Assembly (NCBI RefSeq): GCF_017352115.1
Contig: NZ_CP071448.1
Coordinates: 2,689,001-2,753,000, forward strand
Origin: Flavobacterium endoglycinae
GTDB taxonomy: Bacteria > Bacteroidota > Bacteroidia > Flavobacteriales > Flavobacteriaceae
DNA length: 64,000 nucleotides
Direction of reading: 5' to 3'
Below the pieces are notes generated by a model. It did not search any database. It had not been told where the DNA came from and saw nothing but the letters and a program-made list of their open reading frames with translations. Positions 1 to 64,000 of the stretch are shown here, piece after piece. A program made the translations under genes and the position numbers. The stretch's first letter is position 1. Every line of letters begins with the position of its first letter.

Positions 1-482
1 GTATTTTTACCGGATTAGATCTAAAAAGTAAATCATTAGAATTTTTAGAAAAACACTTCGGCAAGTCAGGTGCTTTTTATTACAGTGTTGTTCGGGGAAT
101 TCATAACAGCGAAGTAAAGCCGCACCGAATAACCAAGTCTGTGGCGGCAGAACATACTTTTGATGTAAACCTTTCTTCTGAAATTTTTATGCTGGAACAG
201 CTTGACAGGATTGCAGTTTCTTTGGAAAAAAGATTGAAAAGACATGATGTTTCGGGAAAAACGGTAACGCTGAAAATAAAGTACAGTGATTTTACACAAC
301 AAACACGAAGCAAAACACTGCCTTATTTTATTTCCGATAAAAGTTTGATAATGGAAGTTATAGAAGAACTTTTGTATCAGGAAAAGATGAAGGATTCAGT
401 TCGTTTGCTCGGAATTTCACTGAGTAATTTGAGTAATGAAGAAAAGAAAGCAGTAGTAGTACAGCTTAAGTTTGAATTTTGA
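1..482 (+). CDS. dinB: DNA polymerase IV, C-terminal part (cut by window edge)
   Basis: The open frame runs in from the left edge (codons begin at base 3), so the GTG at 141 is only an internal codon. The visible ~159 residues match the end of a Y-family translesion polymerase: first a helix-hairpin-helix-like stretch (FTGLDLKSKSLEFLEKHFG), then the little-finger domain that grips the primer-template, with SVAAEHTF and the strand TVTLKIKYSDFTQQTRSKTL. The catalytic palm lies outside the window. Family role: error-prone bypass of damaged template. The gene is followed by a PAS protein on the same strand with its own promoter element. The family assignment is firm; DinB rather than another Y-family member is likely from the length and the TRSKTL region. 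Confidence 0.88.
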   Translation, partial: IFTGLDLKSKSLEFLEKHFGKSGAFYYSVVRGIHNSEVKPHRITKSVAAEHTFDVNLSSEIFMLEQLDRIAVSLEKRLKRHDVSGKTVTLKIKYSDFTQQTRSKTLPYFISDKSLIMEVIEELLYQEKMKDSVRLLGISLSNLSNEEKKAVVVQLKFEF

Positions 483-520
483 TTTGCAAAAAAAATATCA
501 AAATAATTTTTTGCGGTTTT

Positions 521-546
521 TTGAAGCAATTTAAATATTATCTTTG
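521..546 (+). promoter_or_regulatory. Promoter of the PAS protein gene
   Basis: TATCTTTG at 539-546 is a perfect match to the Flavobacterium -7 element TAnnTTTG. A TTG at 521-523 could be the -33 element, but the 15-nt gap is shorter than the usual 17-23. The ATG follows about 30 nt downstream. Confidence 0.45.
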
Positions 547-575
547 AGTGAAAAGGATGCTTAAAATCCATTTAA

Positions 576-1085
576 ATGAAAAAAAATAGTTCTGAAGAAA
601 TCGTAAGCCGAACTTTGGTGCCTATTCTGGCTCTAGATTTTCATTATGAATACTTAAATGAATTAAAAGCTTCTTTTGCTGATTTGAAAAAAGTCGGTAA
701 AATTTCCAGCCAGTTTACTTGGAACGAAGAAAACTTAAAAATCGCAGAACGAATCAAAGACGAAGTAGTTCTAATTACCGATTTAAATCTCAAAATTATC
801 TTCGCTTCAAGCGGTATCAAAAGAATGACTGGATATCTAGAAGATGAAGTTCTGGGTAAAACTCCTAAAATGTTTCAAGGTCCGGAAACATGTAAATCTG
901 CTTTACAAGAAATACGGGAATCCATCAACTTAAAAAAGCCGTTTGTAAAAACCATTAAAAACTACAAAAAAAACGGTAAAATATACCAATGTCATGTAGA
1001 TGCGACTCCGGTATATAATTTAAAAGGAAAACTTTCGCATTTCATTGCTTTTGAAAAGGAAGATAAAGAAGAACTTGTATTTTAA
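576..1085 (+). CDS. PAS-domain protein, LOV-like but without the flavin-adduct cysteine
   Basis: This is a 169-residue soluble protein with a single PAS domain at about residues 55-165. Within it, GKTPKMFQG (94-102) aligns with the LOV photoreceptor motif GxNCRFLQG. The FQG part and the following helix are LOV-like, but the photoactive cysteine position holds Pro97. The domain then runs through KNYKKNGKIYQCHVDATPVYN, typical of the last PAS strands. No output domain (kinase, HTH, GGDEF) is fused to it, so it is either a stand-alone sensor or a partner of another protein. Ligand and partner are unknown. It is transcribed in the same direction as dinB and ends at a hairpin terminator. Confidence 0.8.
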   Translation: MKKNSSEEIVSRTLVPILALDFHYEYLNELKASFADLKKVGKISSQFTWNEENLKIAERIKDEVVLITDLNLKIIFASSGIKRMTGYLEDEVLGKTPKMFQGPETCKSALQEIRESINLKKPFVKTIKNYKKNGKIYQCHVDATPVYNLKGKLSHFIAFEKEDKEELVF

Positions 1086-1147
1086 CCGGGAAGCACGCTA
1101 GATTACACAAAGCACGCCCATTTTAAGTTCGAAAGACAATATAAAGC

Positions 1148-1170
1148 AAAACCGCCCAAAAGGCGGTTTT
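1148..1170. terminator. Bidirectional hairpin terminator
   Basis: AAAACCGCC (1148-1156) pairs with GGCGGTTTT (1162-1170) around a CAAAA loop. It lies between the convergent PAS and fumarase genes, with T-rich sequence on the plus side. Confidence 0.75.
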
Positions 1171-1223
1171 TATATTAAAAAAAACTTAGGATCTCAGAAC
1201 CTTAGTATTTAGCATCTAAAAAA

Positions 1224-2828
1224 TTACAAGTTCTCGAAGAAGTCATTTCCTTTATCATCAGTAATAATAAAAGCAGGGAAATCTTTCACAGTGATTTTAC
1301 GTACGGCTTCCATTCCTAATTCTTCAAAATCAACTACTTCAACTTTCAGAATGTTGTCTTGAGCTAAAATTGCAGCCGGGCCTCCAATAGAACCTAAGTA
1401 GAATCCTCCGTATTTGTTGCAGGCATCCGTTACTTGTTTAGTACGGTTTCCTTTGGCAAGCATCACCATACTTCCGCCATTTTTCTGGAATTCATCTACA
1501 TACACGTCCATACGGCCAGCGGTTGTTGGTCCAAAACTTCCTGAAGGCATTCCTTCTGGCGTTTTTGCAGGTCCTGCGTAATACACAGGATGGTTTTTGA
1601 AATAATCCGGCATTGGTTTTCCGGCGTCTAATAGCTCTTTAATTTTTGCGTGAGCAATATCTCGGGCTACGATAACAGTTCCGTTTAGTTTTAAACGTGT
1701 TTTGATAGGATATTGAGACAATTTTGCCAAAATATCGGCCATTGGCTGATCTAAGTCAATTTCAACCGGAGCTTCTAAATGTGGAGCTGTTTCTGGTAAA
1801 AACTGTTTTGGATTTACTTCTAACTGCTCAACAAAGATTCCGTCTTTGGTGATTTTTCCTTTAATGTTTCTATCTGCAGAACACGAAACTCCTAATCCAA
1901 CTGGACAAGAAGCGGCGTGACGAGGCAAACGAATTACACGAACATCGTGTGTAAAGTATTTTCCTCCAAACTGAGCACCGATTTCACTCTCCTGACAGAT
2001 TTTCTGAACACGTTCTTCCCATTCTAAATCACGAAATGCCTGTCCTGCCATGTTTCCTGATGTGGGAAGATGGTCATAATATCCTGCAGATGCTTTTTTA
2101 ACAGCGCTTAAATTCGCTTCCGCAGAAGTTCCGCCAATAACCAAAGCTAAGTGGTAAGGAGGACAAGCCGAAGTTCCTAAATCTTTAATTTTCGCACGGA
2201 TGAAAGCATCCATAGATTTATCATTTAATAATGATTTAGTCTGTTGGTATAAATAGGTTTTATTAGCAGATCCGCCACCTTTTGCCATAAACAAGAACTC
2301 ATAAGAAGCTCCTTTTTTAGCATAAATATCAATTTGTGCCGGAAGATTTGAACCTGAGTTTTTCTCTTCAAACATTGAAATGGGGACGATTTGAGAATAA
2401 CGTAAATTACGTTTTTGGTATGTATTGAAGATTCCTTTGCTTAACCATTCAGCATCATCAACACCCGTGAAAATGCTTTCTCCTTTTTTTGCCATTACAA
2501 TCGCAGTTCCCGTATCCTGACAGCTAGGTAATTGACCTTCGGCAGCAACAGACGCGTTCTGTAATAAATTGTAAGCTACAAAACGATCATTATCAGTTGC
2601 TTCTGGATCGTCAAGAATTTTTCTTAATTTTTGTAAATGAGATGTTCTCAGCATAAACGAAACATCTGTCAATGCTTCTTCTGCTAATAATTCTAAACCT
2701 TTTGGATCAACGGTTAAAATTTCGCGTTCTCCAAATTTTTCAACTTTTACAAAATCAGAAGTAATTTTGCGGTATTGAGTATCATCCTTCAAAATAGGAT
2801 AAGGATCTTGGTATATAAAATCAATCAT
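1224..2828 (-). CDS. fumA: Fumarate hydratase, class I (iron-sulfur)
   Basis: The product interconverts fumarate and malate in the TCA cycle. At 534 residues it is the usual length of the one-chain class I enzyme. The N-terminal alpha-like part carries PSCQDTGTA with Cys103, GTSACPPYH with Cys222 and ASCPVGLG with Cys308, the three expected ligands of the oxygen-sensitive 4Fe-4S cluster. The C-terminal part carries the beta-like domain with [11 protein letters not shown] and GSIGGPAA. The start ATG at 2828 sits just behind a perfect -7 element. It is a single-gene unit between a terminator and a lipoprotein gene transcribed in the same direction. No class II fumarase is visible in the window. 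Confidence 0.96.
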
Positions 2829-2843
2829 TTCTTTGTTTTTTTA

Positions 2844-2851
2844 CAAAGTTA
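2844..2851 (-). promoter_or_regulatory. -7 promoter element of the fumarase gene
   Basis: Read on the minus strand this is TAACTTTG, a perfect TAnnTTTG. It implies a transcript start roughly 9 nt ahead of the ATG. No clear TTG -33 element was seen. Confidence 0.5.
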
Positions 2852-2898
2852 GAAATTATTTACCTAAGAAAGAATTTGAATTAGATCTCTAAAACAGT

Positions 2899-3651
2899 TT
2901 ATTGCTGGTTGTGAAACTCGTTAAAGCTCATCTTTTTTTCGAAATAAGGTTTCTCTTTTGCAGAAAGCAGTTTCTTTTTCCAATGGTTTCCTTGAAGCGA
3001 GAACGAAATGGAATCCGAGTATTTTAGAACTCCAGAGTCCTCATTATCATCGTCTCCGGGCTCAAATGCAACAGTTTTGCAATAAAAGATTTTAGGATCT
3101 TTTCCAGTATTTGAATCGTTATTCACAAATTCTGTCCACACTCCCCAGCCGCTGTCAGACATCGATTCCCAGTCATGGACAAGTTGTAGAGAATTGTTTT
3201 TAAGATAAAATAAATAATTACTAAAAGTATATCCGCAGGCAGGATAACCAGAATCAATTTTTATAAAAGAAGAATTTTTATCAGATGAGTTATTCAAACC
3301 TAAAACGCCGCTCCATTCTGAACCTTTTTCATAATGTTTGATCGAAACCTTTGAAGATGCGATTTGATTTTTATTCTGATAGAAATCAAGTCGGAAAGTT
3401 GAAGTTACGATGCTGTCTTTGTCTGCTTTTTGATTGACAAGATTCACTAAAATATGGCTGACGTTTGCATTTTTGTCTTCAGAAAGAAGGATAGTATCAA
3501 TTTGAAGTGATTTTTCTTTTATAGTTTTATCATCGTCAAAAGCTGTAATTTTTGTAGTATCTGTTGAAGTTAAAGAAGCGATCTGATTTTGTTTTTGTCC
3601 TTTTTGGCAAGCTGTTAAAAGAATGGCAATGAAGAGGTATTGTATTTTCAT
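2899..3651 (-). CDS. Lipoprotein of unknown function
   Basis: This is a 250-residue protein with a short signal peptide ending in a lipobox (LLTAC, Cys15), so it is predicted to be exported and lipid-anchored. The mature part is polar and Ser/Asp/Lys rich, with the sequence GYPACGYTFSNYLFYL and a Trp-rich stretch (DWESMSDSGWGVWTEF) in the middle. No family was recognised. It starts only 4 bp from the end of the transposase gene on the same strand, so it could be read through from it, but no functional link is implied. Confidence 0.75.
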   Translation of the reverse strand: MKIQYLFIAILLTACQKGQKQNQIASLTSTDTTKITAFDDDKTIKEKSLQIDTILLSEDKNANVSHILVNLVNQKADKDSIVTSTFRLDFYQNKNQIASSKVSIKHYEKGSEWSGVLGLNNSSDKNSSFIKIDSGYPACGYTFSNYLFYLKNNSLQLVHDWESMSDSGWGVWTEFVNNDSNTGKDPKIFYCKTVAFEPGDDDNEDSGVLKYSDSISFSLQGNHWKKKLLSAKEKPYFEKKMSFNEFHNQQ

Positions 3652-3655
3652 AACA

Positions 3656-4117
3656 TCATATTAGTTCTTCAAAAATATATTTTTCTTCGTAGTGAACCTT
3701 GAATTTGTTTAGAAAATTTAGATATTCAGCATTAAAGCTTTGCTTTTTATGATGCTCTTTTTGATTCTGAATGTATTTATAAACAGATTCAATTTGCGAT
3801 TGGCTATATGAAAATACACCATAACCTTCCTGCCATGAAAATTTAGACTTTGTCAATTGGTTTTCGTTTACAAATTTTGAAGATTTGGCTTTTACAGCTT
3901 TCATTAATTCTGAAATTGTTATGGTTGGTTTTAATGCTAGCAGACAATGAACATGATCTTCTACGCCATTAACGATAATTGTTTTGCATCCCGTTTCATT
4001 AATTAAATGTCCAATTACTGATAATAACTTAGGTCGCCATTTTTCATCAATAACAGCATTTCTGTATTTTACAGCAAATACTATTTGAAGATAAACTTGA
4101 TGATATGTGTTTGCCAT
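3656..4117 (-). CDS. Y1 tyrosine transposase, IS200/RAYT-like
   Basis: The 153-residue product has the compact HUH single-strand transposase layout: YHQVYLQIVFAVKYR at the start, the histidine pair in EDHVHCLL (His55, His57) and the catalytic tyrosine region YKYIQNQKEHH with Tyr115 as the likely nucleophile. Such enzymes cut and join single-stranded DNA at hairpins. No passenger gene (tnpB) is next to it. Just upstream lies a ~870 bp array of palindromic repeats, and there are no clear insertion-sequence ends flanking the gene. This context is what REP-associated (RAYT) domesticated transposases look like. A plain IS200 copy is the alternative. The gene is intact and full length. Confidence 0.88.
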   Translation of the reverse strand: MANTYHQVYLQIVFAVKYRNAVIDEKWRPKLLSVIGHLINETGCKTIIVNGVEDHVHCLLALKPTITISELMKAVKAKSSKFVNENQLTKSKFSWQEGYGVFSYSQSQIESVYKYIQNQKEHHKKQSFNAEYLNFLNKFKVHYEEKYIFEELI

Positions 4118-4204
4118 CCTGATTTTTTATTACAAAATAAATGATTCTTGTTTGACTCAAATTAATTTTTGTAATATTTAACTTTCTTTTTTTTGTAAAT
4201 ATAT

Positions 4205-5070
4205 CGGTCGTTCCGATGGAACTTCCATATAGGACGTCCCAAAATGATCAACGGATTAAAATCCGTTGCTACAAGATTGTTCGTTCCTATCGGAACTTTT
4301 TTGAACTGTTTATTTTTACATTAATTCGAAGCAAGAGCTATTGTTTTGAAATATATCGTAAGGCCGAATTTCAATATGGTTTAAACAAATATTTAAATAT
4401 AGGACGTCGCAAAATGATCAACGGATTAAAATCCGTTGCTACAAGATCGTTCGTTCCTATCGGAACTTTTTTGAACTGTTTATTGTTACATTAATTCGAA
4501 GTAAGAGCTATGTTTTGAAATATATCGTAATGCCGAATTTCAACATGGTTTAAACAAATATTTAAATATAGGACGTCGTAAATGATCAACGGATTAAAAT
4601 CCGTTGCTACATATTATTCGTTCCTATCGGAACTTAATGTCGGACATGTCGAATAGTTATTGGGATTTGCTACAATATTGTTCATTCCTATCGGAACTTT
4701 TTCGAAATGTTAACTGTTTCAATAATCCGAAGCAAGAGCCATTGGCTAGAAACATATTGTAGAGCCGGATTTCAATCCGGTTTGTAAAATATCAATATAG
4801 AAAAGAAGATCCCATAGGATCGATCCATGTTTTAAATTCTGATTTATGTATGAAAAATGTGTTGTTACTATGAAATTTAATATAAATGTGTCGCAAAATA
4901 ATTAACGGATTAATCCTAAAGAATCTATCGTTCTATAGGAATTTTAATTATCTCGTTTTAATAAAATTCTACAATGAAACTAAGAGCCATTGGCTCGAAA
5001 CATATTGTAGAGCCGGATTTTAATCCGGTTTAAACAAATATCGATACAGAACAGAAGATCCATAGGATCG
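4205..5070. repeat. Array of palindromic (REP-like) repeat units next to the transposase
   Basis: This 970-bp gap between genes (4118-5090) has no credible ORF. Composite units start at 4228, 4398 and 4567 (period 170 and 169 bp), with a degenerate fourth near 4880. Each unit strings together small hairpins: AACGGATTAAAATCCGTT, a GTTCCnATnGGAAC type (perfect form GTTCCGATGGAAC at 4210-4222), GAGCCATTGGCTC, CCGGATTTTAATCCGG and GATCCATAGGATC (5057-5069). Units 1 and 2 are nearly identical over ~170 bp; later ones decay and pick up extra hairpins. The opening frame at 4216-4494 is a by-product of the repeats. Confidence 0.85.
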
Positions 5071-5090
5071 GCTGATATTAAATTTGATTT

Positions 5091-6530
5091 TTAGAAAAAC
5101 CAAGTTGCCACAAAAATCGCCGTAATAACACAAATTAAATCCACTAGAAGCATCGTTCCTAATGCATAACGCGTGTTTTTGATATTAACCGAACCAAAAT
5201 AAACCGCAATTACATAAAACGTGCTTTCGGCGCTGCATTGGAAAATACTGCTTAATCTCGCTGTTAAAGAATCGGCACCAAAAGTATTCATCGAATCAAT
5301 CAAGAAACCACGTGAACCAGCAGAACTAAATGGACGAAGCATAGCTACTGGCAATGCATTGGTAATTTCCTTGCTTACACCTAAATTCGAAAAGACAAAT
5401 CCGATGGCATCGCTGATAATTTCAAATAAACCGCTGTTTCGGAATAATGAAATCGCAACCAACATTCCTAAAACATAAGGGAAAATTGTAACTCCAGTTT
5501 TCACTCCGTTATTCGCACCAACAACAAAGGTGTCAAAAACCGTTGTTTCAGCTTCTCTGAACTTCTTCTCATGTCTGAATGAAAAGATCAAGGTAAATGC
5601 GATAATCGCAATTAAAATTAATCCAGATAGGTTAGAAGTAAAGTAATTTTTACCAATTAAATCCAATTGATTTACATACATCAATAAACCAACAATAGCG
5701 GCAATTAATCCCATTAAAACAATAAGAAGAGAAGCACTTTTAAAGTTGATTTTTTGTTTGATTCCAACAATTAAGAAAGCCGCAATAGTACCAATGAAAG
5801 AGGTTATGATACATGGTAACATGACATCGGCTGGATTACTGGCATTAGCCGCTGCACGATAACCGATAATGGAAGTGGCAATTAACGTTAAACCCGAAGC
5901 GTGAAGGCACATGAACATAATTTGCGCATCGCTCGCCTTATCTTTTTCGGGGTTAATTTCCTGTAAACTTTCCATGGCTTTTAATCCAAATGGAGTTGCA
6001 GCCGAATCTAATCCTAAAAAATTGGCAGCAAAGTTTAAAGTCATGTATGAAATTGAGGGGTGATTTTTAGGAATACTTGGAAAAACTTTCACAAATACTG
6101 GACTCAGAACTTTGGCTAGTTTTCCAGATGCACCAGAAACAATTAAAAGTTCCATTAATCCGCAGAAGAAAGCCAGATAAGCGATAAGAGGCAGAATTAA
6201 ATCAACCAAAGTACTTTTACAAGTTGGTAAAAGTCCATCAGATTTCTGAAGTCCGCTGTAAATTTTTACTGTTTTATTTTTGTAAACGTAAGTCGTGTCC
6301 GCGTTCAGCGTATCACGATTAATAATCATGGTTTGATCCGGCGCTTTTTTAATGCTGTCTTTAATGAAAGCAGGAAGCTGCTCGACGTACTTTTCAGAAA
6401 CTAAAATAGGATCGTCTTTCTTTCCATTTAAAACAGAATCAATGGTGTAAGTGTTGGCAGTAAATAAACTGACTACAATAAAAAGAATTGAAGATATAAA
6501 AATCGCTAACCAGAATCTGCTTAATACCAT
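5091..6530 (-). CDS. SpmA/SpmB-type nucleoside-recognition (Gate) membrane protein
   Basis: The 479-residue integral membrane protein appears to fuse two Gate domains, the arrangement seen where spore-maturation proteins SpmA and SpmB are joined. The first half has the sequence LDLILPLIAYLAFFCGLMEL and NFAANFLGLDSAATPFGLKAM (SpmA-like). The second half has FDTFVVGANNGVKTGVTIFPYVLGM and LPVAMLRPFSSAGSRGFL (SpmB-like). About ten membrane segments are visible, plus a periplasmic loop at residues ~35-95. The substrate is not known; in a non-sporulating organism the spore name is only historical. I chose ATG 6530 (MVLSRFWLAIF) over the upstream ATG because it begins directly at the first membrane helix. 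Confidence 0.85.
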   Translation of the reverse strand: MVLSRFWLAIFISSILFIVVSLFTANTYTIDSVLNGKKDDPILVSEKYVEQLPAFIKDSIKKAPDQTMIINRDTLNADTTYVYKNKTVKIYSGLQKSDGLLPTCKSTLVDLILPLIAYLAFFCGLMELLIVSGASGKLAKVLSPVFVKVFPSIPKNHPSISYMTLNFAANFLGLDSAATPFGLKAMESLQEINPEKDKASDAQIMFMCLHASGLTLIATSIIGYRAAANASNPADVMLPCIITSFIGTIAAFLIVGIKQKINFKSASLLIVLMGLIAAIVGLLMYVNQLDLIGKNYFTSNLSGLILIAIIAFTLIFSFRHEKKFREAETTVFDTFVVGANNGVKTGVTIFPYVLGMLVAISLFRNSGLFEIISDAIGFVFSNLGVSKEITNALPVAMLRPFSSAGSRGFLIDSMNTFGADSLTARLSSIFQCSAESTFYVIAVYFGSVNIKNTRYALGTMLLVDLICVITAIFVATWFF

Positions 6531-6624
6531 AATTGTAATTTTTTGTAAATGTAATAAATCAATTGAAATGACAATTACAAAAGTCAATTTCGTGGTTTAA
6601 ACCGAAATCGATTTGTTACAATTT

Positions 6625-7695
6625 TTATTCAATCAGAATTTTGGTTTCCAGATACTTCTCAAACGATTTGATTTCACGAAATAAATCCTGTTTTTTATTC
6701 GGAGCCGTCTCATTAAAAAACTCCGTTTCAATTTTAACATGATCTTTTTTTATGGTTCTTTTCCAAATTCCAATTACTTTTCCGTTTTCTAAAATTATGG
6801 GTTTAAAAATACCATTGTTAGTAAAAACCTTTGTCTGATGTTCGCTTTGGAAAGAAGCATTACGCGTTTTATACGAAATTAATATCTCATCAAAAGCTGG
6901 AAGAAAATGGACGCTTTCGCGAAAGTTATCCTGATCTGTTAAATCCTTTTTATACCAATATTGCTGATTATCAATAGTAATATGGTTTAATTGCAACCCT
7001 ATTGCGTTAATTGCTTTCTTGCAAATTGTAGCCGAAAATCCTGACCACCAAGAGAAATCAGCCAGTGTTGCGGGACCATGACTTTCAAAATAGCGCAGCG
7101 CTAATTTTGCTAAAGCTTCTTCTTTGGTTAATTGAGTTTTTGGTTTAGGAACTCGTTCTTCTAGCAGTGCATATGTAATTTGCTTGCCTTTCATTCTTCC
7201 ATTGCAGACCAAACCGTCTAATTCGGCATTCATCATTACAATAACGGGAGACAAATCGCCAGTTTTTTTCTGAATGTTAAGTTCCTGCATGATTTCCTCT
7301 CGGGTTAAATGGTTATTTCCAGAGAGAAGTTTTTCAATAGCCGAATTGACTTGATCTAACTTTTTGTCATCGTAACCGTGCTGTTTGGCTAATGAAGCAA
7401 AAAGTTTTTTCACCTGAGATCCCGAAAGATCCAGCATCCAGTAAATATCATCAGCAGAAACAAAATGCCAGGTTGGACGTAAAATATGAGTGCGGATAAT
7501 TTTTCCAGAATTAATAGCTTCTTCGATTTCTTTTTCTGAAGCATCACAACGCGAACCCACAGCCCATTTTGCCATGGCATAATCCTGAGCCTGCATAGCG
7601 CCAAAATGCTTTACAATTTCTTCTGGTGAATTGTGATTGGTTTTATAAAGCTTCTGCGAAACCAAACGATAATGTGAAATCTCCTCGTGTATCAT
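6625..7695 (-). CDS. Winged-helix DNA-binding protein of the AlkZ/YcaQ (HTH_42) family
   Basis: The 356-residue product matches the family that includes the DNA interstrand-crosslink glycosylases AlkZ and YcaQ. Seen here are an N-terminal helix with FGAMQAQDYAMAKWAVGSR, where MQAQD fits the family's QxQ catalytic region, followed by IRTHILRPTWHFVSADDIYWML. The middle winged helices include PATLADFSWWSGFS, and the C-terminal beta part has HFLPAFDEILISYKTR. Family knowledge suggests base-excision of alkylated or cross-linked DNA, but many relatives are untested, so substrate is inference. A few genes away lies an alkyl-transferase (ogt), which would suit a repair role. Confidence 0.82.
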   Translation of the reverse strand: MIHEEISHYRLVSQKLYKTNHNSPEEIVKHFGAMQAQDYAMAKWAVGSRCDASEKEIEEAINSGKIIRTHILRPTWHFVSADDIYWMLDLSGSQVKKLFASLAKQHGYDDKKLDQVNSAIEKLLSGNNHLTREEIMQELNIQKKTGDLSPVIVMMNAELDGLVCNGRMKGKQITYALLEERVPKPKTQLTKEEALAKLALRYFESHGPATLADFSWWSGFSATICKKAINAIGLQLNHITIDNQQYWYKKDLTDQDNFRESVHFLPAFDEILISYKTRNASFQSEHQTKVFTNNGIFKPIILENGKVIGIWKRTIKKDHVKIETEFFNETAPNKKQDLFREIKSFEKYLETKILIE

Positions 7696-7699
7696 TTTT

Positions 7700-7786
7700 T
7701 AAACCATATAAATTATATAAGATCATTTAATCATCGTACTAAAAGTCTTAGTTCCTCAGAACCTTAGCATCTTAGCGTCTTTAAAG
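7700..7786. repeat. Intergenic repeat mosaic (accatataa and cttagc families)
   Basis: Holds AAACCATATAAATTATATAAG and then CTCAGAACCTTAGCATCTTAG. The first recurs in inverted orientation at 9220-9290. The second recurs at about 1186-1215. No gene or terminator was recognised. Confidence 0.55.
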
Positions 7787-8500
7787 CTATACATGAATAA
7801 TCTCATCCTCAATCAGTAAATCTTCTCGGCGCAAGCGTAAAAAAATCTGAGCTACGGCAATTGTATCCTTTTCGCAATAGGTAATGATTCTGTCGATGTC
7901 TTTCTCAACATAAAAAACATGAGCCACCTGACTTCCGTCGATATCGCCTTTTGGAGATGGTATACCCAGAATTTTGGTCAAAAGTTTTAAAGAGGTAAAG
8001 TGTTTATAATCACCAAACTTCCATAATTCTAATGTGTCTAAATGCGGAACTTCCCAAGGTTTTTTTCCAAATAAATTCATTTTGTCTGGAATGGGCATTT
8101 GATTGATAATCATTCGCCTTGCAATGAACGGAATATCAAATTCTTTTGAATTATGCCCGCACATTAAATGCTGCGGCTGATTGAAATGATTGTTAATCAG
8201 ATTCGAAAAGTCTTTTAGGATTTTCTTTTCTTCTCCAAAAAAAGAAGTAACCCTGAAATTTCGAACGTCGCCTTTGATGGTAAAATATCCAACCGAAATA
8301 CAAATTATCTTTCCGAATTCGGCCCAAATTCCGGCGCGTTCGTAAAATTCTTCTGGAGTGAATTCGTCTTTTCGCTGGTATTGTGTTTTAATATCCCATA
8401 AGGACTGCATTTCTGCGTCGAGTGAATTGAAGTTTTCCTCTTCGGGAACTGTTTCAATATCAAGAAATAAGATATTATTGAGATTTATTTTTTCAATCAT
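7787..8500 (-). CDS. Predicted 3'-5' exonuclease related to the PolB exonuclease domain
   Basis: A 237-residue soluble nuclease of the DEDDy fold. The four acidic positions are visible: FLDIETVP near the start gives the first Asp and Glu, GHNSKEFDIPFIARR supplies the second Asp, and YCEKDTIAVAQIFLRL supplies the Tyr-x3-Asp motif near the end. The family (predicted exonuclease similar to the proofreading domain of B-family polymerases, PF10108) removes nucleotides from 3' ends with two metal ions. No polymerase domain is attached. It lies between the AlkZ-like gene and ogt on the same strand, but repeat-filled gaps separate them, so operon membership is uncertain. Confidence 0.88.
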   Translation of the reverse strand: MIEKINLNNILFLDIETVPEEENFNSLDAEMQSLWDIKTQYQRKDEFTPEEFYERAGIWAEFGKIICISVGYFTIKGDVRNFRVTSFFGEEKKILKDFSNLINNHFNQPQHLMCGHNSKEFDIPFIARRMIINQMPIPDKMNLFGKKPWEVPHLDTLELWKFGDYKHFTSLKLLTKILGIPSPKGDIDGSQVAHVFYVEKDIDRIITYCEKDTIAVAQIFLRLRREDLLIEDEIIHV

Positions 8501-8515
8501 ATTTTTGCTGTGGTT

Positions 8516-8682
8516 TCTGCTACGAATTCACGAACTTGTATTAACTTCTATTAAATATAAATGTACACAAATTTGCCTTTAGTATTTAATAAATAAAAAA
8601 AATGAATGAATTTTCTTTCTAATTATTGAGCTAAATAATAATTGCTTTTAATTGAAAAATAAAATTCGTGAATTCGTGGCGA
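8516..8682. repeat. Inverted intergenic repeat (cgaattcacg family)
   Basis: CTACGAATTCACGAA at about 8520 and TTCGTGAATTCGTGGC at about 8666-8681 form the arms of an inverted pair, with AT-rich sequence between. Other copies are at 22960 and 61535-61580. Confidence 0.55.
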
Positions 8683-8689
8683 ATAAAAA

Positions 8690-9166
8690 CTAAAACAAAC
8701 TTTGCTGTGCAGATGGTGATTCATGTTCCAAAAGCCATTTTTTGCGGGAAAGCCCGCCTGCATATCCAGTTAAAGATCCGTTTGTGCCTATAACTCGATG
8801 ACAGGGAACTACAATCCAAAGCGGATTTTTACCATTTGCCGAGGCTACAGCACGGATTGCTTTTACATCGCCAAGCTTTTTGGTTTGATCCATATAACTG
8901 ACGGTTTTTCCATACGGAATTTCCAATAGCGCTTTCCATACTTTCTGCTGGAATTCGGTGCCTTGTGGATTTAGTTTTAAATCAAAATCGGTTCTTTTTC
9001 CTTCGAAATATTCGTTTAATTGAAGAACAGCATCTTTTAAAACTTCAGGAATTGTTTTTGAAACCTCATTTGTTCCCACATCAGAAACTGAAATTACAGC
9101 AATACCATTTTCATCGCCAATGATTTTGGTGATTCCGAGAGGCGAATTGATGTAAACTGTTTCCAT
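8690..9166 (-). CDS. ogt: Methylated-DNA--protein-cysteine methyltransferase
   Basis: A suicide repair protein that transfers alkyl groups from O6-alkylguanine (and O4-alkylthymine) to its own cysteine. The 158-residue product has the acceptor motif IVVPCHRVIG with Cys122. It also has the DNA-binding helix region GTEFQQKVWKALLEIPYGKT and the end motif GGLSRKKWLLEHE. There is no Ada-type zinc/regulatory domain, so it is the stand-alone Ogt form. I chose ATG 9166 (METVYINSPLG) because the family begins there; an in-frame start 15 bp upstream would add five residues. Confidence 0.95.
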   Translation of the reverse strand: METVYINSPLGITKIIGDENGIAVISVSDVGTNEVSKTIPEVLKDAVLQLNEYFEGKRTDFDLKLNPQGTEFQQKVWKALLEIPYGKTVSYMDQTKKLGDVKAIRAVASANGKNPLWIVVPCHRVIGTNGSLTGYAGGLSRKKWLLEHESPSAQQSLF

Positions 9167-9171
9167 AATTT

Positions 9172-9289
9172 TTAACCGCAAAGGCGCAAAGATTTACGCA
9201 AAGTTCGCGATTTTTTTTGAACCATATAAGTTATATAAGTTCATTTAATCAAACGTCGAAACTTAAATTTCTTATATGACTTATATGGT
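9172..9289. repeat. Intergenic repeat mosaic with inverted accatataa arms
   Basis: Begins with cgcaaag-type words (CCGCAAAGGCGCAAAG), then GAACCATATAAGTTATATAAG. The latter is answered in inverted orientation by CTTATATGACTTATATGGTT just before the next gene's stop codon. The paired arms could act as a weak hairpin between the two minus-strand genes. Confidence 0.55.
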
Positions 9290-10126
9290 TTAATATTCGT
9301 CCAATTGGAACTTATAGCTTAAAACAGTTTCGATTTTTTCGCTTGAAATAATCTTTTTGATATTGGTTTTTTCAGAACTGAATTTTGGTAAAACTAGATT
9401 TAAGTCTTTTGCTTTTTGCGTGTAATATGTTTCTCTTGAAGGATGAAAAGGTGCAGCAGCGTTAAAAACTTCATTCCATTTCGATTGGTTTATAATTGCT
9501 TCAATAATTCCAATACAGTCTTTTAGATGAATTAAATTTATGGGTGCGTCTGGATTTTCTAGATTTTCTTTTCCAGCTAAAAATTTCACAGGATGGCGAT
9601 CTTCACCAATCAGCCCGCCGAAACGTACTATTGTGGTCTCGAAGTTTTGATTTTCTCGAAGCAGATTTTCAGCTAAAACTAATTGTTTGCCACTTTCGGT
9701 ATCAGGATTTGCACTTGTTTCTTCGGTTATAAAATCATTATCATCACCATAAACAGATGTTGAACTTACAAAAAGGACTTTCTTTACAGCTGATTTTTCT
9801 ATAAACGGAATTAGGTTTTTAATTTTTTCTACAAAAGCTTTTTTCTCAGTACTAGGATCGACTGCTCTCAATTTTGGCGGAATATCGATAATTAAAATTT
9901 CGCTTTCCGCTAAAAAATTAATAATGTTTTCAGAAGTACCTTCGCTTTCAAAGTTTCCTTCGACTTCGCTCAGGGTGACAAGAAACGGATTTATTCCAGC
10001 ATTTTTTAAAATAGAAAGTTTGTTTTCTGAAGTGGTTGACCCGTTTACGGAATTGCCTTTTTCAATTAATCTTTTTGCTAAAGGAAATCCCAACCAGCCA
10101 CAGCCGAGTATACTTATTTTTGTCAT
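9290..10126 (-). CDS. SDR-family NAD(P)-binding protein (YeeZ-like epimerase)
   Basis: A 278-residue Rossmann-fold protein. The N-terminal ILGCGWLGFPLAKRL binds the dinucleotide. VLFVSSTSVYG carries the Ser of the SDR active site, with a Tyr in the YG position, and RFGGLIGEDRHP and LIHLKDCIGIIEAII match atypical extended SDRs such as YeeZ. The substrate is unknown. Oddly, the loop after strand 3 contains VTLSEVEG, encoded by a copy of a widespread interspersed repeat (see 9957-9980). That insertion leaves the frame open, so the enzyme is probably still made with a slightly longer loop. Confidence 0.82.
   Translation of the reverse strand: MTKISILGCGWLGFPLAKRLIEKGNSVNGSTTSENKLSILKNAGINPFLVTLSEVEGNFESEGTSENIINFLAESEILIIDIPPKLRAVDPSTEKKAFVEKIKNLIPFIEKSAVKKVLFVSSTSVYGDDNDFITEETSANPDTESGKQLVLAENLLRENQNFETTIVRFGGLIGEDRHPVKFLAGKENLENPDAPINLIHLKDCIGIIEAIINQSKWNEVFNAAAPFHPSRETYYTQKAKDLNLVLPKFSSEKTNIKKIISSEKIETVLSYKFQLDEY
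9957..9980. repeat. Short interspersed repeat inside the SDR gene, encoding LSEVEG
   Basis: The sequence CCTTCGACTTCGCTCAGGGT followed by GACA is a repeat known to me from many bacterial genomes. Here it is in frame in a coding gene, giving the peptide VTLSEVEG on the minus strand. Confidence 0.6.
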
Positions 10127-10149
10127 TTTTTTATTTTGAGGTTAAGTAA

Positions 10150-10290
10150 TAATCTCGCAAAGTCGCAGAGTCACAAAGTTTTTTGTTTCACGCAGATTCG
10201 GCAGATTTTTACAGATTTATTTGAAATAATTATCTGCGTTTATCAGCTTAAATCTTGTAAAAATCTACGTGAAATAAAATACCAACTTTG
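10150..10290. repeat. Intergenic repeat mosaic (cgcaaag and cgcagatt families)
   Basis: Starts with CTCGCAAAGTCGCAGAGTC, then TTTCACGCAGATT, which is answered in inverted orientation by AAATCTACGTGAAAT near 10255-10270. No gene is visible. Confidence 0.5.
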
Positions 10291-10303
10291 TTAGATTATT
10301 TTT

Positions 10304-10753
10304 TTACAAAGTTAAAGTAAATCGGACTTTGTCTTTTCCTTTTGCGCCCATTCTGTTGTAAAATTTAATGGCTCTGGTATTGAATTCCGGCGTTTGCCAT
10401 TGTATGTTGACACAATTGTTTTGTTTTCCGATTTCTTTTAATTTTTCGATTAAGATTTCACCAATTCCAAATCCTCTGGTTTCTTCTTCCAAAAACAAAC
10501 AATCCATGTAGAGAAAGTTTTGAGCGTTCCAAGTTGAAAAATCAAAAGTATAAGATGCATATCCTACGATTGTTTCTTTTGTGGCTGCCACTAAGCAGAA
10601 TAATTTTGGATTTGGACCGAATAACGCATTTTTCAAACCTTCTTCTTTTCCGTCGGGAGAGAATTCGGCTTTTTCAAATTCGGCGTGTTTTTCAATTAAA
10701 ACGAGTAGTTTAGGCAAATCTGCAATTTCGTAGTTTCTTATTGAATATTCCAT
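10304..10753 (-). CDS. GNAT-family N-acetyltransferase (diamine acetyltransferase-like)
   Basis: A 149-residue single-domain acetyltransferase. The acetyl-CoA pyrophosphate-binding loop reads ETRGFGIGEILIEKL, preceded by the strand LYMDCLFLEEE. The C-terminal NTRAIKFYNRMGAK is the usual end of motif B. The layout, with IRNYEIADLPKLLVLI at the start and YASYTFDFSTW in the middle, resembles spermidine/spermine and thialysine acetyltransferases. The amine substrate is therefore a reasonable guess but not shown. The start overlaps the 3' end of the LysR-type gene by 16 bp, so the two are co-transcribed. Confidence 0.88.
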   Translation of the reverse strand: MEYSIRNYEIADLPKLLVLIEKHAEFEKAEFSPDGKEEGLKNALFGPNPKLFCLVAATKETIVGYASYTFDFSTWNAQNFLYMDCLFLEEETRGFGIGEILIEKLKEIGKQNNCVNIQWQTPEFNTRAIKFYNRMGAKGKDKVRFTLTL

Positions 10754-11640
10754 TGTAAATTAATTTCGTTTTGTAAAAAGCTGATAAAATGATTGAAATA
10801 ATCCGGATAGGTTTCATTGGCTCTTACAGCGATGAAATGTTTTCTTTTTAAACCGTTTTTACCAACTTTAATTGCTCTTAACGGACTGTTTTTTAAATAG
10901 GGCATTACCGCCCATTTTGCCATAGACATAACGCCCATATCGGCTTTTACCATTTCAAGAGAAGCTTCTGTTAAAGGCATTGGCGTTATTTTTTTCGGAT
11001 TTACTTTGGCTGGAGCCAAAAGAAACTGATGAATGGTAACGGTTTCCAGTGGAAACGAATGAATAATCAAGTGTTCGTTGATGAAATCTTCGGCAACGAC
11101 ATATTTTTTATCTGCCCAAGCATGATTTTCGGAAACTACCATAACCATTTCGTCCTGAAAAAGTTCTTGATATTTGATGTTATGATCTTTTATCTGATCG
11201 CTTACAATGGCAATATCAATCGTGTTTTCGAGCAATTTTTGTAATGGAATATGAGTGGCTTCGGCAACAATTTTCAATTCCACATTCGGATATAAAAGAT
11301 GAAATTGCTTTAAAACCGATGGAAGCCAGTGGTAACTCGAAAAACATTCAGTACTGATTCTGATTTCTCCATGTTCGCCAAAAACCATCTGCTTGATCTG
11401 ATTTTCGGTTTCAGTGAGTTTGTTGAGAATTTCATTAGCAAGTTCGTAGATTTTTTCGCCCGCTTTGGTTAATACCAGTTTCTTGTTGGTTCTTAAAAAA
11501 ATGGCGGTTCCTAATTGATATTCAGCTTCTTTGAGCTGATGACTCAACGCCGATTGTGTCAAATGAAGTTTGTCAATAGCTTTTGTAATGCTTCCTTCTT
11601 CAACAATTGCTTTGATCAGTTTTAGATGGCGAATTTCCAT
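10738..11640 (-). CDS. LysR-type transcriptional regulator, MetR-like
   Basis: This 300-residue regulator has the N-terminal winged helix (MEIRHLKLIKAIVEEGSITK, then LHLTQSALSHQLKEAE) and a C-terminal periplasmic-binding-type effector domain from residue ~85. The order RISTECFSSYHWLPSVLKQF, IDIAIVSDQI and EASLEMVKADMGVMSMAKWA resembles MetR, the homocysteine-sensing regulator of methionine genes. It is divergent from a rhodanese gene across a 146-bp gap, the classic LysR arrangement, and overlaps a GNAT gene downstream. I placed the start at ATG 11640 because the HTH begins there. The effector is inferred from similarity only. Confidence 0.88.
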   Translation of the reverse strand: MEIRHLKLIKAIVEEGSITKAIDKLHLTQSALSHQLKEAEYQLGTAIFLRTNKKLVLTKAGEKIYELANEILNKLTETENQIKQMVFGEHGEIRISTECFSSYHWLPSVLKQFHLLYPNVELKIVAEATHIPLQKLLENTIDIAIVSDQIKDHNIKYQELFQDEMVMVVSENHAWADKKYVVAEDFINEHLIIHSFPLETVTIHQFLLAPAKVNPKKITPMPLTEASLEMVKADMGVMSMAKWAVMPYLKNSPLRAIKVGKNGLKRKHFIAVRANETYPDYFNHFISFLQNEINLQWNIQ

Positions 11641-11733
11641 TTGTAATGAGTTAGTATACAAAGTAACAAAATTTTGAAATGGCTTTTGTATGAAAAAAAG
11701 TAATGTTCTGCATGAATTCTTTTCGTTTTTATG

Positions 11734-11757
11734 GCATTATAAAGCATTATACTTTTG
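11734..11757 (+). promoter_or_regulatory. Direct repeat and -7 element ahead of the rhodanese gene
   Basis: GCATTATA occurs at 11734-11741 and again at 11744-11751, spaced 10 bp (one helical turn). It runs directly into TACTTTTG (11750-11757), a perfect TAnnTTTG. The repeat could be an operator for the divergent LysR regulator, but this is inference. Confidence 0.4.
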
Positions 11758-11786
11758 GAAAAACAAAATCATTAAAACAATACGAC

Positions 11787-12182
11787 ATGGAAGCACAAAT
11801 TAAACATTATGAAAACAAACTTGCATTTGAAATGGATCCTTCCGATTTATTTGATGCCTTGAACGATGGCGAAAAAATAATCGTAATCGATGCCCGAAAA
11901 GCTTTCGGCTACGATGAAGAACATATTCCGAACGCTATTAATATTCCGCACCGCGAAATGAATGTCGAAACCACGAAGCATTTAGACAAAGAGGTTTTGT
12001 ATATTACATATTGCACGGGAATTGGTTGTAATGCCTCTACAAAAGGCGCTTTAAATATGACTAAGCTTGGATTTAAGGTAAAAGAATTAATTGGAGGACT
12101 AGAATGGTGGAAAATTGATGGTTTTGCAACTGAAGGCACAAAAGGAGTAAAGCAGGGATTAAAAATCGAATGCGCATGTTAA
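11787..12182 (+). CDS. Rhodanese-like sulfurtransferase
   Basis: A 131-residue single rhodanese domain. The catalytic persulfide cysteine is Cys76 in TYCTGIGCN; the strand IIVIDARKAFGYDEEHIPNA and the final GGLEWWKIDGFAT are standard rhodanese landmarks. Such proteins move sulfane sulfur between thiols. The loop CTGIGCN carries a second cysteine (Cys81), and two more cysteines end the chain (ECAC), which may allow persulfide relay. ATG 11787 is preferred to the upstream ATGs because it lies about 30 nt behind a perfect -7 element that overlaps them. The gene is divergent from the MetR-like regulator, which may control it. Confidence 0.9.
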   Translation: MEAQIKHYENKLAFEMDPSDLFDALNDGEKIIVIDARKAFGYDEEHIPNAINIPHREMNVETTKHLDKEVLYITYCTGIGCNASTKGALNMTKLGFKVKELIGGLEWWKIDGFATEGTKGVKQGLKIECAC

Positions 12183-12189
12183 AATAAAA

Positions 12190-12213
12190 AAGGCAGACTT
12201 TTAAGTCTGCCTT
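12190..12213. terminator. Bidirectional terminator
   Basis: GGCAGACTT (12192-12200) pairs with AAGTCTGCC (12203-12211), flanked by A- and T-runs on both sides, between the convergent rhodanese and M28 peptidase genes. Confidence 0.85.
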
Positions 12214-12218
12214 TTTTA

Positions 12219-14609
12219 TTATTCTGGTTTAACAACCGGTTTTATTGTGTCTTTTACAATAACCGCACTGTCTTTGACTGGTGCTGGTTGAATGGGAGGA
12301 TTTACCGGCGGTGTATATCTTTTAATTTTCTGCTGAATCATAACAGCATCATTCAATACAAATGGTGTTGGCATCATCCAGTCACTTCTTGGTTTTACTT
12401 TTAAAAGCGGATTACTCATTAAATCGAAAGAACTTTCGATTAAATCCATATCAAAAATTGACGATTTATTGATGTAGAAATCCATTACAAGAGGTTCATT
12501 GCCTACCACATAATAACATATAACGTGCATTCCTTCTCGTTCTAAACGATTAGTTTTAGCTCCAGAAGTTGATACTCCGTTTGCTTTGAAATTATAAAGG
12601 TTCATTTTTGGGTTGGCAAAAATATCGTAACGATTTACTTTTCGGTTTGGCGTGATTTTGATTTTTAAATAACGGTTATTACCTACGACACTGTCTTTTA
12701 AGAAAGAAATTGTGGGTTTTGGAACATCAACAATTGGTGCAGTTGCGCTATAGGTAAATCCTGAATTGTATTTACTTGCAATTGGCAGACTGTTTAGTCC
12801 AACTACTTTTTGAGTTTTCTCTCCTAAATACGATTTAGTCCAGTCATCTAGGTTTACATCATAGCTTGCCCAAACTGCCGAGTTTGTATTTGCATTGTAG
12901 ATGTAGACTAAACTGTTCGATTTTGCTTTTCCGTGTTCGTAGTCAGAATGATAACCTGCATAGGCGAAGAAACCTATCGAAACGGCGAAGAAAACAATAA
13001 TCCATGGTCCTTTTCTGAAGGTATTAAATATTGGAAGCAATAATCCGAAAAGAAGAACCGTTAAAATAGCGCTTCCAAAAAGAATCTTCAATCCTAAACC
13101 AATGGGAAACATTACAATAAAAGGTGCTATAATTGCCAAAGCTGGAATGCTGAAAAGTAAATTCAATCCCAGGCTGTAATGCTGTGTGAGAACAAAAATT
13201 CCGAATAACAGAATTCCGAAATAAACAGGAATAATTAAAAATCCTGCTCCTGCAAGACTATTGGCTATAAATCCGTTAATGATGATCCAAAGCAGCAAAG
13301 GCGCTACAAAATGGTTCATCGTTATTTTTGAATCTGAAAAATGATGGTAAAAGGCAAAACAAATAGCAATGCTCAAAGTAACAAATGCACCAATGTAAGC
13401 ATGGCCATTGTATGTAAATCCGTTTAATAAATCAGAATACTGCGGATAGACTTCCAGCACTATTTTCCAGCCTAAAAAAGTAACCAAACCAGAAATAATA
13501 ATAGACCCCAAAAGCGGTACAAATCCTTTGAATATTTCTCTTAAAGAAATCATTCGCTTGGCTTTTCCAATAAACATAAACAGAATTAATAATCCTAAAG
13601 CGATTATCGTCATTGGGGCAACCCAAGAAAAAGGATAATTTATGAAAGTGAAAGGAGCGTTAAAATAAACATTGTCCTCTGTAGCAGTAGTTTTGGTTAA
13701 ATCAATATTGGCGAAATACTTTAAAAGAGGCATTAAATAAGAACCTTGGTGTGCCAATGTCGTTTTGCTTAAATGCTGAACATCGTCTTGCTGTGTGTGG
13801 TAGTTGAAGTGACTGTCGATAAAAGCGAAATTGAATCCCTGGATATTTCCCTGCTCTCTAAAAACCGTTAAATCAGTATCGTTAGGAAGCATTTTGTAAA
13901 TGCTGTACATCAAAGAATTGGATACCGGATAAGCCGCTTTTGCATCGCTAAAATCTTTTATAAGCGCTTGATTTCCTTGATTGGTTTCCAATAACATGTA
14001 GCTTGGTCCTGAAGTTCCCCTTGCTTCAAAGTTTAAAACCAAACCTACATCTTTTGCCCAAGGATGTTTGTTAACAAAAAGTGCAGCACCGTTTAGACCT
14101 AATTCCTCAGCATCTGAAAACAGAATAATAATATCGTTTTTTTGAGGATGTTTGGAATATAAAAAGGCTCTAATTCCTTCCAGAATGGTTGCAACTCCTG
14201 ATGCATCATCACTTGCTCCTTTTGAAAAGGAATGCGGGGCGCTGTCGTAATGAGAAAGTAATAAAAGTGCTTTTGAATTATTAGTTCCTTTAATTCTTGC
14301 AAGAATATTTTTAGATTTTACGAGAAGACCTTTGTTATTAAGCGTAAAACCTTCCTGAGTGCTCGTCTCTAATCCAATTCGGTTTAGCTCAAGTTTAAGA
14401 TAATTGGCTACTAATTCGTGGTTAGTAGAACCCACATAATGTGGTTTTTGAGCAATTATTTCGACCTGATTCAGAGCTCTTTCGGTCGAAAAATCAGCGA
14501 GCGCTTCGTCGTTTTTCGAAAGCCATTGAGGCATGGTCGTAGCATAAATAATGCCTAGAATTGCTAGAATGCAGGCGATTGCGAGAATGGATGTGGGGTT
14601 TTTTCTCAT
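12219..14609 (-). CDS. M28-family metallopeptidase with C-terminal membrane domain
   Basis: A 796-residue membrane protein. It has an N-terminal signal anchor (residues 7-24) and an M28 zinc aminopeptidase domain to about residue 300, with metal and catalytic residues in LLSHYDSAP (His120), GASDDASG (Asp134 region), SDAEELGLNG (Glu168-169) and FEARGTSGP (Glu195), plus a final His in FNYHTQQDD. About eight membrane helices follow (330-560), then an extracytoplasmic C-terminal domain ending in a Pro/Val/Lys-rich tail. This layout resembles the Fxna/ER-aminopeptidase-like M28 group. It starts 11 bp behind a zinc-ribbon gene and is the last gene of a three-gene operon. The substrate is unknown. 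Confidence 0.9.
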   Translation of the reverse strand: MRKNPTSILAIACILAILGIIYATTMPQWLSKNDEALADFSTERALNQVEIIAQKPHYVGSTNHELVANYLKLELNRIGLETSTQEGFTLNNKGLLVKSKNILARIKGTNNSKALLLLSHYDSAPHSFSKGASDDASGVATILEGIRAFLYSKHPQKNDIIILFSDAEELGLNGAALFVNKHPWAKDVGLVLNFEARGTSGPSYMLLETNQGNQALIKDFSDAKAAYPVSNSLMYSIYKMLPNDTDLTVFREQGNIQGFNFAFIDSHFNYHTQQDDVQHLSKTTLAHQGSYLMPLLKYFANIDLTKTTATEDNVYFNAPFTFINYPFSWVAPMTIIALGLLILFMFIGKAKRMISLREIFKGFVPLLGSIIISGLVTFLGWKIVLEVYPQYSDLLNGFTYNGHAYIGAFVTLSIAICFAFYHHFSDSKITMNHFVAPLLLWIIINGFIANSLAGAGFLIIPVYFGILLFGIFVLTQHYSLGLNLLFSIPALAIIAPFIVMFPIGLGLKILFGSAILTVLLFGLLLPIFNTFRKGPWIIVFFAVSIGFFAYAGYHSDYEHGKAKSNSLVYIYNANTNSAVWASYDVNLDDWTKSYLGEKTQKVVGLNSLPIASKYNSGFTYSATAPIVDVPKPTISFLKDSVVGNNRYLKIKITPNRKVNRYDIFANPKMNLYNFKANGVSTSGAKTNRLEREGMHVICYYVVGNEPLVMDFYINKSSIFDMDLIESSFDLMSNPLLKVKPRSDWMMPTPFVLNDAVMIQQKIKRYTPPVNPPIQPAPVKDSAVIVKDTIKPVVKPE

Positions 14610-14620
14610 AATGAATTAAA

Positions 14621-14968
14621 CTAAATTTCTTTTTTAACGAGCATATAATAATCATTGTCCAAAGAACGATATCCTTGGTCATACAGGAAATAGTAGGTAT
14701 TGCCTGTTTTGGTCTGCAATATATTAGTAAAGAAATCAAAATCAAAGCCTTTGTTAATCATTTTCTCTTTCGTTGCTTTTGATTTTCCATCCACATTCAA
14801 CTCGGATAAAATACGGTAATTTTTTCGAAGCTTATTATTTACATTTCGCATGAAATTATTACTGTCTTTATTGATTTTATTGTTGTAAGCATTGCGACAG
14901 CTATCTGAACAAAATTTTTTGTCTTCTCTTCCAACCAGCTTCTCCGAGCATTCAAGACATGTTCTCAT
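14621..14968 (-). CDS. Small zinc-ribbon protein
   Basis: A 115-residue protein with an N-terminal zinc ribbon: CLECSEKLVGREDKKFCSDSC supplies a CxxC and a CxxxC pair within the first 25 residues, followed by RNAYNNK, the usual shape of small treble-clef/ribbon proteins. The rest is basic and helical and ends in DNDYYMLVKKEI. Function is unknown; nucleic-acid or protein binding is possible. Its ATG overlaps the stop codon of the upstream gene (TAATG), so translation is coupled to the GNAT-nitrilase, and the M28 gene starts 11 bp further on. Confidence 0.85.
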   Translation of the reverse strand: MRTCLECSEKLVGREDKKFCSDSCRNAYNNKINKDSNNFMRNVNNKLRKNYRILSELNVDGKSKATKEKMINKGFDFDFFTNILQTKTGNTYYFLYDQGYRSLDNDYYMLVKKEI

Positions 14969-16494
14969 TATTTTGTTTTATTTATTTGATACAAATCAGT
15001 TCTGCGGTCTTTCAAAATTCTAACACTTCCGTGTTCATGAAGATTTTTCAGTAAATTCAGATCAACATCTACGATAAGTGTCATTTCGGTATTTGGAGTA
15101 GCTTCTGCTTTAATTCCATTACTTGGGAAAGCAAAATCAGAAGGTGTAAAAACAGATGCCTGCGCATATTGAATATCCATATTGTTTACTTTCGGAAGAT
15201 TTCCAACACAACCCGCAATCGCAACATAACATTCGTTTTCGATGGCACGCGCTTGTGAACAATGTTTTACACGTGTGTAAGCGTTTTGTGTATCGGTTAA
15301 GAATGGCACGAATAAAATATTCATTCCTTCATCTGCCAATAATCTTGAAAGTTCTGGAAATTCGACATCGTAGCAAATTAAAATTCCAATTTTACCACAA
15401 TCGGTATCATAAGTTTTAAACGAAGATCCGCCTTTCATTCCCCAATGATGCACTTCATTTGGTGTGATGTGGATTTTATAATACATCTCAGAAGTTCCGT
15501 CTCTTTTGCATAAAAAGCCCACATTATACAAAATACCGTTTTCGAGATGAGGCATACTTCCAGTTATGATATTGATGTTGTATGAAATGGCAAATTCCTG
15601 GAAGCGCTTTCTGATTGGTTCCGAATGACGAGCAAGTTCGCGAATCGCTTCGGCTTCAGATAAATGATTGAAATCAGCCATAAGCGGTGCTGTGAAAAGT
15701 TCTGGAAATAAAGCAAAATCACTTCCATAACCCGAAACCACATCAATAAAAAATTCAGCTTGTTCAAAAAGGGCTTCAACATTATTCAGCTGGCGCATCT
15801 GCCATTGGATTAATCCTAAACGAATAATACTTTTTTCAGAGTTAATCAGTTTCGGACTTTCATCATAATACACATTGTTCCATTCTAAAAGAACAGCAAA
15901 TTCTTTTGACTCATCGTCACCTTCCAGATAATTTTTCAGAATTTTAAGAACATGAAAGTCATTACTAAGCTGAAAAGAAAGCACAGGATCGTGAAGTTCT
16001 TTGTCTTTTACTTTTTCAATATAATTTCTTGGCGAAAGCTTTTTAGCATACTGATTGTAATTTGGGATTCGGCCTGCAAAAACAATAGCTTTTAAATTCA
16101 GTTGCTCGCAAAGTTCTTTTCGTGCATCATATAAACGTCGGCCTAAACGTAAACCGCGATAATTTGGATGAATGAAAACATCGATTCCGTATAAAATTTC
16201 ACCATCAGGATTATGGGTAGAGAAAGTATAATCTCCAATAATTTGTCTGTAATTATGACGTTTGTCAACCAGTTTTTCGTCTACTATCAACGAAAGTGCC
16301 GATCCCACAACGACTCCGTCAACTAAAATCACCAATTGTCCTTCGGGAAAAATCGAAAGTAATTTTTTAATATCATTAGATCTCCAATAGGAGTTGGCCA
16401 TTTCTGGATACGATTCCACCATTGAATTTTTCAACTGTTTGTAGTCTTCAAATGCAAGGTTTCGTAACTCAACTTTTTTAATTTCTGTCTGCAT
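14968..16494 (-). CDS. Fused GNAT acetyltransferase and nitrilase-type amidohydrolase
   Basis: The 508-residue protein joins two enzymes. Residues ~1-210 form a GNAT domain (GIDVFIHPNYRGLRLGRRLYD is the acetyl-CoA loop). From ~225 onward is a carbon-nitrogen hydrolase with the Glu-Lys-Cys triad in LFPELFTAP, YYKIHITP and ILICYDVEFPE. This fusion is widespread in bacteria; its substrate is not established, though both halves suggest work on an amide or amine metabolite. The start ATG 16494 is supported by an ideal promoter ending 18 bp upstream. An upstream in-frame ATG would lie in the promoter. First gene of the operon with the zinc-ribbon and M28 genes. Confidence 0.92.
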   Translation of the reverse strand: MQTEIKKVELRNLAFEDYKQLKNSMVESYPEMANSYWRSNDIKKLLSIFPEGQLVILVDGVVVGSALSLIVDEKLVDKRHNYRQIIGDYTFSTHNPDGEILYGIDVFIHPNYRGLRLGRRLYDARKELCEQLNLKAIVFAGRIPNYNQYAKKLSPRNYIEKVKDKELHDPVLSFQLSNDFHVLKILKNYLEGDDESKEFAVLLEWNNVYYDESPKLINSEKSIIRLGLIQWQMRQLNNVEALFEQAEFFIDVVSGYGSDFALFPELFTAPLMADFNHLSEAEAIRELARHSEPIRKRFQEFAISYNINIITGSMPHLENGILYNVGFLCKRDGTSEMYYKIHITPNEVHHWGMKGGSSFKTYDTDCGKIGILICYDVEFPELSRLLADEGMNILFVPFLTDTQNAYTRVKHCSQARAIENECYVAIAGCVGNLPKVNNMDIQYAQASVFTPSDFAFPSNGIKAEATPNTEMTLIVDVDLNLLKNLHEHGSVRILKDRRTDLYQINKTK

Positions 16495-16511
16495 ATATGT
16501 ACGATTTATCT

Positions 16512-16542
16512 CAAATATAGCAAAAATAAATTCCATTTACAA
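16512..16542 (-). promoter_or_regulatory. Full Flavobacterium promoter of the GNAT-nitrilase operon
   Basis: On the minus strand TTG (16540-16542) is followed after exactly 20 nt by TATATTTG (16512-16519), matching TTG-N17-23-TAnnTTTG. The implied transcript start is about 11 nt from ATG 16494 and fixes that start. Confidence 0.7.
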
Positions 16543-16670
16543 ACGCTTACAAATAATTACAACCGAAAGTAAATAGTTTGTAACCGAATATTTTAGCGGG
16601 ATGAGCGCAATTTTGCATCGTTGAATTTGATAAACGAATTCATTATACGAACATTTAAATATTATACGCC

Positions 16671-17003
16671 ATGAATGCAATGAAAAACAGAGTACAATTA
16701 ATTGGGAATGTAGGAAACGATCCAGAAATCAAAACACTAGAAAGCGGTAAAAAACTCGCACACTTAACCATCGCTACAAATGAGATTTACAGAAATGATA
16801 AAGGTGATAAAGTAGAACAAACGGAATGGCACCGAGTGACTGCTTGGGGCAAAACGGCAGAAATTATCGAAAAATTTGTGGTGAAAGGAAAAGAGGTGGC
16901 GATAGAAGGGAAGCTGACTCACAGAAGTTATGATGACAAAAACGGAGAGAAAAAATACATAACCGAAGTTGTTGTGAATGAGATTTTATTGCTGAGTAAA
17001 TAA
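16671..17003 (+). CDS. ssb: Single-stranded DNA-binding protein, short form without acidic tail
   Basis: A 110-residue OB-fold protein with the SSB landmarks VQLIGNVGNDPEIKTLESG, TEWHRVTAWGKTAEI and VAIEGKLTHRSYDD. It stops directly after the last strand (VVVNEILLLSK). The flexible linker and the acidic tail ending in a DDDIPF-like motif, which recruits repair and replication partners, are absent. It is therefore probably an accessory paralogue rather than the main replicative SSB, for example one for competence or repair. It stands alone, divergent from the GNAT-nitrilase operon. The alternative start is Met4. Confidence 0.9.
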   Translation: MNAMKNRVQLIGNVGNDPEIKTLESGKKLAHLTIATNEIYRNDKGDKVEQTEWHRVTAWGKTAEIIEKFVVKGKEVAIEGKLTHRSYDDKNGEKKYITEVVVNEILLLSK

Positions 17004-17042
17004 TCTTGACTATACGCCGCAAAAGAAACAATTGTATGTAGC

Positions 17043-17075
17043 AAACCCGACAGGTTTTTAAAACCTGTCGGGTTT
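17043..17075. terminator. Long palindromic terminator/repeat
   Basis: AAACCCGACAGGTTTT (17043-17058) pairs with AAACCTGTCGGGTTT (17061-17075). It sits between the convergent ssb and DUF2461 genes. The core AGGTTTT/AAAACCT resembles the palindromes at 50663-50741, so it may be repeat-derived. Confidence 0.7.
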
Positions 17076-17096
17076 CTTTATTGATATTGAATATAA

Positions 17097-17795
17097 TTAT
17101 AAAACTGGAGCACCATTTATATCGGTCGAAAGTACTTCGCTCATATAATCAAAGAAAGGTCTCATGTTTTTGAAAGTTTCCAAAGCTTGTTGTAAAAATT
17201 GTTGACTCAAAACTTCGTCATCTGTAAAACGTTTTATGATTAAAAACTGTTTGAAACGAAGTAAATCAATAGCTGGATGATCTGCATCAAAACCTTTTGG
17301 AGTTGTTTTCAGCTGTTCACCTTGCAGCGTTCCGAAGGTGTTTTTAAAAGTTTTAGAATTTAATATTTCCCTAAATGATTCATAATCGTGAGCAAATTCG
17401 CTTCTAATACGTTTCAAATCGGCAGCATTTGGTCCCCAAAAGCCTCCGGCAAGAAAAGTATTTCCTTTTTCAATGTGAAAATAGTAACCGCCGCGTCTTG
17501 CACTGGTTGCACGTGTGTAACTACCGCCCCAGAAAGTTTTAAAAGGCGTTTTGTCTTTTGAAAAACGAATGTCACGATAAATGCGGTAAACACTTTTTTT
17601 GCCCGAAGTTGTTTCCAGAACATCTGTTTTGGAAAGTTCTTTTAATAAAGCATCTGCAAAGTTTTGAATATGGTCTAATTCTATTAAGTATTTCGGTTTA
17701 TTTTCGTCAAACCAAGGCTTGTTATTATTCTGTTTAAGCTGAAGTAAAAAATCAAGACTGGATTGAGGTATTGTAATTGGGTTTTCCATATACAT
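17097..17795 (-). CDS. DUF2461 family protein
   Basis: A 232-residue soluble protein. The motif chain LDFLLQLKQNNNKPWFDENK, YRIYRDIRFSKDKTPFKTFWGG and GGYYFHIEKGNTFLAGGFWGP is the signature of the DUF2461 (TIGR02453) family, whose biochemical role is unknown. The family is common in Bacteroidetes and many other phyla. Either ATG 17795 or ATG 17789 could be used; the first has the A-rich upstream sequence favoured in this phylum. Monocistronic, between two hairpin terminators. Confidence 0.88.
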   Translation of the reverse strand: MYMENPITIPQSSLDFLLQLKQNNNKPWFDENKPKYLIELDHIQNFADALLKELSKTDVLETTSGKKSVYRIYRDIRFSKDKTPFKTFWGGSYTRATSARRGGYYFHIEKGNTFLAGGFWGPNAADLKRIRSEFAHDYESFREILNSKTFKNTFGTLQGEQLKTTPKGFDADHPAIDLLRFKQFLIIKRFTDDEVLSQQFLQQALETFKNMRPFFDYMSEVLSTDINGAPVL

Positions 17796-17837
17796 TTTAA
17801 GTTTTAGAATCTAGAAGAAGATGCAATTTAAAACTAA

Positions 17838-17867
17838 AAAACCCACCAAAAAAATCTGGTGGGTTTT
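17838..17867 (-). terminator. Terminator of the 61-residue protein gene
   Basis: AAAACCCACCA (17838-17848) pairs with TGGTGGGTTTT (17857-17867). Read on the minus strand it ends in a T-run, ten bases past the stop codon at 17878. Confidence 0.8.
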
Positions 17868-17877
17868 CTATATGATG

Positions 17878-18063
17878 TTAAGCAGTCTTTTTGAATAAAT
17901 CAAACATAGGACAGCGCGAGCAGCGTTTCTTTTCGCTTTTTTTATATTTCTCACAACAAGAAGATTTACAGTTTTCAGCTTTCTTAATCTTGTCAAGGAT
18001 AACTTTATTCTTTTTTTTCTTTTTATCCTTTTTCTTGTCTTTGTCTTTTTCTTTCTTGCTCAC
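17878..18063 (-). CDS. Small Lys-rich protein with a five-cysteine C-terminal motif
   Basis: A 61-residue protein in two parts: an extremely Lys-rich N-terminus (residues 3-28) and a cysteine cluster (Cys32, Cys36, Cys37, Cys48, Cys51) ending in RCSRCPMFDLF. The spacing C-x3-CC-x10-C-x2-C could bind zinc, and the basic tail could bind nucleic acid; neither is demonstrated. The frame begins with GTG behind AGAGGAA, an unusual purine-rich site for this phylum. It has its own perfect -7 element ~27 nt upstream and its own terminator, so it is very likely a real gene despite its small size. No family name is known to me. Confidence 0.75.
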   Translation of the reverse strand: MSKKEKDKDKKKDKKKKKNKVILDKIKKAENCKSSCCEKYKKSEKKRCSRCPMFDLFKKTA

Positions 18064-18089
18064 TTTTCCTCTAATTATAAAAACAGAGA

Positions 18090-18097
18090 CAAATATA
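18090..18097 (-). promoter_or_regulatory. -7 element for the 61-residue protein gene
   Basis: Minus-strand TATATTTG, a perfect TAnnTTTG, giving a leader of about 20 nt before the GTG at 18063. No -33 TTG at normal distance. Confidence 0.5.
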
Positions 18098-18145
18098 AAT
18101 CAAAAAAAGTTATTTTTATGCGTTCTAAATAAACTTTAACTATTT

Positions 18146-18664
18146 TTATTTAGGATTAATAGCAATCGAACTTGTAACTGTTAATTGCTGAATATCACGG
18201 TCGAACAAGTATAGCCCGCCTTTATCTTCACCAATCAAGTTGATTTTATCTAAAATAGACTTTGCAGTAGCTTCTTCTTCAATTTGCTCAGAAACGTACC
18301 ATTGTAAGAAATTATGTGTTGCATAATCTTTTTCTTCAAAAGTGATGTGTACCAATTCGTTGATCGATTTCGAAACAAAAAGTTCATGATTGTAAAGCTC
18401 TTCAAACATTTCTTTAAAAGTAGAATATGCTATTCTAGGTGCTTTTAGATCTGTAATTTGTGCGTGGCCTCCACGTTCGTTTACGTACTTAACTAATTTA
18501 AGCATATGTGCACGCTCTTCGTCTGACTGTGTGTACATAAACTGAGCAATTCCCTCCAATCCGTGTACTTCAGCCCAACAAGCCATAGAAAGATACGTTT
18601 GCGAAGATTCCGCTTCGATGCGGATTTGCCTGTTTAAAGCTGATTCAATATTTTTTGATAGCAT
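18146..18664 (-). CDS. ftnA: Ferritin (non-heme iron storage)
   Basis: A 172-residue ferritin subunit; 24 such chains form a cytoplasmic cage that oxidises Fe(II) and stores the mineral. Ferroxidase-centre residues fit Glu17 (RIEAESSQ), Glu50 and His53 (SDEERAHM), Glu94 (NHELF) and Gln127/Glu130 (WYVSEQIEEE). There is no heme-binding methionine typical of bacterioferritin. The gene is monocistronic. Its C-terminus (TVTSSIAINPK) is short and the length is normal for bacterial ferritin. Confidence 0.96.
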   Translation of the reverse strand: MLSKNIESALNRQIRIEAESSQTYLSMACWAEVHGLEGIAQFMYTQSDEERAHMLKLVKYVNERGGHAQITDLKAPRIAYSTFKEMFEELYNHELFVSKSINELVHITFEEKDYATHNFLQWYVSEQIEEEATAKSILDKINLIGEDKGGLYLFDRDIQQLTVTSSIAINPK

Positions 18665-18746
18665 AATTTGTGTCTTTTTTGTAAAATTAGAAAAAATAAT
18701 TCATTCCTTTTTTTGAAAACTCTAAAATAGAGATTTGGGCGAACTC

Positions 18747-20204
18747 TCAATAAGATGAATGAGATTTTATAGACTCAAATGTCGCAGGATTCGAAAATAC
18801 AGACTTGTTCATGATTGGGTTTCCATCGCCTCTAACAAAACCATCTGTGAATTTTCGCATGATAAATTGTTTCGAACTCAAATCATAATAGCTTAAAATA
18901 TAAAACCCTTTGACCTTTAAAGTGTTTTGTAAAGATATGTTTTTACTGGTATTTAAGAAATAAGACAAATTATCGATCGCCAGTGGTTCTGATTGTTCTG
19001 CTTTTATGAAATCTAGATTTTCATTCAGCAGCGCATCAAAATATACCATTTTACTTTGTGTGCGAGGGATCATGTCTGGAACTTCATTAATACTGTACAG
19101 ATAATCGTAATCAATGTATTCTACAAATCCACCAAAGGTTATGAAATTGTTTTTTTGGTTTTTAACAACAGAAATACCAGCACTAAGATCAGCTAAATTT
19201 TTAAGGAATTTGGCAGTTGTTTTTAATACCTGTGGTCGATTGTTATTAATTTGAAGAAACAACGGAGAGTTTTTAAATTGAATAGTATCATTTTTTGATA
19301 AGGAAACATTCTTAATCGTATTTCCAGAATCAAAATCTTTTATTTCAAATACAAATTCATCCTTATTGGCGGCTACTTGAAATAGCTTATTACTAGTATA
19401 AAACGAGTTAGCGGTTTGAACAGTCTTTTTGGTAACCGGAAGATTGAAAACTTTTTCTTTAATTTCAGAAGTTTCCATGTTGAGGTCATACACTACCGTT
19501 TTTTTGGAATTGTAATCCAATGTCAAAATGATATGATTGTCATTTACATACATTTTATTAATTCCTGCCGTTTTATCAATCGGATTAAAATCATTTAAAT
19601 CCATTTTCTGAATAGGGTAAGCTCGAATAAGCGTTGTGAACGAAAAGCTTCTGCCTGCTCCGTTTTGGAATGTAAAAGCTGAAAGATCAAACATTTTTAT
19701 TTCACAGTTTCCGTTTTCGAATTTGTACAAAAGAAGATGCTGCTGTGCTTTTTCTTTTGCTAAAACATAAAAAACATTGTCTTTCTGAAATGAGTTTATA
19801 ATGTAATCATGATTATCAGGAAAATCAAAATTTAACGATCTGGAGGTTTGAACTTCGGGGAAATATTTTATAATTCTAATGTTTCTAAAATTCTCAGAAG
19901 CCCAATAGAGCAGAGGATTTTTATCTTCGCCAATGCTGTAACCAATCAAGCGTCTGTCTGCGGCAAATCGTATTGAATCCGTAAACTGTGATGTAAGAAA
20001 CAGCGATTGATTGTATTTTAAAATATTGATCTTTTTATTGTCTGATGCAAAAACATAAATATCGTGTGTTTTTACATCTTCAACATTTAAAATCTGCCCG
20101 TCTTCTAAAGGATTATTCAGATTTAATGGTAATGAATTTAAAACTGTCTGACCAAAAACAATTGGTTTTGAGACTAAAAGGAAGAATAGTAGTAGTTTTT
20201 TCAT
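18747..20204 (-). CDS. Secreted protein of unknown function
   Basis: A 485-residue protein with a clear signal peptide (MKKLLLFFLLVSKPIVFGQ, cleavage before TVLNS) and no membrane segments after it. The mature part is rich in beta strands with repeated motifs such as DIYVFASDNKKINILKY and IILTLDYNSKKTVVYDL, which suggests a beta-propeller-like or WD-like architecture. No family was recognised and there is no type IX sorting tail, so it probably stays in the periplasm or goes to the outer membrane by another route. It is read toward ferritin with a ~80-bp gap. Confidence 0.78.
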   Translation of the reverse strand: MKKLLLFFLLVSKPIVFGQTVLNSLPLNLNNPLEDGQILNVEDVKTHDIYVFASDNKKINILKYNQSLFLTSQFTDSIRFAADRRLIGYSIGEDKNPLLYWASENFRNIRIIKYFPEVQTSRSLNFDFPDNHDYIINSFQKDNVFYVLAKEKAQQHLLLYKFENGNCEIKMFDLSAFTFQNGAGRSFSFTTLIRAYPIQKMDLNDFNPIDKTAGINKMYVNDNHIILTLDYNSKKTVVYDLNMETSEIKEKVFNLPVTKKTVQTANSFYTSNKLFQVAANKDEFVFEIKDFDSGNTIKNVSLSKNDTIQFKNSPLFLQINNNRPQVLKTTAKFLKNLADLSAGISVVKNQKNNFITFGGFVEYIDYDYLYSINEVPDMIPRTQSKMVYFDALLNENLDFIKAEQSEPLAIDNLSYFLNTSKNISLQNTLKVKGFYILSYYDLSSKQFIMRKFTDGFVRGDGNPIMNKSVFSNPATFESIKSHSSY

Positions 20205-20283
20205 GTGAGTTCCGGCTCAAATATCATTCCAAATTTAATCAAATAAACTACAGCCTGATAACCAGAATTTATAAATTAAACTT

Positions 20284-20319
20284 AAAAAAAAGTCCAAAAG
20301 GATATTTCCTTTTGGACTT
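20284..20319 (-). terminator. Terminator of the OmpA-family gene
   Basis: AAGTCCAAAAGGA (20290-20302) pairs with TCCTTTTGGACTT (20307-20319). On the minus strand it is followed by seven T, directly after the gene ending at 20344. Confidence 0.85.
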
Positions 20320-20343
20320 AGAATTTAGTACTTTAAAAAAGTG

Positions 20344-21483
20344 TTATTTTACTCTAAAAGTAACTCTTCTTGCTAATCTTCTTGCTTCTTCTGAATCTTT
20401 TTGGATTGATGTATCAGCACCAGCAGCAGTAACATTTAATCTTGAAGATGCAATTCCTGCTTTTTCTAAGATAGTTTTAACGCTATTTGCTCTAGCTTTT
20501 GATAATTTCTCGTTGTAATCAGATTTTCCTACCTGGTCAGCATAACCAATAATGTCAAGTGAAGCAGATGGGTTTTTTCTTAAATAATTTAAAACAACAT
20601 CAATAGCAGCTGTAGAGTTTTCGATTGGAGTCGATTTGTTGAAACCAAAATACACACTGTAATACTCATTGTTGATCATTTCTTTAAGAAGATCTTTGTC
20701 GTTAACTACAGTGTTATTAGTAGTAACTGGTCTGTCAACAATTACTTTTTCTGGAGTTTTCTTGATTTGTTCTTCAAGATTAGCCACTTTGTTTTCTAAT
20801 GCAGAAAGATCAGTGTTTCCTGAATTTTCTGTAACTACCCAGTCAGCATGTTTTGTGTTTTTTCCTAAATACACATTTAAACCTACTGTACCATTAAACA
20901 ATAATCCAGAAAAACCTCTGTTGTTTGGAAGATAAGCTCCATCAAAAGAACGATCCTGAGATGCATTGAAAATAGTAGAGAAATCTCCAGTTAAAGCAAC
21001 TCTGTTTGATAATTTTATTTGACCAGTAACACCAGCAATAAAATTAGTCATTTCGTCTGCTCCTTTGTACACATCATTTCTTAGTTGAGCATAACCAAAA
21101 CCAGCATGTCCTAATAAACCAATTGTATTAGTCCATGTTTCGAAATTCATAATGCGTCCTAAATTAGCAACAGCTTGCAAATCTACTCGATAGTATCTTG
21201 AATCAAAATCTAAAGAGTTGCTTTTGTTTGTTAAACTGTTATAACCAAAATCAGCTTTTAAACCGAATTTGTTGTTAAACATATAACGAACTCCAAAATC
21301 TCCAACCCACGGGCTAGGCGTACTTGTAAAATAGTTATCCGAAAATGGCTTTTGAGGTTTGTTTACTCCTCCAGCCAATTCAATAGACCATTTATTAAAA
21401 TTGCTTGGAGTACTGGTTTCTGTTTGTGCATTAGCATTCATTAAACCTAAGGCAAATGCCAGAGTAACAACAATTTTTTTCAT
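20344..21483 (-). CDS. OmpA-family outer membrane protein
   Basis: A 379-residue protein with signal peptide (cleavage after NANA), an N-terminal eight-strand beta-barrel (residues ~30-215, starting KWSIELAGGVNKP) and a C-terminal OmpA peptidoglycan-binding domain. The latter contains IIGYADQVGKSDYNEKLSKARANSVKTIL, with the Asp and Arg that contact diaminopimelate. Between the two lies a short coiled-coil linker (LENKVANLEEQIKK). In flavobacteria such proteins are among the most abundant outer membrane proteins and tether the membrane to the wall. It is monocistronic with a strong terminator. Confidence 0.94.
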   Translation of the reverse strand: MKKIVVTLAFALGLMNANAQTETSTPSNFNKWSIELAGGVNKPQKPFSDNYFTSTPSPWVGDFGVRYMFNNKFGLKADFGYNSLTNKSNSLDFDSRYYRVDLQAVANLGRIMNFETWTNTIGLLGHAGFGYAQLRNDVYKGADEMTNFIAGVTGQIKLSNRVALTGDFSTIFNASQDRSFDGAYLPNNRGFSGLLFNGTVGLNVYLGKNTKHADWVVTENSGNTDLSALENKVANLEEQIKKTPEKVIVDRPVTTNNTVVNDKDLLKEMINNEYYSVYFGFNKSTPIENSTAAIDVVLNYLRKNPSASLDIIGYADQVGKSDYNEKLSKARANSVKTILEKAGIASSRLNVTAAGADTSIQKDSEEARRLARRVTFRVK

Positions 21484-21589
21484 TGTAATTGAGTTTTAAA
21501 ATTTTTCCCAAACCAACGAATTAATAAAAGAGTGTTTGTCCCCTGAAAGTTATAAAAGTATTAAAATAAGACAGAAATATAACACAAAA

Positions 21590-22222
21590 TTAGGATTTGT
21601 TCATCTCTTCCTGAAAGCAATCTACAAATTTTCCTAAGTGTAATCCGTCCATTAAACCATGATGGACATGTACAGACATTGCCATGGTACGCTTTCCTGT
21701 TTCTGAAGTTATCATTTTTCCAAAGGAAATTTTTGGACAGCTGTCTGGAAACGTAAAACTTCTGGCATGAGAAAGTCCAGTGAAGTTTAACCACGGAATT
21801 GCCGAGAAATGAATCAAGTTATCATCATCAAATGATCTTGTAAATAGTCCTTTGGTATTTTGAACTCTTTTGATTTCGGCTAAAGCATTCTCTTCAAAAG
21901 TTTTAAAATCAGGATGATATTCAATTAAAGAAAATCCGAAAGTTCCGTCTTCACGACCAATTGTCGATGAAGCATCAATACGATCATTGATATATATTTT
22001 GTCTTCGGAAATCCTGTATTTAAAATTTTCGACTGCGTTTACAGCCGTTAGTGTTTTGTGTAAATAGAAAATGAAAAAAGAAGCATTGCTTTTTTTGGCT
22101 GTTTGATACGCCTGTGTACAATCAATTTCGACGGTAGCTCCAAAAAAAGGTTCTTCCATTTTTCTGAAATGTTCGAAATGTTCTTTTCTTTTCCAGTTTT
22201 CTAGGTCTAAAAGTGTTTTCAT
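21590..22222 (-). CDS. Chloramphenicol acetyltransferase-type (CAT) acyltransferase
   Basis: A 210-residue protein of the trimeric CAT fold. The catalytic histidine lies in SVHVHHGLMDGLHLGKF, which contains the HHxxxDG motif. Upstream motifs FFIFYLHKTLTAVNAVENFKYR and PWLNFTGLSHARSF are also CAT-like. Chromosomal CAT homologues are common in Flavobacteriaceae, and not all confer resistance, so the substrate is open. Translation is coupled to the upstream HAD gene by a TAATG overlap. There are no mobile-element borders around it. Confidence 0.88.
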   Translation of the reverse strand: MKTLLDLENWKRKEHFEHFRKMEEPFFGATVEIDCTQAYQTAKKSNASFFIFYLHKTLTAVNAVENFKYRISEDKIYINDRIDASSTIGREDGTFGFSLIEYHPDFKTFEENALAEIKRVQNTKGLFTRSFDDDNLIHFSAIPWLNFTGLSHARSFTFPDSCPKISFGKMITSETGKRTMAMSVHVHHGLMDGLHLGKFVDCFQEEMNKS

Positions 22223-22929
22223 TATAGTAAATTGTGGACTACTTCTGTAATCTTTTCGAATGAGCTGAAATGTTTGTGCTCAACTTTATGATTGATTTTT
22301 TCGTGTTCCCAAGTGGTATGAAACGGAATATGAACGGCATATCCGCCAATTCCTAAAACCGGAAGCACATCTGATTTTAATGAATTTCCGATCATCAAAA
22401 ATTCGCTTGCCTGAATGTCCAAACGTCCTAGGAGTTTTTGATAATCGATTTCTTGTTTGTCTGACATGACTTCAATATGGTGAAAATAATGTCCTAAACC
22501 AGAACGATGCAGTTTGCTGTGCTGGTCTTTTAAATCGCCTTTTGTAGCCACTACCAATTTGTATTTTCCGTGCAAAGCTTGCAATGTTTCTTCAATTCCA
22601 TCAAGAAGTTCGATTGGTTTCTCCAGTAATTCTTTTCCGTATTGAATGATTTTTTCAATGATTTCAACAGGAATGGTATTGTTGGAAATATTCATGGCTG
22701 CTTCGATCATCGAAAGGATATACCCTTTAATTCCATAGCCATATAAAGGCAGATTGGCAATTTCTATTTTGAATAATTCCTGTGAAATGCCTTGATGCGA
22801 AAGATAATCTTCCATCAAAGCACAGAATTTATGTTCGGTTTCCTGGAAATAAGGTTCGTTTACAAACAAAGTATCATCGGCATCAAATGCGATTACTTTT
22901 AGGTTTGGTATTTTAGTTTTATGTAACAT
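22222..22929 (-). CDS. HAD-superfamily hydrolase
   Basis: A 235-residue HAD phosphatase with motif I in VIAFDADDTLF, motif II in LVVATKGD, a conserved Lys region in DYQKLLGRL and motif IV in MIGNSLKSDVLPVLG. The cap domain between motif I and II is helical. The substrate is unknown; family members dephosphorylate small metabolites. I chose ATG 22929 (MLHKTKIPNLK) because it lies close to motif I; the upstream start adds 13 residues with no family support. The stop codon overlaps the ATG of the CAT-like gene, so they form a bicistron. Confidence 0.88.
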   Translation of the reverse strand: MLHKTKIPNLKVIAFDADDTLFVNEPYFQETEHKFCALMEDYLSHQGISQELFKIEIANLPLYGYGIKGYILSMIEAAMNISNNTIPVEIIEKIIQYGKELLEKPIELLDGIEETLQALHGKYKLVVATKGDLKDQHSKLHRSGLGHYFHHIEVMSDKQEIDYQKLLGRLDIQASEFLMIGNSLKSDVLPVLGIGGYAVHIPFHTTWEHEKINHKVEHKHFSSFEKITEVVHNLL

Positions 22930-23094
22930 AAGTTTTTTTGTTTCAAGTTTTATTAGCCACGAATTCACGGATTATAGCTAATTAGATAATTGATTTTTAG
23001 AAGTGATGAAGTAATTTCACTAATTTTTTTTACTCGGATTAATTTCTGTTAAGATAAAAACAAATCTGCTCAATCTGCTAGAAACTTTTTAATC

Positions 23095-23982
23095 TCAATT
23101 CTTAGAAAACAATCGTTTTAAAGAAATCGTTTTATCGTAAAACGTAATTCGGATTCCGAAAAGAAGAATAATTCCTCCGAAAACCATCTGCAAAGTTATT
23201 TTTTCCTCCAAAAACAACCAAGCCAAAATGGAGGTAATTACGGCTTGACTTAATAAACTCAGAGAAACTCTCGTTGCGCGCATGTGCTGTGTTGCATAAC
23301 TAATCGAAAGCCAAGCACACAATTGGCAGATTACGGCTTGCAAAACCAATACAAACCAGCCTGCATTTGAAAATCCAGTGAAAGGTTCGTGTAACGAATA
23401 ACATAAAATTCCCAAGTAAATACTGGAAGCTAGTAAACTAATGGTCATAAACGATAAAACATCGACTTGCGATAAGACATTTTTGCTCACTAAAAGGTAG
23501 ATCGAATATAAGATTCCTGATAAAACAGCGAACAGAAAAGCTTGATTGAAATTCAAATCGATAAAAAATTCAAATCCAACCAAAGTCACCATTCCGAATA
23601 AAGCGACCAGAGTTCCAATCCAGAAATTGACCGCAGGTTTTGATTTTAAAAATAAAAAGGATCCAACGCCTACCCAAACCGGAGATAAATTAGTCAACAA
23701 GGAAGCCTGAGTTGCACTTGATTGTTGAATAGCAATATTCCAAACAGCAACATCCGAAGAAAATAAAACGCCGCAAAGTACCGCTAAAAGTGCAAATTTT
23801 AATTTTGGGAGTTTAAAATTTCCGCTGAAAAGAACATAAGGCAGTAAAAGCAAAACAGCAAAAAACATTCGGTAAAAAGCCGAGATTAATCCTGGTGTTA
23901 AACGTAATTTAACCAATATTGGGAAAATCGATATGCAAAGTATACCGCAGATTAGGGCTAATCTTGGTTTGGTGAGTTTCAT
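23095..23982 (-). CDS. EamA/DMT-family transporter
   Basis: A 295-residue membrane protein with ten predicted helices in two EamA repeats. The first repeat is seen in LLPYVLFSGNFKLPKLKFAL and SSATQASLLTNLSPVWVGVGS; the second in AWLSISYATQHMRATRVSLSL and LAWLFLEEKITLQMVFGG. This is the drug/metabolite transporter fold, usually exporters of amino acids or related metabolites. The substrate cannot be told from sequence. It stands alone, separated from the HAD gene by repeat-like sequence (a cgaattcacg family copy near 22960). Confidence 0.92.
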   Translation of the reverse strand: MKLTKPRLALICGILCISIFPILVKLRLTPGLISAFYRMFFAVLLLLPYVLFSGNFKLPKLKFALLAVLCGVLFSSDVAVWNIAIQQSSATQASLLTNLSPVWVGVGSFLFLKSKPAVNFWIGTLVALFGMVTLVGFEFFIDLNFNQAFLFAVLSGILYSIYLLVSKNVLSQVDVLSFMTISLLASSIYLGILCYSLHEPFTGFSNAGWFVLVLQAVICQLCAWLSISYATQHMRATRVSLSLLSQAVITSILAWLFLEEKITLQMVFGGIILLFGIRITFYDKTISLKRLFSKN

Positions 23983-24084
23983 TGTGAGTTTTTAGCTAAG
24001 GTCTTGTTTTTAATAATGCGAATCAAAAGTAAAAATGTCCGTTAGGGAAAACAAAAGATTTGTAGAAATTAACATAACATAAAA

Positions 24085-24110
24085 AAACAAAGATGTGCCG
24101 TTAGGCACAT
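24085..24110 (-). terminator. Terminator of the 91-residue protein gene
   Basis: ATGTGCC (24093-24099) pairs with GGCACAT (24104-24110); on the minus strand it runs into CTTTGTTTTTTT. GTGCCGTTAGGCAC resembles the small hairpins of the repeat families and may have been recruited from one. Confidence 0.65.
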
Positions 24111-24159
24111 TTTGATTTATTGTAATAAAAATTAGGATTAAATTTGTTTTTGTGTGGTA

Positions 24160-24435
24160 TTATGCGGCAAGCATTTTTTCGTAGGCATTTTTAATTTCAA
24201 TGTCCGAAAAAGGTTCAAGTGCTTCTACCAGTTTGCTAACGGTTTTAATGCAGTTGATCATTTTGATGCGGAGATCTTTATAATCTCCAACTTCTGTAAC
24301 CAGAATTGCTTCAAAAATTTCACACAAATGTTCCGGCTGATCCCTGATTTCGTCTTCAAACCAAATGTCTGATAGAAATTGTGCCATTGCTGTCATTACA
24401 GCGGATTCTGTTGGTTTTTGATTTTCTTTAGTCAT
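24160..24435 (-). CDS. Small protein of unknown function behind a structured leader RNA
   Basis: A 91-residue, all-helical, acidic soluble protein (TESAVMTAMAQFLSDIWFED, then INCIKTVSKLVEALEPFSDI). No signal peptide, membrane segment or known motif was recognised. It is a single-gene unit: a perfect -7 element lies ~157 nt upstream, the untranslated leader is strongly structured (24455-24587), and a terminator follows the gene. The reading frame on the opposite strand at 24154-24372 is a shadow. Function is unknown; the context, a small protein with a long structured leader, suggests tightly regulated expression. Confidence 0.75.
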   Translation of the reverse strand: MTKENQKPTESAVMTAMAQFLSDIWFEDEIRDQPEHLCEIFEAILVTEVGDYKDLRIKMINCIKTVSKLVEALEPFSDIEIKNAYEKMLAA

Positions 24436-24454
24436 AATCGAAAATTTAAACGCA

Positions 24455-24587
24455 CGAAACCCTCGCTTTAGGTGTGACTAAATATCCGAAGATAGATTTA
24501 GGGCAGTTTCCCGCTCCATCACCATAACAAGGGTTCGCTTATTGTTAACTTTGAATAAGTTTATTTAAAGTCATCAGATATTTAGTC
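24455..24587 (-). ncRNA. Candidate structured leader RNA (riboswitch-like)
   Basis: Reading the minus strand, 24537-24526 pairs with 24466-24455 (12 bp with one bulge; CGAACCCTTGTT with AGCGAGGGTTTCG). Inside, GGTG (24523-24520) can pair with CACC, enclosing two hairpins: GCGG-GAAA-CTGC (24514-24503) and TAAATCTATC-TTCG-GATATTTA (24500-24479, two-base bulge). Together they make a three-way junction with stable GAAA and UUCG tetraloops. In competition, GACTAAATATC at the transcript 5' end (24587-24577) is perfectly complementary to GATATTTAGTC (24486-24476), which would open the UUCG hairpin. The class was not recognised; not a hammerhead, TPP, SAM or cobalamin consensus. Confidence 0.55.
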
Positions 24588-24591
24588 GATA

Positions 24592-24599
24592 CAAACTTA
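24592..24599 (-). promoter_or_regulatory. -7 element of the structured leader
   Basis: Minus-strand TAAGTTTG, a perfect TAnnTTTG. The implied transcript start is about 24586, which is exactly the first base of the long-range helix. Confidence 0.6.
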
Positions 24600-24622
24600 C
24601 AATTATAAACTTATATAAAAGT

Positions 24623-24651
24623 AAAAAACATGAGAAATTTCCCATGTTTTT
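24623..24651 (-). terminator. Terminator of metG
   Basis: AAAAAACATG (24623-24632) pairs with CATGTTTTT (24643-24651), with inner GAAATTTC; minus-strand T-run follows. It separates metG from the structured leader transcript. Confidence 0.7.
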
Positions 24652-24678
24652 AATATTTCCATTCTTAGAAAGAACTTC

Positions 24679-26736
24679 TTAGTTTACAGTTGCGCCATTT
24701 GGTGCATCGGCATCTGGATTTACAAAAACCAGTTTTCCTTCTGCATTTGTTGTCATTAAGATCATTCCTTGACTTTCAACACCACGCAAAGCTCTTGGCG
24801 CTAAGTTTGCTAAAACAGAAACTCGTTTTCCAATGATTTCTTCTGGAGAAAAACTCTCGGCAATTCCCGAAACAATCGTACGAACATCAATTCCTGTATC
24901 TACTTTAAGAACTAAAAGTTTGTTTGCTTTTGGCATTTTTTCAGCTTCAAGAATAGTTCCAATACGGATATCCATTTTCGCAAAATCCTCAAACTGAATT
25001 AAGTCTTTTTGTGGTTCAGCTTGTTTGTTTTCAGCAAGATTTGCCGTTTTTGTTGCTTCCAATTTATCTATTTGTTTTTGTATTTCTTCGTCTTCAATTT
25101 TAGCAAAAAGCAATTCTGCTTCTCCAATTTTGTGTCCAGCTGCAATTAATTCTGAATTATCTGCTACATCAGACCATTTTAAGTTTCCTTCGTTTTTAAG
25201 GATTCTCGAAAGTTTAGCTGTTGTAAAAGGTAAAAATGGTTCAGATAAAACACTTAAAGCTGCAGCGATTTGCAAGGCCACATACATTTGAGTTTTTACA
25301 CGCTCTGGATTGTCTTTCATCACTTTCCAAGGCTCTTCGTCTGCCAGATATTTGTTGCCTAAACGAGCAACATTCATCAATTCTCCTAAAGCTTCACGGA
25401 ATCTGTAACGTTCCACCGAACTTGCAATTACTGCTGGATATGCTTTTAATTCGGCTAAAGTTGCTTCATCGATTTCTGTAAATTCGTTTGGAGCAGGGAT
25501 AATACCATCGTAATATTTGTTGGTTAAAACCACCACACGATTTACGAAGTTTCCAAATACGGCAACTAATTCGTTATTATTTCTAGCCTGAAAATCTTTC
25601 CAAGTAAAGTCGTTATCTTTTGTTTCCGGCGCGTTTGATGTTAAAGCGTAACGTAGAACATCTTGCTTATCTGGAAACTCTTCTAAATATTCGTGCAACC
25701 AAACGGCCCAGTTTTTAGAAGTCGAAAGTTTGTTTCCTTCCAAGTTCAAAAATTCATTTGCGGGAACGTTGTCTGGTAAAATGTAACTTCCTTCTGCTTT
25801 AAGCATTGCTGGGAAAATAATACAGTGGAAAACAATATTGTCTTTCCCAATAAAGTGAACCAATTTGGTTTCTTCATCTTTCCAATATGGTTCCCAATCT
25901 TTTCCTTCTCGTGCTGCCCATTCTTTTGTAGAAGAAATGTAGCCAATTGGTGCATCAAACCAAACGTATAATTTTTTGCCCTCAGCACCTTCAACCGGAA
26001 CGTCAATTCCCCAGTCAAGGTCACGCGTTACGGCACGAGGTTCTAAACCTGCATCAATCCAAGATTTTACTTGTCCGTAAACATTGGTTTTCCAGTCATT
26101 TTTGTGACCTTCTAAAATCCATTCGCGTAAAAAAGCATCGTAACGATCTAAAGGTAAAAACCAGTGTTTAGTTGATTTTAAAATTGGAGTTTCGCCTGTA
26201 ATAGTCGATTTCGGATTAATCAAATCAGTTGCGTTCAAAGTAGAACCACAATTTTCGCATTGATCTCCGTAAGCTCCGTCATTCCCACATTTTGGGCAAG
26301 TTCCCACCACAAAACGGTCTGCCAAAAACTGGTTTGCTTTTGCATCGTATAATTGTTCGGTAACTTCTTCAATAAAATCGCCTTTATCATATAAAGTTCT
26401 GAAAAATTCAGAAGCAGTATCGTGATGTATTTTTGCCGAAGTTCTTGAATAATTGTTGAATGAAATTCCGAAATCAGCAAATGATTTGCGAATAATTCCG
26501 TCGTATTTATCGATAACTTCTTGTGGTGTAATTCCTTCTTTTTTAGCTTTCATCGAAATAGCAACACCGTGTTCATCGCTTCCGCATAAAAATGCAACAT
26601 CATTTCCTTGCAGGCGAAGGTATCTCGAATATATATCAGCAGGCACGTAAACCCCCGCCAAATGTCCAATATGGATTGGTCCATTTGTGTAAGGCAATGC
26701 CGCCGTAATGGTATATCTTTTTGGATTCTGTATCAT
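24679..26736 (-). CDS. metG: Methionyl-tRNA synthetase
   Basis: A 685-residue class I synthetase charging tRNA-Met. It shows the HIGH motif ([12 protein letters not shown]), the KMSKS-type loop as [10 protein letters not shown], and the four-cysteine zinc knuckle ([18 protein letters not shown]). A C-terminal EMAP/Trbp111-like tRNA-binding domain ([19 protein letters not shown] to the end) gives the long dimeric form. Promoter-like TATTTTTG lies just upstream of the ATG. The gene ends at a terminator and is monocistronic. Confidence 0.97.
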
Positions 26737-26755
26737 CTTTCAAAATTATTGAGTG

Positions 26756-26763
26756 CAAAAATA
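26756..26763 (-). promoter_or_regulatory. -7 element of metG
   Basis: Minus-strand TATTTTTG, a perfect TAnnTTTG, about 20 nt from the ATG. No -33 TTG at standard spacing. Confidence 0.45.
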
Positions 26764-26784
26764 AGCAATAGAATTGAAATTTCG

Positions 26785-26880
26785 TTATTACGCAGAGATT
26801 CACTAAGAAAAAGGGCAGAGATTCGCTAAGATTTTTTTGATTTTAGTTCTCGCAAAGATGCGAAGGCGCAAAGTTTTTTG
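26785..26880. repeat. Intergenic repeat (cgcaaag / cgcagag family)
   Basis: ACGCAGAGATTCACTAAG, GGGCAGAGATTCGCTAAG and CTCGCAAAGATGCGAAGGCG are degenerate copies of the same words found at 9172, 10150, 38430 and 59393. This and the next entry fill most of the 431-bp gap between metG and the CDGSH gene. Confidence 0.55.
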
Positions 26881-26900
26881 TTTTAAACTAGTAATAAATC

Positions 26901-27074
26901 GTTCCTATGGAACTTTTTTTCTGGCGACATTTTACAACGGATTAAAATCCGTTGCTACAATATCTTTCGAGCCAACGGCTCTTTTACAAAAATTCCGTAG
27001 GAATGATTTATTTTGTAGCAACGGATTTTAATCCGTTGTAAACGAAACGTTATCAAGATGAGTTCCGTAGGAAC
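26901..27074. repeat. Distal block of REP-like palindromes in inverted arrangement
   Basis: Six hairpins in order: GTTCCTATGGAAC (26901-26913), CAACGGATTAAAATCCGTTG (26935-26954), GAGCCAACGGCTC (26969-26981), ATTCCGTAGGAAT (26992-27004), CAACGGATTTTAATCCGTTG (27019-27038) and GTTCCGTAGGAAC (27062-27074). The second and fifth carry GCTACAA/TTGTAGC tails facing each other, so the block is a head-to-head pair. The words are the same as in the array beside the transposase at 4205-5070. Confidence 0.85.
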
Positions 27075-27167
27075 GATTCATATAAAATAGAACCAGTTTA
27101 AACTAGCCTTTGCAGTAAAATCTTCAGGATTTATTTCGCAATCTTTGCGTTCGAAAAAACAAAATTT

Positions 27168-27395
27168 ATGAGCAAGACTAAATTAATCATCAATAAAAAC
27201 GGATCAATCAAAATTGAAGGTGATTTTGAAATCATGGATCCAGAAGGAGCGCTTTACGGTTTACAAGGAAGATCTGCACTAGGACTTTGCCGTTGCGGAT
27301 TATCTAACAACAAACCATTTTGTGATGGCGGACACAGAAACAACTTCGAACATGATTCTGTAGCGTTTGATTTACCTCCAATGAAAACGAACTAA
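27168..27395 (+). CDS. CDGSH iron-sulfur domain protein
   Basis: A 75-residue protein with one CDGSH motif, CRCGLSNNKPFCDGGH: Cys41, Cys43, Cys52 and His56 are the 3Cys-1His ligands of a redox-active, pH-labile 2Fe-2S cluster (mitoNEET family). In bacteria these small proteins are linked to iron or redox handling; the partner is unknown. The N-terminal strands (KLIINKNGSIKIEGDFEIMD) carry the beta-cap. It lies just after the palindromic repeat block and ends at a terminator. Confidence 0.92.
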   Translation: MSKTKLIINKNGSIKIEGDFEIMDPEGALYGLQGRSALGLCRCGLSNNKPFCDGGHRNNFEHDSVAFDLPPMKTN

Positions 27396-27414
27396 TCACA
27401 TTTGTGATAGATAT

Positions 27415-27448
27415 AAAAAAAGCGACATTTTAAAAATGCCGCTTTTTT
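27415..27448 (+). terminator. Terminator of the CDGSH gene
   Basis: AAAAAAGCGACATTT pairs with AAATGCCGCTTTTTT with one internal mismatch, followed by T-run and A-run on either side. Confidence 0.75.
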
Positions 27449-27455
27449 ATTCGAA

Positions 27456-27563
27456 TTATTTTCCAAAGTATTTAGATAATCGGAGTTGAATTTTATCTTG
27501 ATTCTCTGGGAATGACGCTTTAGGATGTTTTTTCCAATAATCAATTCCTTGTTCTAATGCCAT
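27456..27563 (-). pseudogene. Detached 3' end of the DUF4304-like gene
   Basis: In a shifted frame directly after the stop at 27554, 35 codons read MALEQGIDYWKKHPKASF to SKYFGK and end with TAA at 27456. The text joins naturally onto the preceding NNEK if one base is added in the A5 run at 27569-27573. It is thus the original C-terminus, cut off by a one-base indel (or by a sequencing error). Confidence 0.7.
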
Positions 27564-28090
27564 AATGCTTTTTCATTATTTCCTGCTATTAGGAAAAAAT
27601 CACAAGCTTTAGAATGAAACCATCCTTCTTCGACTATTTTATATGCGGCATTTTCCCAATTCGAAAGATTATCTAAAAAAGGAATCCCTATATTTAAAAT
27701 ATTATCTTTTAGTGTTTTAAGTACGGTCTCTCTTTCTTTTTGATTTATGATTTGAAAATGAGATTCTTTTTTACCATTAATAATTGGAAACTCCCAATCC
27801 TTAATATTCCAATCCATTGCTCCTCCCAAACTATCATTTATGGCACTCTCTCCAAATTCAGTTTGATGCCATTTTGAATATTTTTTAGACGAAACGCCAA
27901 ATGAAGTCCAAAATTCTGCAGACACATTTTCTTGGTTATGTCTGTTTAATTGAAAATGAATTGTCTGAACAAAGTCATCAACCTTTCTTTTGAAAGTTAA
28001 ATTGCTTTTTGAAAATTTAAAACCAATTTCTGCTAAAGAAGTAAGTAAAGTTTTTTCAATACTTATAGTTATAAGATCTTTTGGTTTCAT
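27554..28090 (-). CDS. DUF4304-like protein, C-terminus lost to a frameshift
   Basis: A 178-residue protein. The first ~110 residues (KPKDLITISIEKTLLTSLAEIGF, FKRKVDDFVQTIHFQLNRHN, AEFWTSFGV) resemble DUF4304, a domain often seen among immunity-like and uncharacterised proteins. The ORF ends in EKALWH, but the sequence beyond continues in another frame (27456-27563), so the intact product would have been about 213 residues. ATG 28090 is preferred over the TTG two codons upstream. Neighbouring genes are small acidic proteins of similar type. The DUF4304 match is by eye and moderate. Confidence 0.6.
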   Translation of the reverse strand: MKPKDLITISIEKTLLTSLAEIGFKFSKSNLTFKRKVDDFVQTIHFQLNRHNQENVSAEFWTSFGVSSKKYSKWHQTEFGESAINDSLGGAMDWNIKDWEFPIINGKKESHFQIINQKERETVLKTLKDNILNIGIPFLDNLSNWENAAYKIVEEGWFHSKACDFFLIAGNNEKALWH

Positions 28091-28108
28091 AATCAATAAA
28101 CATCTTTT

Positions 28109-28474
28109 TTATTTGATATCTAAGAAAGTATCATTCTCATTGTAATAGTTTAGACATTCAATTAACTGCAAAATGCTAACATTTGCATTTTGTTCTGTTG
28201 CTAAATCTATAACATCTTGAAAATTATCGCATGAATATTTTAACCAATAATCCATTTCTATAACTTCATCCGGATAAATTTCTTCACCATCATCATCTAC
28301 TTCAATGGGATCTCCAACGTAAATAATAATGTCAGGCGAAAGCTCCTCGTCATCATCTGAACCATAAACATCGTAATAGTATTCAGGATTATAATTTGTA
28401 GAACGATCTTTCTTGGCTTGAACAAATTTTATAAAATCACTTAAAACCCATATTTTATTTTTAAAATCAGACAT
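28109..28474 (-). CDS. Small acidic protein, immunity-like
   Basis: A 121-residue, strongly acidic protein (VYGSDDDEELSPD, DPIEVDDDGEEIYPDEVIEMD) with a helical C-terminus (QDVIDLATEQNANVSILQLIE). It has the look of DUF7716-type or polymorphic-toxin immunity proteins, but the family is not certain. A perfect -7 element (minus-strand TACATTTG, 28490-28497) just upstream favours ATG 28474 over ATG 28483. It lies 18 bp before the DUF4304-like gene and is probably co-transcribed. No toxin gene is adjacent. Confidence 0.65.
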   Translation of the reverse strand: MSDFKNKIWVLSDFIKFVQAKKDRSTNYNPEYYYDVYGSDDDEELSPDIIIYVGDPIEVDDDGEEIYPDEVIEMDYWLKYSCDNFQDVIDLATEQNANVSILQLIECLNYYNENDTFLDIK

Positions 28475-28544
28475 ACAAAACATTTTTTACAAATGTAGTA
28501 TTTTTATTATAAAAAGTGTTTTTTGGGATTGAAATTATGGTCTT

Positions 28545-29447
28545 TTATAAATACAATTCTCCTTTCATGGTAATTATTGAAGAACCTCCAACTAAAATAT
28601 CTTCTTCGCGATTCATGACTTCAATTAGTGAAGGCTGTTTTAACCTTACACCTTGAAGAATTTTATATTCTTTATCAGACTTTGTGAATTTCTTCTGCGT
28701 TAAAAAACCAATTAACGGACCAGCTGCTGTACCTGTTGCGGGATCTTCATTTATTCCGATTATGGGATTAAAAAATCTCGTTTCGACTATATGTTCCTGA
28801 CCTTCATCGGCAATAGTGAAACAATAAAAACCTTCAAAATCATATTCTTTTGAGATTTCAATTAAAAGTCGATTGTCGGGAACAAAGCTATTTAGGAGTT
28901 CACTATTTTTTATAGGGACCATTGTGTGTGCAACTTCTGTTTTTACTACTGATGGTACAAAAGCATTTACATCTAAATCCTCGATTTTTAATCCAAGAGC
29001 TACTGCAATTTTATACGTTGGGATTTCCTGTTTTATAACTGCCGATTTTTGATGCATTTTAACGACAGGATAAAAAGTAACCGGATCAAAACTCACCGTT
29101 ACTGGAATTGCCGAATGTTTCATGATTACAAAAGGTTCACTTTCGTTTTGTTCGTCAAATATGGGCATTCTTTTTAGTAATGCACCACATACAGCACCCA
29201 GTAAATTATGTCCTGCGCCGTCGATTTCTATTCCCGTTGGAGTAAACGAACGAACGATCAAGGCTCTTTCTCTTGCGGAATAATAAACAAAAGAGGTTTC
29301 GGAATAGCGAAATTCTTTAGAAATATCCTGATAGGTTTCTAATCTTAGATTACCATTTGTGAAAACCACTGAAAGCGGATTTCCTTTATAGCTTTCGTTT
29401 GAAAACACATCTAAAACGTAATATTCTAATGCCGTTCTTTCACTCAT
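28545..29447 (-). CDS. PhzF-family isomerase/epimerase
   Basis: A 300-residue protein with the two-lobed diaminopimelate-epimerase fold of PhzF. Visible landmarks are DVFSNESYKGNPLSVVF, FRYSETSFVYY with the catalytic Glu, DGAGHNLLGAVCG (first lobe) and EDPATGTAAGPLIGFL (second lobe). PhzF isomerises DHHA in phenazine synthesis, but most homologues, including this lone copy without other phz genes, have unknown substrates. It lies between immunity-like small genes without being tightly spaced to either. Confidence 0.92.
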   Translation of the reverse strand: MSERTALEYYVLDVFSNESYKGNPLSVVFTNGNLRLETYQDISKEFRYSETSFVYYSARERALIVRSFTPTGIEIDGAGHNLLGAVCGALLKRMPIFDEQNESEPFVIMKHSAIPVTVSFDPVTFYPVVKMHQKSAVIKQEIPTYKIAVALGLKIEDLDVNAFVPSVVKTEVAHTMVPIKNSELLNSFVPDNRLLIEISKEYDFEGFYCFTIADEGQEHIVETRFFNPIIGINEDPATGTAAGPLIGFLTQKKFTKSDKEYKILQGVRLKQPSLIEVMNREEDILVGGSSIITMKGELYL

Positions 29448-29548
29448 ACTTTTCTCTTTTTAGCTGAATTGTTTTTCGAAGGCACTAAAATTACGTTTTA
29501 TTATTGTATTTTTCTTATAAGATTACTACTGTATAGATTATTTTACTA

Positions 29549-29962
29549 TTATTTTATGATTAAAATTTCGCTACTTGAATCAAACATTTCAGCATGAACA
29601 GTTTGTAAAACAAGTATTTCGTTACTCTCGAATGCAATGCTTATTTTACAATTGTTTTGGTCAGGTTCGCACCATATTTTGGAAATTACTTTTTGAGAAA
29701 GATCAAAATCAGAGGTTTTATCTATATAATCAAAACTTTCATCATCATCATTATCGATATCGATTATGTTCCAGTTTTCCCAAACTCCAAAGCCTGCATC
29801 AAGAAAATATTGATGCCAATTGTGATTTTCAACTTTTAGATATATAAGAATAGGTTCTTTTGTTTCTGGGTTTTCGCAAACTACCAGTTTTTCTAATTTT
29901 AAACCGTTAAATTCGGTAAAAATAAAATTATCATCTTGAAAAATTCGTCCCTCTTGATTCAT
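29549..29962 (-). CDS. Small acidic protein, immunity-like
   Basis: A 137-residue acidic protein. HNWHQYFLDAGFGVWENWNI followed by the Asp-rich DIDNDDDESFDYIDK is a notable Trp-rich/acidic block, and the C-terminal strand KISIAFESNEILVLQTVHAE suggests a beta-rich fold like several immunity families. No name was recognised. The upstream YdeI-like gene ends 13 bp away, so they probably form an operon. Confidence 0.65.
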   Translation of the reverse strand: MNQEGRIFQDDNFIFTEFNGLKLEKLVVCENPETKEPILIYLKVENHNWHQYFLDAGFGVWENWNIIDIDNDDDESFDYIDKTSDFDLSQKVISKIWCEPDQNNCKISIAFESNEILVLQTVHAEMFDSSSEILIIK

Positions 29963-29975
29963 GAAATGGCATTAT

Positions 29976-30533
29976 TTAGAAAACTCTTTTTTGCTCAAAA
30001 CTAAAGTTTATGGTTTTCTCCAATCTTGAAACTCTAGTTTTTTCTTGTTTGGCAGACATGATCCAGTGAACTACTACTCTTTTATAAGAAGGTGCCTGTT
30101 TATCAAAATATTCCCAGGCAGTTTCATTCGCCTTAAATTGGTTTTCTAAATTAGGATCGAAAACATAAGCTTCATTTTCATGTGAATAAATTTTGGATCT
30201 TTCTTCAGATCTAAAGCTGAAAGCTTTCAATCCTGCCTCTTTCATAAGTCCGGCTTTGGTCAAAACTTCGACTTTTTTAATATTGATGGCGCTCCAAATA
30301 CTCGATTTTTTTCTTGGCGTAAATCGGATTGTATAACTTTCTTCGTCAATGGTTCTTCGAATACCGTCGATCCAGCCAAAACAAAGCGCTTGATCTACAG
30401 ATTCTGACCACGTCATACATGGTTTTTTAGTACTCACTCTATAGTAACCTACCAAAAGTTCGGTTTCTGTTTGGTAATTTTTTTCTAACCATGCTCGGAA
30501 TTGTTCTTGCGTTGAAAAGAAGGTTGGATTCAT
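29976..30533 (-). CDS. YdeI/OmpD-associated family protein
   Basis: A 185-residue protein matching the YdeI family: FFSTQEQFRAWLEKNY at the start, DQALCFGWIDGIRRTIDEESYTIRFTPRKKSSIWSAIN-type core (residues ~45-85) and a C-terminal helical part. Family members are annotated as bacteriocin- or peptide-protection proteins, but mechanism is unknown. It is the first gene of a two-gene unit with the acidic protein at 29549-29962. Confidence 0.85.
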   Translation of the reverse strand: MNPTFFSTQEQFRAWLEKNYQTETELLVGYYRVSTKKPCMTWSESVDQALCFGWIDGIRRTIDEESYTIRFTPRKKSSIWSAINIKKVEVLTKAGLMKEAGLKAFSFRSEERSKIYSHENEAYVFDPNLENQFKANETAWEYFDKQAPSYKRVVVHWIMSAKQEKTRVSRLEKTINFSFEQKRVF

Positions 30534-30691
30534 TAATAGTTTTACAGTGCTAAGATTATTTATACATCTAATAATCTATAAAATTATGATAATTTACAGA
30601 AAAGAAAATTGAATTTTATTGACTTTTTGATTTTCTAATTTTTAATCGATACATCATCAATCTATGCTGAGAAGGTTTTAATAATTTATTC

Positions 30692-30721
30692 TTGAATTGT
30701 GTATTTTTTCTCTCAACTTTG
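30692..30721 (+). promoter_or_regulatory. Promoter of the DMP19-like gene
   Basis: TTG (30692-30694) and CAACTTTG (30714-30721) are spaced 19 nt. The second differs from TAnnTTTG by one base. It gives a ~22-nt leader to ATG 30750 and lies after the ORF's alternative start at 30699. Confidence 0.55.
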
Positions 30722-30749
30722 CAAAATCAAAATCTCAAAACAAATTAAA

Positions 30750-31292
30750 ATGGAGGAATTCGGCAGAATACTAGTTTCTGAAACAGCAGCAAACAGCGAT
30801 AATCCGCAGGATATAATCAATTCGAATATTTCAATTATCAATTTAATGCGCGAAGAAGGTGTAAACGATGATTTAATTCACGAAGATGCGCTGACTAGTT
30901 ATTATCTTGATTATTACTTTTCGCAATATACACAAGGAAATTTTTCTCAGTTTGTGTACAACTCAGGCTGGAACAAAGAATTGAACGAATTAATTGAAGA
31001 AGGACTCGCTTTAATTGGTGCCGAAAAACATCTTGAACTATTTCAGTCACAATCGAAACGAGTAAAATTGTTGAGTACCGTTAAAATTGGTAAATTCTTA
31101 AAAGGAAAACTTGAAGGTGTAAATCCAACAAGAGATTTATTAAACAACAATGCTTTTTTTGAATTAGAGGAAGATCTTCCGGCTTTAAACGCCAATTTCT
31201 TAAAAACTCATCCTGATTTTGAAGCGCTTCCTGTAGAAGAAATCTTTGCTCTTTTGGAAGAGTTTACCGGACGTAAGATTAAAAGAGAGTAG
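30750..31292 (+). CDS. DMP19/DUF4375-family protein
   Basis: A 180-residue acidic soluble protein. The region SYYLDYYFSQYTQGNFSQFV, NSGWNKELNELIEEGLALIGAEKHLELF matches the DMP19-like (DUF4375) domain, named after a Neisseria DNA-mimic protein, though most homologues have no known role. The C-terminal part (FFELEEDLPALNANFLKTH) is also acidic. ATG 30750 is chosen because a good promoter lies between it and the upstream alternative start. Monocistronic, in a neighbourhood of other small acidic proteins. Confidence 0.72.
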   Translation: MEEFGRILVSETAANSDNPQDIINSNISIINLMREEGVNDDLIHEDALTSYYLDYYFSQYTQGNFSQFVYNSGWNKELNELIEEGLALIGAEKHLELFQSQSKRVKLLSTVKIGKFLKGKLEGVNPTRDLLNNNAFFELEEDLPALNANFLKTHPDFEALPVEEIFALLEEFTGRKIKRE

Positions 31293-31419
31293 CTTTTTAA
31301 GAAGTTAGAGTTATAGAATTACAAAGCTTCAAAGGTTTTTATTCACATTTCATACATGCATTTATAAAATAATACGTGTAAAATTTCGATTTTATTTAAA
31401 AAGCTTAGTCAGAATATTT

Positions 31420-31427
31420 TATATTTG
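31420..31427 (+). promoter_or_regulatory. -7 element of the 31456 lipoprotein gene
   Basis: TATATTTG, a perfect TAnnTTTG, ~29 nt before the ATG. No -33 TTG at normal spacing. Confidence 0.5.
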
Positions 31428-31455
31428 AAAGCCCCTAATTTTAAAACCGAAACCA

Positions 31456-32358
31456 ATGAAAATTAAAACCTACTTAATTCTCAGTGGCATTTTTCTATTT
31501 TTTGCCTCGTGCGGGAAAAATGAAAAACAAAGCTCTGACGAAGCCGCCCCAGCGTTAGCAGTTCAAACCGACAAGCCGCCCCAAGCAGTCGAAAAACTGA
31601 TTTTTAAAAAAAACGAAGAAATAATTTCTTCAGATCAATTGGATTTAAGTCTGCTTCGAAAAACCGCTGAAAACCTAGACATTAAATTCACAACTTTAAA
31701 AATTGAAGACATTAGTTCTATTCGGTTTAATGATAACGTCACTTTTTTTGTGATTTGCACCATTAAAAAAAGCGATAAAAAAACGAAATCAAAAGAAGAT
31801 GATTTAGGAAATCATTACGAAAGAAAATATGTTTTTGTAAATAATGAAGATGGAAAAATTCTAGCCGAAGAAACAGATCAGAATTTGGATTATTATGAAA
31901 ACGAAGGTCTTAAAGTTGCTAAAACCCTTATTTTAAAAGATTTATTGCAGTTGAATGAGGAAACAAAAGCAATTGCTTTTACTACAGAAGTATATTCAAA
32001 CAGCAGAGTTTTAATGTATTCTGAAGAAAAATTTACCATTTTAACTTTGGACGGAAACAAAATCAAAAAGCTTCTATACGAATATCCCATCCGGCTTACT
32101 AATGGCGATTCGAACGGAGGCGGAACTTACCAGATTGAAACGTTAGAAACTGGAATCAGTGTTTCGGGAACTCCAACAAATGGTTTTTATGATCTGCTGG
32201 TTTCTAAAATTTTCACGTATGAAGAAGCTTCAGAAGAAGATCCTGAAAATAATATTGAACAAAAGAATGATTTAAAAGTCAAAAAAGAATTTCAGAAATT
32301 ACAATACGACGGAAAATCATATTCTTTTAAAAAAGACGATAGAAGCCGGTTTTTATAA
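31456..32358 (+). CDS. Lipoprotein of unknown function
   Basis: A 300-residue protein with a signal peptide and lipobox (FFASC, Cys19), followed by a linker rich in Ala/Pro. The mature part has strand-rich stretches such as VTFFVICTIKKSD, ERKYVFVNNEDGKIL, YSEEKFTILTLDGNKIKKLLYEY and a Gly-rich turn (GDSNGGGTYQIETLE). It ends in KDDRSRFL. No family was recognised. Its coding end overlaps the stem of a terminator-like hairpin, and the T9SS-tailed TPR gene starts 33 bp downstream, so some read-through is possible. Confidence 0.78.
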   Translation: MKIKTYLILSGIFLFFASCGKNEKQSSDEAAPALAVQTDKPPQAVEKLIFKKNEEIISSDQLDLSLLRKTAENLDIKFTTLKIEDISSIRFNDNVTFFVICTIKKSDKKTKSKEDDLGNHYERKYVFVNNEDGKILAEETDQNLDYYENEGLKVAKTLILKDLLQLNEETKAIAFTTEVYSNSRVLMYSEEKFTILTLDGNKIKKLLYEYPIRLTNGDSNGGGTYQIETLETGISVSGTPTNGFYDLLVSKIFTYEEASEEDPENNIEQKNDLKVKKEFQKLQYDGKSYSFKKDDRSRFL

Positions 32359-32373
32359 TTAAAAACCGGTTTT
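32346..32373 (+). terminator. Hairpin at the end of the lipoprotein gene
   Basis: CCGGTTTTTA (32346-32355) pairs with TAAAAACCGG (32360-32369), followed by TTTT. The stop codon lies inside the loop. The short T-run suggests partial termination. Confidence 0.55.
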
Positions 32374-32391
32374 ATAAATTATAAATAAATC

Positions 32392-33792
32392 ATGTTTCGA
32401 AAAATAGTTTTCGTTTTACCGTTTCTGCCTGTTTTTCTGCTGGCTCAGGAAAAACAAAAAGAAGAAAATGTTACCCGTTATTTTTATGACGATCATGTCG
32501 TTTCGGTAGCAATTTGGTACGGTCAAGACAAAAAGCCAGACAGTTCGAAAACCTATTATTCAAACGGAAAACTCAACGAAGCCTTTTACTTTGATAAAGA
32601 TGGATTGAAAGATGGCGATTCTTTTCAATTCAACATTCAAGGCGAAAAACTAGTAACCTGGAATTTCCTTCACGGGAAAATGACCGGAAGAACAGATCAT
32701 AAACTCCCATTTCATAAAGATCGGGAAGAATCAGTTAAGAAAGCATTAAAAATGCTGACCGATATTAATACCAGAACAAATTTCAATCCTACTACAATTA
32801 ATGATCTTTACAATCGAGGTGTTTTAGGTGTAAGTTTGGGAAATAATACTTTAGCAATTGAAGATTTGAAGAAAGTTGAATTTGCCATTGACAAAGACCC
32901 GGAAAATAAAAAAATAGTACTTTCTGATTCTGCACAAAAGAAAACCGCCGCTTTCCGAAGTAAGTTATACGATCGTATGGCAAGTGTGTATGCAGCGCTC
33001 GAAATGGAAAGCTTTGCCTTCCATTATTACTACAAAGCAATATCGAATGCGCCTAATGATTATAAGATATTATACAATTTTGCAACATTGTTGCAACGCA
33101 GAAAATTATACGATTTAGCGCGTTATTATCTCGAAAAAATCGTAATCGAAAAACCCAATCATGCCTATGCATATTGGGGACTTGCGAGATTATACAGCGA
33201 TACAGGCGAATACGAAAAAGCACTTGAAAATATTGAAAAAGCTTTTCAATATGAAAAAGTCATTATGGAAAAATCGACCGCTGGAGGAAGAAATTTACGC
33301 ACAACCCGCGGTTTGATTTATCATAAAATCGGAGAATCTAAAAAGGGAATTGCCGATTTGAAAACAGCATTAGAAATGGATAAAAACAATTCGTATGCGA
33401 TGAAAAATCTTGGCATTATTTATCTCGACCAGAAAAAATACGACGATGCCTGTTCTTTATTCCAAAAAGCCAGAGAACTCAATTACACTTTAACCTACGA
33501 GGAGTTTGATTTGGATGATCTGCTAGAAAGCGCGTGCAATAAACGTCAGCCCGAAAAAACAGCAAAGAATAAACCTTTTGTTTTTCCAAATCCAGCAAAA
33601 ACCGAAATTTTAGTTGAAAATTTCAGCTCAAAAAACTTCGACTTTGAGTTTTTTAACTTTGAGTCTAAATCGGTTTTAAAAGGAAAAACTACAGACGGAA
33701 CTATAAATACCATTAGTTTAAACCCAGGATTTTATATTTTGAAGGTTACTTTTGGCCAAACAGTTGAAATTTTTAAAGTGATAAAAGAATAA
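32392..33792 (+). CDS. TPR protein with a type IX secretion sorting tail
   Basis: A 466-residue exported protein. Layout: signal peptide (MFRKIVFVLPFLPVFLLAQ), a MORN-like region (YYSNGKLNEAFYFDKDGLKDG), about five tetratricopeptide repeats (residues ~130-385, for example YAYWGLARLYSDTGEYEKAL), and a C-terminal ~75-residue domain (FVFPNPAKTEILVENFSSKN to FYILKVTFGQTVEIFKVIKE). That final domain matches the Por_Secre_tail sorting signal, so the protein is probably exported by T9SS and released or anchored at the surface. Function is unknown; TPRs suggest a protein-binding role. Confidence 0.85.
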   Translation: MFRKIVFVLPFLPVFLLAQEKQKEENVTRYFYDDHVVSVAIWYGQDKKPDSSKTYYSNGKLNEAFYFDKDGLKDGDSFQFNIQGEKLVTWNFLHGKMTGRTDHKLPFHKDREESVKKALKMLTDINTRTNFNPTTINDLYNRGVLGVSLGNNTLAIEDLKKVEFAIDKDPENKKIVLSDSAQKKTAAFRSKLYDRMASVYAALEMESFAFHYYYKAISNAPNDYKILYNFATLLQRRKLYDLARYYLEKIVIEKPNHAYAYWGLARLYSDTGEYEKALENIEKAFQYEKVIMEKSTAGGRNLRTTRGLIYHKIGESKKGIADLKTALEMDKNNSYAMKNLGIIYLDQKKYDDACSLFQKARELNYTLTYEEFDLDDLLESACNKRQPEKTAKNKPFVFPNPAKTEILVENFSSKNFDFEFFNFESKSVLKGKTTDGTINTISLNPGFYILKVTFGQTVEIFKVIKE

Positions 33793-33845
33793 AGACTGTT
33801 ATAATTATTCAATCTCTGCGAAATATCTTTCTTCGTGGCTAAACT

Positions 33846-33880
33846 TTGTCACGATCTTCTAAAACATTTCATTAAATTTG
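33846..33880 (+). promoter_or_regulatory. Promoter of serS
   Basis: TAAATTTG (33873-33880) is a perfect -7 element, with a TTG at 33846-33848, 24 nt upstream (slightly long). The ATG is 41 nt downstream. Confidence 0.5.
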
Positions 33881-33920
33881 CTTCCGTTATAAAAAATACA
33901 ATAGTTATAAAAATCAAGCT

Positions 33921-35192
33921 ATGTTACAAATCGCATTTATTAGAGACAATCAAGAGAAAGTAATCAAGGCTTTAGCAAAACGAAATATCGATGCTAAAAG
34001 CGTTGTTGAAGAGGTGGTGAAACTAGACGAAAATCGTCGTGCAGCACAAGTGGAGCTGGACAAGACTTTGTCTGAATCTAATAAATTGTCCAAAGATATC
34101 GGAGAATTGATGAAAGCGGGTGAAAAAGCCAAAGCCGAAATCTTAAAAGAAAAAACAGCTTCATTAAAAGAAAAAAGTAAAGAACTTGGTGAAAAAGCAG
34201 AAGCTTTGGCAGTTGAGTTAACCAATAAATTATACACACTTCCAAATCTTCCAGCTGATATTGTACCTGAAGGAAAAACTCCAGATGACAATTTGAATGT
34301 TTTTGAAGAAGGCGAAATTCCAGTTTTACATGAAGGCGCACAGCCTCACTGGGAATTAGTAAAGAAATACGATATTATCGATTTCGAACTTGGTGTAAAA
34401 ATTACTGGTGCTGGATTTCCTGTTTACAAAGGAAAAGGAGCTCGTTTACAGCGTGCTTTAATCAACTACTTTTTAGATAAAAATACCGCTGCAGGTTACA
34501 CTGAAGTTCAAGTTCCTCATTTGGTAAACGAAGCTTCGGGTTACGGAACGGGACAATTACCAGACAAAGAAGGCCAGATGTACCATGCAGGTCTTGACGA
34601 TTTATATTTAATTCCAACGGCTGAAGTTCCAGTTACGAACTTATTCCGTGATGTTATTTTAAATGAAAGTGAACTTCCAGTTCTGCAAACCGCTTATACG
34701 CCATGTTTCCGTCGTGAAGCAGGTTCTTACGGGGCGCACGTTCGTGGATTAAATCGTCTGCATCAATTCGATAAGGTAGAAATTGTTCGTATCGAGCATC
34801 CAGACAATTCTTATGCAGCATTAGATGGAATGGTAGAACATGTGAAAAACATTCTTCAAGAATTGAAATTACCATATAGAATTTTGCGTCTTTGCGGAGG
34901 CGATATGGGATTCACATCTGCATTGACTTATGATTTTGAAGTGTTTTCAACCGCTCAAGATCGTTGGTTAGAAATTAGTTCTGTTTCTAACTTCGAGACT
35001 TTCCAGGCAAACCGTTTGAAATTACGTTTCAAAGACAAAGATGGAAAAAACCAATTAGCACACACTTTAAACGGAAGTTCATTAGCGCTTCCACGTGTTT
35101 TAGCTGGAATTATTGAAAACTACCAAACTCCAGAAGGAATCGTAATCCCAGAAGTTTTACGTCCTTACTGCGGATTTGATATTATAAACTAA
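33921..35192 (+). CDS. serS: Seryl-tRNA synthetase
   Basis: A 423-residue class II synthetase. The N-terminal ~110 residues form the long antiparallel coiled coil that clasps tRNA-Ser (ENRRAAQVELDKTLSESNKL). The catalytic core has motif 2 in CFRREAGSYGAHVRGLNRLH and motif 3 near HTLNGSSLALPRVLAGIIEN. The ending (LRPYCGFDIIN) is typical for bacterial SerRS. Length and motifs fit the canonical enzyme. It is separated from lgt by an ~80-bp repeat hairpin. Confidence 0.97.
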   Translation: MLQIAFIRDNQEKVIKALAKRNIDAKSVVEEVVKLDENRRAAQVELDKTLSESNKLSKDIGELMKAGEKAKAEILKEKTASLKEKSKELGEKAEALAVELTNKLYTLPNLPADIVPEGKTPDDNLNVFEEGEIPVLHEGAQPHWELVKKYDIIDFELGVKITGAGFPVYKGKGARLQRALINYFLDKNTAAGYTEVQVPHLVNEASGYGTGQLPDKEGQMYHAGLDDLYLIPTAEVPVTNLFRDVILNESELPVLQTAYTPCFRREAGSYGAHVRGLNRLHQFDKVEIVRIEHPDNSYAALDGMVEHVKNILQELKLPYRILRLCGGDMGFTSALTYDFEVFSTAQDRWLEISSVSNFETFQANRLKLRFKDKDGKNQLAHTLNGSSLALPRVLAGIIENYQTPEGIVIPEVLRPYCGFDIIN

Positions 35193-35199
35193 TTTTTAG

Positions 35200-35281
35200 T
35201 TTTCAGTCACAATCACAGTTTTCAGTCATGCGCTGGAAACTGTGACTGGAAACTGAAAACTGAGACTGAAAATTGAGAGTA
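35200..35281. repeat. Degenerate actgaaaactg repeat with hairpin potential
   Basis: TTTTCAGTCACAATCACAG... and GGAAACTGTGACTGGAAACT face each other as imperfect inverted arms. The same words recur at 36113-36240 and 38411-38445, flanking both ends of the lgt/TPR block. Confidence 0.6.
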
Positions 35282-36112
35282 ATGAAGAATGGAATAGTAT
35301 ATTGGAACGTTGATCCAGTGATTTATTGGATAACAGATAGTTTTCCTCTCAAGTATTACGGTGCTCTTTTTGCCTCTGGACTTCTTCTTGGGTTTTACAT
35401 CGTCAGAAATATTTACAAAAAGGAAAATCTTTCCTTAGACAATCTCGACAGCTTACTTATTTATGTCATTGTTGGAACTGTTTTAGGTGCCAGACTCGGA
35501 CATTGTTTCTTTTACGAACCGGGATATTTTTTTCAGCATCCAATAGAAATACTTTTACCAATTCAAAAAATCAAAGGTTCATACGAATTTGTTGGTTATC
35601 AAGGATTGGCAAGCCACGGCGGATCAATTGGTGTTTTAACAGCAATGATTTTATACTGCCGAAAATATAAAGTAAACTTCTTTGCACTTTTGGATAAAAT
35701 GGCGGTTGCCGTTCCAGTTACAGGTGCTTTTATCAGATTTGGGAATTTTATGAATTCCGAAATTTATGGAAAACCGACTGACGGAAGCTGGGGAGTTGTT
35801 TTTCAGAGAGATGATTTAATTCCGAGACATCCCACACAATTGTACGAAGCATTTGCCTATTTACTGATCTTCGGATTATTGTTTTACATGTACAAATCAG
35901 AAAGAATTCGTAATGCACATGGATTAATCTTTGGAAGTTTCTTAACTTTATTATTTCTGGCCCGATTTATAATTGAATTTTTCAAAGAAAATCAAGAAGC
36001 TTTCGAGAATAATATGCTGATTAATATGGGACAGATTTTGAGTGTTCCTTTCATTTTAATTGGCCTAGGTTTGATTTTTTGGAAAAGTAAAAAGTCAGTG
36101 TATAGTAATTGA
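35282..36112 (+). CDS. lgt: Prolipoprotein diacylglyceryl transferase
   Basis: A 276-residue integral membrane enzyme (about seven helices) that moves diacylglycerol from phosphatidylglycerol to the lipobox cysteine of pre-lipoproteins, the first step of lipoprotein maturation. Landmarks: GARLGHCFFYEPGYF, LASHGGSIGVL and AFIRFGNFMNSEIYGKPTD (the Lgt signature with its conserved Arg), and RHPTQLYEAF. It would act on the many lipoproteins in this window. ATG 35282 (MKNGIVYWNVDP) is chosen; the TTG nine bases upstream lies in the repeat. Confidence 0.96.
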   Translation: MKNGIVYWNVDPVIYWITDSFPLKYYGALFASGLLLGFYIVRNIYKKENLSLDNLDSLLIYVIVGTVLGARLGHCFFYEPGYFFQHPIEILLPIQKIKGSYEFVGYQGLASHGGSIGVLTAMILYCRKYKVNFFALLDKMAVAVPVTGAFIRFGNFMNSEIYGKPTDGSWGVVFQRDDLIPRHPTQLYEAFAYLLIFGLLFYMYKSERIRNAHGLIFGSFLTLLFLARFIIEFFKENQEAFENNMLINMGQILSVPFILIGLGLIFWKSKKSVYSN

Positions 36113-36240
36113 AAAAGTCACAGTTTACAGTGACAGTTTACAGTTTGCCAGATTGAAAACTAAAAAAGTCCCAGTTTAGAGTTGCAGTTTGCATACTGAA
36201 AACCGAGAACTGCGACTGAAAACTGAAAACTGAGAACTAA
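36113..36240. repeat. Degenerate actgaaaactg repeat
   Basis: CAGTTTACAGTGACAGTTTACAG on the left faces CTGCGACTGAAAACTGAAAACTG on the right (here only parts given), as imperfect inverted arms between lgt and the TPR gene. Related to 35200-35281. Confidence 0.6.
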
Positions 36241-36255
36241 AAAAAATCTGCAATT

Positions 36256-38037
36256 ATGAAAAACATCTTTATCTATGTCATTTTGTTTTGGTCTGGGATT
36301 ATATTTTCGCAGAACGAACAATTAGCGAACAATTATTACGATAAAGGCGATTTCGAAAAAGCCAAACTTATATATGAGGATCTTTTAAAAAGTTCACCTT
36401 CTAATACGCAATATTTTTTAAGAACGATTGACTGTTATCAGCAGTTGCAGCAATTTGATCTTGCCGAAAAAACAATTCAGGAACGTTACAACCGCTACAA
36501 ACAAGGTGCTTTTTTGGTAGAATTAGGATATAACTATCAATTACAGAAAAACGAATCCAAAGCCAAAAATTACTACGATCAGGCAATTGAGAAAATCAAA
36601 ACCAATCCAAATGATGTTTATGGAGTTGGAAATGCTTTTGAAAGAAAAGTGCTTTTAGAATATGCTTTAAAATCGTATCAAACGGGAATGCAGGTGCAGC
36701 CGAATTACAACTTCAATTTTCAGATTGGAATGCTATACGGCCAGTTAGGAAAAACCGATTTGATGATTGATCTTTTGCTGACAGAATCATACAATAATCA
36801 ACAGAATGCCAATTTGATCCAGACGCAATTATCGCGTTTTATGAATGGCGAAACCGATAATACGGCTTTTAAAGACGCCATGCGTAAAGCTTTAATTTTA
36901 AGAACGCAGAAAGAACAAGACGTTTTCTGGAACCACTATTTAAGTTGGTTTTATGTACAGCAGAAAGAATTTGGAAAAGCATTTATTCAGGAAAAAGCCA
37001 TTTACAAACGCGAACCAGAATCGTTAATCAGCATTGTTAATTTAAGTCAGTTTGCACTGAATGAAGACGATACCGAAACGGCTTCTGAAATTTTAAACTT
37101 CATTCTTCAAAATACAAAAGACCGCGATTTACTCATTCAAAGTAATGCGAGTTTAATGCAGATTAAGATTGATAAAGCTCAGGAAAAAGATTATCCAGCC
37201 ATTACAAACGAGTTGCAGCAATTGCTTGTAACTTATGAAGTAAATCCATTTACGTTATCTTTGCAGTTGATTCAAGCGCATTTTCTAGCTTTTAATTTAA
37301 AGAAAACAGAAGAAGCGAAAGCAGTAGTCAAAAAAGCATTAGAATTAAACTTAAATGCGTATCAGCAAGCTGACGCTAAAATGGAATTAGCCGATATTCT
37401 GCTTTTGGAAGAAAAATACAATCAAGCTTTGATTTACTATTCGCAGATTCAGCTCGATTTAAAGAACGATGTAATGGCGCATGAAGCGAGTTTGAAAGCG
37501 GCTAAAACAAGTTATTACAAAGGCGATTTCGAATGGGCTTTAAAACAGTTTAAAGAATTAAAATCGGCTAACACACAATTAATTGCCAACGACGCTCTCG
37601 AATATTTCTTACTGATTAACGACAATACTGCAGCTGATTCGACACAAACGGCTTTAAAGCAATTTGCGAAAGGGGATTTTCTATTGTATCAGAATAAGAA
37701 ACAAGAAGCCATTACTCAGTTTCAAAACATTCTAAAATCCTTTAAAGGACAAGAAATAGAAGCGGTTACATTGTTGCGTTTAGGTAAAATTTATGAAAGT
37801 CAGAAAGACTATGCTTCGGCTTTAAGCCAATACCAGCAGATCATTGACAATCATAGCGACGGAATTTATGTAGATGAAGCGTTGTTCTTTTCGGCAGAAA
37901 TTTACAACGATGAACTGAAAGATATAGAAAAGGCAAAACCCTTATATGAAAAGGTAATTTTTAACCATCAGGATAGTATTTACTTTGTAGATGCCAGAAA
38001 AAAATACCGAGAATTGAGAGGAGATAAGAATTTGTAG
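36256..38037 (+). CDS. Secreted tetratricopeptide repeat protein
   Basis: A 593-residue protein with a signal peptide (MKNIFIYVILFWSGIIFSQ) followed by TPRs over nearly the whole length: the first is NEQLANNYYDKGDFEKAKLIYE, the last LFFSAEIYNDELKDIEKAKPLYE. The middle part (200-330) is more irregular but keeps TPR-like periodicity. No membrane anchor or T9SS tail is seen, so it probably works in the periplasm as a scaffold. Such long TPR proteins are common in Flavobacteria and mostly uncharacterised. The DUF4286 gene follows with a 60-bp gap. Confidence 0.88.
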   Translation: MKNIFIYVILFWSGIIFSQNEQLANNYYDKGDFEKAKLIYEDLLKSSPSNTQYFLRTIDCYQQLQQFDLAEKTIQERYNRYKQGAFLVELGYNYQLQKNESKAKNYYDQAIEKIKTNPNDVYGVGNAFERKVLLEYALKSYQTGMQVQPNYNFNFQIGMLYGQLGKTDLMIDLLLTESYNNQQNANLIQTQLSRFMNGETDNTAFKDAMRKALILRTQKEQDVFWNHYLSWFYVQQKEFGKAFIQEKAIYKREPESLISIVNLSQFALNEDDTETASEILNFILQNTKDRDLLIQSNASLMQIKIDKAQEKDYPAITNELQQLLVTYEVNPFTLSLQLIQAHFLAFNLKKTEEAKAVVKKALELNLNAYQQADAKMELADILLLEEKYNQALIYYSQIQLDLKNDVMAHEASLKAAKTSYYKGDFEWALKQFKELKSANTQLIANDALEYFLLINDNTAADSTQTALKQFAKGDFLLYQNKKQEAITQFQNILKSFKGQEIEAVTLLRLGKIYESQKDYASALSQYQQIIDNHSDGIYVDEALFFSAEIYNDELKDIEKAKPLYEKVIFNHQDSIYFVDARKKYRELRGDKNL

Positions 38038-38097
38038 TTTGGTTTAAGCGGTTAATCTATTAACCGTTTAACCGAATAAACGATTAAACAAGAAAAA

Positions 38098-38409
38098 ATG
38101 ATTATTTACAACATCACCACTAATATACACGAAAGCGTTCACGACCAATGGTTAAAATGGATGCAGGAAAAGCACATACCCGAAATTCTGGCAACCCAAA
38201 AATTCTCTTCGGCAAGAATTGTAAAAGTTCTAATTGAAGAAGAAATGGGAGGTATTACGTATTCGGTTCAATACACAACTGATAGTAAAGATACTTTGGA
38301 GAAATATTATCTGGAAGATCAGCCAAAATTTGATAGAGAAGCGTTGGAATTATTTGCAGATAAAATGCTCTCTTTCAGAACAGAATTAGAAGTTATTTCA
38401 GAACACTAG
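38098..38409 (+). CDS. DUF4286 family protein
   Basis: A 103-residue cytoplasmic protein matching the DUF4286 family: the start MIIYNITTNIHESVHDQWLKW, the middle GITYSVQYTTDSKDTLEKYY and the end FADKMLSFRTELEVI give the ferredoxin-like alpha/beta pattern of this family. Its function is unknown. In Bacteroidetes the gene is often seen next to ribosome-modification genes; here the next gene is rsmA, 190 bp downstream across a repeat block. Confidence 0.85.
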   Translation: MIIYNITTNIHESVHDQWLKWMQEKHIPEILATQKFSSARIVKVLIEEEMGGITYSVQYTTDSKDTLEKYYLEDQPKFDREALELFADKMLSFRTELEVISEH

Positions 38410-38410
38410 T

Positions 38411-38572
38411 TTTTTAGTTTTCAGTCACAGTCGCAGTTTTTTAGTAAATATTATTACAGAATTCGTTTCAGAAGAAACAAAACTTTGTGCCTTAGTGCCT
38501 TTGTGGCAATAAAAAAAATAAAAAAATAATGCTCTGCTTCTTAGCGCCTTCGCAGTAAAAAGAATACTTTTG
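38411..38572 (+). repeat. Intergenic repeat mosaic containing the rsmA -7 element
   Basis: Starts with TTTTCAGTCACAGTCGCAG (actgaaaactg family), then GTGCCTTAGTGCCTTTGTGG and CTTCTTAGCGCCTTCGCAG (cgcaaag/cttagc families). TACTTTTG at 38565-38572 is a perfect -7 element, 27 bp before the rsmA ATG, so the repeat may supply the promoter. Confidence 0.5.
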
Positions 38573-38598
38573 CAGCCTCGCGGCAAACAAGAAAGAAA

Positions 38599-39384
38599 AT
38601 GGAAAAAGTAAAAGCCAAAAAACATTTAGGACAGCACTTCTTGAAAGACGAAAGCATCGCAAAAGCAATTGCCGATACTTTGAGTCTAAAAGGATACGAT
38701 GAGGTTTTAGAAATAGGACCAGGAATGGGTGTGCTTACTAAATATTTACTTGACAAGCCCATTATCACTCGAGTAATTGAGATTGATACGGAATCTGTTG
38801 CGTATTTGGATGCTAATTATCCAAAATTAAAAGACAAAATTATTTCAGAAGACTTTCTGAAATACAATATAAATAAAGTTTACGAAAACAAGCAGTTCGC
38901 TATAATTGGTAACTTCCCGTACAATATTTCATCTCAAATTGTATTTCGAACATTAGAATTTAGAGATCAGATTCCAGAATTTTCTGGAATGTTCCAAAAG
39001 GAAGTTGCAGAACGAATCTGCGAGAAAAAAGGATCCAAAACATACGGAATTTTGTCTGTTCTGGCACAGGCTTTCTATGATACTGAGTATTTGTTTACTG
39101 TAGACGAAAATGTTTTTATTCCTCCGCCCAAGGTTAAATCGGGTGTGATGAAAATGACCCGAAAGGAAGATTACAGTCTTCCTTGTGGTGAAAAGCTATT
39201 TTTTACGGTTGTAAAAACCGCTTTTCAGCAGAGACGAAAAACATTACGTAACAGTTTGAAAACATTAAATTTATCTGATAAACTGCGAGAAGACACTATC
39301 TTTGATAAACGTCCGGAACAGTTAAGCGTAGAGGAATTTATTGAACTAACTCAAAAAATAGAAGCCGATGGAGTTCAAAGTTAG
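38599..39384 (+). CDS. rsmA: 16S rRNA adenine dimethyltransferase RsmA (KsgA)
   Basis: A 261-residue methyltransferase that dimethylates two adjacent adenines near the 3' end of 16S rRNA during small-subunit assembly. The SAM-binding motif is [15 protein letters not shown], and the catalytic loop is [13 protein letters not shown], the NxPY-type motif in FPY form. The C-terminal helical domain ends in [18 protein letters not shown]. The last 17 bases overlap the mgtE start, so the two genes are co-transcribed. The gene starts at a perfect -7 element 27 bp upstream. Confidence 0.97.
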
Positions 39385-40717
39385 TAAAGATTTTATACAG
39401 CAGTTAGAGGAACTGATCACAAAGAAAAACGACAAAGAACTTGAAGTTTTACTCAACGATCTGCACCATGCTGATATCGCCGAAATCCTAGAAGAATTAG
39501 ATTTTGACGAAGCCACCTACATTTTTAAGGTTTTAGATAGTGATAAAACCGCCGAAATTCTTCTTGAATTAGAAGAAGATCTGCGTGAAAATATCTTAAG
39601 CCGACTTTCACCAAAAGAAATTGCAGAAGAGCTTGATGAGCTTGAAACGAATGATGCTGCCGACATTATCGCTGAACTTTCTCAGGAAATTAAAGCAGAA
39701 GTAATCTCGGAATTAGTCGACGTTGAACACGCCAAAGATATCGTTGACCTTTTGCGTTACGACGAAAACACGGCCGGTGGTTTGATGGGAAAAGAGCTTG
39801 TAAAAGTGAATGAAAATTGGAATGTACTAACATGCGTAAAAGAAATGCGTATTCAGGCAGAAAACGTTTCAAGAGTACATTCGATTTATGTAGTGGATGA
39901 CGAAAACCGCTTAAAAGGACGATTATCACTTAAAGATCTTTTGACTTCTTCAACCAAAACACAGATTGGAGATGTATATATCCGAAAATTAAACTTCGTA
40001 AAAGTAGATACTGAAGACGTTGAAGTTGCCCGTATCATGCAGAAGTACGATTTAGAGGCAATTCCAGTTGTGGATGAGCTGGGACGTTTGGTGGGAAGAA
40101 TTACAATTGATGACATCGTAGACGTAATCAAGGAAGAAGCTGACAAAGATTACCAATTGGCGGCCGGTATTACGCAGGACGTTGAATCGAATGACAGCGT
40201 TTACGAATTGACAAAAGCACGTTTGCCTTGGCTTCTAATAGGTATGGTAATCGAAATTGTCGCATCTTTTGTATTGAAAGGAAACGAAAGTACATTTCAA
40301 AAATATTCAACCTTAATTATTTTTGTGCCGTTGTTATCTGCAACTGCAGGAAATATTGGTGTTCAGGCATCTGCAATCGTTGTGCAAGGTTTGGCAAACG
40401 GAACTTTGAAAGATTTCAGCCGTGGATATTTTACGAAAGAAATTACGGTTTCGATGATTTCTGGAAGTATCATTTCTTTGCTTTTATTAGGATATCATTC
40501 TATCATGTACCAACAGTATTTGGTAGGTTTTGCCATTTCGATTTCTATGATTGTTGTTATTCTATTTGCAGCAACTTTAGGGACTTTAGTGCCACTCTTC
40601 TTAAATAAAAATAAAATTGACCCCGCAATTGCGACTGGTCCATTTATCACAACAACAAATGATGTTTTTGGTATTATGCTCTATTTTGGAGTAGCCAAAT
40701 TGATTCTTGGATTTTAG
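39368..40717 (+). CDS. mgtE: MgtE-type magnesium transporter
   Basis: A 449-residue MgtE channel. The cytoplasmic N-terminal domain (residues ~1-130) has the helix-rich ELLKEIKPxDIA-like repeats ([18 protein letters not shown]). It is followed by two CBS domains (130-260, for example [19 protein letters not shown] and [18 protein letters not shown]) and five membrane helices, with [20 protein letters not shown] at the pore. Mg2+ binding at the acidic domain closes the channel. The 17-bp overlap with rsmA shows a shared transcript. Confidence 0.95.
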
Positions 40718-40828
40718 ATTTTTGCCACAAATTATCCGATTGCAGTGATTTAAAATCTCTAAAATCTGCGTAATTTACAGGCGGAAAATTTACTGTTAAT
40801 CAGCCATAATAAATTCAAACCAGGAAGA

Positions 40829-41605
40829 ATGAAAGTACACATTATTGGAGGAGGAAACCTTGGAGTTTCTATTGCCTTGGGAATTGCTAAATTCTCTAAA
40901 AATAACCAAGTTACCGTTACAAGAAGAAACACCGCAAGCATTGAATATTTATCTGAATACGGAATTACGGTTTCTTCAGATAATAAACATGCTATTCAGG
41001 AAGCTGATGTAGTGATTTTAACCATCAAGCCATATCAAGTTGATACTGTTCTGGCAGAAATCCTTCCGGTGATTCAAAATAAAACTATTGCATCTGCCGT
41101 AAGTGGATTATCTCTAGATACACTTCAGTCAAAAACAAACAACGATTATCCGGTGGTGCGTATTATGCCGAATATTGCTGCTCAATTTGGTGAATCAGCT
41201 ACTTGTATTTCTTTCCCTGAAAAATATAAAGAAAACGCCGCGCCAATTGTAGACTTATTTCAAGATTTAGGAACTGCTCCGGTAATTGATGAAAAATTAA
41301 TGGATGCAGCGACTGTTTTAGGTGCTTGTGGTACTGCGTATGCTTTACGTTATATTCGTGCTTCTATGCAGGCAGGAATTGAAATTGGATTCGATTCTAA
41401 TACCGCTTTGGCAATTGCGGCACAAACCGTAAAAGGAGCGGCAAAAATGCTTTTAGAAGAACGAGTACACCCAGAGCAATTAATCGATCGCGTAACAACA
41501 CCGCAAGGCTGTACCATTGTAGGTTTAAATGAAATGGAACATAATGGATTTAGTTCATCTTTAATAAAAGGAATTAAAACTTCTTTGAAACAGATCAAAG
41601 GGTAA
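40829..41605 (+). CDS. proC: Pyrroline-5-carboxylate reductase
   Basis: A 258-residue enzyme making the last step of proline synthesis (P5C to proline, NADPH). N-terminal Rossmann motif VHIIGGGNLGVSIALGI, then the substrate-side LTIKPYQV and VVRIMPNIAAQFGESATCIS, and the C-terminal TTPQGCTIVGLNEMEHNGF are all family landmarks. Length is close to the usual 260-280. It is monocistronic and ends at a terminator; the upstream gap holds repeat words related to the cgaattcacg family. Confidence 0.94.
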   Translation: MKVHIIGGGNLGVSIALGIAKFSKNNQVTVTRRNTASIEYLSEYGITVSSDNKHAIQEADVVILTIKPYQVDTVLAEILPVIQNKTIASAVSGLSLDTLQSKTNNDYPVVRIMPNIAAQFGESATCISFPEKYKENAAPIVDLFQDLGTAPVIDEKLMDAATVLGACGTAYALRYIRASMQAGIEIGFDSNTALAIAAQTVKGAAKMLLEERVHPEQLIDRVTTPQGCTIVGLNEMEHNGFSSSLIKGIKTSLKQIKG

Positions 41606-41630
41606 TTTTAAAAGAAATTCCAAAAAAGAA

Positions 41631-41671
41631 AAATTCCAAATTCCAATTTAAAATAGAGTTTGGAATTTTTT
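41631..41671 (+). terminator. Terminator of proC
   Basis: AAATTCCAAA (41631-41640) pairs with TTTGGAATTT (41659-41668), followed by T-run; lies between convergent proC and cytochrome c genes. Confidence 0.7.
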
Positions 41672-41674
41672 GTT

Positions 41675-42088
41675 TTAATAACGTATTCCTGAACAGTAAT
41701 CAATTAAGAAAGGAAGATTTTCTTCATTGATAGTCTTTTTAAACATTGTTCTATGATAATCAATTGCTAATTTTTCAATTTTGGTAGTGTCGATTTTATG
41801 CTTTTTTATGAGCATCCATTTTACAAAAACTAAAGAATCTATATTGCGAAGTGCGGGTCCGGTGCTTTTGGCATCTAGTTTATGGCAAGCTGCACAATTT
41901 GAATTAAAAATTTCTTTTCCCTTTGCAATGTCTTTCGTTATGAAAGCTTGAGTTCCACAAAAGGGAACGGGTATTTGACAATTCAAATCTGGATTTACGG
42001 GATTGTACTTTATTTGATAAAATATTACTCCCATAAGCACTATCATAATGGTTATCGATACAGTAAGTATTTGTCTGATTTTTTTCAT
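41675..42088 (-). CDS. Membrane-anchored monoheme cytochrome c
   Basis: A 137-residue protein with an N-terminal membrane helix (residues 6-26) and one heme-c binding motif CAACH (Cys65, Cys68, His69). Preceding KGKEIFNSN and following GPALRNIDSLVFVKWM are the usual cytochrome c helix features. The distal ligand is likely Met in YHRTMFKK. It faces the periplasm and may pass electrons to a terminal oxidase or to a partner enzyme. It stands alone here; the neighbouring lipoprotein gene is 40 bp away on the same strand. Confidence 0.9.
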   Translation of the reverse strand: MKKIRQILTVSITIMIVLMGVIFYQIKYNPVNPDLNCQIPVPFCGTQAFITKDIAKGKEIFNSNCAACHKLDAKSTGPALRNIDSLVFVKWMLIKKHKIDTTKIEKLAIDYHRTMFKKTINEENLPFLIDYCSGIRY

Positions 42089-42128
42089 GTATTGATTTGA
42101 CGATGATTAGAATTTATAAAATTGACTT

Positions 42129-42653
42129 TTATTTCTTAATCAACCGAATATATTTTCGTCCACATTCTGAAATCTTCGTATATGAATTCATAGAATTGCC
42201 ATAATTCTGAATGGTAAGAGTGTCTTTTACATAACCAGCGCCAATCCCAACAGGAATTTCTATTTCTTTAGCTTCAGAAGTATCTTCATTTTCATCTTCA
42301 TTGCTAATATCACCTTCGTATTCATCCCATTGTATGTCTTCCAAAAACAATAACTTTTCTCCCGATTTTTCTGTGGTAAAAGTGGCGATTCCTTTCAGCT
42401 GTCTTTTTTCTGTTTTTAGAAAATAAGAATAGCCTTTTGAAGTTTTGGTTATTTCTAATGTGATTTTACATTCACCCGAATCAATATCGTCTAATTTGGT
42501 TTCGTAAATTCCTTCGATAGGATCATTTTCTGTTTTTTGGAGAACAACTTCTGGCTTCGTATCAGCTTTCTCAACTACCGGTTCTGGCTTTTTGTTTGTA
42601 CAGGCTGAAACTGTAAAAATGAATAATGCAGATACAATTAAATGGAATTTCAT
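42129..42653 (-). CDS. Lipoprotein of unknown function
   Basis: A 174-residue protein with a signal peptide and lipobox (TVSAC, Cys18), a Pro/Glu/Lys-rich linker and a C-terminal strand-rich part (GECKITLEITKTSKGYSYFL, KDTLTIQNYGNSMNSYTKI). It is acidic in the middle (NEDENEDTSEAKEIEI). It starts 2 bp after the end of nhaA on the same strand, so it is almost certainly co-transcribed with it. No family was recognised. Confidence 0.78.
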   Translation of the reverse strand: MKFHLIVSALFIFTVSACTNKKPEPVVEKADTKPEVVLQKTENDPIEGIYETKLDDIDSGECKITLEITKTSKGYSYFLKTEKRQLKGIATFTTEKSGEKLLFLEDIQWDEYEGDISNEDENEDTSEAKEIEIPVGIGAGYVKDTLTIQNYGNSMNSYTKISECGRKYIRLIKK

Positions 42654-42655
42654 AA

Positions 42656-43798
42656 TTAAGTCGTTTTCTTAGATAAAATAAACTTTAGATAAGCGAATCC
42701 TAAAATTCCTGATAACAGTGAAGCGATCAGAATTGAGATTTTAGAATACAGGATAATCTCAGGATCTTTAAAAGCAAGAAGTGTTATAAAAATAGACATT
42801 GTAAAACCAATTCCGCCTAGCATTCCAGCGCCCAAAATATGCGACCATTTTAAGGTTTTAGGAAGCGCACACAATCCTGCACTTACTCCAATTGATGAGA
42901 AGAGAATAATGCCTAGAGGTTTTCCAATAACCAATCCAAGAATAATTCCGTAGGCATTGGGAGTGTGTAATCCTGAATACCAATCTGCGTCGATGGCAAT
43001 ACAAGTATTAGCAATTGCAAACAAAGGCAGAATAATAAAAGCCACTGGTTCGTGCAGAAAATGCTGTAATCGGTATGAAGAAGTTTTTTTGCCGCCATCG
43101 CCAAACGGAATCACAAATGCTAGAATAACTCCAGTAATCGTAGCATGAATACCCGAATTCAGCATAAAATACCACATAATAACCCCGCCAATTAAATAGG
43201 GAATCAGGTTGTGAATTTTCATTCGGTTTAAAACAAACAATACAAACCAGATTCCCAAAGCGATTCCAAGATTTAAAAAAGAAATCGAACTGGTATAAAA
43301 AACGGCAATCACAATTATTGCCCCCAGATCATCAATAACGGCAAGAGCGGTTAAAAATACTTTTAATGATGCCGGAACTTTATTGCCTAAAAGCGATAGA
43401 ATTCCTATTGCAAAAGCAATATCTGTTGCCATTGGAATTCCCGCTCCATTTTGGGTTGAAGTTTTAAGGTTTAAAGCTAAAAATGTAGCGGCCGGAATAA
43501 GCATTCCGCCAAGCGCGCCCATAATAGGCAGTGATGCATTTTTTATATTCGATAATTCGCCATGGTAAATTTCGCGTTCGAGTTCCAGGCCAATCAGTAA
43601 AAAGAAAATGGTCATTAAACCGTCATTAATCCAATGTGTGATCGAATGTCCGCCGAGATCTTTTTCCCAAAAAGCAATATAGGTTGTTCCCTGCGATGAG
43701 TTGGCGACATACAATGAAATAAGCGTAACAAATAATAAGAGCAATCCTCCTGATTTTTCGTTTTCAAAAAAGGCTTTAAAAGTCTTGGTTAGTTTCAT
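42656..43798 (-). CDS. nhaA: Na+/H+ antiporter NhaA
   Basis: A 380-residue antiporter that exports Na+ or Li+ in exchange for protons. The N-terminal landmark KAFFENEKSGGLLLL, the helix with HGELSNIKNASLPIMGALGGM, and the catalytic helix motif VIDDLGAIIVIA (two adjacent Asp) are all visible. The C-terminus ends in KTT, and about twelve helices are present. A complete promoter (43852-43880) lies upstream. The lipoprotein at 42129-42653 follows with a 2-bp gap, an unusual partner. ATG 43798 is preferred over the in-frame start 18 bp upstream. Confidence 0.95.
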   Translation of the reverse strand: MKLTKTFKAFFENEKSGGLLLLFVTLISLYVANSSQGTTYIAFWEKDLGGHSITHWINDGLMTIFFLLIGLELEREIYHGELSNIKNASLPIMGALGGMLIPAATFLALNLKTSTQNGAGIPMATDIAFAIGILSLLGNKVPASLKVFLTALAVIDDLGAIIVIAVFYTSSISFLNLGIALGIWFVLFVLNRMKIHNLIPYLIGGVIMWYFMLNSGIHATITGVILAFVIPFGDGGKKTSSYRLQHFLHEPVAFIILPLFAIANTCIAIDADWYSGLHTPNAYGIILGLVIGKPLGIILFSSIGVSAGLCALPKTLKWSHILGAGMLGGIGFTMSIFITLLAFKDPEIILYSKISILIASLLSGILGFAYLKFILSKKTT

Positions 43799-43851
43799 TG
43801 CGGAAGATTTTCTCAAGAATTAGAAATACTAAATTCTTTGTGCTATACTTT

Positions 43852-43880
43852 CAAAGTTAAAAAAAATCTGAGCAATACAA
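43852..43880 (-). promoter_or_regulatory. Promoter of nhaA
   Basis: Minus strand: TTG (43878-43880), 18-nt gap, TAACTTTG (43852-43859), a full match to TTG-N17-23-TAnnTTTG. Confidence 0.65.
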
Positions 43881-43943
43881 AACTTTGATCGTTTTGTTGG
43901 TGAGTTTTACCTTCTTCCCAGATAAATTATAAAGCTTTACTCG

Positions 43944-43951
43944 TATTTTTG
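43944..43951 (+). promoter_or_regulatory. -7 element of the 2-hydroxyacid dehydrogenase gene
   Basis: TATTTTTG, a perfect TAnnTTTG, 22 nt before the ATG. No -33 TTG at normal spacing. Confidence 0.45.
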
Positions 43952-43973
43952 TCTAACATTAAAAACAATAAAA

Positions 43974-44924
43974 ATGAGTGTAAAAATTCTTCATATCGAT
44001 AGTAATCATCCAGTTCTCTGGAACCAGTTAGAAGAAGCAGGTTTTGAAAATCACGCCGATTTTAAATCTTCTAAAGAAGAAATCGAAGCTAAAATCCAAG
44101 AGTATAACGGAATTGTAATTCGAAGCCGTTTCAAGATTGATAAGACTTTTTTAGATAAAGCCACAAATCTGCAGTTTATTGCTAGGGTAGGTGCTGGTCT
44201 GGAAAGTATTGATTGTGAGTATGCTTCATCAAAAGGAATTCATTTAATTGCTGCGCCTGAAGGAAATCGCAACGCTGTTGCAGAACATTCTTTAGGAGTA
44301 ATATTGTCCCTTTTTAATAATTTAAATCAGGCCGACGCCGAAGTAAAAGCGGGTCAATGGAATCGTGAAAGCAATCGCGGGCATGAATTAGATGGTAAAA
44401 CAGTCGGAATTATTGGGTATGGAAATATGGGAAAAGCCTTTGCCAAAAAACTTCGTGGTTTTGATGCTGAGGTTTTGTGTTACGATATTTTGGATAATGT
44501 AGGTGATGAAAATGCAAAACAGGTTTCTTTAGCAGAATTACAAAAAAGAACCGATGTTTTAAGTCTTCACCTTCCTTGGACACCGCAAACCGACAAAATG
44601 GTAAATGCAGATTTTATAAATGCCTTTGCAAAACCATTTTGGATTATTAACACATCTCGTGGTAAAAACATCGTAACGGCTGATTTAGTTGAAGCCATGA
44701 AATCAAAAAAGGTTTTAGGTGCTGGTTTAGATGTTTTGGAATATGAAAAGCTTTCATTTGAAACCCTTTTTCAGGATAAAAATACCCCTGAAGCATTTCA
44801 ATATCTGCTAGAAGCAAAAAATGTTTTATTAACGCCGCATATTGCGGGTTGGACTTTTGAAAGTCACGAACGTTTGGCGCAGGTAATCGTAGATAAAATC
44901 AAGGCTGTTTATGCCCAAAGTTAG
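43974..44924 (+). CDS. D-2-hydroxyacid dehydrogenase (phosphoglycerate dehydrogenase-like)
   Basis: A 316-residue NAD-dependent dehydrogenase. The Rossmann motif is TVGIIGYGNMGKAFAKKL; catalytic residues fit Arg in NTSRGKN, Glu in LDVLEYEK and His in LLTPHIAGWT. The N-terminal catalytic domain includes FIARVGAGLESID, as in SerA. There is no C-terminal ACT/ASB domain, so it is the short form; phosphoglycerate is a likely substrate, but other 2-oxo acids are possible. Monocistronic and divergent from nhaA. Confidence 0.9.
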   Translation: MSVKILHIDSNHPVLWNQLEEAGFENHADFKSSKEEIEAKIQEYNGIVIRSRFKIDKTFLDKATNLQFIARVGAGLESIDCEYASSKGIHLIAAPEGNRNAVAEHSLGVILSLFNNLNQADAEVKAGQWNRESNRGHELDGKTVGIIGYGNMGKAFAKKLRGFDAEVLCYDILDNVGDENAKQVSLAELQKRTDVLSLHLPWTPQTDKMVNADFINAFAKPFWIINTSRGKNIVTADLVEAMKSKKVLGAGLDVLEYEKLSFETLFQDKNTPEAFQYLLEAKNVLLTPHIAGWTFESHERLAQVIVDKIKAVYAQS

Positions 44925-45014
44925 ATTTATTTTTTTTTAATTTTAATAACGAGTCTTTTCCTGTAAATTTTTCGTTACCGATTAGTTTTATTTGTTAATT
45001 TTTAATAATATTGT

Positions 45015-45093
45015 TGCCGATTCTTAAAAGAATGAGTCTAAATAGGCAGAATTCTTTTGAAATAGGAGAAACCGAAAATCCTTAAAGAGTAGG
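45015..45093 (+). ncRNA. DUF805-type leader RNA, copy 1
   Basis: TGCC (45015-45018) pairs with GGCA (45045-45048) around a second small hairpin (ATTCTTAAAAGAAT), followed by GGAGAAACCGAAAATCC and TTAAAGAGTAGG. The same second half stands before the other DUF805 gene (46340-46368). I recall Rfam DUF805/DUF805b RNA motifs from Bacteroidetes upstream of these genes; I could not check the match. Confidence 0.5.
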
Positions 45094-45117
45094 TGTTTAA
45101 ACTAATTTTAATTGATT

Positions 45118-45543
45118 ATGATTGAATGGTACAAAAAAGTAGTTTTTGAAAACTATGCCAACTTTAAGGGACGTGCGAGAAGAAGTGAATATTGGTATTT
45201 TGCACTTGCCAGCAGTTTAATCTGTTTTGCATTAATGATTATAGGTTTAATTATTGGTGGTATTCTGGGTGATGCCCTTACAGGTGTATTTGTTGGATAT
45301 GGTCTTTTTCTTCTTTATTCTTTGGCTACATTAATTCCGTTATTAGCTGTTACAGTACGAAGAATGCATGATATTGGCAAAAGCGGCTGGTATTATTTTG
45401 TATCTTTTATTCCGCTTATTGGAGGAATCTGGGCGTTGATTTTATTATGCACAGAAGGAAACTACGGACCAAACCAATACGGATCTGATCCTAAAAACAA
45501 TGTTGAAGAAATCAATGAAATTGGAAAAGTTGAATTGCAATAA
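45118..45543 (+). CDS. DUF805 membrane protein
   Basis: A 141-residue protein of the DUF805 family: the N-terminal WYKKVVFENYANFKGRARRSEYW and the C-terminal RRMHDIGKSGWYYFVSFIPLIGGIW with GPNQYGSDPKN are the standard motifs, and about four membrane helices lie between. Function is unknown; some members sit near toxins or in phage-defence-like contexts. ATG 45118 is preferred to the TTG two codons upstream. It begins a cluster of DUF805-TM2-TM2-DUF805. Confidence 0.88.
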   Translation: MIEWYKKVVFENYANFKGRARRSEYWYFALASSLICFALMIIGLIIGGILGDALTGVFVGYGLFLLYSLATLIPLLAVTVRRMHDIGKSGWYYFVSFIPLIGGIWALILLCTEGNYGPNQYGSDPKNNVEEINEIGKVELQ

Positions 45544-45565
45544 TAATTAACTAACATATAATTAA

Positions 45566-45844
45566 ATGGAAACTACAAAACCAGAAAGTTGGAATACTCC
45601 ATCACAGCCTACACAAGAAAATAAAAAAGTTGTAGCCGGAATTTTAGGAATCGTATTAGGAGGATTTGGAATACATAAATTCATTTTAGGATACACACAA
45701 GAAGGAATCATTCAAATAATACTTACTATCGTTACTTGTGGAGCAGCAAGCTTAATAGGTTTTATTGAAGGAATTATCTATTTAACAAAATCTGATGAAG
45801 AATTCTACCAAACTTACCAAGTAGGTAAAAAAGGCTGGTTCTAA
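45566..45844 (+). CDS. TM2 domain protein, copy 1
   Basis: A 92-residue membrane protein with the TM2 domain (two helices: VVAGILGIVLGGFGIHKFILGY and IIQIILTIVTCGAASLIGFIEGI). The name comes from the domain; the role is unknown. A stretch of ~17 polar residues precedes the first helix. About 84% of its last 75 residues are identical to copy 2. It starts 22 bp after the DUF805 gene and ends before a strong terminator. Confidence 0.88.
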   Translation: METTKPESWNTPSQPTQENKKVVAGILGIVLGGFGIHKFILGYTQEGIIQIILTIVTCGAASLIGFIEGIIYLTKSDEEFYQTYQVGKKGWF

Positions 45845-45852
45845 TATATTTT

Positions 45853-45887
45853 AATCCCATTTGGCTAGATACAAATGGGATTTTTTT
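45853..45887 (+). terminator. Terminator after TM2 copy 1
   Basis: AATCCCATTTG (45853-45863) pairs with CAAATGGGATT (45872-45882) and ends in T-run (to 45887). Confidence 0.85.
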
Positions 45888-45931
45888 ATGAATATTTTTT
45901 TGATTTAAATACAAACTTTAAAACAGTAAAC

Positions 45932-46180
45932 ATGGAAAATAATTTAAAACCAGAAAACAAAAAAGTTACTGCAGGTGTTTTAGGAATCTTATTAGGAGGA
46001 TTTGGAATACACAAATTTTATTTAGGTTATCAAAAAGAAGGAATCATTCAATTAATACTTACCATCGTTACTTGTGGTGCAGCAAGTTTAGTTGGTTTCA
46101 TAGAAGGTATTATCTACTTAACAAAAACGGATGAAGACTTTTATCAAACGTATCAAGTTGGTAGAAAGCCTTGGTTCTAA
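45932..46180 (+). CDS. TM2 domain protein, copy 2
   Basis: An 82-residue TM2 protein nearly identical to copy 1 over the domain (TAGVLGILLGGFGIHKFYLGY, LIGF/LVGF pair). The N-terminus is shorter by ~10 residues. A tandem gene duplication is the simplest explanation. ATG 45932 is chosen because it opens with MENNLKPENKKV, matching copy 1; the frame start 57 bp upstream overlaps the terminator of copy 1. A terminator follows. Confidence 0.86.
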   Translation: MENNLKPENKKVTAGVLGILLGGFGIHKFYLGYQKEGIIQLILTIVTCGAASLVGFIEGIIYLTKTDEDFYQTYQVGRKPWF

Positions 46181-46187
46181 AAGCATT

Positions 46188-46217
46188 AAAAATCCCATTT
46201 TGAAAAATGGGATTTTT
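46188..46217 (+). terminator. Terminator after TM2 copy 2
   Basis: AAAAATCCCATTT (46188-46200) pairs with AAAATGGGATTTTT (46204-46217). Nearly the same stem as after copy 1, as expected of a tandem duplication. Confidence 0.85.
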
Positions 46218-46287
46218 TATTTGATCTTTTTACAGTTTTAACACGCTAAAAAATAACCTTATTCTGTTAGTTTTTAAACGTATAGTT

Positions 46288-46368
46288 CCACAACATAAAA
46301 TTTGAAGTGGCTAATATTGCACGTTTTTAAATTACAAATGGAGGAACTGAAAATCCATAAGAGTAGGG
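46288..46368 (+). ncRNA. DUF805-type leader RNA, copy 2
   Basis: CCAC (46288-46291) pairs with GTGG (46307-46310), then GGAGGAACTGAAAATCC and ATAAGAGTAGGG. The second half aligns with copy 1 at 45065-45093. Paired region and spacing differ in detail, which supports a conserved structure rather than a simple repeat. Confidence 0.5.
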
Positions 46369-46389
46369 AAATTTTTTAAAAGAGTTATT

Positions 46390-46755
46390 ATGTTAGAAAT
46401 GTACAAGAAAGTAGTTTTTGAAAACTATTTGAATTTTAAAGGAAGAGCAAGGAGAAGAGAATATTGGATGTTCTTTTTAGTGAACGTTATTATTTCTTTT
46501 GTTCTTGGGTTTATTGCGGGCTTAATTTCGCCTAGTCTGACTATAATTGGAAACATATATAGTTTAGCAGTCCTTATTCCTGGTATTGCAGTTGGAGTTC
46601 GTAGAATGCACGATATTGATAAAGAATGGTGGTATATAATAATACCATTTTATAATATTTATTTACTTACTATCGAAGGCGATAAAGGACCAAATCAATA
46701 CGGTGCAGATCCTAAAAACCAATTAGAAGATATTAGTGAAATTGGAAAAGAATAA
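46390..46755 (+). CDS. DUF805 membrane protein
   Basis: A 121-residue DUF805 protein with the motifs YKKVVFENYLNFKGRARRREYW and RRMHDIDKEWWYIIIPF and the closing GPNQYGADPKNQ. It is about half identical to the DUF805 protein at 45118-45543 in the motif regions, with a shorter middle. The gene has its own leader RNA and ends at a shared terminator with olsF. It closes the mirror-like DUF805-TM2-TM2-DUF805 cluster. Confidence 0.88.
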   Translation: MLEMYKKVVFENYLNFKGRARRREYWMFFLVNVIISFVLGFIAGLISPSLTIIGNIYSLAVLIPGIAVGVRRMHDIDKEWWYIIIPFYNIYLLTIEGDKGPNQYGADPKNQLEDISEIGKE

Positions 46756-46784
46756 TTTTTTCTGGTTTAAGTTAAGTATAAAAA

Positions 46785-46812
46785 AAAGCCGTTTCTAATT
46801 AGAAACGGCTTT
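46785..46812. terminator. Bidirectional terminator
   Basis: AAAGCCGTTTCT (46785-46796) pairs with AGAAACGGCTTT (46801-46812), A- and T-rich on both sides, between the convergent DUF805 and olsF genes. Confidence 0.85.
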
Positions 46813-46831
46813 CTTATTTATGGTTTTGCGC

Positions 46832-48640
46832 TTAATCTTCTTTCTCAGATAATTTCTTTTCCAATTCAATCTGAAACTCTTCAATTACAGGTTTCATGGT
46901 GCTTTCAGGGATATCTGCAATTCTAATGTACATTAAACCGTCTATAGCATTATTGAACAATGGATCGACGTTAAAAGCTACTACACGCGCATTTTGCTTG
47001 ATGTACTTTTTGATTAAAACTGGCAAACGTAAATTTCCTGGTTCCAGTTCGTCGATGATTTTGTCAAACTTGTTAAGATCTGATTCTGCTTCATCGAAGA
47101 TAAAATCTTTGTCAGCGTCTTTTAGTTTTACTTTATAAGCTTTCTTCGGATGAATATATTGTGCAATATACGGATCGTAATAGTTTGATTTCATAAACTC
47201 AATCATCAGTGATTTAGAGAAATCAGAGAATTGATTACTGATACTTACACCTCCTACTAAATATTTATGTTCCGGATGACGCAAAGTAGTATGAATAATA
47301 CCTTTCCACAATAAAAATAAAGGCATTGGTTTCTGCTGGTATTCTTTTACGATAAAGGCACGTCCCATTTCGATCGATTTGTGCATCATATCGTGAAGTT
47401 CCGGTTCAAATCTGAAAAGATCGGTTAGATAGAAACCTTCAATTCCGTATTTCGGATAAATCTCAGAACCCAATCCCATACGATATGCTCCGGCAATCTT
47501 TTTGGTTTCATCATCCCATAAAAACATATGGTGATAATATTGGTCGTATTCATCTATATCAATAGATTCGTTGGTTCCTTCGCCCACTTCACGAAAAGTA
47601 ATTTCACGTAAACGTCCAATTTCATGTAAAATATTCGGAATCTCTTTTGCGCTCGCAAAGAAAACTTCATAGTTTTTACTTTGTAGAAATCTACTGTCGC
47701 TATTTCTTAAAGCCTGAACTTCATCAATTAATTTTGATTCATTTGCAGGCGTAACAATCTTTTTAGGTGCTTTTGTAATCTTAAGACTTGCGGTTGCGGT
47801 ATCAATCAATTTGGTATCCTTTTCAAAAGGATTGGCAAGCATATAGGTTTTCTTTCTTAAGAATTCTGAATATTCTTCAAAAGATTCGATTTCATTTTGT
47901 TCGTTAACCGAAATTGGTTTTCCAATACGGACTTTAATCACACGATCTTTCTGCGTTAAAAGCTCAGATGGTAATTTGGCAGTACGTAACGTATCATCAA
48001 TTTTAGAAAGCCAGTAGAATAATTTACTGTTTTTTGCATGAAAGTAAATAGGAACAACTGGTACTTTGGCTTTTCTGATTAGTTTTAAAGCGCCTTCTTC
48101 CCAAGGCTTATCGACTACTAATTTTCCATCTTTATAAGTCGAAACTTCCCCGGCAGGGAAAATTCCTAAAGGTTTTCCATCACTTAAATGACGTAACGTT
48201 TCCTTAATACCAATTACACTCGATTTAGCATCCTTGTGATTTTCAAAAGGATTAACCGGCATAATGTATTTTTTCATCGGAACAATTCTATGCAATAAGA
48301 AATTGGCAATGATTTTGAAATTTGGCTCTCTTTCAAGCATTAATTTCAATAGTAAAATTCCATCAATTCCTCCAAGCGGATGATTAGAAATAGTAATATA
48401 CGCACCATCTTTCGGCAGACGTTTTAAATCTTCTTCCGGTATTTCAAATTTGATTTCCATCTCATCCAAAATTCCGTTCAAAAACGCAAGATCTTCCAAA
48501 TGTTTATTGCGATCGTAAATTTTATTAAGGGTAGAGATCTTAAGAACCTTCATAAGAATCCAGCCAGAAAACGTACCGAAAACTCCGTACTTTTCAACAT
48601 TTATTGCTTTTGCAACTTCTTTCGCGGTAACTAAACCCAT
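46832..48640 (-). CDS. olsF: Bifunctional acyltransferase OlsF-type (amino-lipid synthesis)
   Basis: A 602-residue protein that joins two acyltransferase domains. N-terminal: an O-acyltransferase-like (PlsC-type) domain with NHPLGGIDG (His87-Asp93) and FPAGEVSTYKDG. C-terminal: a GNAT-type N-acyltransferase (OlsB-like, ~residues 310-490) with IGRLREITFREVGEGTNE and FYLTDLFRFEPELHD. OlsF, described for Flavobacterium johnsoniae and Serratia, makes ornithine (and related glycine) lipids by doing both acylations. The same two-domain order is seen here. Whether ornithine or glycine is the acceptor cannot be told. A perfect -7 element stands at 48672-48679. Confidence 0.85.
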   Translation of the reverse strand: MGLVTAKEVAKAINVEKYGVFGTFSGWILMKVLKISTLNKIYDRNKHLEDLAFLNGILDEMEIKFEIPEEDLKRLPKDGAYITISNHPLGGIDGILLLKLMLEREPNFKIIANFLLHRIVPMKKYIMPVNPFENHKDAKSSVIGIKETLRHLSDGKPLGIFPAGEVSTYKDGKLVVDKPWEEGALKLIRKAKVPVVPIYFHAKNSKLFYWLSKIDDTLRTAKLPSELLTQKDRVIKVRIGKPISVNEQNEIESFEEYSEFLRKKTYMLANPFEKDTKLIDTATASLKITKAPKKIVTPANESKLIDEVQALRNSDSRFLQSKNYEVFFASAKEIPNILHEIGRLREITFREVGEGTNESIDIDEYDQYYHHMFLWDDETKKIAGAYRMGLGSEIYPKYGIEGFYLTDLFRFEPELHDMMHKSIEMGRAFIVKEYQQKPMPLFLLWKGIIHTTLRHPEHKYLVGGVSISNQFSDFSKSLMIEFMKSNYYDPYIAQYIHPKKAYKVKLKDADKDFIFDEAESDLNKFDKIIDELEPGNLRLPVLIKKYIKQNARVVAFNVDPLFNNAIDGLMYIRIADIPESTMKPVIEEFQIELEKKLSEKED

Positions 48641-48671
48641 GTACTATTTTTAATATTATTAGAGCAGCGAA

Positions 48672-48679
48672 CAAAGATA
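48672..48679 (-). promoter_or_regulatory. -7 element of olsF
   Basis: Minus-strand TATCTTTG, a perfect TAnnTTTG, ~32 nt upstream of the ATG. Confidence 0.5.
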
Positions 48680-48731
48680 ACAAAAAACTCTACTTTTCGA
48701 AGATTCGATTATAAACTTTCCACATTTTTAT

Positions 48732-48739
48732 TACATTTG
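48732..48739 (+). promoter_or_regulatory. -7 element of the xth gene
   Basis: TACATTTG, a perfect TAnnTTTG, 22 nt before the ATG at 48762. Together with the olsF element it makes a divergent promoter pair. Confidence 0.5.
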
Positions 48740-48761
48740 AAATCCTAAAAATGACTAACTG

Positions 48762-49523
48762 ATGAAAATTATTTCTTATAATGTAAACGGAATCCGTGCT
48801 GCAATTACCAAAGGTTTTATCGAATGGCTGAAACAGGCAAGCCCTGATGTAATCTGCCTTCAGGAGATAAAAGCAACTAAAGATCAGATTCCTGTTGCTG
48901 ATATTACTGCGGCAGGTTATCCGTACCAATATTATTATCCGGCCACCAAAAAAGGATATAGCGGTGTTGCTATTTTATCTAAAATTGAACCCAAAGAAGT
49001 AGTGTATGGAACCGGGATTCATCATATGGATTTTGAAGGACGTAACCTTCGTGCTGACTTTGAAGATGTTTCGGTGATGAGTTTGTACCTTCCATCAGGA
49101 ACAAATATTGAAAGATTAGATCATAAATTTATGTTTATGGATGATTTTCAGGCTTACATAAACGAATTGAAATTGGCTATTCCGAATCTTATTATTTGTG
49201 GTGATTATAATATCTGCCATGAAGAAATCGATATTCACGATCCCGTTCGAAATAAGACTGTTTCAGGGTTTTTACCGGCAGAACGTGCTTGGCTGGATGC
49301 GTTTATGAAATCAGGTTTCATTGATAGTTTCCGCCATTTTAATAAAGATCCGCACCATTATTCGTGGTGGAGCTATAGAGCAGGAGCAAGAGGCAATAAC
49401 AAAGGCTGGCGTATCGATTACAATTTGGTGAGCAATGAAATGGAGCATCGATTAAAACGTGCGGTTATTCTTCCAGATGCAGTTCACTCAGATCATTGTC
49501 CGGTTTTAGTCGAGATTGAATAA
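48762..49523 (+). CDS. xth: Exodeoxyribonuclease III / AP endonuclease
   Basis: A 253-residue DNase I-fold repair enzyme acting at abasic sites and 3' ends. Motifs in order: KIISYNVNGIRAAI, DVICLQEIKATKDQ (catalytic Glu), LIICGDYNICHEEIDIHDP (Asp/Asn), WWSYRAGARGNNKGWRIDYN and HSDHCPVLVEI (catalytic Asp-His at the end). The length and the motif order match the bacterial ExoIII family. It is divergent from olsF with its own -7 element. Confidence 0.95.
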   Translation: MKIISYNVNGIRAAITKGFIEWLKQASPDVICLQEIKATKDQIPVADITAAGYPYQYYYPATKKGYSGVAILSKIEPKEVVYGTGIHHMDFEGRNLRADFEDVSVMSLYLPSGTNIERLDHKFMFMDDFQAYINELKLAIPNLIICGDYNICHEEIDIHDPVRNKTVSGFLPAERAWLDAFMKSGFIDSFRHFNKDPHHYSWWSYRAGARGNNKGWRIDYNLVSNEMEHRLKRAVILPDAVHSDHCPVLVEIE

Positions 49524-49634
49524 AAGTTTGGTATTGTTCTTGTTGAAAGAATTGCGGTTTGAAGAATATTGAATCTCAATTTCTTCGAACATGATCCAGA
49601 GTATTAATACGCCCCTAATAAAACCAAAAAGAAC

Positions 49635-50579
49635 ATGATTAAAAAAGCCTCCATCGGATTAGTAGTTTTAGCATTATCAGCTACTTCATGCGTATCCAAA
49701 AAGATTTACAATGATCTTGAAACCAAATATTCAGATCTAAAAAAAGAAAACCGTTCTATCGCTGACGAAAATGAAAATTTAAAGAAAGCAAAGAATCAAT
49801 TAGAAGTCGATCGTGATAAACTGACTAAAGATTTAGCAAGTGCTAATGATGATTTGGCAAAACAAAAAGCAGATTTAGCCGCAGCTCAAAATAAATACAA
49901 AGTATTACAGGATTCTTATAATGCATTGGAAAAAAACAGTAACGATGCACTAGAAAAAAACTTGGCTAAAAACCGTGAATTATTAGCGCAATTAGAAGCA
50001 AAAGGTAAAGCTCTTGCAGATGAACAAGCTCGTTTAGACAAAACAGCAAGTCGTTTAAAAGAACTTGAGGATATGATCGCTGCCAAAGAAGAAGCCATGC
50101 GTAAACTGAAAGAAACTTTATCGAAAGCCTTAACAGGTTTTGAAGGTAAAGGTTTAACAGTTGAACATAAAAACGGAAAAGTATATGTTTCTATGGAAAA
50201 CAAATTACTTTTCAATTCAGGAAGCTGGGCAGTGGGAACAGAAGGTAGAAAAGCCGTTGTAGAACTTGGAAAAGTTTTAGGTGATAATCCAGATCTTTCT
50301 GTTTTAATTGAAGGTCATACAGATGATGATCCATATGCTGGTTCAGGACCAATTGCAAACAACTGGGATTTATCGACTAAAAGAGCAACAGCAATCGTAG
50401 CAATTTTAAGTGAAAACCCAAAAATCAACAAACAAAAATTAACAGCAGCAGGACGAAGCGAATTCTCTCCTTTGGCAAGTAACGCAACTCCAGAAGGAAA
50501 AGCTAAAAACCGAAGAATCGAAATCATCTTAACTCCAAGATTAGACGAGATTGCTGAGATGTTGAATAGCATAAACTAA
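49635..50579 (+). CDS. OmpA-family lipoprotein with coiled coil
   Basis: A 314-residue protein: signal peptide with lipobox (ATSC, Cys19), a long coiled coil (residues ~30-165, many Lys/Glu/Ala heptads) and a C-terminal OmpA domain with KLLFNSGSWAVG, VLIEGHTDDDPYAGSG and AGRSEFSPLA, the peptidoglycan-binding site. It is likely anchored in the outer membrane and reaches across the periplasm to the wall; similar to Pal but with a long spacer. A terminator follows. Confidence 0.92.
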   Translation: MIKKASIGLVVLALSATSCVSKKIYNDLETKYSDLKKENRSIADENENLKKAKNQLEVDRDKLTKDLASANDDLAKQKADLAAAQNKYKVLQDSYNALEKNSNDALEKNLAKNRELLAQLEAKGKALADEQARLDKTASRLKELEDMIAAKEEAMRKLKETLSKALTGFEGKGLTVEHKNGKVYVSMENKLLFNSGSWAVGTEGRKAVVELGKVLGDNPDLSVLIEGHTDDDPYAGSGPIANNWDLSTKRATAIVAILSENPKINKQKLTAAGRSEFSPLASNATPEGKAKNRRIEIILTPRLDEIAEMLNSIN

Positions 50580-50600
50580 GGGACAAAGGTTCTAAGGTGC

Positions 50601-50635
50601 AAAGGCTCAAAGGTTTTTACTTTTGAGCCTTTTTT
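50601..50635 (+). terminator. Terminator of the OmpA lipoprotein gene
   Basis: GGCTCAAA (50604-50611) pairs with TTTGAGCC (50622-50629) and is followed by six T. It carries a cgcaaag-type word upstream. Confidence 0.7.
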
Positions 50636-50662
50636 ACTTTTTCGATTTTTGGAATTTTTATC

Positions 50663-50741
50663 CTGCAAGGTTTTCAAAACCTTGTAGGTTTAGCTTTTGT
50701 TTGAATTTATAAATACCTACAAGGTTTGAGAAACCTTGCAG
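50663..50741. repeat. Pair of palindromes in inverted orientation
   Basis: The 26-mer at 50663-50688 (core AAGGTTTTCAAAACCTT) and the 26-mer at 50716-50741 (core AAGGTTTGAGAAACCTT) are each near-perfect palindromes and also inverted copies of each other, separated by 27 bp. The pattern is REP-like. The core resembles the terminator-like palindrome at 17043. Confidence 0.75.
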
Positions 50742-50805
50742 AAAGGTGTAAAAATCTTGTACTTTTTTTAACCTTTCTCACATTTCGATTTGAAAAATCA
50801 CTTTG

Positions 50806-50813
50806 TACCTTTG
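50806..50813 (+). promoter_or_regulatory. -7 element of the aldo/keto reductase gene
   Basis: TACCTTTG, a perfect TAnnTTTG, ~31 nt before ATG 50844, and downstream of the longer ORF start at 50790, which supports the later start. Confidence 0.5.
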
Positions 50814-50843
50814 CTTCTTTGCAACTTTGAACCTAAAGAAAAA

Positions 50844-51881
50844 ATGAAATACACTACATTACCAAACACCGATATAAAAGTTAGTAAAATTTGTCTGGGA
50901 ACTATGACTTTCGGACAGCAGAATACGGAAGCCGAAGGCCACGAACAAATGGATTATGCTCTTGAAAGAGGCGTAAATTTCTTCGATACAGCCGAAATGT
51001 ATTCGGTTCCAGCGAGTGAAGCGACTTACGGGAGCACAGAGAAAATTATTGGAACTTGGTTTAAAAAATCAGGAAACAGAGATAAAGTTGTTTTAGCCTC
51101 TAAAATTGCAGGACCAAATCCGAATTTTGGTTATATGCGCGAGAAGCTGGATTTTTCTCCTGCAAGTATTAAATATGCAGTTGAAAACAGCTTAAAAAGA
51201 CTACAGACTGATTATATCGATCTGTATCAAATGCACTGGCCGGAAAGAAAAACGAATAATTTCGGAACGCGCGCATTTCAAGGACACGATGATGTTTGGG
51301 AAGATAACTTCAGAGAAATCTTAGAAACTTTCGACGGATTAATCAAAGAAGGTAAAATCAAACATATTGGGGTTTCAAATGAAAATGCTTGGGGAATGAT
51401 GCGTCTTTTAGAAGAAAGCAAATACAACAATCTGCCAAGAATCAAAACCGTTCAAAATCCGTATTCTTTATTGAACCGTTTGTTTGAAGTGAATTCTGCA
51501 GAAGTTTCGAAATACGAAAATGTTGGTTTATTGGGATATTCGCCTTTAGCCTTTGGAGTTCTCACTGGGAAATTCTTAACAGGAGAAAGTCATCCAAAAG
51601 CGAGAATTACCCTTTTTCCGCAATACAAACGTTACAATAGCGACCAATGTACCGAAGCAACAAAATTGTATCAGGAAATCTCTAAAAAACACGGTTTGAC
51701 ATTAACGCAATTAGCAATGGGATTTGTATTGCAGCAGCCATTTTTGACAAGCTCAATTATTGGAGCAACCACTTTGGAACAATTAAAAGAAAACATCGAC
51801 ACAATTGATGTTGTACTTTCAAAACAAATCTTAGCAGAAATTGATGCTGTTCAGGCCATAATTCCTGATCCAGCGCCTTAA
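50844..51881 (+). CDS. Aldo/keto reductase (Tas-like)
   Basis: A 345-residue TIM-barrel oxidoreductase using NADPH. Seen: GTMTFGQQNTEAEGHEQMDY (start motif), the tetrad Asp/Tyr in NFFDTAEMYS, Lys in VVLASKIAG and His in LYQMHWPER, and the cofactor end motif IIGATTLEQLKENID. The whole organisation matches the Tas/YajO group; the substrate is unknown. ATG 50844 is supported by the promoter position. Monocistronic, ends at a terminator. Confidence 0.92.
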   Translation: MKYTTLPNTDIKVSKICLGTMTFGQQNTEAEGHEQMDYALERGVNFFDTAEMYSVPASEATYGSTEKIIGTWFKKSGNRDKVVLASKIAGPNPNFGYMREKLDFSPASIKYAVENSLKRLQTDYIDLYQMHWPERKTNNFGTRAFQGHDDVWEDNFREILETFDGLIKEGKIKHIGVSNENAWGMMRLLEESKYNNLPRIKTVQNPYSLLNRLFEVNSAEVSKYENVGLLGYSPLAFGVLTGKFLTGESHPKARITLFPQYKRYNSDQCTEATKLYQEISKKHGLTLTQLAMGFVLQQPFLTSSIIGATTLEQLKENIDTIDVVLSKQILAEIDAVQAIIPDPAP

Positions 51882-51906
51882 TTTTTTTGCGAATTAAATA
51901 AAAATA

Positions 51907-51938
51907 AAATCCCGATAGCTTTACAACTATCGGGATTT
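51907..51938. terminator. Bidirectional terminator
   Basis: AAATCCCGATAG (51907-51918) pairs with CTATCGGGATTT (51927-51938), between convergent AKR and DUF4139 genes. Confidence 0.85.
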
Positions 51939-51953
51939 GTTTTTGAGGAGATT

Positions 51954-53582
51954 TTATAAATTCAAAACCTGATCTTTAGGATATTTTACACGATAACTTA
52001 TTCTGATCTTTTTGGTTTCATTTGGTTTCAGCTGTAATTGCCAAGTTAGAATTCCAGTTTCAGCATTTACTTTTGCGCTGTCGCTTTGCAGTAATTCCAC
52101 CTCGATTTCTTTGTTAGTTGTCAACGGATATTGATCTTTTAGTAAAAGCTCAACTGGTTCTTTTTTATTATTTCGAACAGTTATGTCGTAAGTAAAAGTT
52201 TGTTCTTTTCTAGAAGACAAAAACTTAGTTCCCGATTTGTCGGCAACTTTCTCGCGTTTAATTGAAACCTTTTTATCACGTCCCATACTTAAATTTAAAG
52301 TATCAGAAGTCTGATTTGGCTCTATGAAAGTTTTTCCAACATACATTCCTTCAAAAATGATATTGGCTTCGCCTTGCAATAAATTGTATTTGCTGTAATC
52401 GGCAATCTCGGCAAGAAGGAAAGCTTCATTTTCTACTTTCGGAACGGCGTAGTATTTATACGTTGCCGGAAGTTTGATTTCTTTTAAGGAAACACTGTGT
52501 ACTTTTCCGTTAGAAAGAATATCATACGGAATATCAATATCAAAAGCAATATTTAGTTGGTTTTCTGCAACAGTTGTAAAATCGGAAACAGAAGATTTTT
52601 TCATCTTTGGCGCCGCAGATATCACCGCATCTTGAATTGCTTCTTCTTTTATTACTCCCATAGCACTTTGCAATTGGTTGGCAGCAACTCTTTGATTATA
52701 ACCATAATTAACATTGTTTCTTAAAAACCAAGAACTTAATATCGGAGCTTGATTATTTTGGTTCGGATAACCGCTTGATAAAGTCAGTTTAACTTTTTTC
52801 CAGTCAATGCCGCTGTTTTGAACAACCTGTGCTTTATAAACCATATTGATTGGAGCATTTACACTTTCGGTACGCAAATCGTAAAAAGGATTCCAAGAAG
52901 CACTTTGTGTTAAATAGGAAATCTCTAGCGGAACAATTCCGGCGGCACTATTCATTACCTGGACAATTAATTTTCCTGATGAAGTTTGTTCTTCTTTGTT
53001 GGTATCAAACTCAAGTTTGTTATTGAGTTTCTGAAGTGTTTCATTTAGTTTTTTCTGTTTATCGGTTAATGTATTGATGTTATTGGCAATTTCGATTTGT
53101 TTGTTTTTATAATAATCGACCATTTTCATTAATTCGGCTACATTTAATCCAGAATTTACTCCCGAAATTTGTTGATTTCGATCCAGCAGTTGCATGGTTT
53201 TGTTTTCAGAATTAATCGTATTGTTTACTTTTTGAAGTTCTTTCTCAATCAAAACAATACTATCATTTACTCTTTTAATTAAAGGTGATTTAGAATCTGT
53301 CTCGTATTCTGAAATATAATTATTGGTGAATTGAACCGAAAGCACGGTCACATTTGCCGGAGCGCCAATTTGGACCGAATTTTCATTTAAATATGAAGCC
53401 ACATTTTTAATGACAATTTCACTTGTTCCAGCAGGCAGTGTAATGCTTGTTGTCTGCGAAATTTCGGCGGCATTAAAATATACTGTTGCGGCTTTCACTT
53501 TTGCTGTTGTGAAGATTGGTTTATGTGCTTTCGCGAAAGCGCCAACTAAAAGTACGATGAATAGAATTACTTTTTTATTCAT
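51954..53582 (-). CDS. DUF4139 (MuiA-type mucoidy inhibitor) secreted protein
   Basis: A 542-residue exported protein: signal peptide (to AHKP), an N-terminal DUF4140-like strand region (VKAATVYFNAAEISQTTSITLP), a coiled coil (residues ~110-190) and the DUF4139 beta domain (SSGKLIVQVMNSAAGIVPLEISYL to the end). The family is called mucoidy-inhibitor-like but the function is not established; it is common in Bacteroidetes. It lies after the L,D-transpeptidase/VWA operon, 220 bp away, and is likely a separate transcript. Confidence 0.85.
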   Translation of the reverse strand: MNKKVILFIVLLVGAFAKAHKPIFTTAKVKAATVYFNAAEISQTTSITLPAGTSEIVIKNVASYLNENSVQIGAPANVTVLSVQFTNNYISEYETDSKSPLIKRVNDSIVLIEKELQKVNNTINSENKTMQLLDRNQQISGVNSGLNVAELMKMVDYYKNKQIEIANNINTLTDKQKKLNETLQKLNNKLEFDTNKEEQTSSGKLIVQVMNSAAGIVPLEISYLTQSASWNPFYDLRTESVNAPINMVYKAQVVQNSGIDWKKVKLTLSSGYPNQNNQAPILSSWFLRNNVNYGYNQRVAANQLQSAMGVIKEEAIQDAVISAAPKMKKSSVSDFTTVAENQLNIAFDIDIPYDILSNGKVHSVSLKEIKLPATYKYYAVPKVENEAFLLAEIADYSKYNLLQGEANIIFEGMYVGKTFIEPNQTSDTLNLSMGRDKKVSIKREKVADKSGTKFLSSRKEQTFTYDITVRNNKKEPVELLLKDQYPLTTNKEIEVELLQSDSAKVNAETGILTWQLQLKPNETKKIRISYRVKYPKDQVLNL

Positions 53583-53803
53583 AAGATTGAGTTTAGATTA
53601 TTGGGAAAGATATTTAATTCGTTGGAATTTTTTTTTAACAGAATGAAATAGAGTCTTTTTAAGATTAAAAAAAGGCGTTTCACTTATTTTAAGTGCAATA
53701 GCTTATCTATATGTGGAAACGAGTTTCTTACAGTCTCTTTTTGAACCGAAAATCTATGTTTCTATGTGTTAAAAATGATTTTATTTTAATTACACCCAAT
53801 GAG

Positions 53804-54427
53804 TTAATAATACATGACCAGAATGATTTTCTTTTTAGAATGGTCAATTAGTTTTTCGAGAACGCCGAAGAACTTTTCGTTTACCATTGGACATCCCAAG
53901 CTGTTGCAAATTGGATAAGGTTGTTCATCAAACGGAATTTCGGAGTATTTGTGAAGCACAATATTGCGATCAAAAGCGTTACTGTTGGTTTTGTCCAAAC
54001 CGTATAATTTGTAGGCTTTTCCAAATGTTCCTATATAAGAACCGCCAATGGCATATTTGCCTAACGAACTGCAATTTGAATTCTTGATATTACTAAATTT
54101 TAGTTCGCCTTGAATTCCTGTTTCTGAACCAGAACCATGTCCAACCAAACCTTTATTAAGTAATTTATTGTGTTTCAAATCATAAACAAAAAACCGATTT
54201 CTTCCAGATTCTATCTTCATATCTAAAAACAGCGCCACATCTGAATTGTATTTCGGAGATTTCCCCAAAAAACTCCTGATTTCAGTTATTTCACTTTTTA
54301 GTTTCTCTTCATAGGAATAAATCGGTTTTGAAGTTTTAGTTTTTATCGTTTTCTCTTTTTTATTTTCACAGCTCAAACAAACCAACGGAATCACCGTAAA
54401 GAGCAGAAATAAAATTCTCGTTTTCAT
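53804..54427 (-). CDS. Murein L,D-transpeptidase-like lipoprotein
   Basis: A 207-residue protein with signal peptide and lipobox (LSC, Cys20). The catalytic domain is of the YkuD_2 type: FVYDLKHNKLLNKGLVGHGSGS, SSLGKYAIGGSYIG, NIVLHKYS and the nucleophile Cys in ICNSLGCPMV. L,D-transpeptidases cross-link or anchor to peptidoglycan through meso-DAP. The gene starts 8 bp after the VWA lipoprotein gene, so it belongs to that operon and shares its putative LytTR-controlled promoter. Confidence 0.9.
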   Translation of the reverse strand: MKTRILFLLFTVIPLVCLSCENKKEKTIKTKTSKPIYSYEEKLKSEITEIRSFLGKSPKYNSDVALFLDMKIESGRNRFFVYDLKHNKLLNKGLVGHGSGSETGIQGELKFSNIKNSNCSSLGKYAIGGSYIGTFGKAYKLYGLDKTNSNAFDRNIVLHKYSEIPFDEQPYPICNSLGCPMVNEKFFGVLEKLIDHSKKKIILVMYY

Positions 54428-54435
54428 CAGGATTC

Positions 54436-55596
54436 TTATTTCTCAACCGTATAGCCTTTTACTTTGGCGAAAGCCAGAATAGAAGAATTTATCGTATTTC
54501 CCAAATCATCCTGAGTTTTGGTTTTTTTAGCTTCGGTATCAATATACTGCTGACGTTTTTTGGCTAAAACACTAATTTCTTTCTGGATTGTTTCTCTTTC
54601 TTTTTTCTTTTCATTTACGATTACTTCAATTTCAGCAGTAGTTTTGTTTTGAAGTTCCGTTGGCAATTCTTCCTTCTTAATTTTACCAATAGCGCCTGCA
54701 TCATCTTTTACTTTATCAACCAAATCCCAGCTTTCGTTTTTATAAACCGCTTTTGATTTGCTCACCGCACGATCTGTATAATTAGAAGCCGAAACTTTTT
54801 TGGCATTCTGATCCTGCATGACTTGGTTTCTTTTTTTCTCGGCTCCTTTAGAACCATAATTGATGTAGGTTTTGTTTATTTTTTCATCGCATTTGGCAAT
54901 TTCTTCATCGTAAGGCGTTGCAATGTATTGGACTGCTTTGTCGGAATCGATGTTGAAATATTTTCCTTTTCCGCGGTCGGCGCCGTCTTTCCAGAATGTA
55001 TTTATGCCTTCGGTTTTATTGCCACAGAAAATAGTATTCACATAAATATTATTTTTTAAGGCATCGCTAATAGTTTCTTTATAACTGATTTTTCCCTGAT
55101 CGAATCCTTCATTTCCTGCAATGTAAATCAGTTTCATGCTGTTGCTTTCTGTAGACCATTTTAGTTCTTTGGTCGCATCCTGAATTACGGCACCGCAATA
55201 TTCACTTCCGCCGTTGGTTCTCAAAGCAAATAATTTCTCTGAGATCAAATCGAGATCTGTCGATAATGGCGTGACTTGTCTAATGTAATTTGACCTTTCA
55301 GATAAACCGTCGTTGCCATATTCGTATAAAGAAATTTCGATATCTGGCGTTTTTCCTTCGTATTTTAAAGTGGTCAATGTGTTTACAATATTCCACAATC
55401 TTGATTTCGCCTGATCGATTAGCCCGTCCATACTGTTAGAAGTGTCCAATAAAAGAGCAACCTGAATTTTAGTCGTTTCAGCCGAATTTGGTTTTTCGCT
55501 TTCAATATTTTTTATGGGTTTCGCATTCGAAGAATTACAACTTGCAAAAGATATTGACGAAGCCAAAAGTGCTGTTATAAAAAGATTTGATTTCAT
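54436..55596 (-). CDS. VWA-domain lipoprotein
   Basis: A 386-residue lipoprotein (lipobox SFASC, Cys20) with a von Willebrand factor A domain: VALLLDTSNSMDGLID carries the MIDAS DxSxS motif (Asp51-Ser55), and LRTNGGSEYCGAVIQDA and LIYIAGNEGFDQG continue the fold. The C-terminal ~150 residues are Lys/Glu rich and coiled-coil-like. VWA proteins in this setting usually act as metal-dependent adaptors in the envelope. First gene of the operon with the L,D-transpeptidase; its promoter carries a 21-bp-spaced direct repeat. Confidence 0.9.
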   Translation of the reverse strand: MKSNLFITALLASSISFASCNSSNAKPIKNIESEKPNSAETTKIQVALLLDTSNSMDGLIDQAKSRLWNIVNTLTTLKYEGKTPDIEISLYEYGNDGLSERSNYIRQVTPLSTDLDLISEKLFALRTNGGSEYCGAVIQDATKELKWSTESNSMKLIYIAGNEGFDQGKISYKETISDALKNNIYVNTIFCGNKTEGINTFWKDGADRGKGKYFNIDSDKAVQYIATPYDEEIAKCDEKINKTYINYGSKGAEKKRNQVMQDQNAKKVSASNYTDRAVSKSKAVYKNESWDLVDKVKDDAGAIGKIKKEELPTELQNKTTAEIEVIVNEKKKERETIQKEISVLAKKRQQYIDTEAKKTKTQDDLGNTINSSILAFAKVKGYTVEK

Positions 55597-55627
55597 AATT
55601 TTAGTTTTTAATTGGATGATTATAGAT

Positions 55628-55693
55628 CAAACTTAAAAACTAAAAAAGCGCACTTTTTGGACAAATGGTGAAACAGTCTTTCGACTTGGTGAA
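55628..55693 (-). promoter_or_regulatory. Putative LytTR-controlled promoter of the VWA operon
   Basis: On the plus strand GGTGAA occurs at 55667-55672 and 55688-55693 (21 bp apart, two helical turns). The minus-strand -7 element is TAAGTTTG (55628-55635), 31 nt from the nearer repeat. The -33 TTG is absent, so an activator bound at the repeats would be expected. The same layout stands before the SIMPL gene. Confidence 0.6.
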
Positions 55694-55703
55694 ACTTTAT
55701 AGA

Positions 55704-56669
55704 TTAATAGGTTTGCTTTGGAGAATTGACATTAATAGGTTTTAAATTGCCATTTGGAGTAATCAGAATAAATTCTTTATCTGCTTTGGCAGCTTGTTTC
55801 TTTTCTTTTTCCCTGTTAATGAAAATCTTTACTTCATATTGTACTTGAATAACAGGTTCCAAAACCACTGGATTAATGATAAAATCGAATTCTTTATTAA
55901 ACACAGGCTGATAATAAAGCGTAGTCGATTTACTGGCTTGATTTACATTTGCTGCTTTTTTTAAATTTAAAGAAGAACTGTTGTACGCTTCATACGATTT
56001 GTACATTTCTACGGGTAAATTAACAGCAAAACCATCGGCGATTCTTTTTTCTACGTTTGTAAATGTTTCTCCAAGAAGAAGTTCATAGTTCTTGATTTTT
56101 TCCTGAATCAGCAGTTTGGCTTTGTTCATCATTTCCTTTTTGATGTTTTCCAACGCATTGGAGAAATAGTCAACTCGCACTAAATCATATATTTCATGAT
56201 TGGATAAAATCGAAATAAAATCATTCAGCTGATTGGGATCGGTAAATTTTATGTGAATGTTTTTCTTTAACTCAAATCCCACCGGAACTTCATTATACGT
56301 TTTGCGGCTAAACACCTTTTTTTCAACCTCATATTCATACACCGGAACAAACGAAATCATATCGACAAAAGTCTCAACACCTTTTTTAAGCTTTATCTCT
56401 TCAAGTGATTTATTGATTCTCTGGTCAAGTAACTCATTGACTTCTTTGGTGGTTTTACCCGTTTGAGTTATGCTGAAAATTGCCATGTATGAATCTGCTT
56501 TAACATTCGCAAGTCCTTTTACACTGGCTACAATGCCTTCGCTAGTTGGAAAACCAATATCAATCGTATTGCTAGGAGAATATTGATTTTGATAATTGAC
56601 ATTTCCAGAAACTTGTCCAATAATGAACTGAGAAAAAAGAATAAAAGAAGCGTAAAATAGTTTTTTCAT
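55704..56669 (-). CDS. SIMPL/DUF541-domain secreted protein
   Basis: A 321-residue exported protein with signal peptide (MKKLFYASFILFSQFIIGQ). The mature part resembles the SIMPL (DUF541) fold: IVASVKGLANVKADSYMAIFS, a central helix-strand pair (ELKKNIHIKFTDPNQLND), and QYEVKIFINREKEKK near the end. The function of SIMPL proteins is unclear; some are outer membrane or periplasmic. ATG 56669 is chosen because the signal peptide begins there. The gene is divergent from the kinase/regulator pair and shares the putative LytTR site. Confidence 0.8.
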   Translation of the reverse strand: MKKLFYASFILFSQFIIGQVSGNVNYQNQYSPSNTIDIGFPTSEGIVASVKGLANVKADSYMAIFSITQTGKTTKEVNELLDQRINKSLEEIKLKKGVETFVDMISFVPVYEYEVEKKVFSRKTYNEVPVGFELKKNIHIKFTDPNQLNDFISILSNHEIYDLVRVDYFSNALENIKKEMMNKAKLLIQEKIKNYELLLGETFTNVEKRIADGFAVNLPVEMYKSYEAYNSSSLNLKKAANVNQASKSTTLYYQPVFNKEFDFIINPVVLEPVIQVQYEVKIFINREKEKKQAAKADKEFILITPNGNLKPINVNSPKQTY

Positions 56670-56693
56670 AATGATGGTTTTAAGATTACGAGG

Positions 56694-56759
56694 TAAAAGT
56701 ATTGATCGAAAAAACGTATTTTTGAGACAATGGGTCAACAAGCCGTTTGACTTGGTGAA
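56694..56759. promoter_or_regulatory. Putative LytTR site between SIMPL gene and kinase operon
   Basis: GGTCAA (56733-56738) and GGTGAA (56754-56759) are 21 bp apart. Minus-strand TACTTTTA (56694-56701, one mismatch to TAnnTTTG) lies 31 nt away, exactly as at 55628-55693. The two sites share 18 of 27 bases over the repeat region, with the last eleven (GACTTGGTGAA) identical. It could also serve the divergent kinase gene as an autoregulatory site. Confidence 0.6.
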
Positions 56760-56816
56760 TGCGATAGGATAGGAATTTGAAATTAAGTTACTTTACACTT
56801 TCTAAATAACTTGTTT

Positions 56817-58634
56817 GTGAAACGTCATGTATTAATTGTTTTTAGTCTGCTTTTTTTAGCGTTTTTATTTCCTCAAGAAATAACTGCGCAGTCGCTTCCT
56901 GAAAAAAGTGTACCGAAGAGTAAAGCCAAAATCAGTAAAACTGCTGAAGAATTATCGAAATCTTTAGATGAAAACGATGAAGCGAAAATTGCGTTTAATT
57001 ATGAAAAACTAGCCAATGATTTTCTCAGTAAAGGCGATAATGCAAAAGCAGAAGAATATTTTAAAAGAGCTTTAAATTCGTATACCAAATTAAAACTGAC
57101 CGAAGATAAAACCCGAGTTACCAGAAGCTTGGCGAAAGTTCAGGAAGACCAGAAAAACTTCGATTCGGCTATAAAAAATTATGAAGCGGCGGGTTCGCTG
57201 ACCAAAGATGCATCTGAAGAGAAAATAAACCAGAACGATGCAAACCGACTCAGAAATCAATCCAATCCGGCAAGCCAGACCACTTATGTAGATTCGAATA
57301 TTGAATTGCTGAAAAAGGAAAAAAAAGCCGAAGAAGTCAGTAAAGCGTATGTTCAAAAAGCAGAAAATTCATTGCAGTTAAATGACAAAGCGGTAGCAAT
57401 TGAAAGTTATAAAAAAGCTTTGAAATACGCTAAAGACAAGCCAGAAGAAGTTAAGATCAAAAATGAAATCGCAAAAGTGTATGTGGCCGATAATCAGTTT
57501 GATAAAGCGCTTGCCATTAGCGAAAAACTACTTGCAGATGCCAAAACCAATAACGATTTTACGACCGAAATAAAACAGCTGCAATCGCTGGCGTCGCTTT
57601 ATTTTGAGAAGAAAGAACCAGAAAAAGCCATTTCGTCTCTAAAAGAAGCTTACAATTTATCTTTTCAAAAAGGAAATTCAACCGAAGCGAGAAAGAGTTT
57701 GTCATCTTTAATCAAATATTATAAAACAAAAGGAGAAGACAAGGAAAGTATGGCTTTGTACGAACAGTTTTTTAATAATTTCGAAAAATTAATCAAGTCT
57801 GATACGACTTTAATTGATGCCAAAACTTTTCAGATTACGGAAGATAAAATCCGACAGCTTGAAAAGGAAAAAGTTTTAAAGGACGAATTGATTTCGAAAA
57901 AAAACTCGTTCAATTACTTTCTTTTAGGATCCATTGGTTTGTTGCTGCTTTTGTTTTTCTTCATCGTAAAAGCGTTGTATTCCATCCGAATTAAAAATAA
58001 AGAAATCGCTTTGCAGTCATTGCGCCGTGAAATGAATCCGCATTTTATTTTCAATAGTTTGAACAGTGTCAATCAGTTTATTGCCGAAAATAAAGAATTG
58101 GAAGCCAATAAATATTTGACTTCTTATTCGAATTTGATGCGAAATATGATGGAAAATTCCAATAAAGATTTTATTTCGCTGGATAAAGAAGTCGAACAAT
58201 TAAAGAAGTATCTGGATTTAGAACATTTGCGTTTCCTGGATAAATTCGATTTTGAAATTGTGGTTGATGAGTCGCTCGATACCGAAAGAGTTTTTGTTCC
58301 GAATATGATTATGCAGCCACATCTGGAAAATGCTATTTGGCACGGATTACGTTATTTGGATAAAAAAGGCTTTTTATCGCTTCGATTTGAGTACAAAAAC
58401 GGAAAGATTAATGTGATAATTGAAGACAACGGAATTGGTTTAACCAGAAGCCGTGAACTCAAAACAACCAATCAGAAAATTTACGAATCACGCGGTTTGA
58501 ACAATACGAAAGAACGAATTGACCTTTTGAATGAATTGTATAAAAAGGATATTTCGTTTTCGATTTCAGAAAAAGAAGCACCAGAATCCGGCACGATTGT
58601 TCGAATTGTTTTTCCATTAATTGATAAAATATGA
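56817..58634 (+). CDS. Sensor histidine kinase (LytS/His_kinase family) with TPR sensor
   Basis: A 605-residue kinase: signal anchor, then a periplasmic TPR-rich region (residues ~50-320), one membrane helix (FLLGSIGLLLLLFFFIVKA, ~365-385), and a cytoplasmic His_kinase-type domain with the phospho-acceptor His in MNPHFIFNSLN and the ATPase motifs QPHLENAIWHGL and EDNGIGL. The TPR part probably senses a protein partner. It starts with GTG 56817 (a TTG lies 6 bp upstream). Translation is coupled to the LytTR regulator by an ATGA overlap. Confidence 0.92.
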   Translation: MKRHVLIVFSLLFLAFLFPQEITAQSLPEKSVPKSKAKISKTAEELSKSLDENDEAKIAFNYEKLANDFLSKGDNAKAEEYFKRALNSYTKLKLTEDKTRVTRSLAKVQEDQKNFDSAIKNYEAAGSLTKDASEEKINQNDANRLRNQSNPASQTTYVDSNIELLKKEKKAEEVSKAYVQKAENSLQLNDKAVAIESYKKALKYAKDKPEEVKIKNEIAKVYVADNQFDKALAISEKLLADAKTNNDFTTEIKQLQSLASLYFEKKEPEKAISSLKEAYNLSFQKGNSTEARKSLSSLIKYYKTKGEDKESMALYEQFFNNFEKLIKSDTTLIDAKTFQITEDKIRQLEKEKVLKDELISKKNSFNYFLLGSIGLLLLLFFFIVKALYSIRIKNKEIALQSLRREMNPHFIFNSLNSVNQFIAENKELEANKYLTSYSNLMRNMMENSNKDFISLDKEVEQLKKYLDLEHLRFLDKFDFEIVVDESLDTERVFVPNMIMQPHLENAIWHGLRYLDKKGFLSLRFEYKNGKINVIIEDNGIGLTRSRELKTTNQKIYESRGLNNTKERIDLLNELYKKDISFSISEKEAPESGTIVRIVFPLIDKI

Positions 58635-59380
58635 TGACTTTGCAGAAAATAAAAAGTGTAATTGTCGAAGATGAATTGGCAGCGCGCGAAGTGCTTAAAA
58701 ATTATTTAAGCAAATATTGTCCGCAAGTTGAGGTTGTTGGAGAAGCGCAGAATATCAAAGAAGCTGTTCCGTTGTTGCATGACATTAAACCACAGTTGGT
58801 TTTTCTAGATGTAGAAATGCCTTTTGGAAATGCTTTTGATGTTTTGGAAGCCTGCAAAGATCTTCAGTTTGAAACCATTTTTGTAACTGCTTTTTCTGAA
58901 TATTCACTTCGTGCTTTAAACCAAAGTGCGGCTTATTACCTTTTAAAACCAATCAGTATCGAAGAACTGATTATTGCAGTTAATAAAGTGCATCATCAGA
59001 TTTTAAATCATGAAATTTTCAACCGAAATAAAATCATTGTCGAGAATTTTCACGAGCAGAAACCAGAGAAACAGCAAGTTATTCTGCCAACGTTAGAAGG
59101 TTTTGAAGTGGTGAAAATGGAAGATATTGTACGCCTTCGCGGAAATGGAAATTTTACCGATTTGTATTTAAATACTGGAGCCAAGAAAATGGTCTGCCGA
59201 TTTTTGAAGCATTTTTCAGAAATTTTGCCTTTGCCTTTTATTCGCGTTCACAAATCGCATATTATCAATCTCAATTGTGTAAAATCATATAATAAAGGCG
59301 GAATCGTCACCTTAAACGACGGAACAGAAATCGAAGTTTCGCCCACTTACAAAGAAGAGTTTCTTAAAAACTTCAAATAA
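58631..59380 (+). CDS. LytTR-family response regulator
   Basis: A 249-residue regulator with a receiver domain (phospho-acceptor Asp60 in VFLDVEMP, Thr in FVTAFSE and Lys in YLLKPIS) and a C-terminal LytTR DNA-binding domain (VVKMEDIVRLRGNGNFTDLY, then FLKHFSEILPLPFIRVHKSHIINL). LytTR proteins bind pairs of short direct repeats about 21 bp apart, matching the sites found at 55667-55693 and 56733-56759. It is coupled to the histidine kinase by an ATGA overlap, so the two form a two-component system likely controlling the neighbouring envelope genes. Confidence 0.93.
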   Translation: MMTLQKIKSVIVEDELAAREVLKNYLSKYCPQVEVVGEAQNIKEAVPLLHDIKPQLVFLDVEMPFGNAFDVLEACKDLQFETIFVTAFSEYSLRALNQSAAYYLLKPISIEELIIAVNKVHHQILNHEIFNRNKIIVENFHEQKPEKQQVILPTLEGFEVVKMEDIVRLRGNGNFTDLYLNTGAKKMVCRFLKHFSEILPLPFIRVHKSHIINLNCVKSYNKGGIVTLNDGTEIEVSPTYKEEFLKNFK

Positions 59381-59392
59381 ACTGTGTACATT

Positions 59393-59516
59393 TTACCGCA
59401 AAGAGCGCAAAGATTTTATTTTCAGCTGGACTTACTATAAACGCAAAGTTCGCAAAGCTTTCCGAAAAAAACGTTGCGAACTTTGCGTAATCCTTTGCGA
59501 ACTTTGCGGTTAAATT
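59393..59516. repeat. cgcaaag repeat with inverted arms
   Basis: CCGCAAAGAGCGCAAAG and CGCAAAGTTCGCAAAG (59442-59457) on the left, answered by TTGCGAACTTTGCG (59474-59487) and TTTGCGAACTTTGCGG (59494-59509). This can form a large hairpin between the regulator and the convergent GT51 gene and may serve as terminator. Confidence 0.65.
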
Positions 59517-59528
59517 TGACAGCAATCG

Positions 59529-61490
59529 TTACAAATCAAATTCGTCTGTAGACAGAGAATCATTTTGAATGGCAGTGGAATCCGGAACTTTGATTCGTAA
59601 TAACGAACGTGCATTTCCCGAAATATAAACTGGAAGTCGGCCAATAGTATCATCTGGAATAATAAGACCACGGCGTAACATTAAATTGCTTAAGAATTTT
59701 TGATTCTTTACCGCATAATCTTTCAAGTTTCCTTGATCGTTAAACTGATACATGAATTTTCTCGGCTTCGGAATAATGGTTGCTAAATACAAACATTCGT
59801 CTAAACTTAAAGCCGCTGGACTTTTCTGGAAGTAAAAATGACTTGCTTCGCCAATTCCGTATACGTTTGGTCCCCATTCGATAATGTTGAAATATACCTC
59901 CAGCATTCTTTCTTTGCTTACAATTCGGTTGTTTTCTAGAATATAAACAAGAAGTATTTCTTCCAGCTTTCGCGAAAGCGTCTTTTCACGAGTTAAAAAG
60001 ACATTTTTGATCAACTGCATGCTGATCGTACTGGCACCTCGAGAGAATTTTTTGGTTCTGATGTTTTTCAGAATAGATTGCTTGAAAGCTTCATTAATAA
60101 ATCCGCGATGTGAGAAGAAAGATGGATCTTCGGTTGTGAGTACACATTTTCTTAAAAAAGGAGACATTTGGTCTAAAGGCGTATAATTCGGATTGGCATT
60201 TCCAACCAAAATTGGCCGCTGTAATACATTTTGAATAATGGCACGATAGACAAATTCGCCGTTTAGTTTATTTAAATCGGCTTCGCCATATTTGGTAATT
60301 CGTAAATCCTCTTTGTTCAGTTTACTATCAAAAACAAGCGTGTTCGGTTTGTTTTTATTGAATTTGAAGTCCAGTTTATAATTGAAATTTCCAGTCGCCT
60401 GCATTCCTTGAAAATGGGTAAATAAACCATCAGGAAGCGAAACGATAAAATCTTGCGCTTTCATTTTCGGAATATCAACTTTCAAAGTATAAACGGTATC
60501 TTTTTCCGTATTATAAGAAATGTAAGGACGCAGTTTTATCTTATTTAACTGCATTGTTGAAGTGCTGTCGATCGAAATGAAATCATCTCCTAATAAAAAA
60601 CGATAATCGAAACGGGCATTTTTGATGATAACATCTTTGCTCGCGATTTTCGGGTGATTGATTTTTAAATTTACGATAGAAGTAAAACCGTCAAGATGAA
60701 ACTCACTGCCGCTTTTATCAATATTTTGAACATTCAGACGGATGGAGTCAAAACTTGCTTTTAAATTGTAACGTTCATCCAGATATGGAACACGAATGGC
60801 TCCAGTATCTAAATTGAAAAAACGAATATCAGCTTTTTGGTTCCTCGGATCTGCAAATCCTTTTAAGTTCCAGCGCTGATCAAAATCTTTTGCAACAACA
60901 TGAATGCTTGTTTCTAGCTGTTTGTTGCTTAAAACCAATTTATTTACAGCAATAGAAGTCTTTTTTCCATTGTCGTCAATTTTAAACTGGAAGTTTTCCA
61001 AATTCATATCAGTGGGAACCAGATTCAGCAATTTAGAAATGATTCTATAAGCAAAAGCACCGTATTTGCGTTTTTCGTTGGTTTCTGAATCATCTCGGTC
61101 TCTTTTTAGGAAAGCATCAAAGTTTTTGATTTTTCCTTTTTTCACTAATTGCACATAACCGTTGTTGATTTTTAAAGTTCCAACCTGAACATCTCCAATT
61201 AACAAACTGCTTAAACTGACGCTGGTTTCAAGGTTTTTGATTTTTAAAAGAGTATCAGCATTTTTGGGCACTAATACGACATCTGTAAGTTTAATACTGG
61301 ATAAGCCGTCAAAAGAAGCTTCTTTAATGGAAAAGTCGCTATTGTAACTCACGGCCATTTTGTGTGTTACTTTGGCAATAGCCTGTTTTAAAAGCGAGTT
61401 TCTGAAAAAATATAATGCAATGCAAAGCAGAACCAATATTACAGCCAATATTTTTAAAGCTTTGAATATTTTTTGTTTTGGAAAATTCAT
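59529..61490 (-). CDS. GT51 peptidoglycan transglycosylase with AsmA-like N-terminus
   Basis: A 653-residue membrane protein. After the N-terminal helix (ILAVILVLLCIALYFF), residues ~35-400 form a beta-strand-rich region with AsmA/DUF-like motifs (FSIKEASFDGLSSIKLTDVVL, LKIKNLETSVSLSSLL). The last ~230 residues are a GT51 glycosyltransferase: the catalytic Glu in LTTEDPSFFSHRGF and RGASTISMQLIKNVFL, EDECLYLAT-like SLDECLYLATIIPKP. No transpeptidase domain follows, so it only polymerises glycan strands. The AsmA-GT51 fusion is unusual outside Bacteroidetes. ATG 61490 is chosen at the membrane helix. Confidence 0.88.
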   Translation of the reverse strand: MNFPKQKIFKALKILAVILVLLCIALYFFRNSLLKQAIAKVTHKMAVSYNSDFSIKEASFDGLSSIKLTDVVLVPKNADTLLKIKNLETSVSLSSLLIGDVQVGTLKINNGYVQLVKKGKIKNFDAFLKRDRDDSETNEKRKYGAFAYRIISKLLNLVPTDMNLENFQFKIDDNGKKTSIAVNKLVLSNKQLETSIHVVAKDFDQRWNLKGFADPRNQKADIRFFNLDTGAIRVPYLDERYNLKASFDSIRLNVQNIDKSGSEFHLDGFTSIVNLKINHPKIASKDVIIKNARFDYRFLLGDDFISIDSTSTMQLNKIKLRPYISYNTEKDTVYTLKVDIPKMKAQDFIVSLPDGLFTHFQGMQATGNFNYKLDFKFNKNKPNTLVFDSKLNKEDLRITKYGEADLNKLNGEFVYRAIIQNVLQRPILVGNANPNYTPLDQMSPFLRKCVLTTEDPSFFSHRGFINEAFKQSILKNIRTKKFSRGASTISMQLIKNVFLTREKTLSRKLEEILLVYILENNRIVSKERMLEVYFNIIEWGPNVYGIGEASHFYFQKSPAALSLDECLYLATIIPKPRKFMYQFNDQGNLKDYAVKNQKFLSNLMLRRGLIIPDDTIGRLPVYISGNARSLLRIKVPDSTAIQNDSLSTDEFDL

Positions 61491-61534
61491 AATGTTGAAT
61501 TTACAATATTTAATTTTTTGAGGGTAGTTTTTCT

Positions 61535-61580
61535 GCCACGAATTCACGAATTATATTATATTAATTTGTGAATTCGTGGC
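61535..61580. repeat. 19-bp near-perfect palindrome (cgaattcacg family)
   Basis: GCCACGAATTCACGAATTA (61535-61553) pairs with TAATTTGTGAATTCGTGGC (61562-61580), one G-U-type mismatch and 8-base loop. It lies between GT51 and radA, both minus-strand; no T-run, so probably a repeat rather than a terminator. Confidence 0.75.
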
Positions 61581-61590
61581 GAAAAAAAAA

Positions 61591-62952
61591 TCAGCCAAAA
61601 AGTATGCTTGCAACATCTTCAATTTTTGCCACAAGCTCAATTTTGATTCCCGTATTTTTTAAAGCTATTTTATTGTATTTTGAAACAAAGATAGTGTCGA
61701 AACCTAATTTTTCTGCTTCTTGAATACGCTGGTCAACTCGGTTTACGGGACGAATTTCACCAGAAAGTCCGACTTCGCCAGCAAAACAAAAACCTTTTCC
61801 AACCGGAATATCTTCATTTGATGATAAAATCGCAGCGACAACAGCAAGATCAATTGCAGGATCGTCAACAGAAATTCCACCTGTTACATTCAGGAAAACA
61901 TCTTTTGCACCTAAACGGAAACCAGCTCTTTTTTCAAGAACAGCCAGAATCATATTTAGTCTTTTGGCGTTGTAACCTGTAGTGCTTCTTTGTGGTGTTC
62001 CGTAAACGGCTGTGCTGACTAAAGATTGAATTTCGATCATTAACGGACGCATGCCTTCAAGTGTTGTGGCAATGGCAGTTCCTGATAATTCTTCGTCTTT
62101 GTGAGAAATTAATATTTCCGACGGATTGCTTACTTCGCGTAAACCACTTCCAAGCATTTCGTAAATTCCAAGTTCAGATGTTGACCCGAAACGGTTTTTC
62201 AACGAACGAAGAATTCTATAAATATGATTTCTGTCGCCTTCAAACTGAAGAACCGTATCGACCATATGTTCTAGAATTTTCGGTCCAGCGATATTTCCAT
62301 CTTTGGTAATATGTCCAATTAAAATAACGGGAATGTTGGTTTCTTTGGCAAACTTGATAAGTTCAGCCGTTGTTTCTCTAATTTGGGAAATACTTCCAGC
62401 GGTCGATTCAATGTAATCTGTATGCAGTGTTTGAATCGAATCGATAATGACAATTTCAGGCTGAATGGCTTCAATCTGCTTGAAAATATTTTGTGTTTTA
62501 GTTTCGGTCAGGATGTAACAGTTGTCGCTGTTTGGTGTGATTCTTTCAGCACGCATTTTGATCTGCTTCTGACTTTCCTCTCCGGAAACATAAAGCGTTT
62601 TGTAGGGTAATTTTAAGGAGATTTGAAGTAAAAGTGTACTTTTTCCAATTCCAGGTTCACCGCCCAGAAGAGTTAAAGATCCAGGAACAATTCCGCCGCC
62701 AAGAACACGATTTAATTCGCCGTCAGTTGTATCCATTCGAATTTCCTGTGCCGAATCAATTTCGTTTATTTTTAACGGTCTTGGAGCTTTACTGCTTGAA
62801 GTGGGTTCGCTTTTCCAAGCCACTTTTTCCTGCTTCTGAATAATTTCTTCAGCAATAGTATTCCATTCTTTACATGCGTTGCACTGTCCCTGCCATTTGG
62901 AGTATTGAGTGCCGCAGTTTTGGCAAAAAAAGGAAGTCTTAACTTTTGACAT
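61591..62952 (-). CDS. radA: DNA repair protein RadA
   Basis: A 453-residue branch-migration ATPase. N-terminal zinc finger CQNCGTQYSKWQGQCNAC, RecA-like core with Walker A GGEPGIGKST, the RadA signature LKNRFGST, and a C-terminal Lon-like domain (LNVTGGISVDDPAIDLAVVAA, FAGEVGLSGEIRPV). It acts in homologous recombination intermediates. The start overlaps the stop of the upstream gene by a TAATG, so the two are coupled. Confidence 0.97.
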   Translation of the reverse strand: MSKVKTSFFCQNCGTQYSKWQGQCNACKEWNTIAEEIIQKQEKVAWKSEPTSSSKAPRPLKINEIDSAQEIRMDTTDGELNRVLGGGIVPGSLTLLGGEPGIGKSTLLLQISLKLPYKTLYVSGEESQKQIKMRAERITPNSDNCYILTETKTQNIFKQIEAIQPEIVIIDSIQTLHTDYIESTAGSISQIRETTAELIKFAKETNIPVILIGHITKDGNIAGPKILEHMVDTVLQFEGDRNHIYRILRSLKNRFGSTSELGIYEMLGSGLREVSNPSEILISHKDEELSGTAIATTLEGMRPLMIEIQSLVSTAVYGTPQRSTTGYNAKRLNMILAVLEKRAGFRLGAKDVFLNVTGGISVDDPAIDLAVVAAILSSNEDIPVGKGFCFAGEVGLSGEIRPVNRVDQRIQEAEKLGFDTIFVSKYNKIALKNTGIKIELVAKIEDVASILFG

Positions 62953-64000
62953 TATTTGGTTTTTTTAGCAAGCGTATTCATTTCGTCAATTTTCTCATAC
63001 ATCAAATCTTTGTTCAAATCCCCAATTGGCTCCATTTGTGAAGCGTTTTGGTATTTTTTTGAAGCATGTTTCGGATCGCCTTGTTTTTCATACATTAATC
63101 CTAATTCATATTCTCCCAACATGGCTTTCGGGTAATTTACATTTCCTATTTCAGCCATTTTCCCTAGTTCGCTGTAAGCATTTCTTTTTAAAATAAGATT
63201 CTCTACTACTTTAAAATCGCTCATTCGAACAGGAATCTGAACTCCTAAAACTTCAGACATGTCAGTATATTTTTTTTCTAAATATTCTGCATAACCTTCT
63301 TGAAGAACGGCAATTTTATCATTGTATTCAGCAGAATTTATTGGTCTGTAAATTTCAAAAATCTGATACAGCGCACTTGGTATAGAGTGTAAAACTTCTG
63401 TGTAATGTGTTGCACCTTTGAATACCTCATATTTATAATTCACTAACGGATTATTAGCAATTTTAATATTTCCGTTTAATTTTTCAATCGGTTCTTTTAT
63501 TTTTTTGATATCACCTTCTCCAGCAGAAAGGTAATAGAATATTGGTTTTTGTATTTTGGCAAACTTTTCGGCAATACGAACTTCCATTTTTGGGGCCAAT
63601 TCTGGACTTAAACAGATATAGGCATTGAAAAGCGGAATTTCTTTATACAAATAAAAATTAGCAAAACTTGCTGTTACATCGTGTCCCGCAATAATTCTGA
63701 AAGGCGTAGTGCGGTATTTTTTTTCTATATATGGAATAAGTTCGGCACCTATAAATTCGAAAAATTTTGCTCCTTTTTCAAAAGGTAATCCTGCATTTTG
63801 ATCTATAGTTGTATCATCATAACGTTCTTCGTCTTTATTTTGATGAATTCCAATGATGATCATTTCTGGAATATCATCCCAATATGATCCATAACTTACA
63901 GCACCCGAAAACGGATCAAATAAATAATCTCCATCCAATAAATATAAAACTGGATATTTTTTATCTGATTTTGCATCATAAGAAGGAGGAAGTCCAATGG
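62952..64000 (-). CDS. Esterase D-like alpha/beta hydrolase with TPRs, nucleophile replaced (5' end off window)
   Basis: The open frame continues beyond 63938 (a TTG codon) to the right edge (GLPPSYDAKSDKKYPVLYLL...), so the true start is outside. The domain matches the Esterase D/PF00756 group: YPVLYLLDGDYLFDPF, IIIGIHQNKDEERYDD (residues ~1-45 of the visible part) and AGHDVTASFANFYLY at the nucleophile elbow. There the usual GHSxGG is GHDVTA, with Asp in place of the catalytic Ser. A C-terminal TPR-like helix pair (MLGEYELGLMYEKQGDPKHA) follows. It may be a non-catalytic binding protein. Translation of radA is coupled to it. Confidence 0.8.
   Translation of the reverse strand, partial: IGLPPSYDAKSDKKYPVLYLLDGDYLFDPFSGAVSYGSYWDDIPEMIIIGIHQNKDEERYDDTTIDQNAGLPFEKGAKFFEFIGAELIPYIEKKYRTTPFRIIAGHDVTASFANFYLYKEIPLFNAYICLSPELAPKMEVRIAEKFAKIQKPIFYYLSAGEGDIKKIKEPIEKLNGNIKIANNPLVNYKYEVFKGATHYTEVLHSIPSALYQIFEIYRPINSAEYNDKIAVLQEGYAEYLEKKYTDMSEVLGVQIPVRMSDFKVVENLILKRNAYSELGKMAEIGNVNYPKAMLGEYELGLMYEKQGDPKHASKKYQNASQMEPIGDLNKDLMYEKIDEMNTLAKKTK

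Follow-up and report, generated by a model that had tools for sequence, protein, structure and literature searches.

The 91-amino-acid open reading frame (ORF) at 24160..24435 on the minus strand of this Flavobacterium endoglycinae DNA is preceded by a leader that, judged from sequence comparison, very probably contains a C4-type antisense RNA, which would be excised from its own leader or act within it and block translation of the ORF. A single key strand of this RNA matches both the presumed transcript start and the start codon, and the three copies of the key change together across genomes, which argues for a self-contained translational lock and not for a metabolite riboswitch. Positions refer to the window, that is, the whole stretch of 64,000 nucleotides analysed, and all leader features lie on its minus strand.

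Leader anatomy and Rfam identity

A perfect TAnnTTTG promoter element of the -7 type (TAAGTTTG, 24592..24599) is present where a sequence-only reading of this DNA had placed it; no clear -33 element was seen upstream of this box. From the box we infer that transcription starts at A (GACTAAATATC, 24577..24587), a 5'-end pairing site equivalent to a1/b1 of phage P1. A is exactly complementary to 24486-24476 (GATATTTAGTC), the 11-nt match described by the sequence-only reading, and the duplex is longer than described, extending to about 16 bp (-20.7 kcal/mol) through weaker pairing that continues to about 24571. The matched segment lies within the key strand B (GATATTTAGTCA, 24475..24486), which lies in the 3' arm of hairpin P3 and the junction and is equivalent to P1 a'/b'. 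A second partner of B, at the start codon, had been missed: 24482-24475 pairs over 8 bp with A' (TGACTAAA, 24427..24434), a target over the AUG and codons 2-3 that is equivalent to P1 a2/b2. In the window the A'-B duplex (-12.3 kcal/mol) is less stable than A-B. All three sites are also supported by covariation (see below).

The structured core (24455..24537) is defined by its fold and by covariation, with 13 pairs changed on both sides. It is the three-way junction that had been proposed, and both the GCGG-GAAA-CTGC hairpin and the UUCG hairpin with its two-nucleotide bulge were found; the closing stem P1 (24537-24527/24466-24455) has 11 bp, not the proposed 12, with U24459 bulged and two G-U pairs. 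The core further comprises stem P1b (24523-24520/24474-24471) and hairpins P2 (24517-24501) and P3 (24501-24478). The A-B helix and the UUCG hairpin are mutually exclusive, as had been argued, because A-B uses the 3' arm of that hairpin. The fold of the window leader beats 198 of 200 shuffles (z -2.88), and a UAUGGU motif (GGW) stands on the 5' side of the RNA at 24526-24521.

Scanning the window against Rfam with cmscan, a check that the sequence-only reading had called for, returned c4-2 RNA (RF02944) above its cut-off at 24457..24534 (78 nt, full model 1-79, 43.5 bits against a gathering threshold of 41), which corrects the earlier statement that the RNA class was not recognised. The window core is only just above the RF02944 cut-off, and RF01695 has no match in the window's whole genome at E <= 10; both count against a C4-type reading. 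Clan CL00128 joins RF02944 with RF01695 (C4 antisense RNA) and RF03163 (c4-a1b1, 'a1, b1 targets of C4 antisense RNA'), and this common clan suggests that c4-2 works like C4, though it is not filed under RF01695. A control scan detected both RF01695 and RF03163 in the phage P1 immI region (RF02945 is Corio-PBP and not c4-a1b1). In functional kind the window leader resembles C4: B is complementary to one upstream and one downstream site of the same transcript, and the downstream target overlaps the translation start of the small ORF. No antirepressor gene (ant) is present in the same operon, the next gene being an EamA transporter after a terminator-like site. In the window leader c4-2 alone reaches a cut-off, and no known riboswitch class is matched; the other weak match, to PhotoRC-I, is far below its own cut-off.

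Rfam types c4-2 as a free-standing sRNA gene, matched in sequence and structure over the whole model, whereas here it is a leader element whose partners A and A' lie outside the 79-nt model. Weinberg et al. 2017 is said to be the original description of c4-2, and part of the target logic may already stand there.

The window copy adjoins metG. Most class II relatives (classes are defined below) do likewise: 44 of the class II loci listed are next to metG, window included, some of them being the same species in two collections. This neighbourhood suggests vertical inheritance of the copy, alongside a changing key. The promoter is separated from metG by a terminator-like site, and another, a hairpin with a T tail found by consensus scan at 24093..24110, follows the ORF; the transcription unit is probably monocistronic. 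The same scan found no terminator between core and ORF in the window; a terminator at the core end had been considered and was dropped, class II having no T-run there.

The ORF was taken from the ORF list, and its family is conserved in Flavobacterium. Its product is predicted to be all-helical (model pLDDT 81, pTM 0.55). It has no usable match in Pfam, NCBIfam, PHROGs, PADLOC or PDB sequences, and Foldseek of the model against PDB and viral models gave a best E > 1. The protein is an ORFan, with no family, fold or phage relatives found in the searches made. Elsewhere in the window, a DUF805b cis-regulatory RNA (RF02914) was matched at 46338-46369 on the plus strand (35.8 bits, cut-off 35.6), directly upstream of a 121-aa ORF (46390-46755); this ORF is similar to a second membrane ORF, located at 45112-45543.

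Joint variation of the keys

The window genome has seven c4-2 copies, six of them above cut-off, and each of the seven precedes the ATG of a small ORF by about 20 nt. The ORF belongs to a 77-aa family in five cases (class I) and to a 91/94-aa family in the other two, of which the window copy is one (class II). In 7/7 copies, B (the apical part or 3' arm of P3) complements A near the transcript start and A' at the ORF start. Across Flavobacterium the module is chromosomal, with 1-8 copies per genome. We collected 109 RF02944 matches from a genus sample (25 of 121 genomes), a family sample (8 of 299), and phylum and order samples. Duplex energies with the leader's own partners are -17.5 kcal/mol for B with A and -14.6 kcal/mol for B with A', far outside those obtained with 5000 permutations of partners (-11.8 +/- 0.25 and -9.26 +/- 0.23, respectively).

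The two classes place the key differently. In class I it lies on the ribosome-binding site (RBS), roughly at positions -10 to -3 relative to the ATG. Both A and A' of this class also contain a largely invariant CCTA that pairs with TAGG in junction J3/1, and this additional pairing likewise varies jointly: leaders of the L005 type have CTTA and, correspondingly, TAAG. The class II key covers the AUG itself. Three divergent matches (G243, G404 and L106 of G262) have the key inside the coding region. Altogether, 48 distinct keys were counted among the 106 leaders that precede a gene and have a shared key of >=6 nt, and A, B and A' change jointly across these 48 keys and dozens of species. (Greedy clustering of the keys gave 13 clusters, was too coarse and was abandoned. 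An upstream ORF in A, suggested by an ATG after A in many class I leaders, is not general, several classes having no such ATG.) Of 107 pairs of leaders from the same genome, 3 have a key in common, whereas the rate in between-genome pairs matched for protein identity would give 11.3; this deficit, computed on related, non-independent pairs, fits selection against cross-talk and hence action in trans. In G063, near-identical paralogous proteins carry different keys.

Covariation was assessed in class II, initially on an alignment of 14 leaders. Pairs changed on both sides number 6 of 11 in A-B, 3 of 8 in B-A' and 13 of 29 in the core. The covariation score was reached by 0 of 500 shuffles in all three, and sliding by one column collapses the signal of each. 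The covariation among relatives that the sequence-only reading had asked for is present in its proposed stems (13 core pairs, 6 in A-B). A profile search of genome contigs then yielded 51 named class II loci, all from Flavobacterium or Flavobacteriaceae. A larger, gap-free set of 45 leaders (44 named loci plus the window) was aligned by anchors. Pairing reaches 92.6% for A-B (permuted maximum 79.3%) and 89.4% for A'-B (81.7%), and covariation 0.200 against a permuted maximum of 0.069 for A-B and 0.134 against 0.062 for A'-B; these permutations preserve column composition and ignore relatedness, against which the slid controls and the many different keys serve as safeguard.

In the 45 leaders the A'-B helix runs from the U of the AUG over 8 bases and then mostly ends. 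Codon 2 tracks the key (ACN, CAA or CTA; TCA in L148), so that the second residue of the protein appears to follow RNA pairing. In almost every class II leader with a core, a TAnnTTT(G/A) box stands 3-5 nt before A. Not all class II leaders with this architecture are RF02944 matches: at least ten lie outside them (L134, L137, L141, L144-L148, L154 and L155), and the Rfam model appears too narrow. With helices that covary and A placed 3-5 nt after the -7 box, the earlier proposal that the leader is conserved and structured, its mutually exclusive pairings directed at the translation start of the small ORF, has held up.

Natural variants serve as controls. RNA copies without a downstream gene (e.g. 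L022, L065, L068 and L098) have no key, and L086, which lies 3' of a class II gene, is likewise keyless. Conversely, the c4 core is cleanly absent from six leaders (L182, L184, L187, L195, L200 and L205) that keep promoter, A and linker, and the A/A' match is gone in five of these six.

Several side observations concern copy arrangement. L022, L065, L130 and L086 are extra c4-2 copies that lack A or A' and lie directly 3' of a controlled gene, in the order RNA - gene - RNA; they are possibly remnants of tandem duplication or trans-acting copies. Class II paralogs without a c4 leader (L149, L150, L151, L158, L159 and L160) adjoin a divergent gene for an XRE-type HTH regulator (MSTATKPKHIGRNISRIRELRGMKQEALA...), and these six have a different upstream region, common to them. 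In four class I variants (L005, L029, L069 and L071), inverted repeats TTCTTAA...TTAAGAA flank A, which could make A a hairpin loop that kisses the P3 loop.

Comparison with C4 and weighing of alternatives

In the P1 record AF234172, a1 (48255-48261), b1 (48269-48276), c4 (48343-48419), a2 (48423-48429), b2 (48452-48459) and icd (from 48470, 73 aa) are annotated. The complementarity was checked here: the identical a1 and a2 (TTGACAG) match one site in c4, and b1 and b2 match a second one; in c4 the b site precedes the a site, which is the class I order of P3-loop key then J3/1. The Flavobacterium module shares with P1/P7 C4 the succession of promoter, a1/b1, three-stem RNA of about 77 nt, a2/b2 at the translation start and small ORF, as well as the use of the P3 loop and junction J3/1 as pairing sites and the UAUGGU on the 5' side of the RNA. 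It differs in being chromosomal, in having no ant gene and in encoding proteins for which no phage relatives were found. Set against P1/P7, the variable key of class I corresponds to the RBS-proximal (b-like) loop, whereas class II uses one continuous strand on A and the last 8 nt of that strand on the AUG.

The P1 c4 RNA represses synthesis of the Ant proteins in trans (PMC8546580). It is reportedly processed by RNase P, which cleaves it at a GGW start, b' acting on the RBS and a' giving specificity (PMC5320573). The same study describes the A. baumannii Group 1 sRNAs, which are also multi-copy chromosomal C4-like RNAs with a varying specificity loop; the text consulted names no targets for them, whereas the target of the Flavobacterium RNA lies just downstream. 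The P4 CI RNA has a pairing partner on either side of itself, seqA upstream and seqC downstream (PMC4825925). P4 CI and Gifsy-1 IsrK resemble the present leaders in that the RNA pairs with sites on its own transcript and alternative structures control a downstream ORF, and differ in having other folds and in acting by termination (P4) or trans activation (IsrK) (PMC4825925). Separately, the P1 a1/b1 region (L163 231-312) scores 35.1 bits with Rfam isrK (cut-off 50), a hint that IsrK and C4 a1/b1 regions are related.

For the window we propose that the promoter would drive a short transcript consisting of A at its 5' end, the c4-2 RNA, the start codon with A' and the 91-aa ORF. Pairing of B with A' would cover the AUG and block translation (OFF), the presumed direction of control, and pairing of B with A would hold B off the start codon (ON) or, alternatively, A might titrate free RNA. 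By analogy with P1, the c4-2 RNA would probably be freed from part of the transcripts, excision and RNase P processing being presumed, and the freed RNA would repress the same mRNA in trans, the key providing specificity.

A somewhat unlikely alternative is a purely cis-acting switch, in which the c4-2 RNA always stays part of the transcript, B binds A during transcription, and a signal (a protein such as the ORF product, a ligand, or RNA decay that starts at the 5' end) releases B so that it can block the AUG. The placement of A at the presumed 5' end, where it is made first, the greater stability of A-B over A'-B in the window (-20.7 against -12.3 kcal/mol) and the conserved, covarying outer stem P1 all suit such a device, which would moreover yield the same A-B-A' covariation. 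It is set back by the trans action of P1 c4, a member of the same clan (PMC8546580), and it leaves unexplained why keys diverge between paralogs of one genome, including those of G063 with near-identical proteins. Pairing up- and downstream could also act as in P4 CI, whose RNA with seqA and seqC has the same layout (PMC4825925), by causing premature transcription termination instead of a translation block; we consider this distinctly improbable, given that A' sits on the RBS in class I or exactly on the AUG in class II and that the window has no terminator between core and ORF.

The ligand riboswitch of the sequence-only reading, in which a metabolite would bind the three-way junction and select between folds, can point to conserved junction motifs (UAUGG and CACCUAA) and to two exclusive folds. 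We find it unsupported and very unlikely: the RNA falls in an antisense RNA clan, the genes that follow it are ORFans, none of them metabolic or involved in transport, and the switching strand is the most variable part, with 48 freely changing keys, which a ligand pocket with one fixed expression platform would not predict. Barely credible is the notion that the triple repeat is a by-product of DNA duplication (a copied 5' UTR) that plays no part in RNA pairing. Shared flanks of A and A' (CCTAAA...TTATGA), such as a duplication would produce, do occur in class I, yet duplication cannot make B a reverse complement inside a conserved fold nor keep three sites in step over 48 keys; class II A and A' share only the bases paired with B, a slide of one base destroys the signal, and covariation already contradicts the idea.

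Implications for flavobacterial small proteins

The Rfam 'sRNA' c4-2 thereby gains a target and a logic, as almost all of the gene-bearing copies examined lie upstream of a small ORF whose start has a matching key. These results suggest that the mechanism of P1 C4 also occurs outside phages, in the form of a chromosomal regulator passed on by vertical descent. The 48 natural keys amount to an existing series of compensatory mutations for the study of antisense specificity, in which coordinated changes of the amino acid at codon 2 are included. We tentatively propose that Flavobacteria may hold families of orthogonal lock-and-key modules, in each of which an antisense RNA cut from the leader would silence a small protein and diverging keys would insulate paralogs. 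Icd of P1 is a growth-inhibiting protein, and by analogy the small proteins of such modules are possibly growth-inhibiting as well. Such an arrangement, if true, would amount to an antitoxin-in-the-leader system or else to domesticated phage immunity with heteroimmunity groups.
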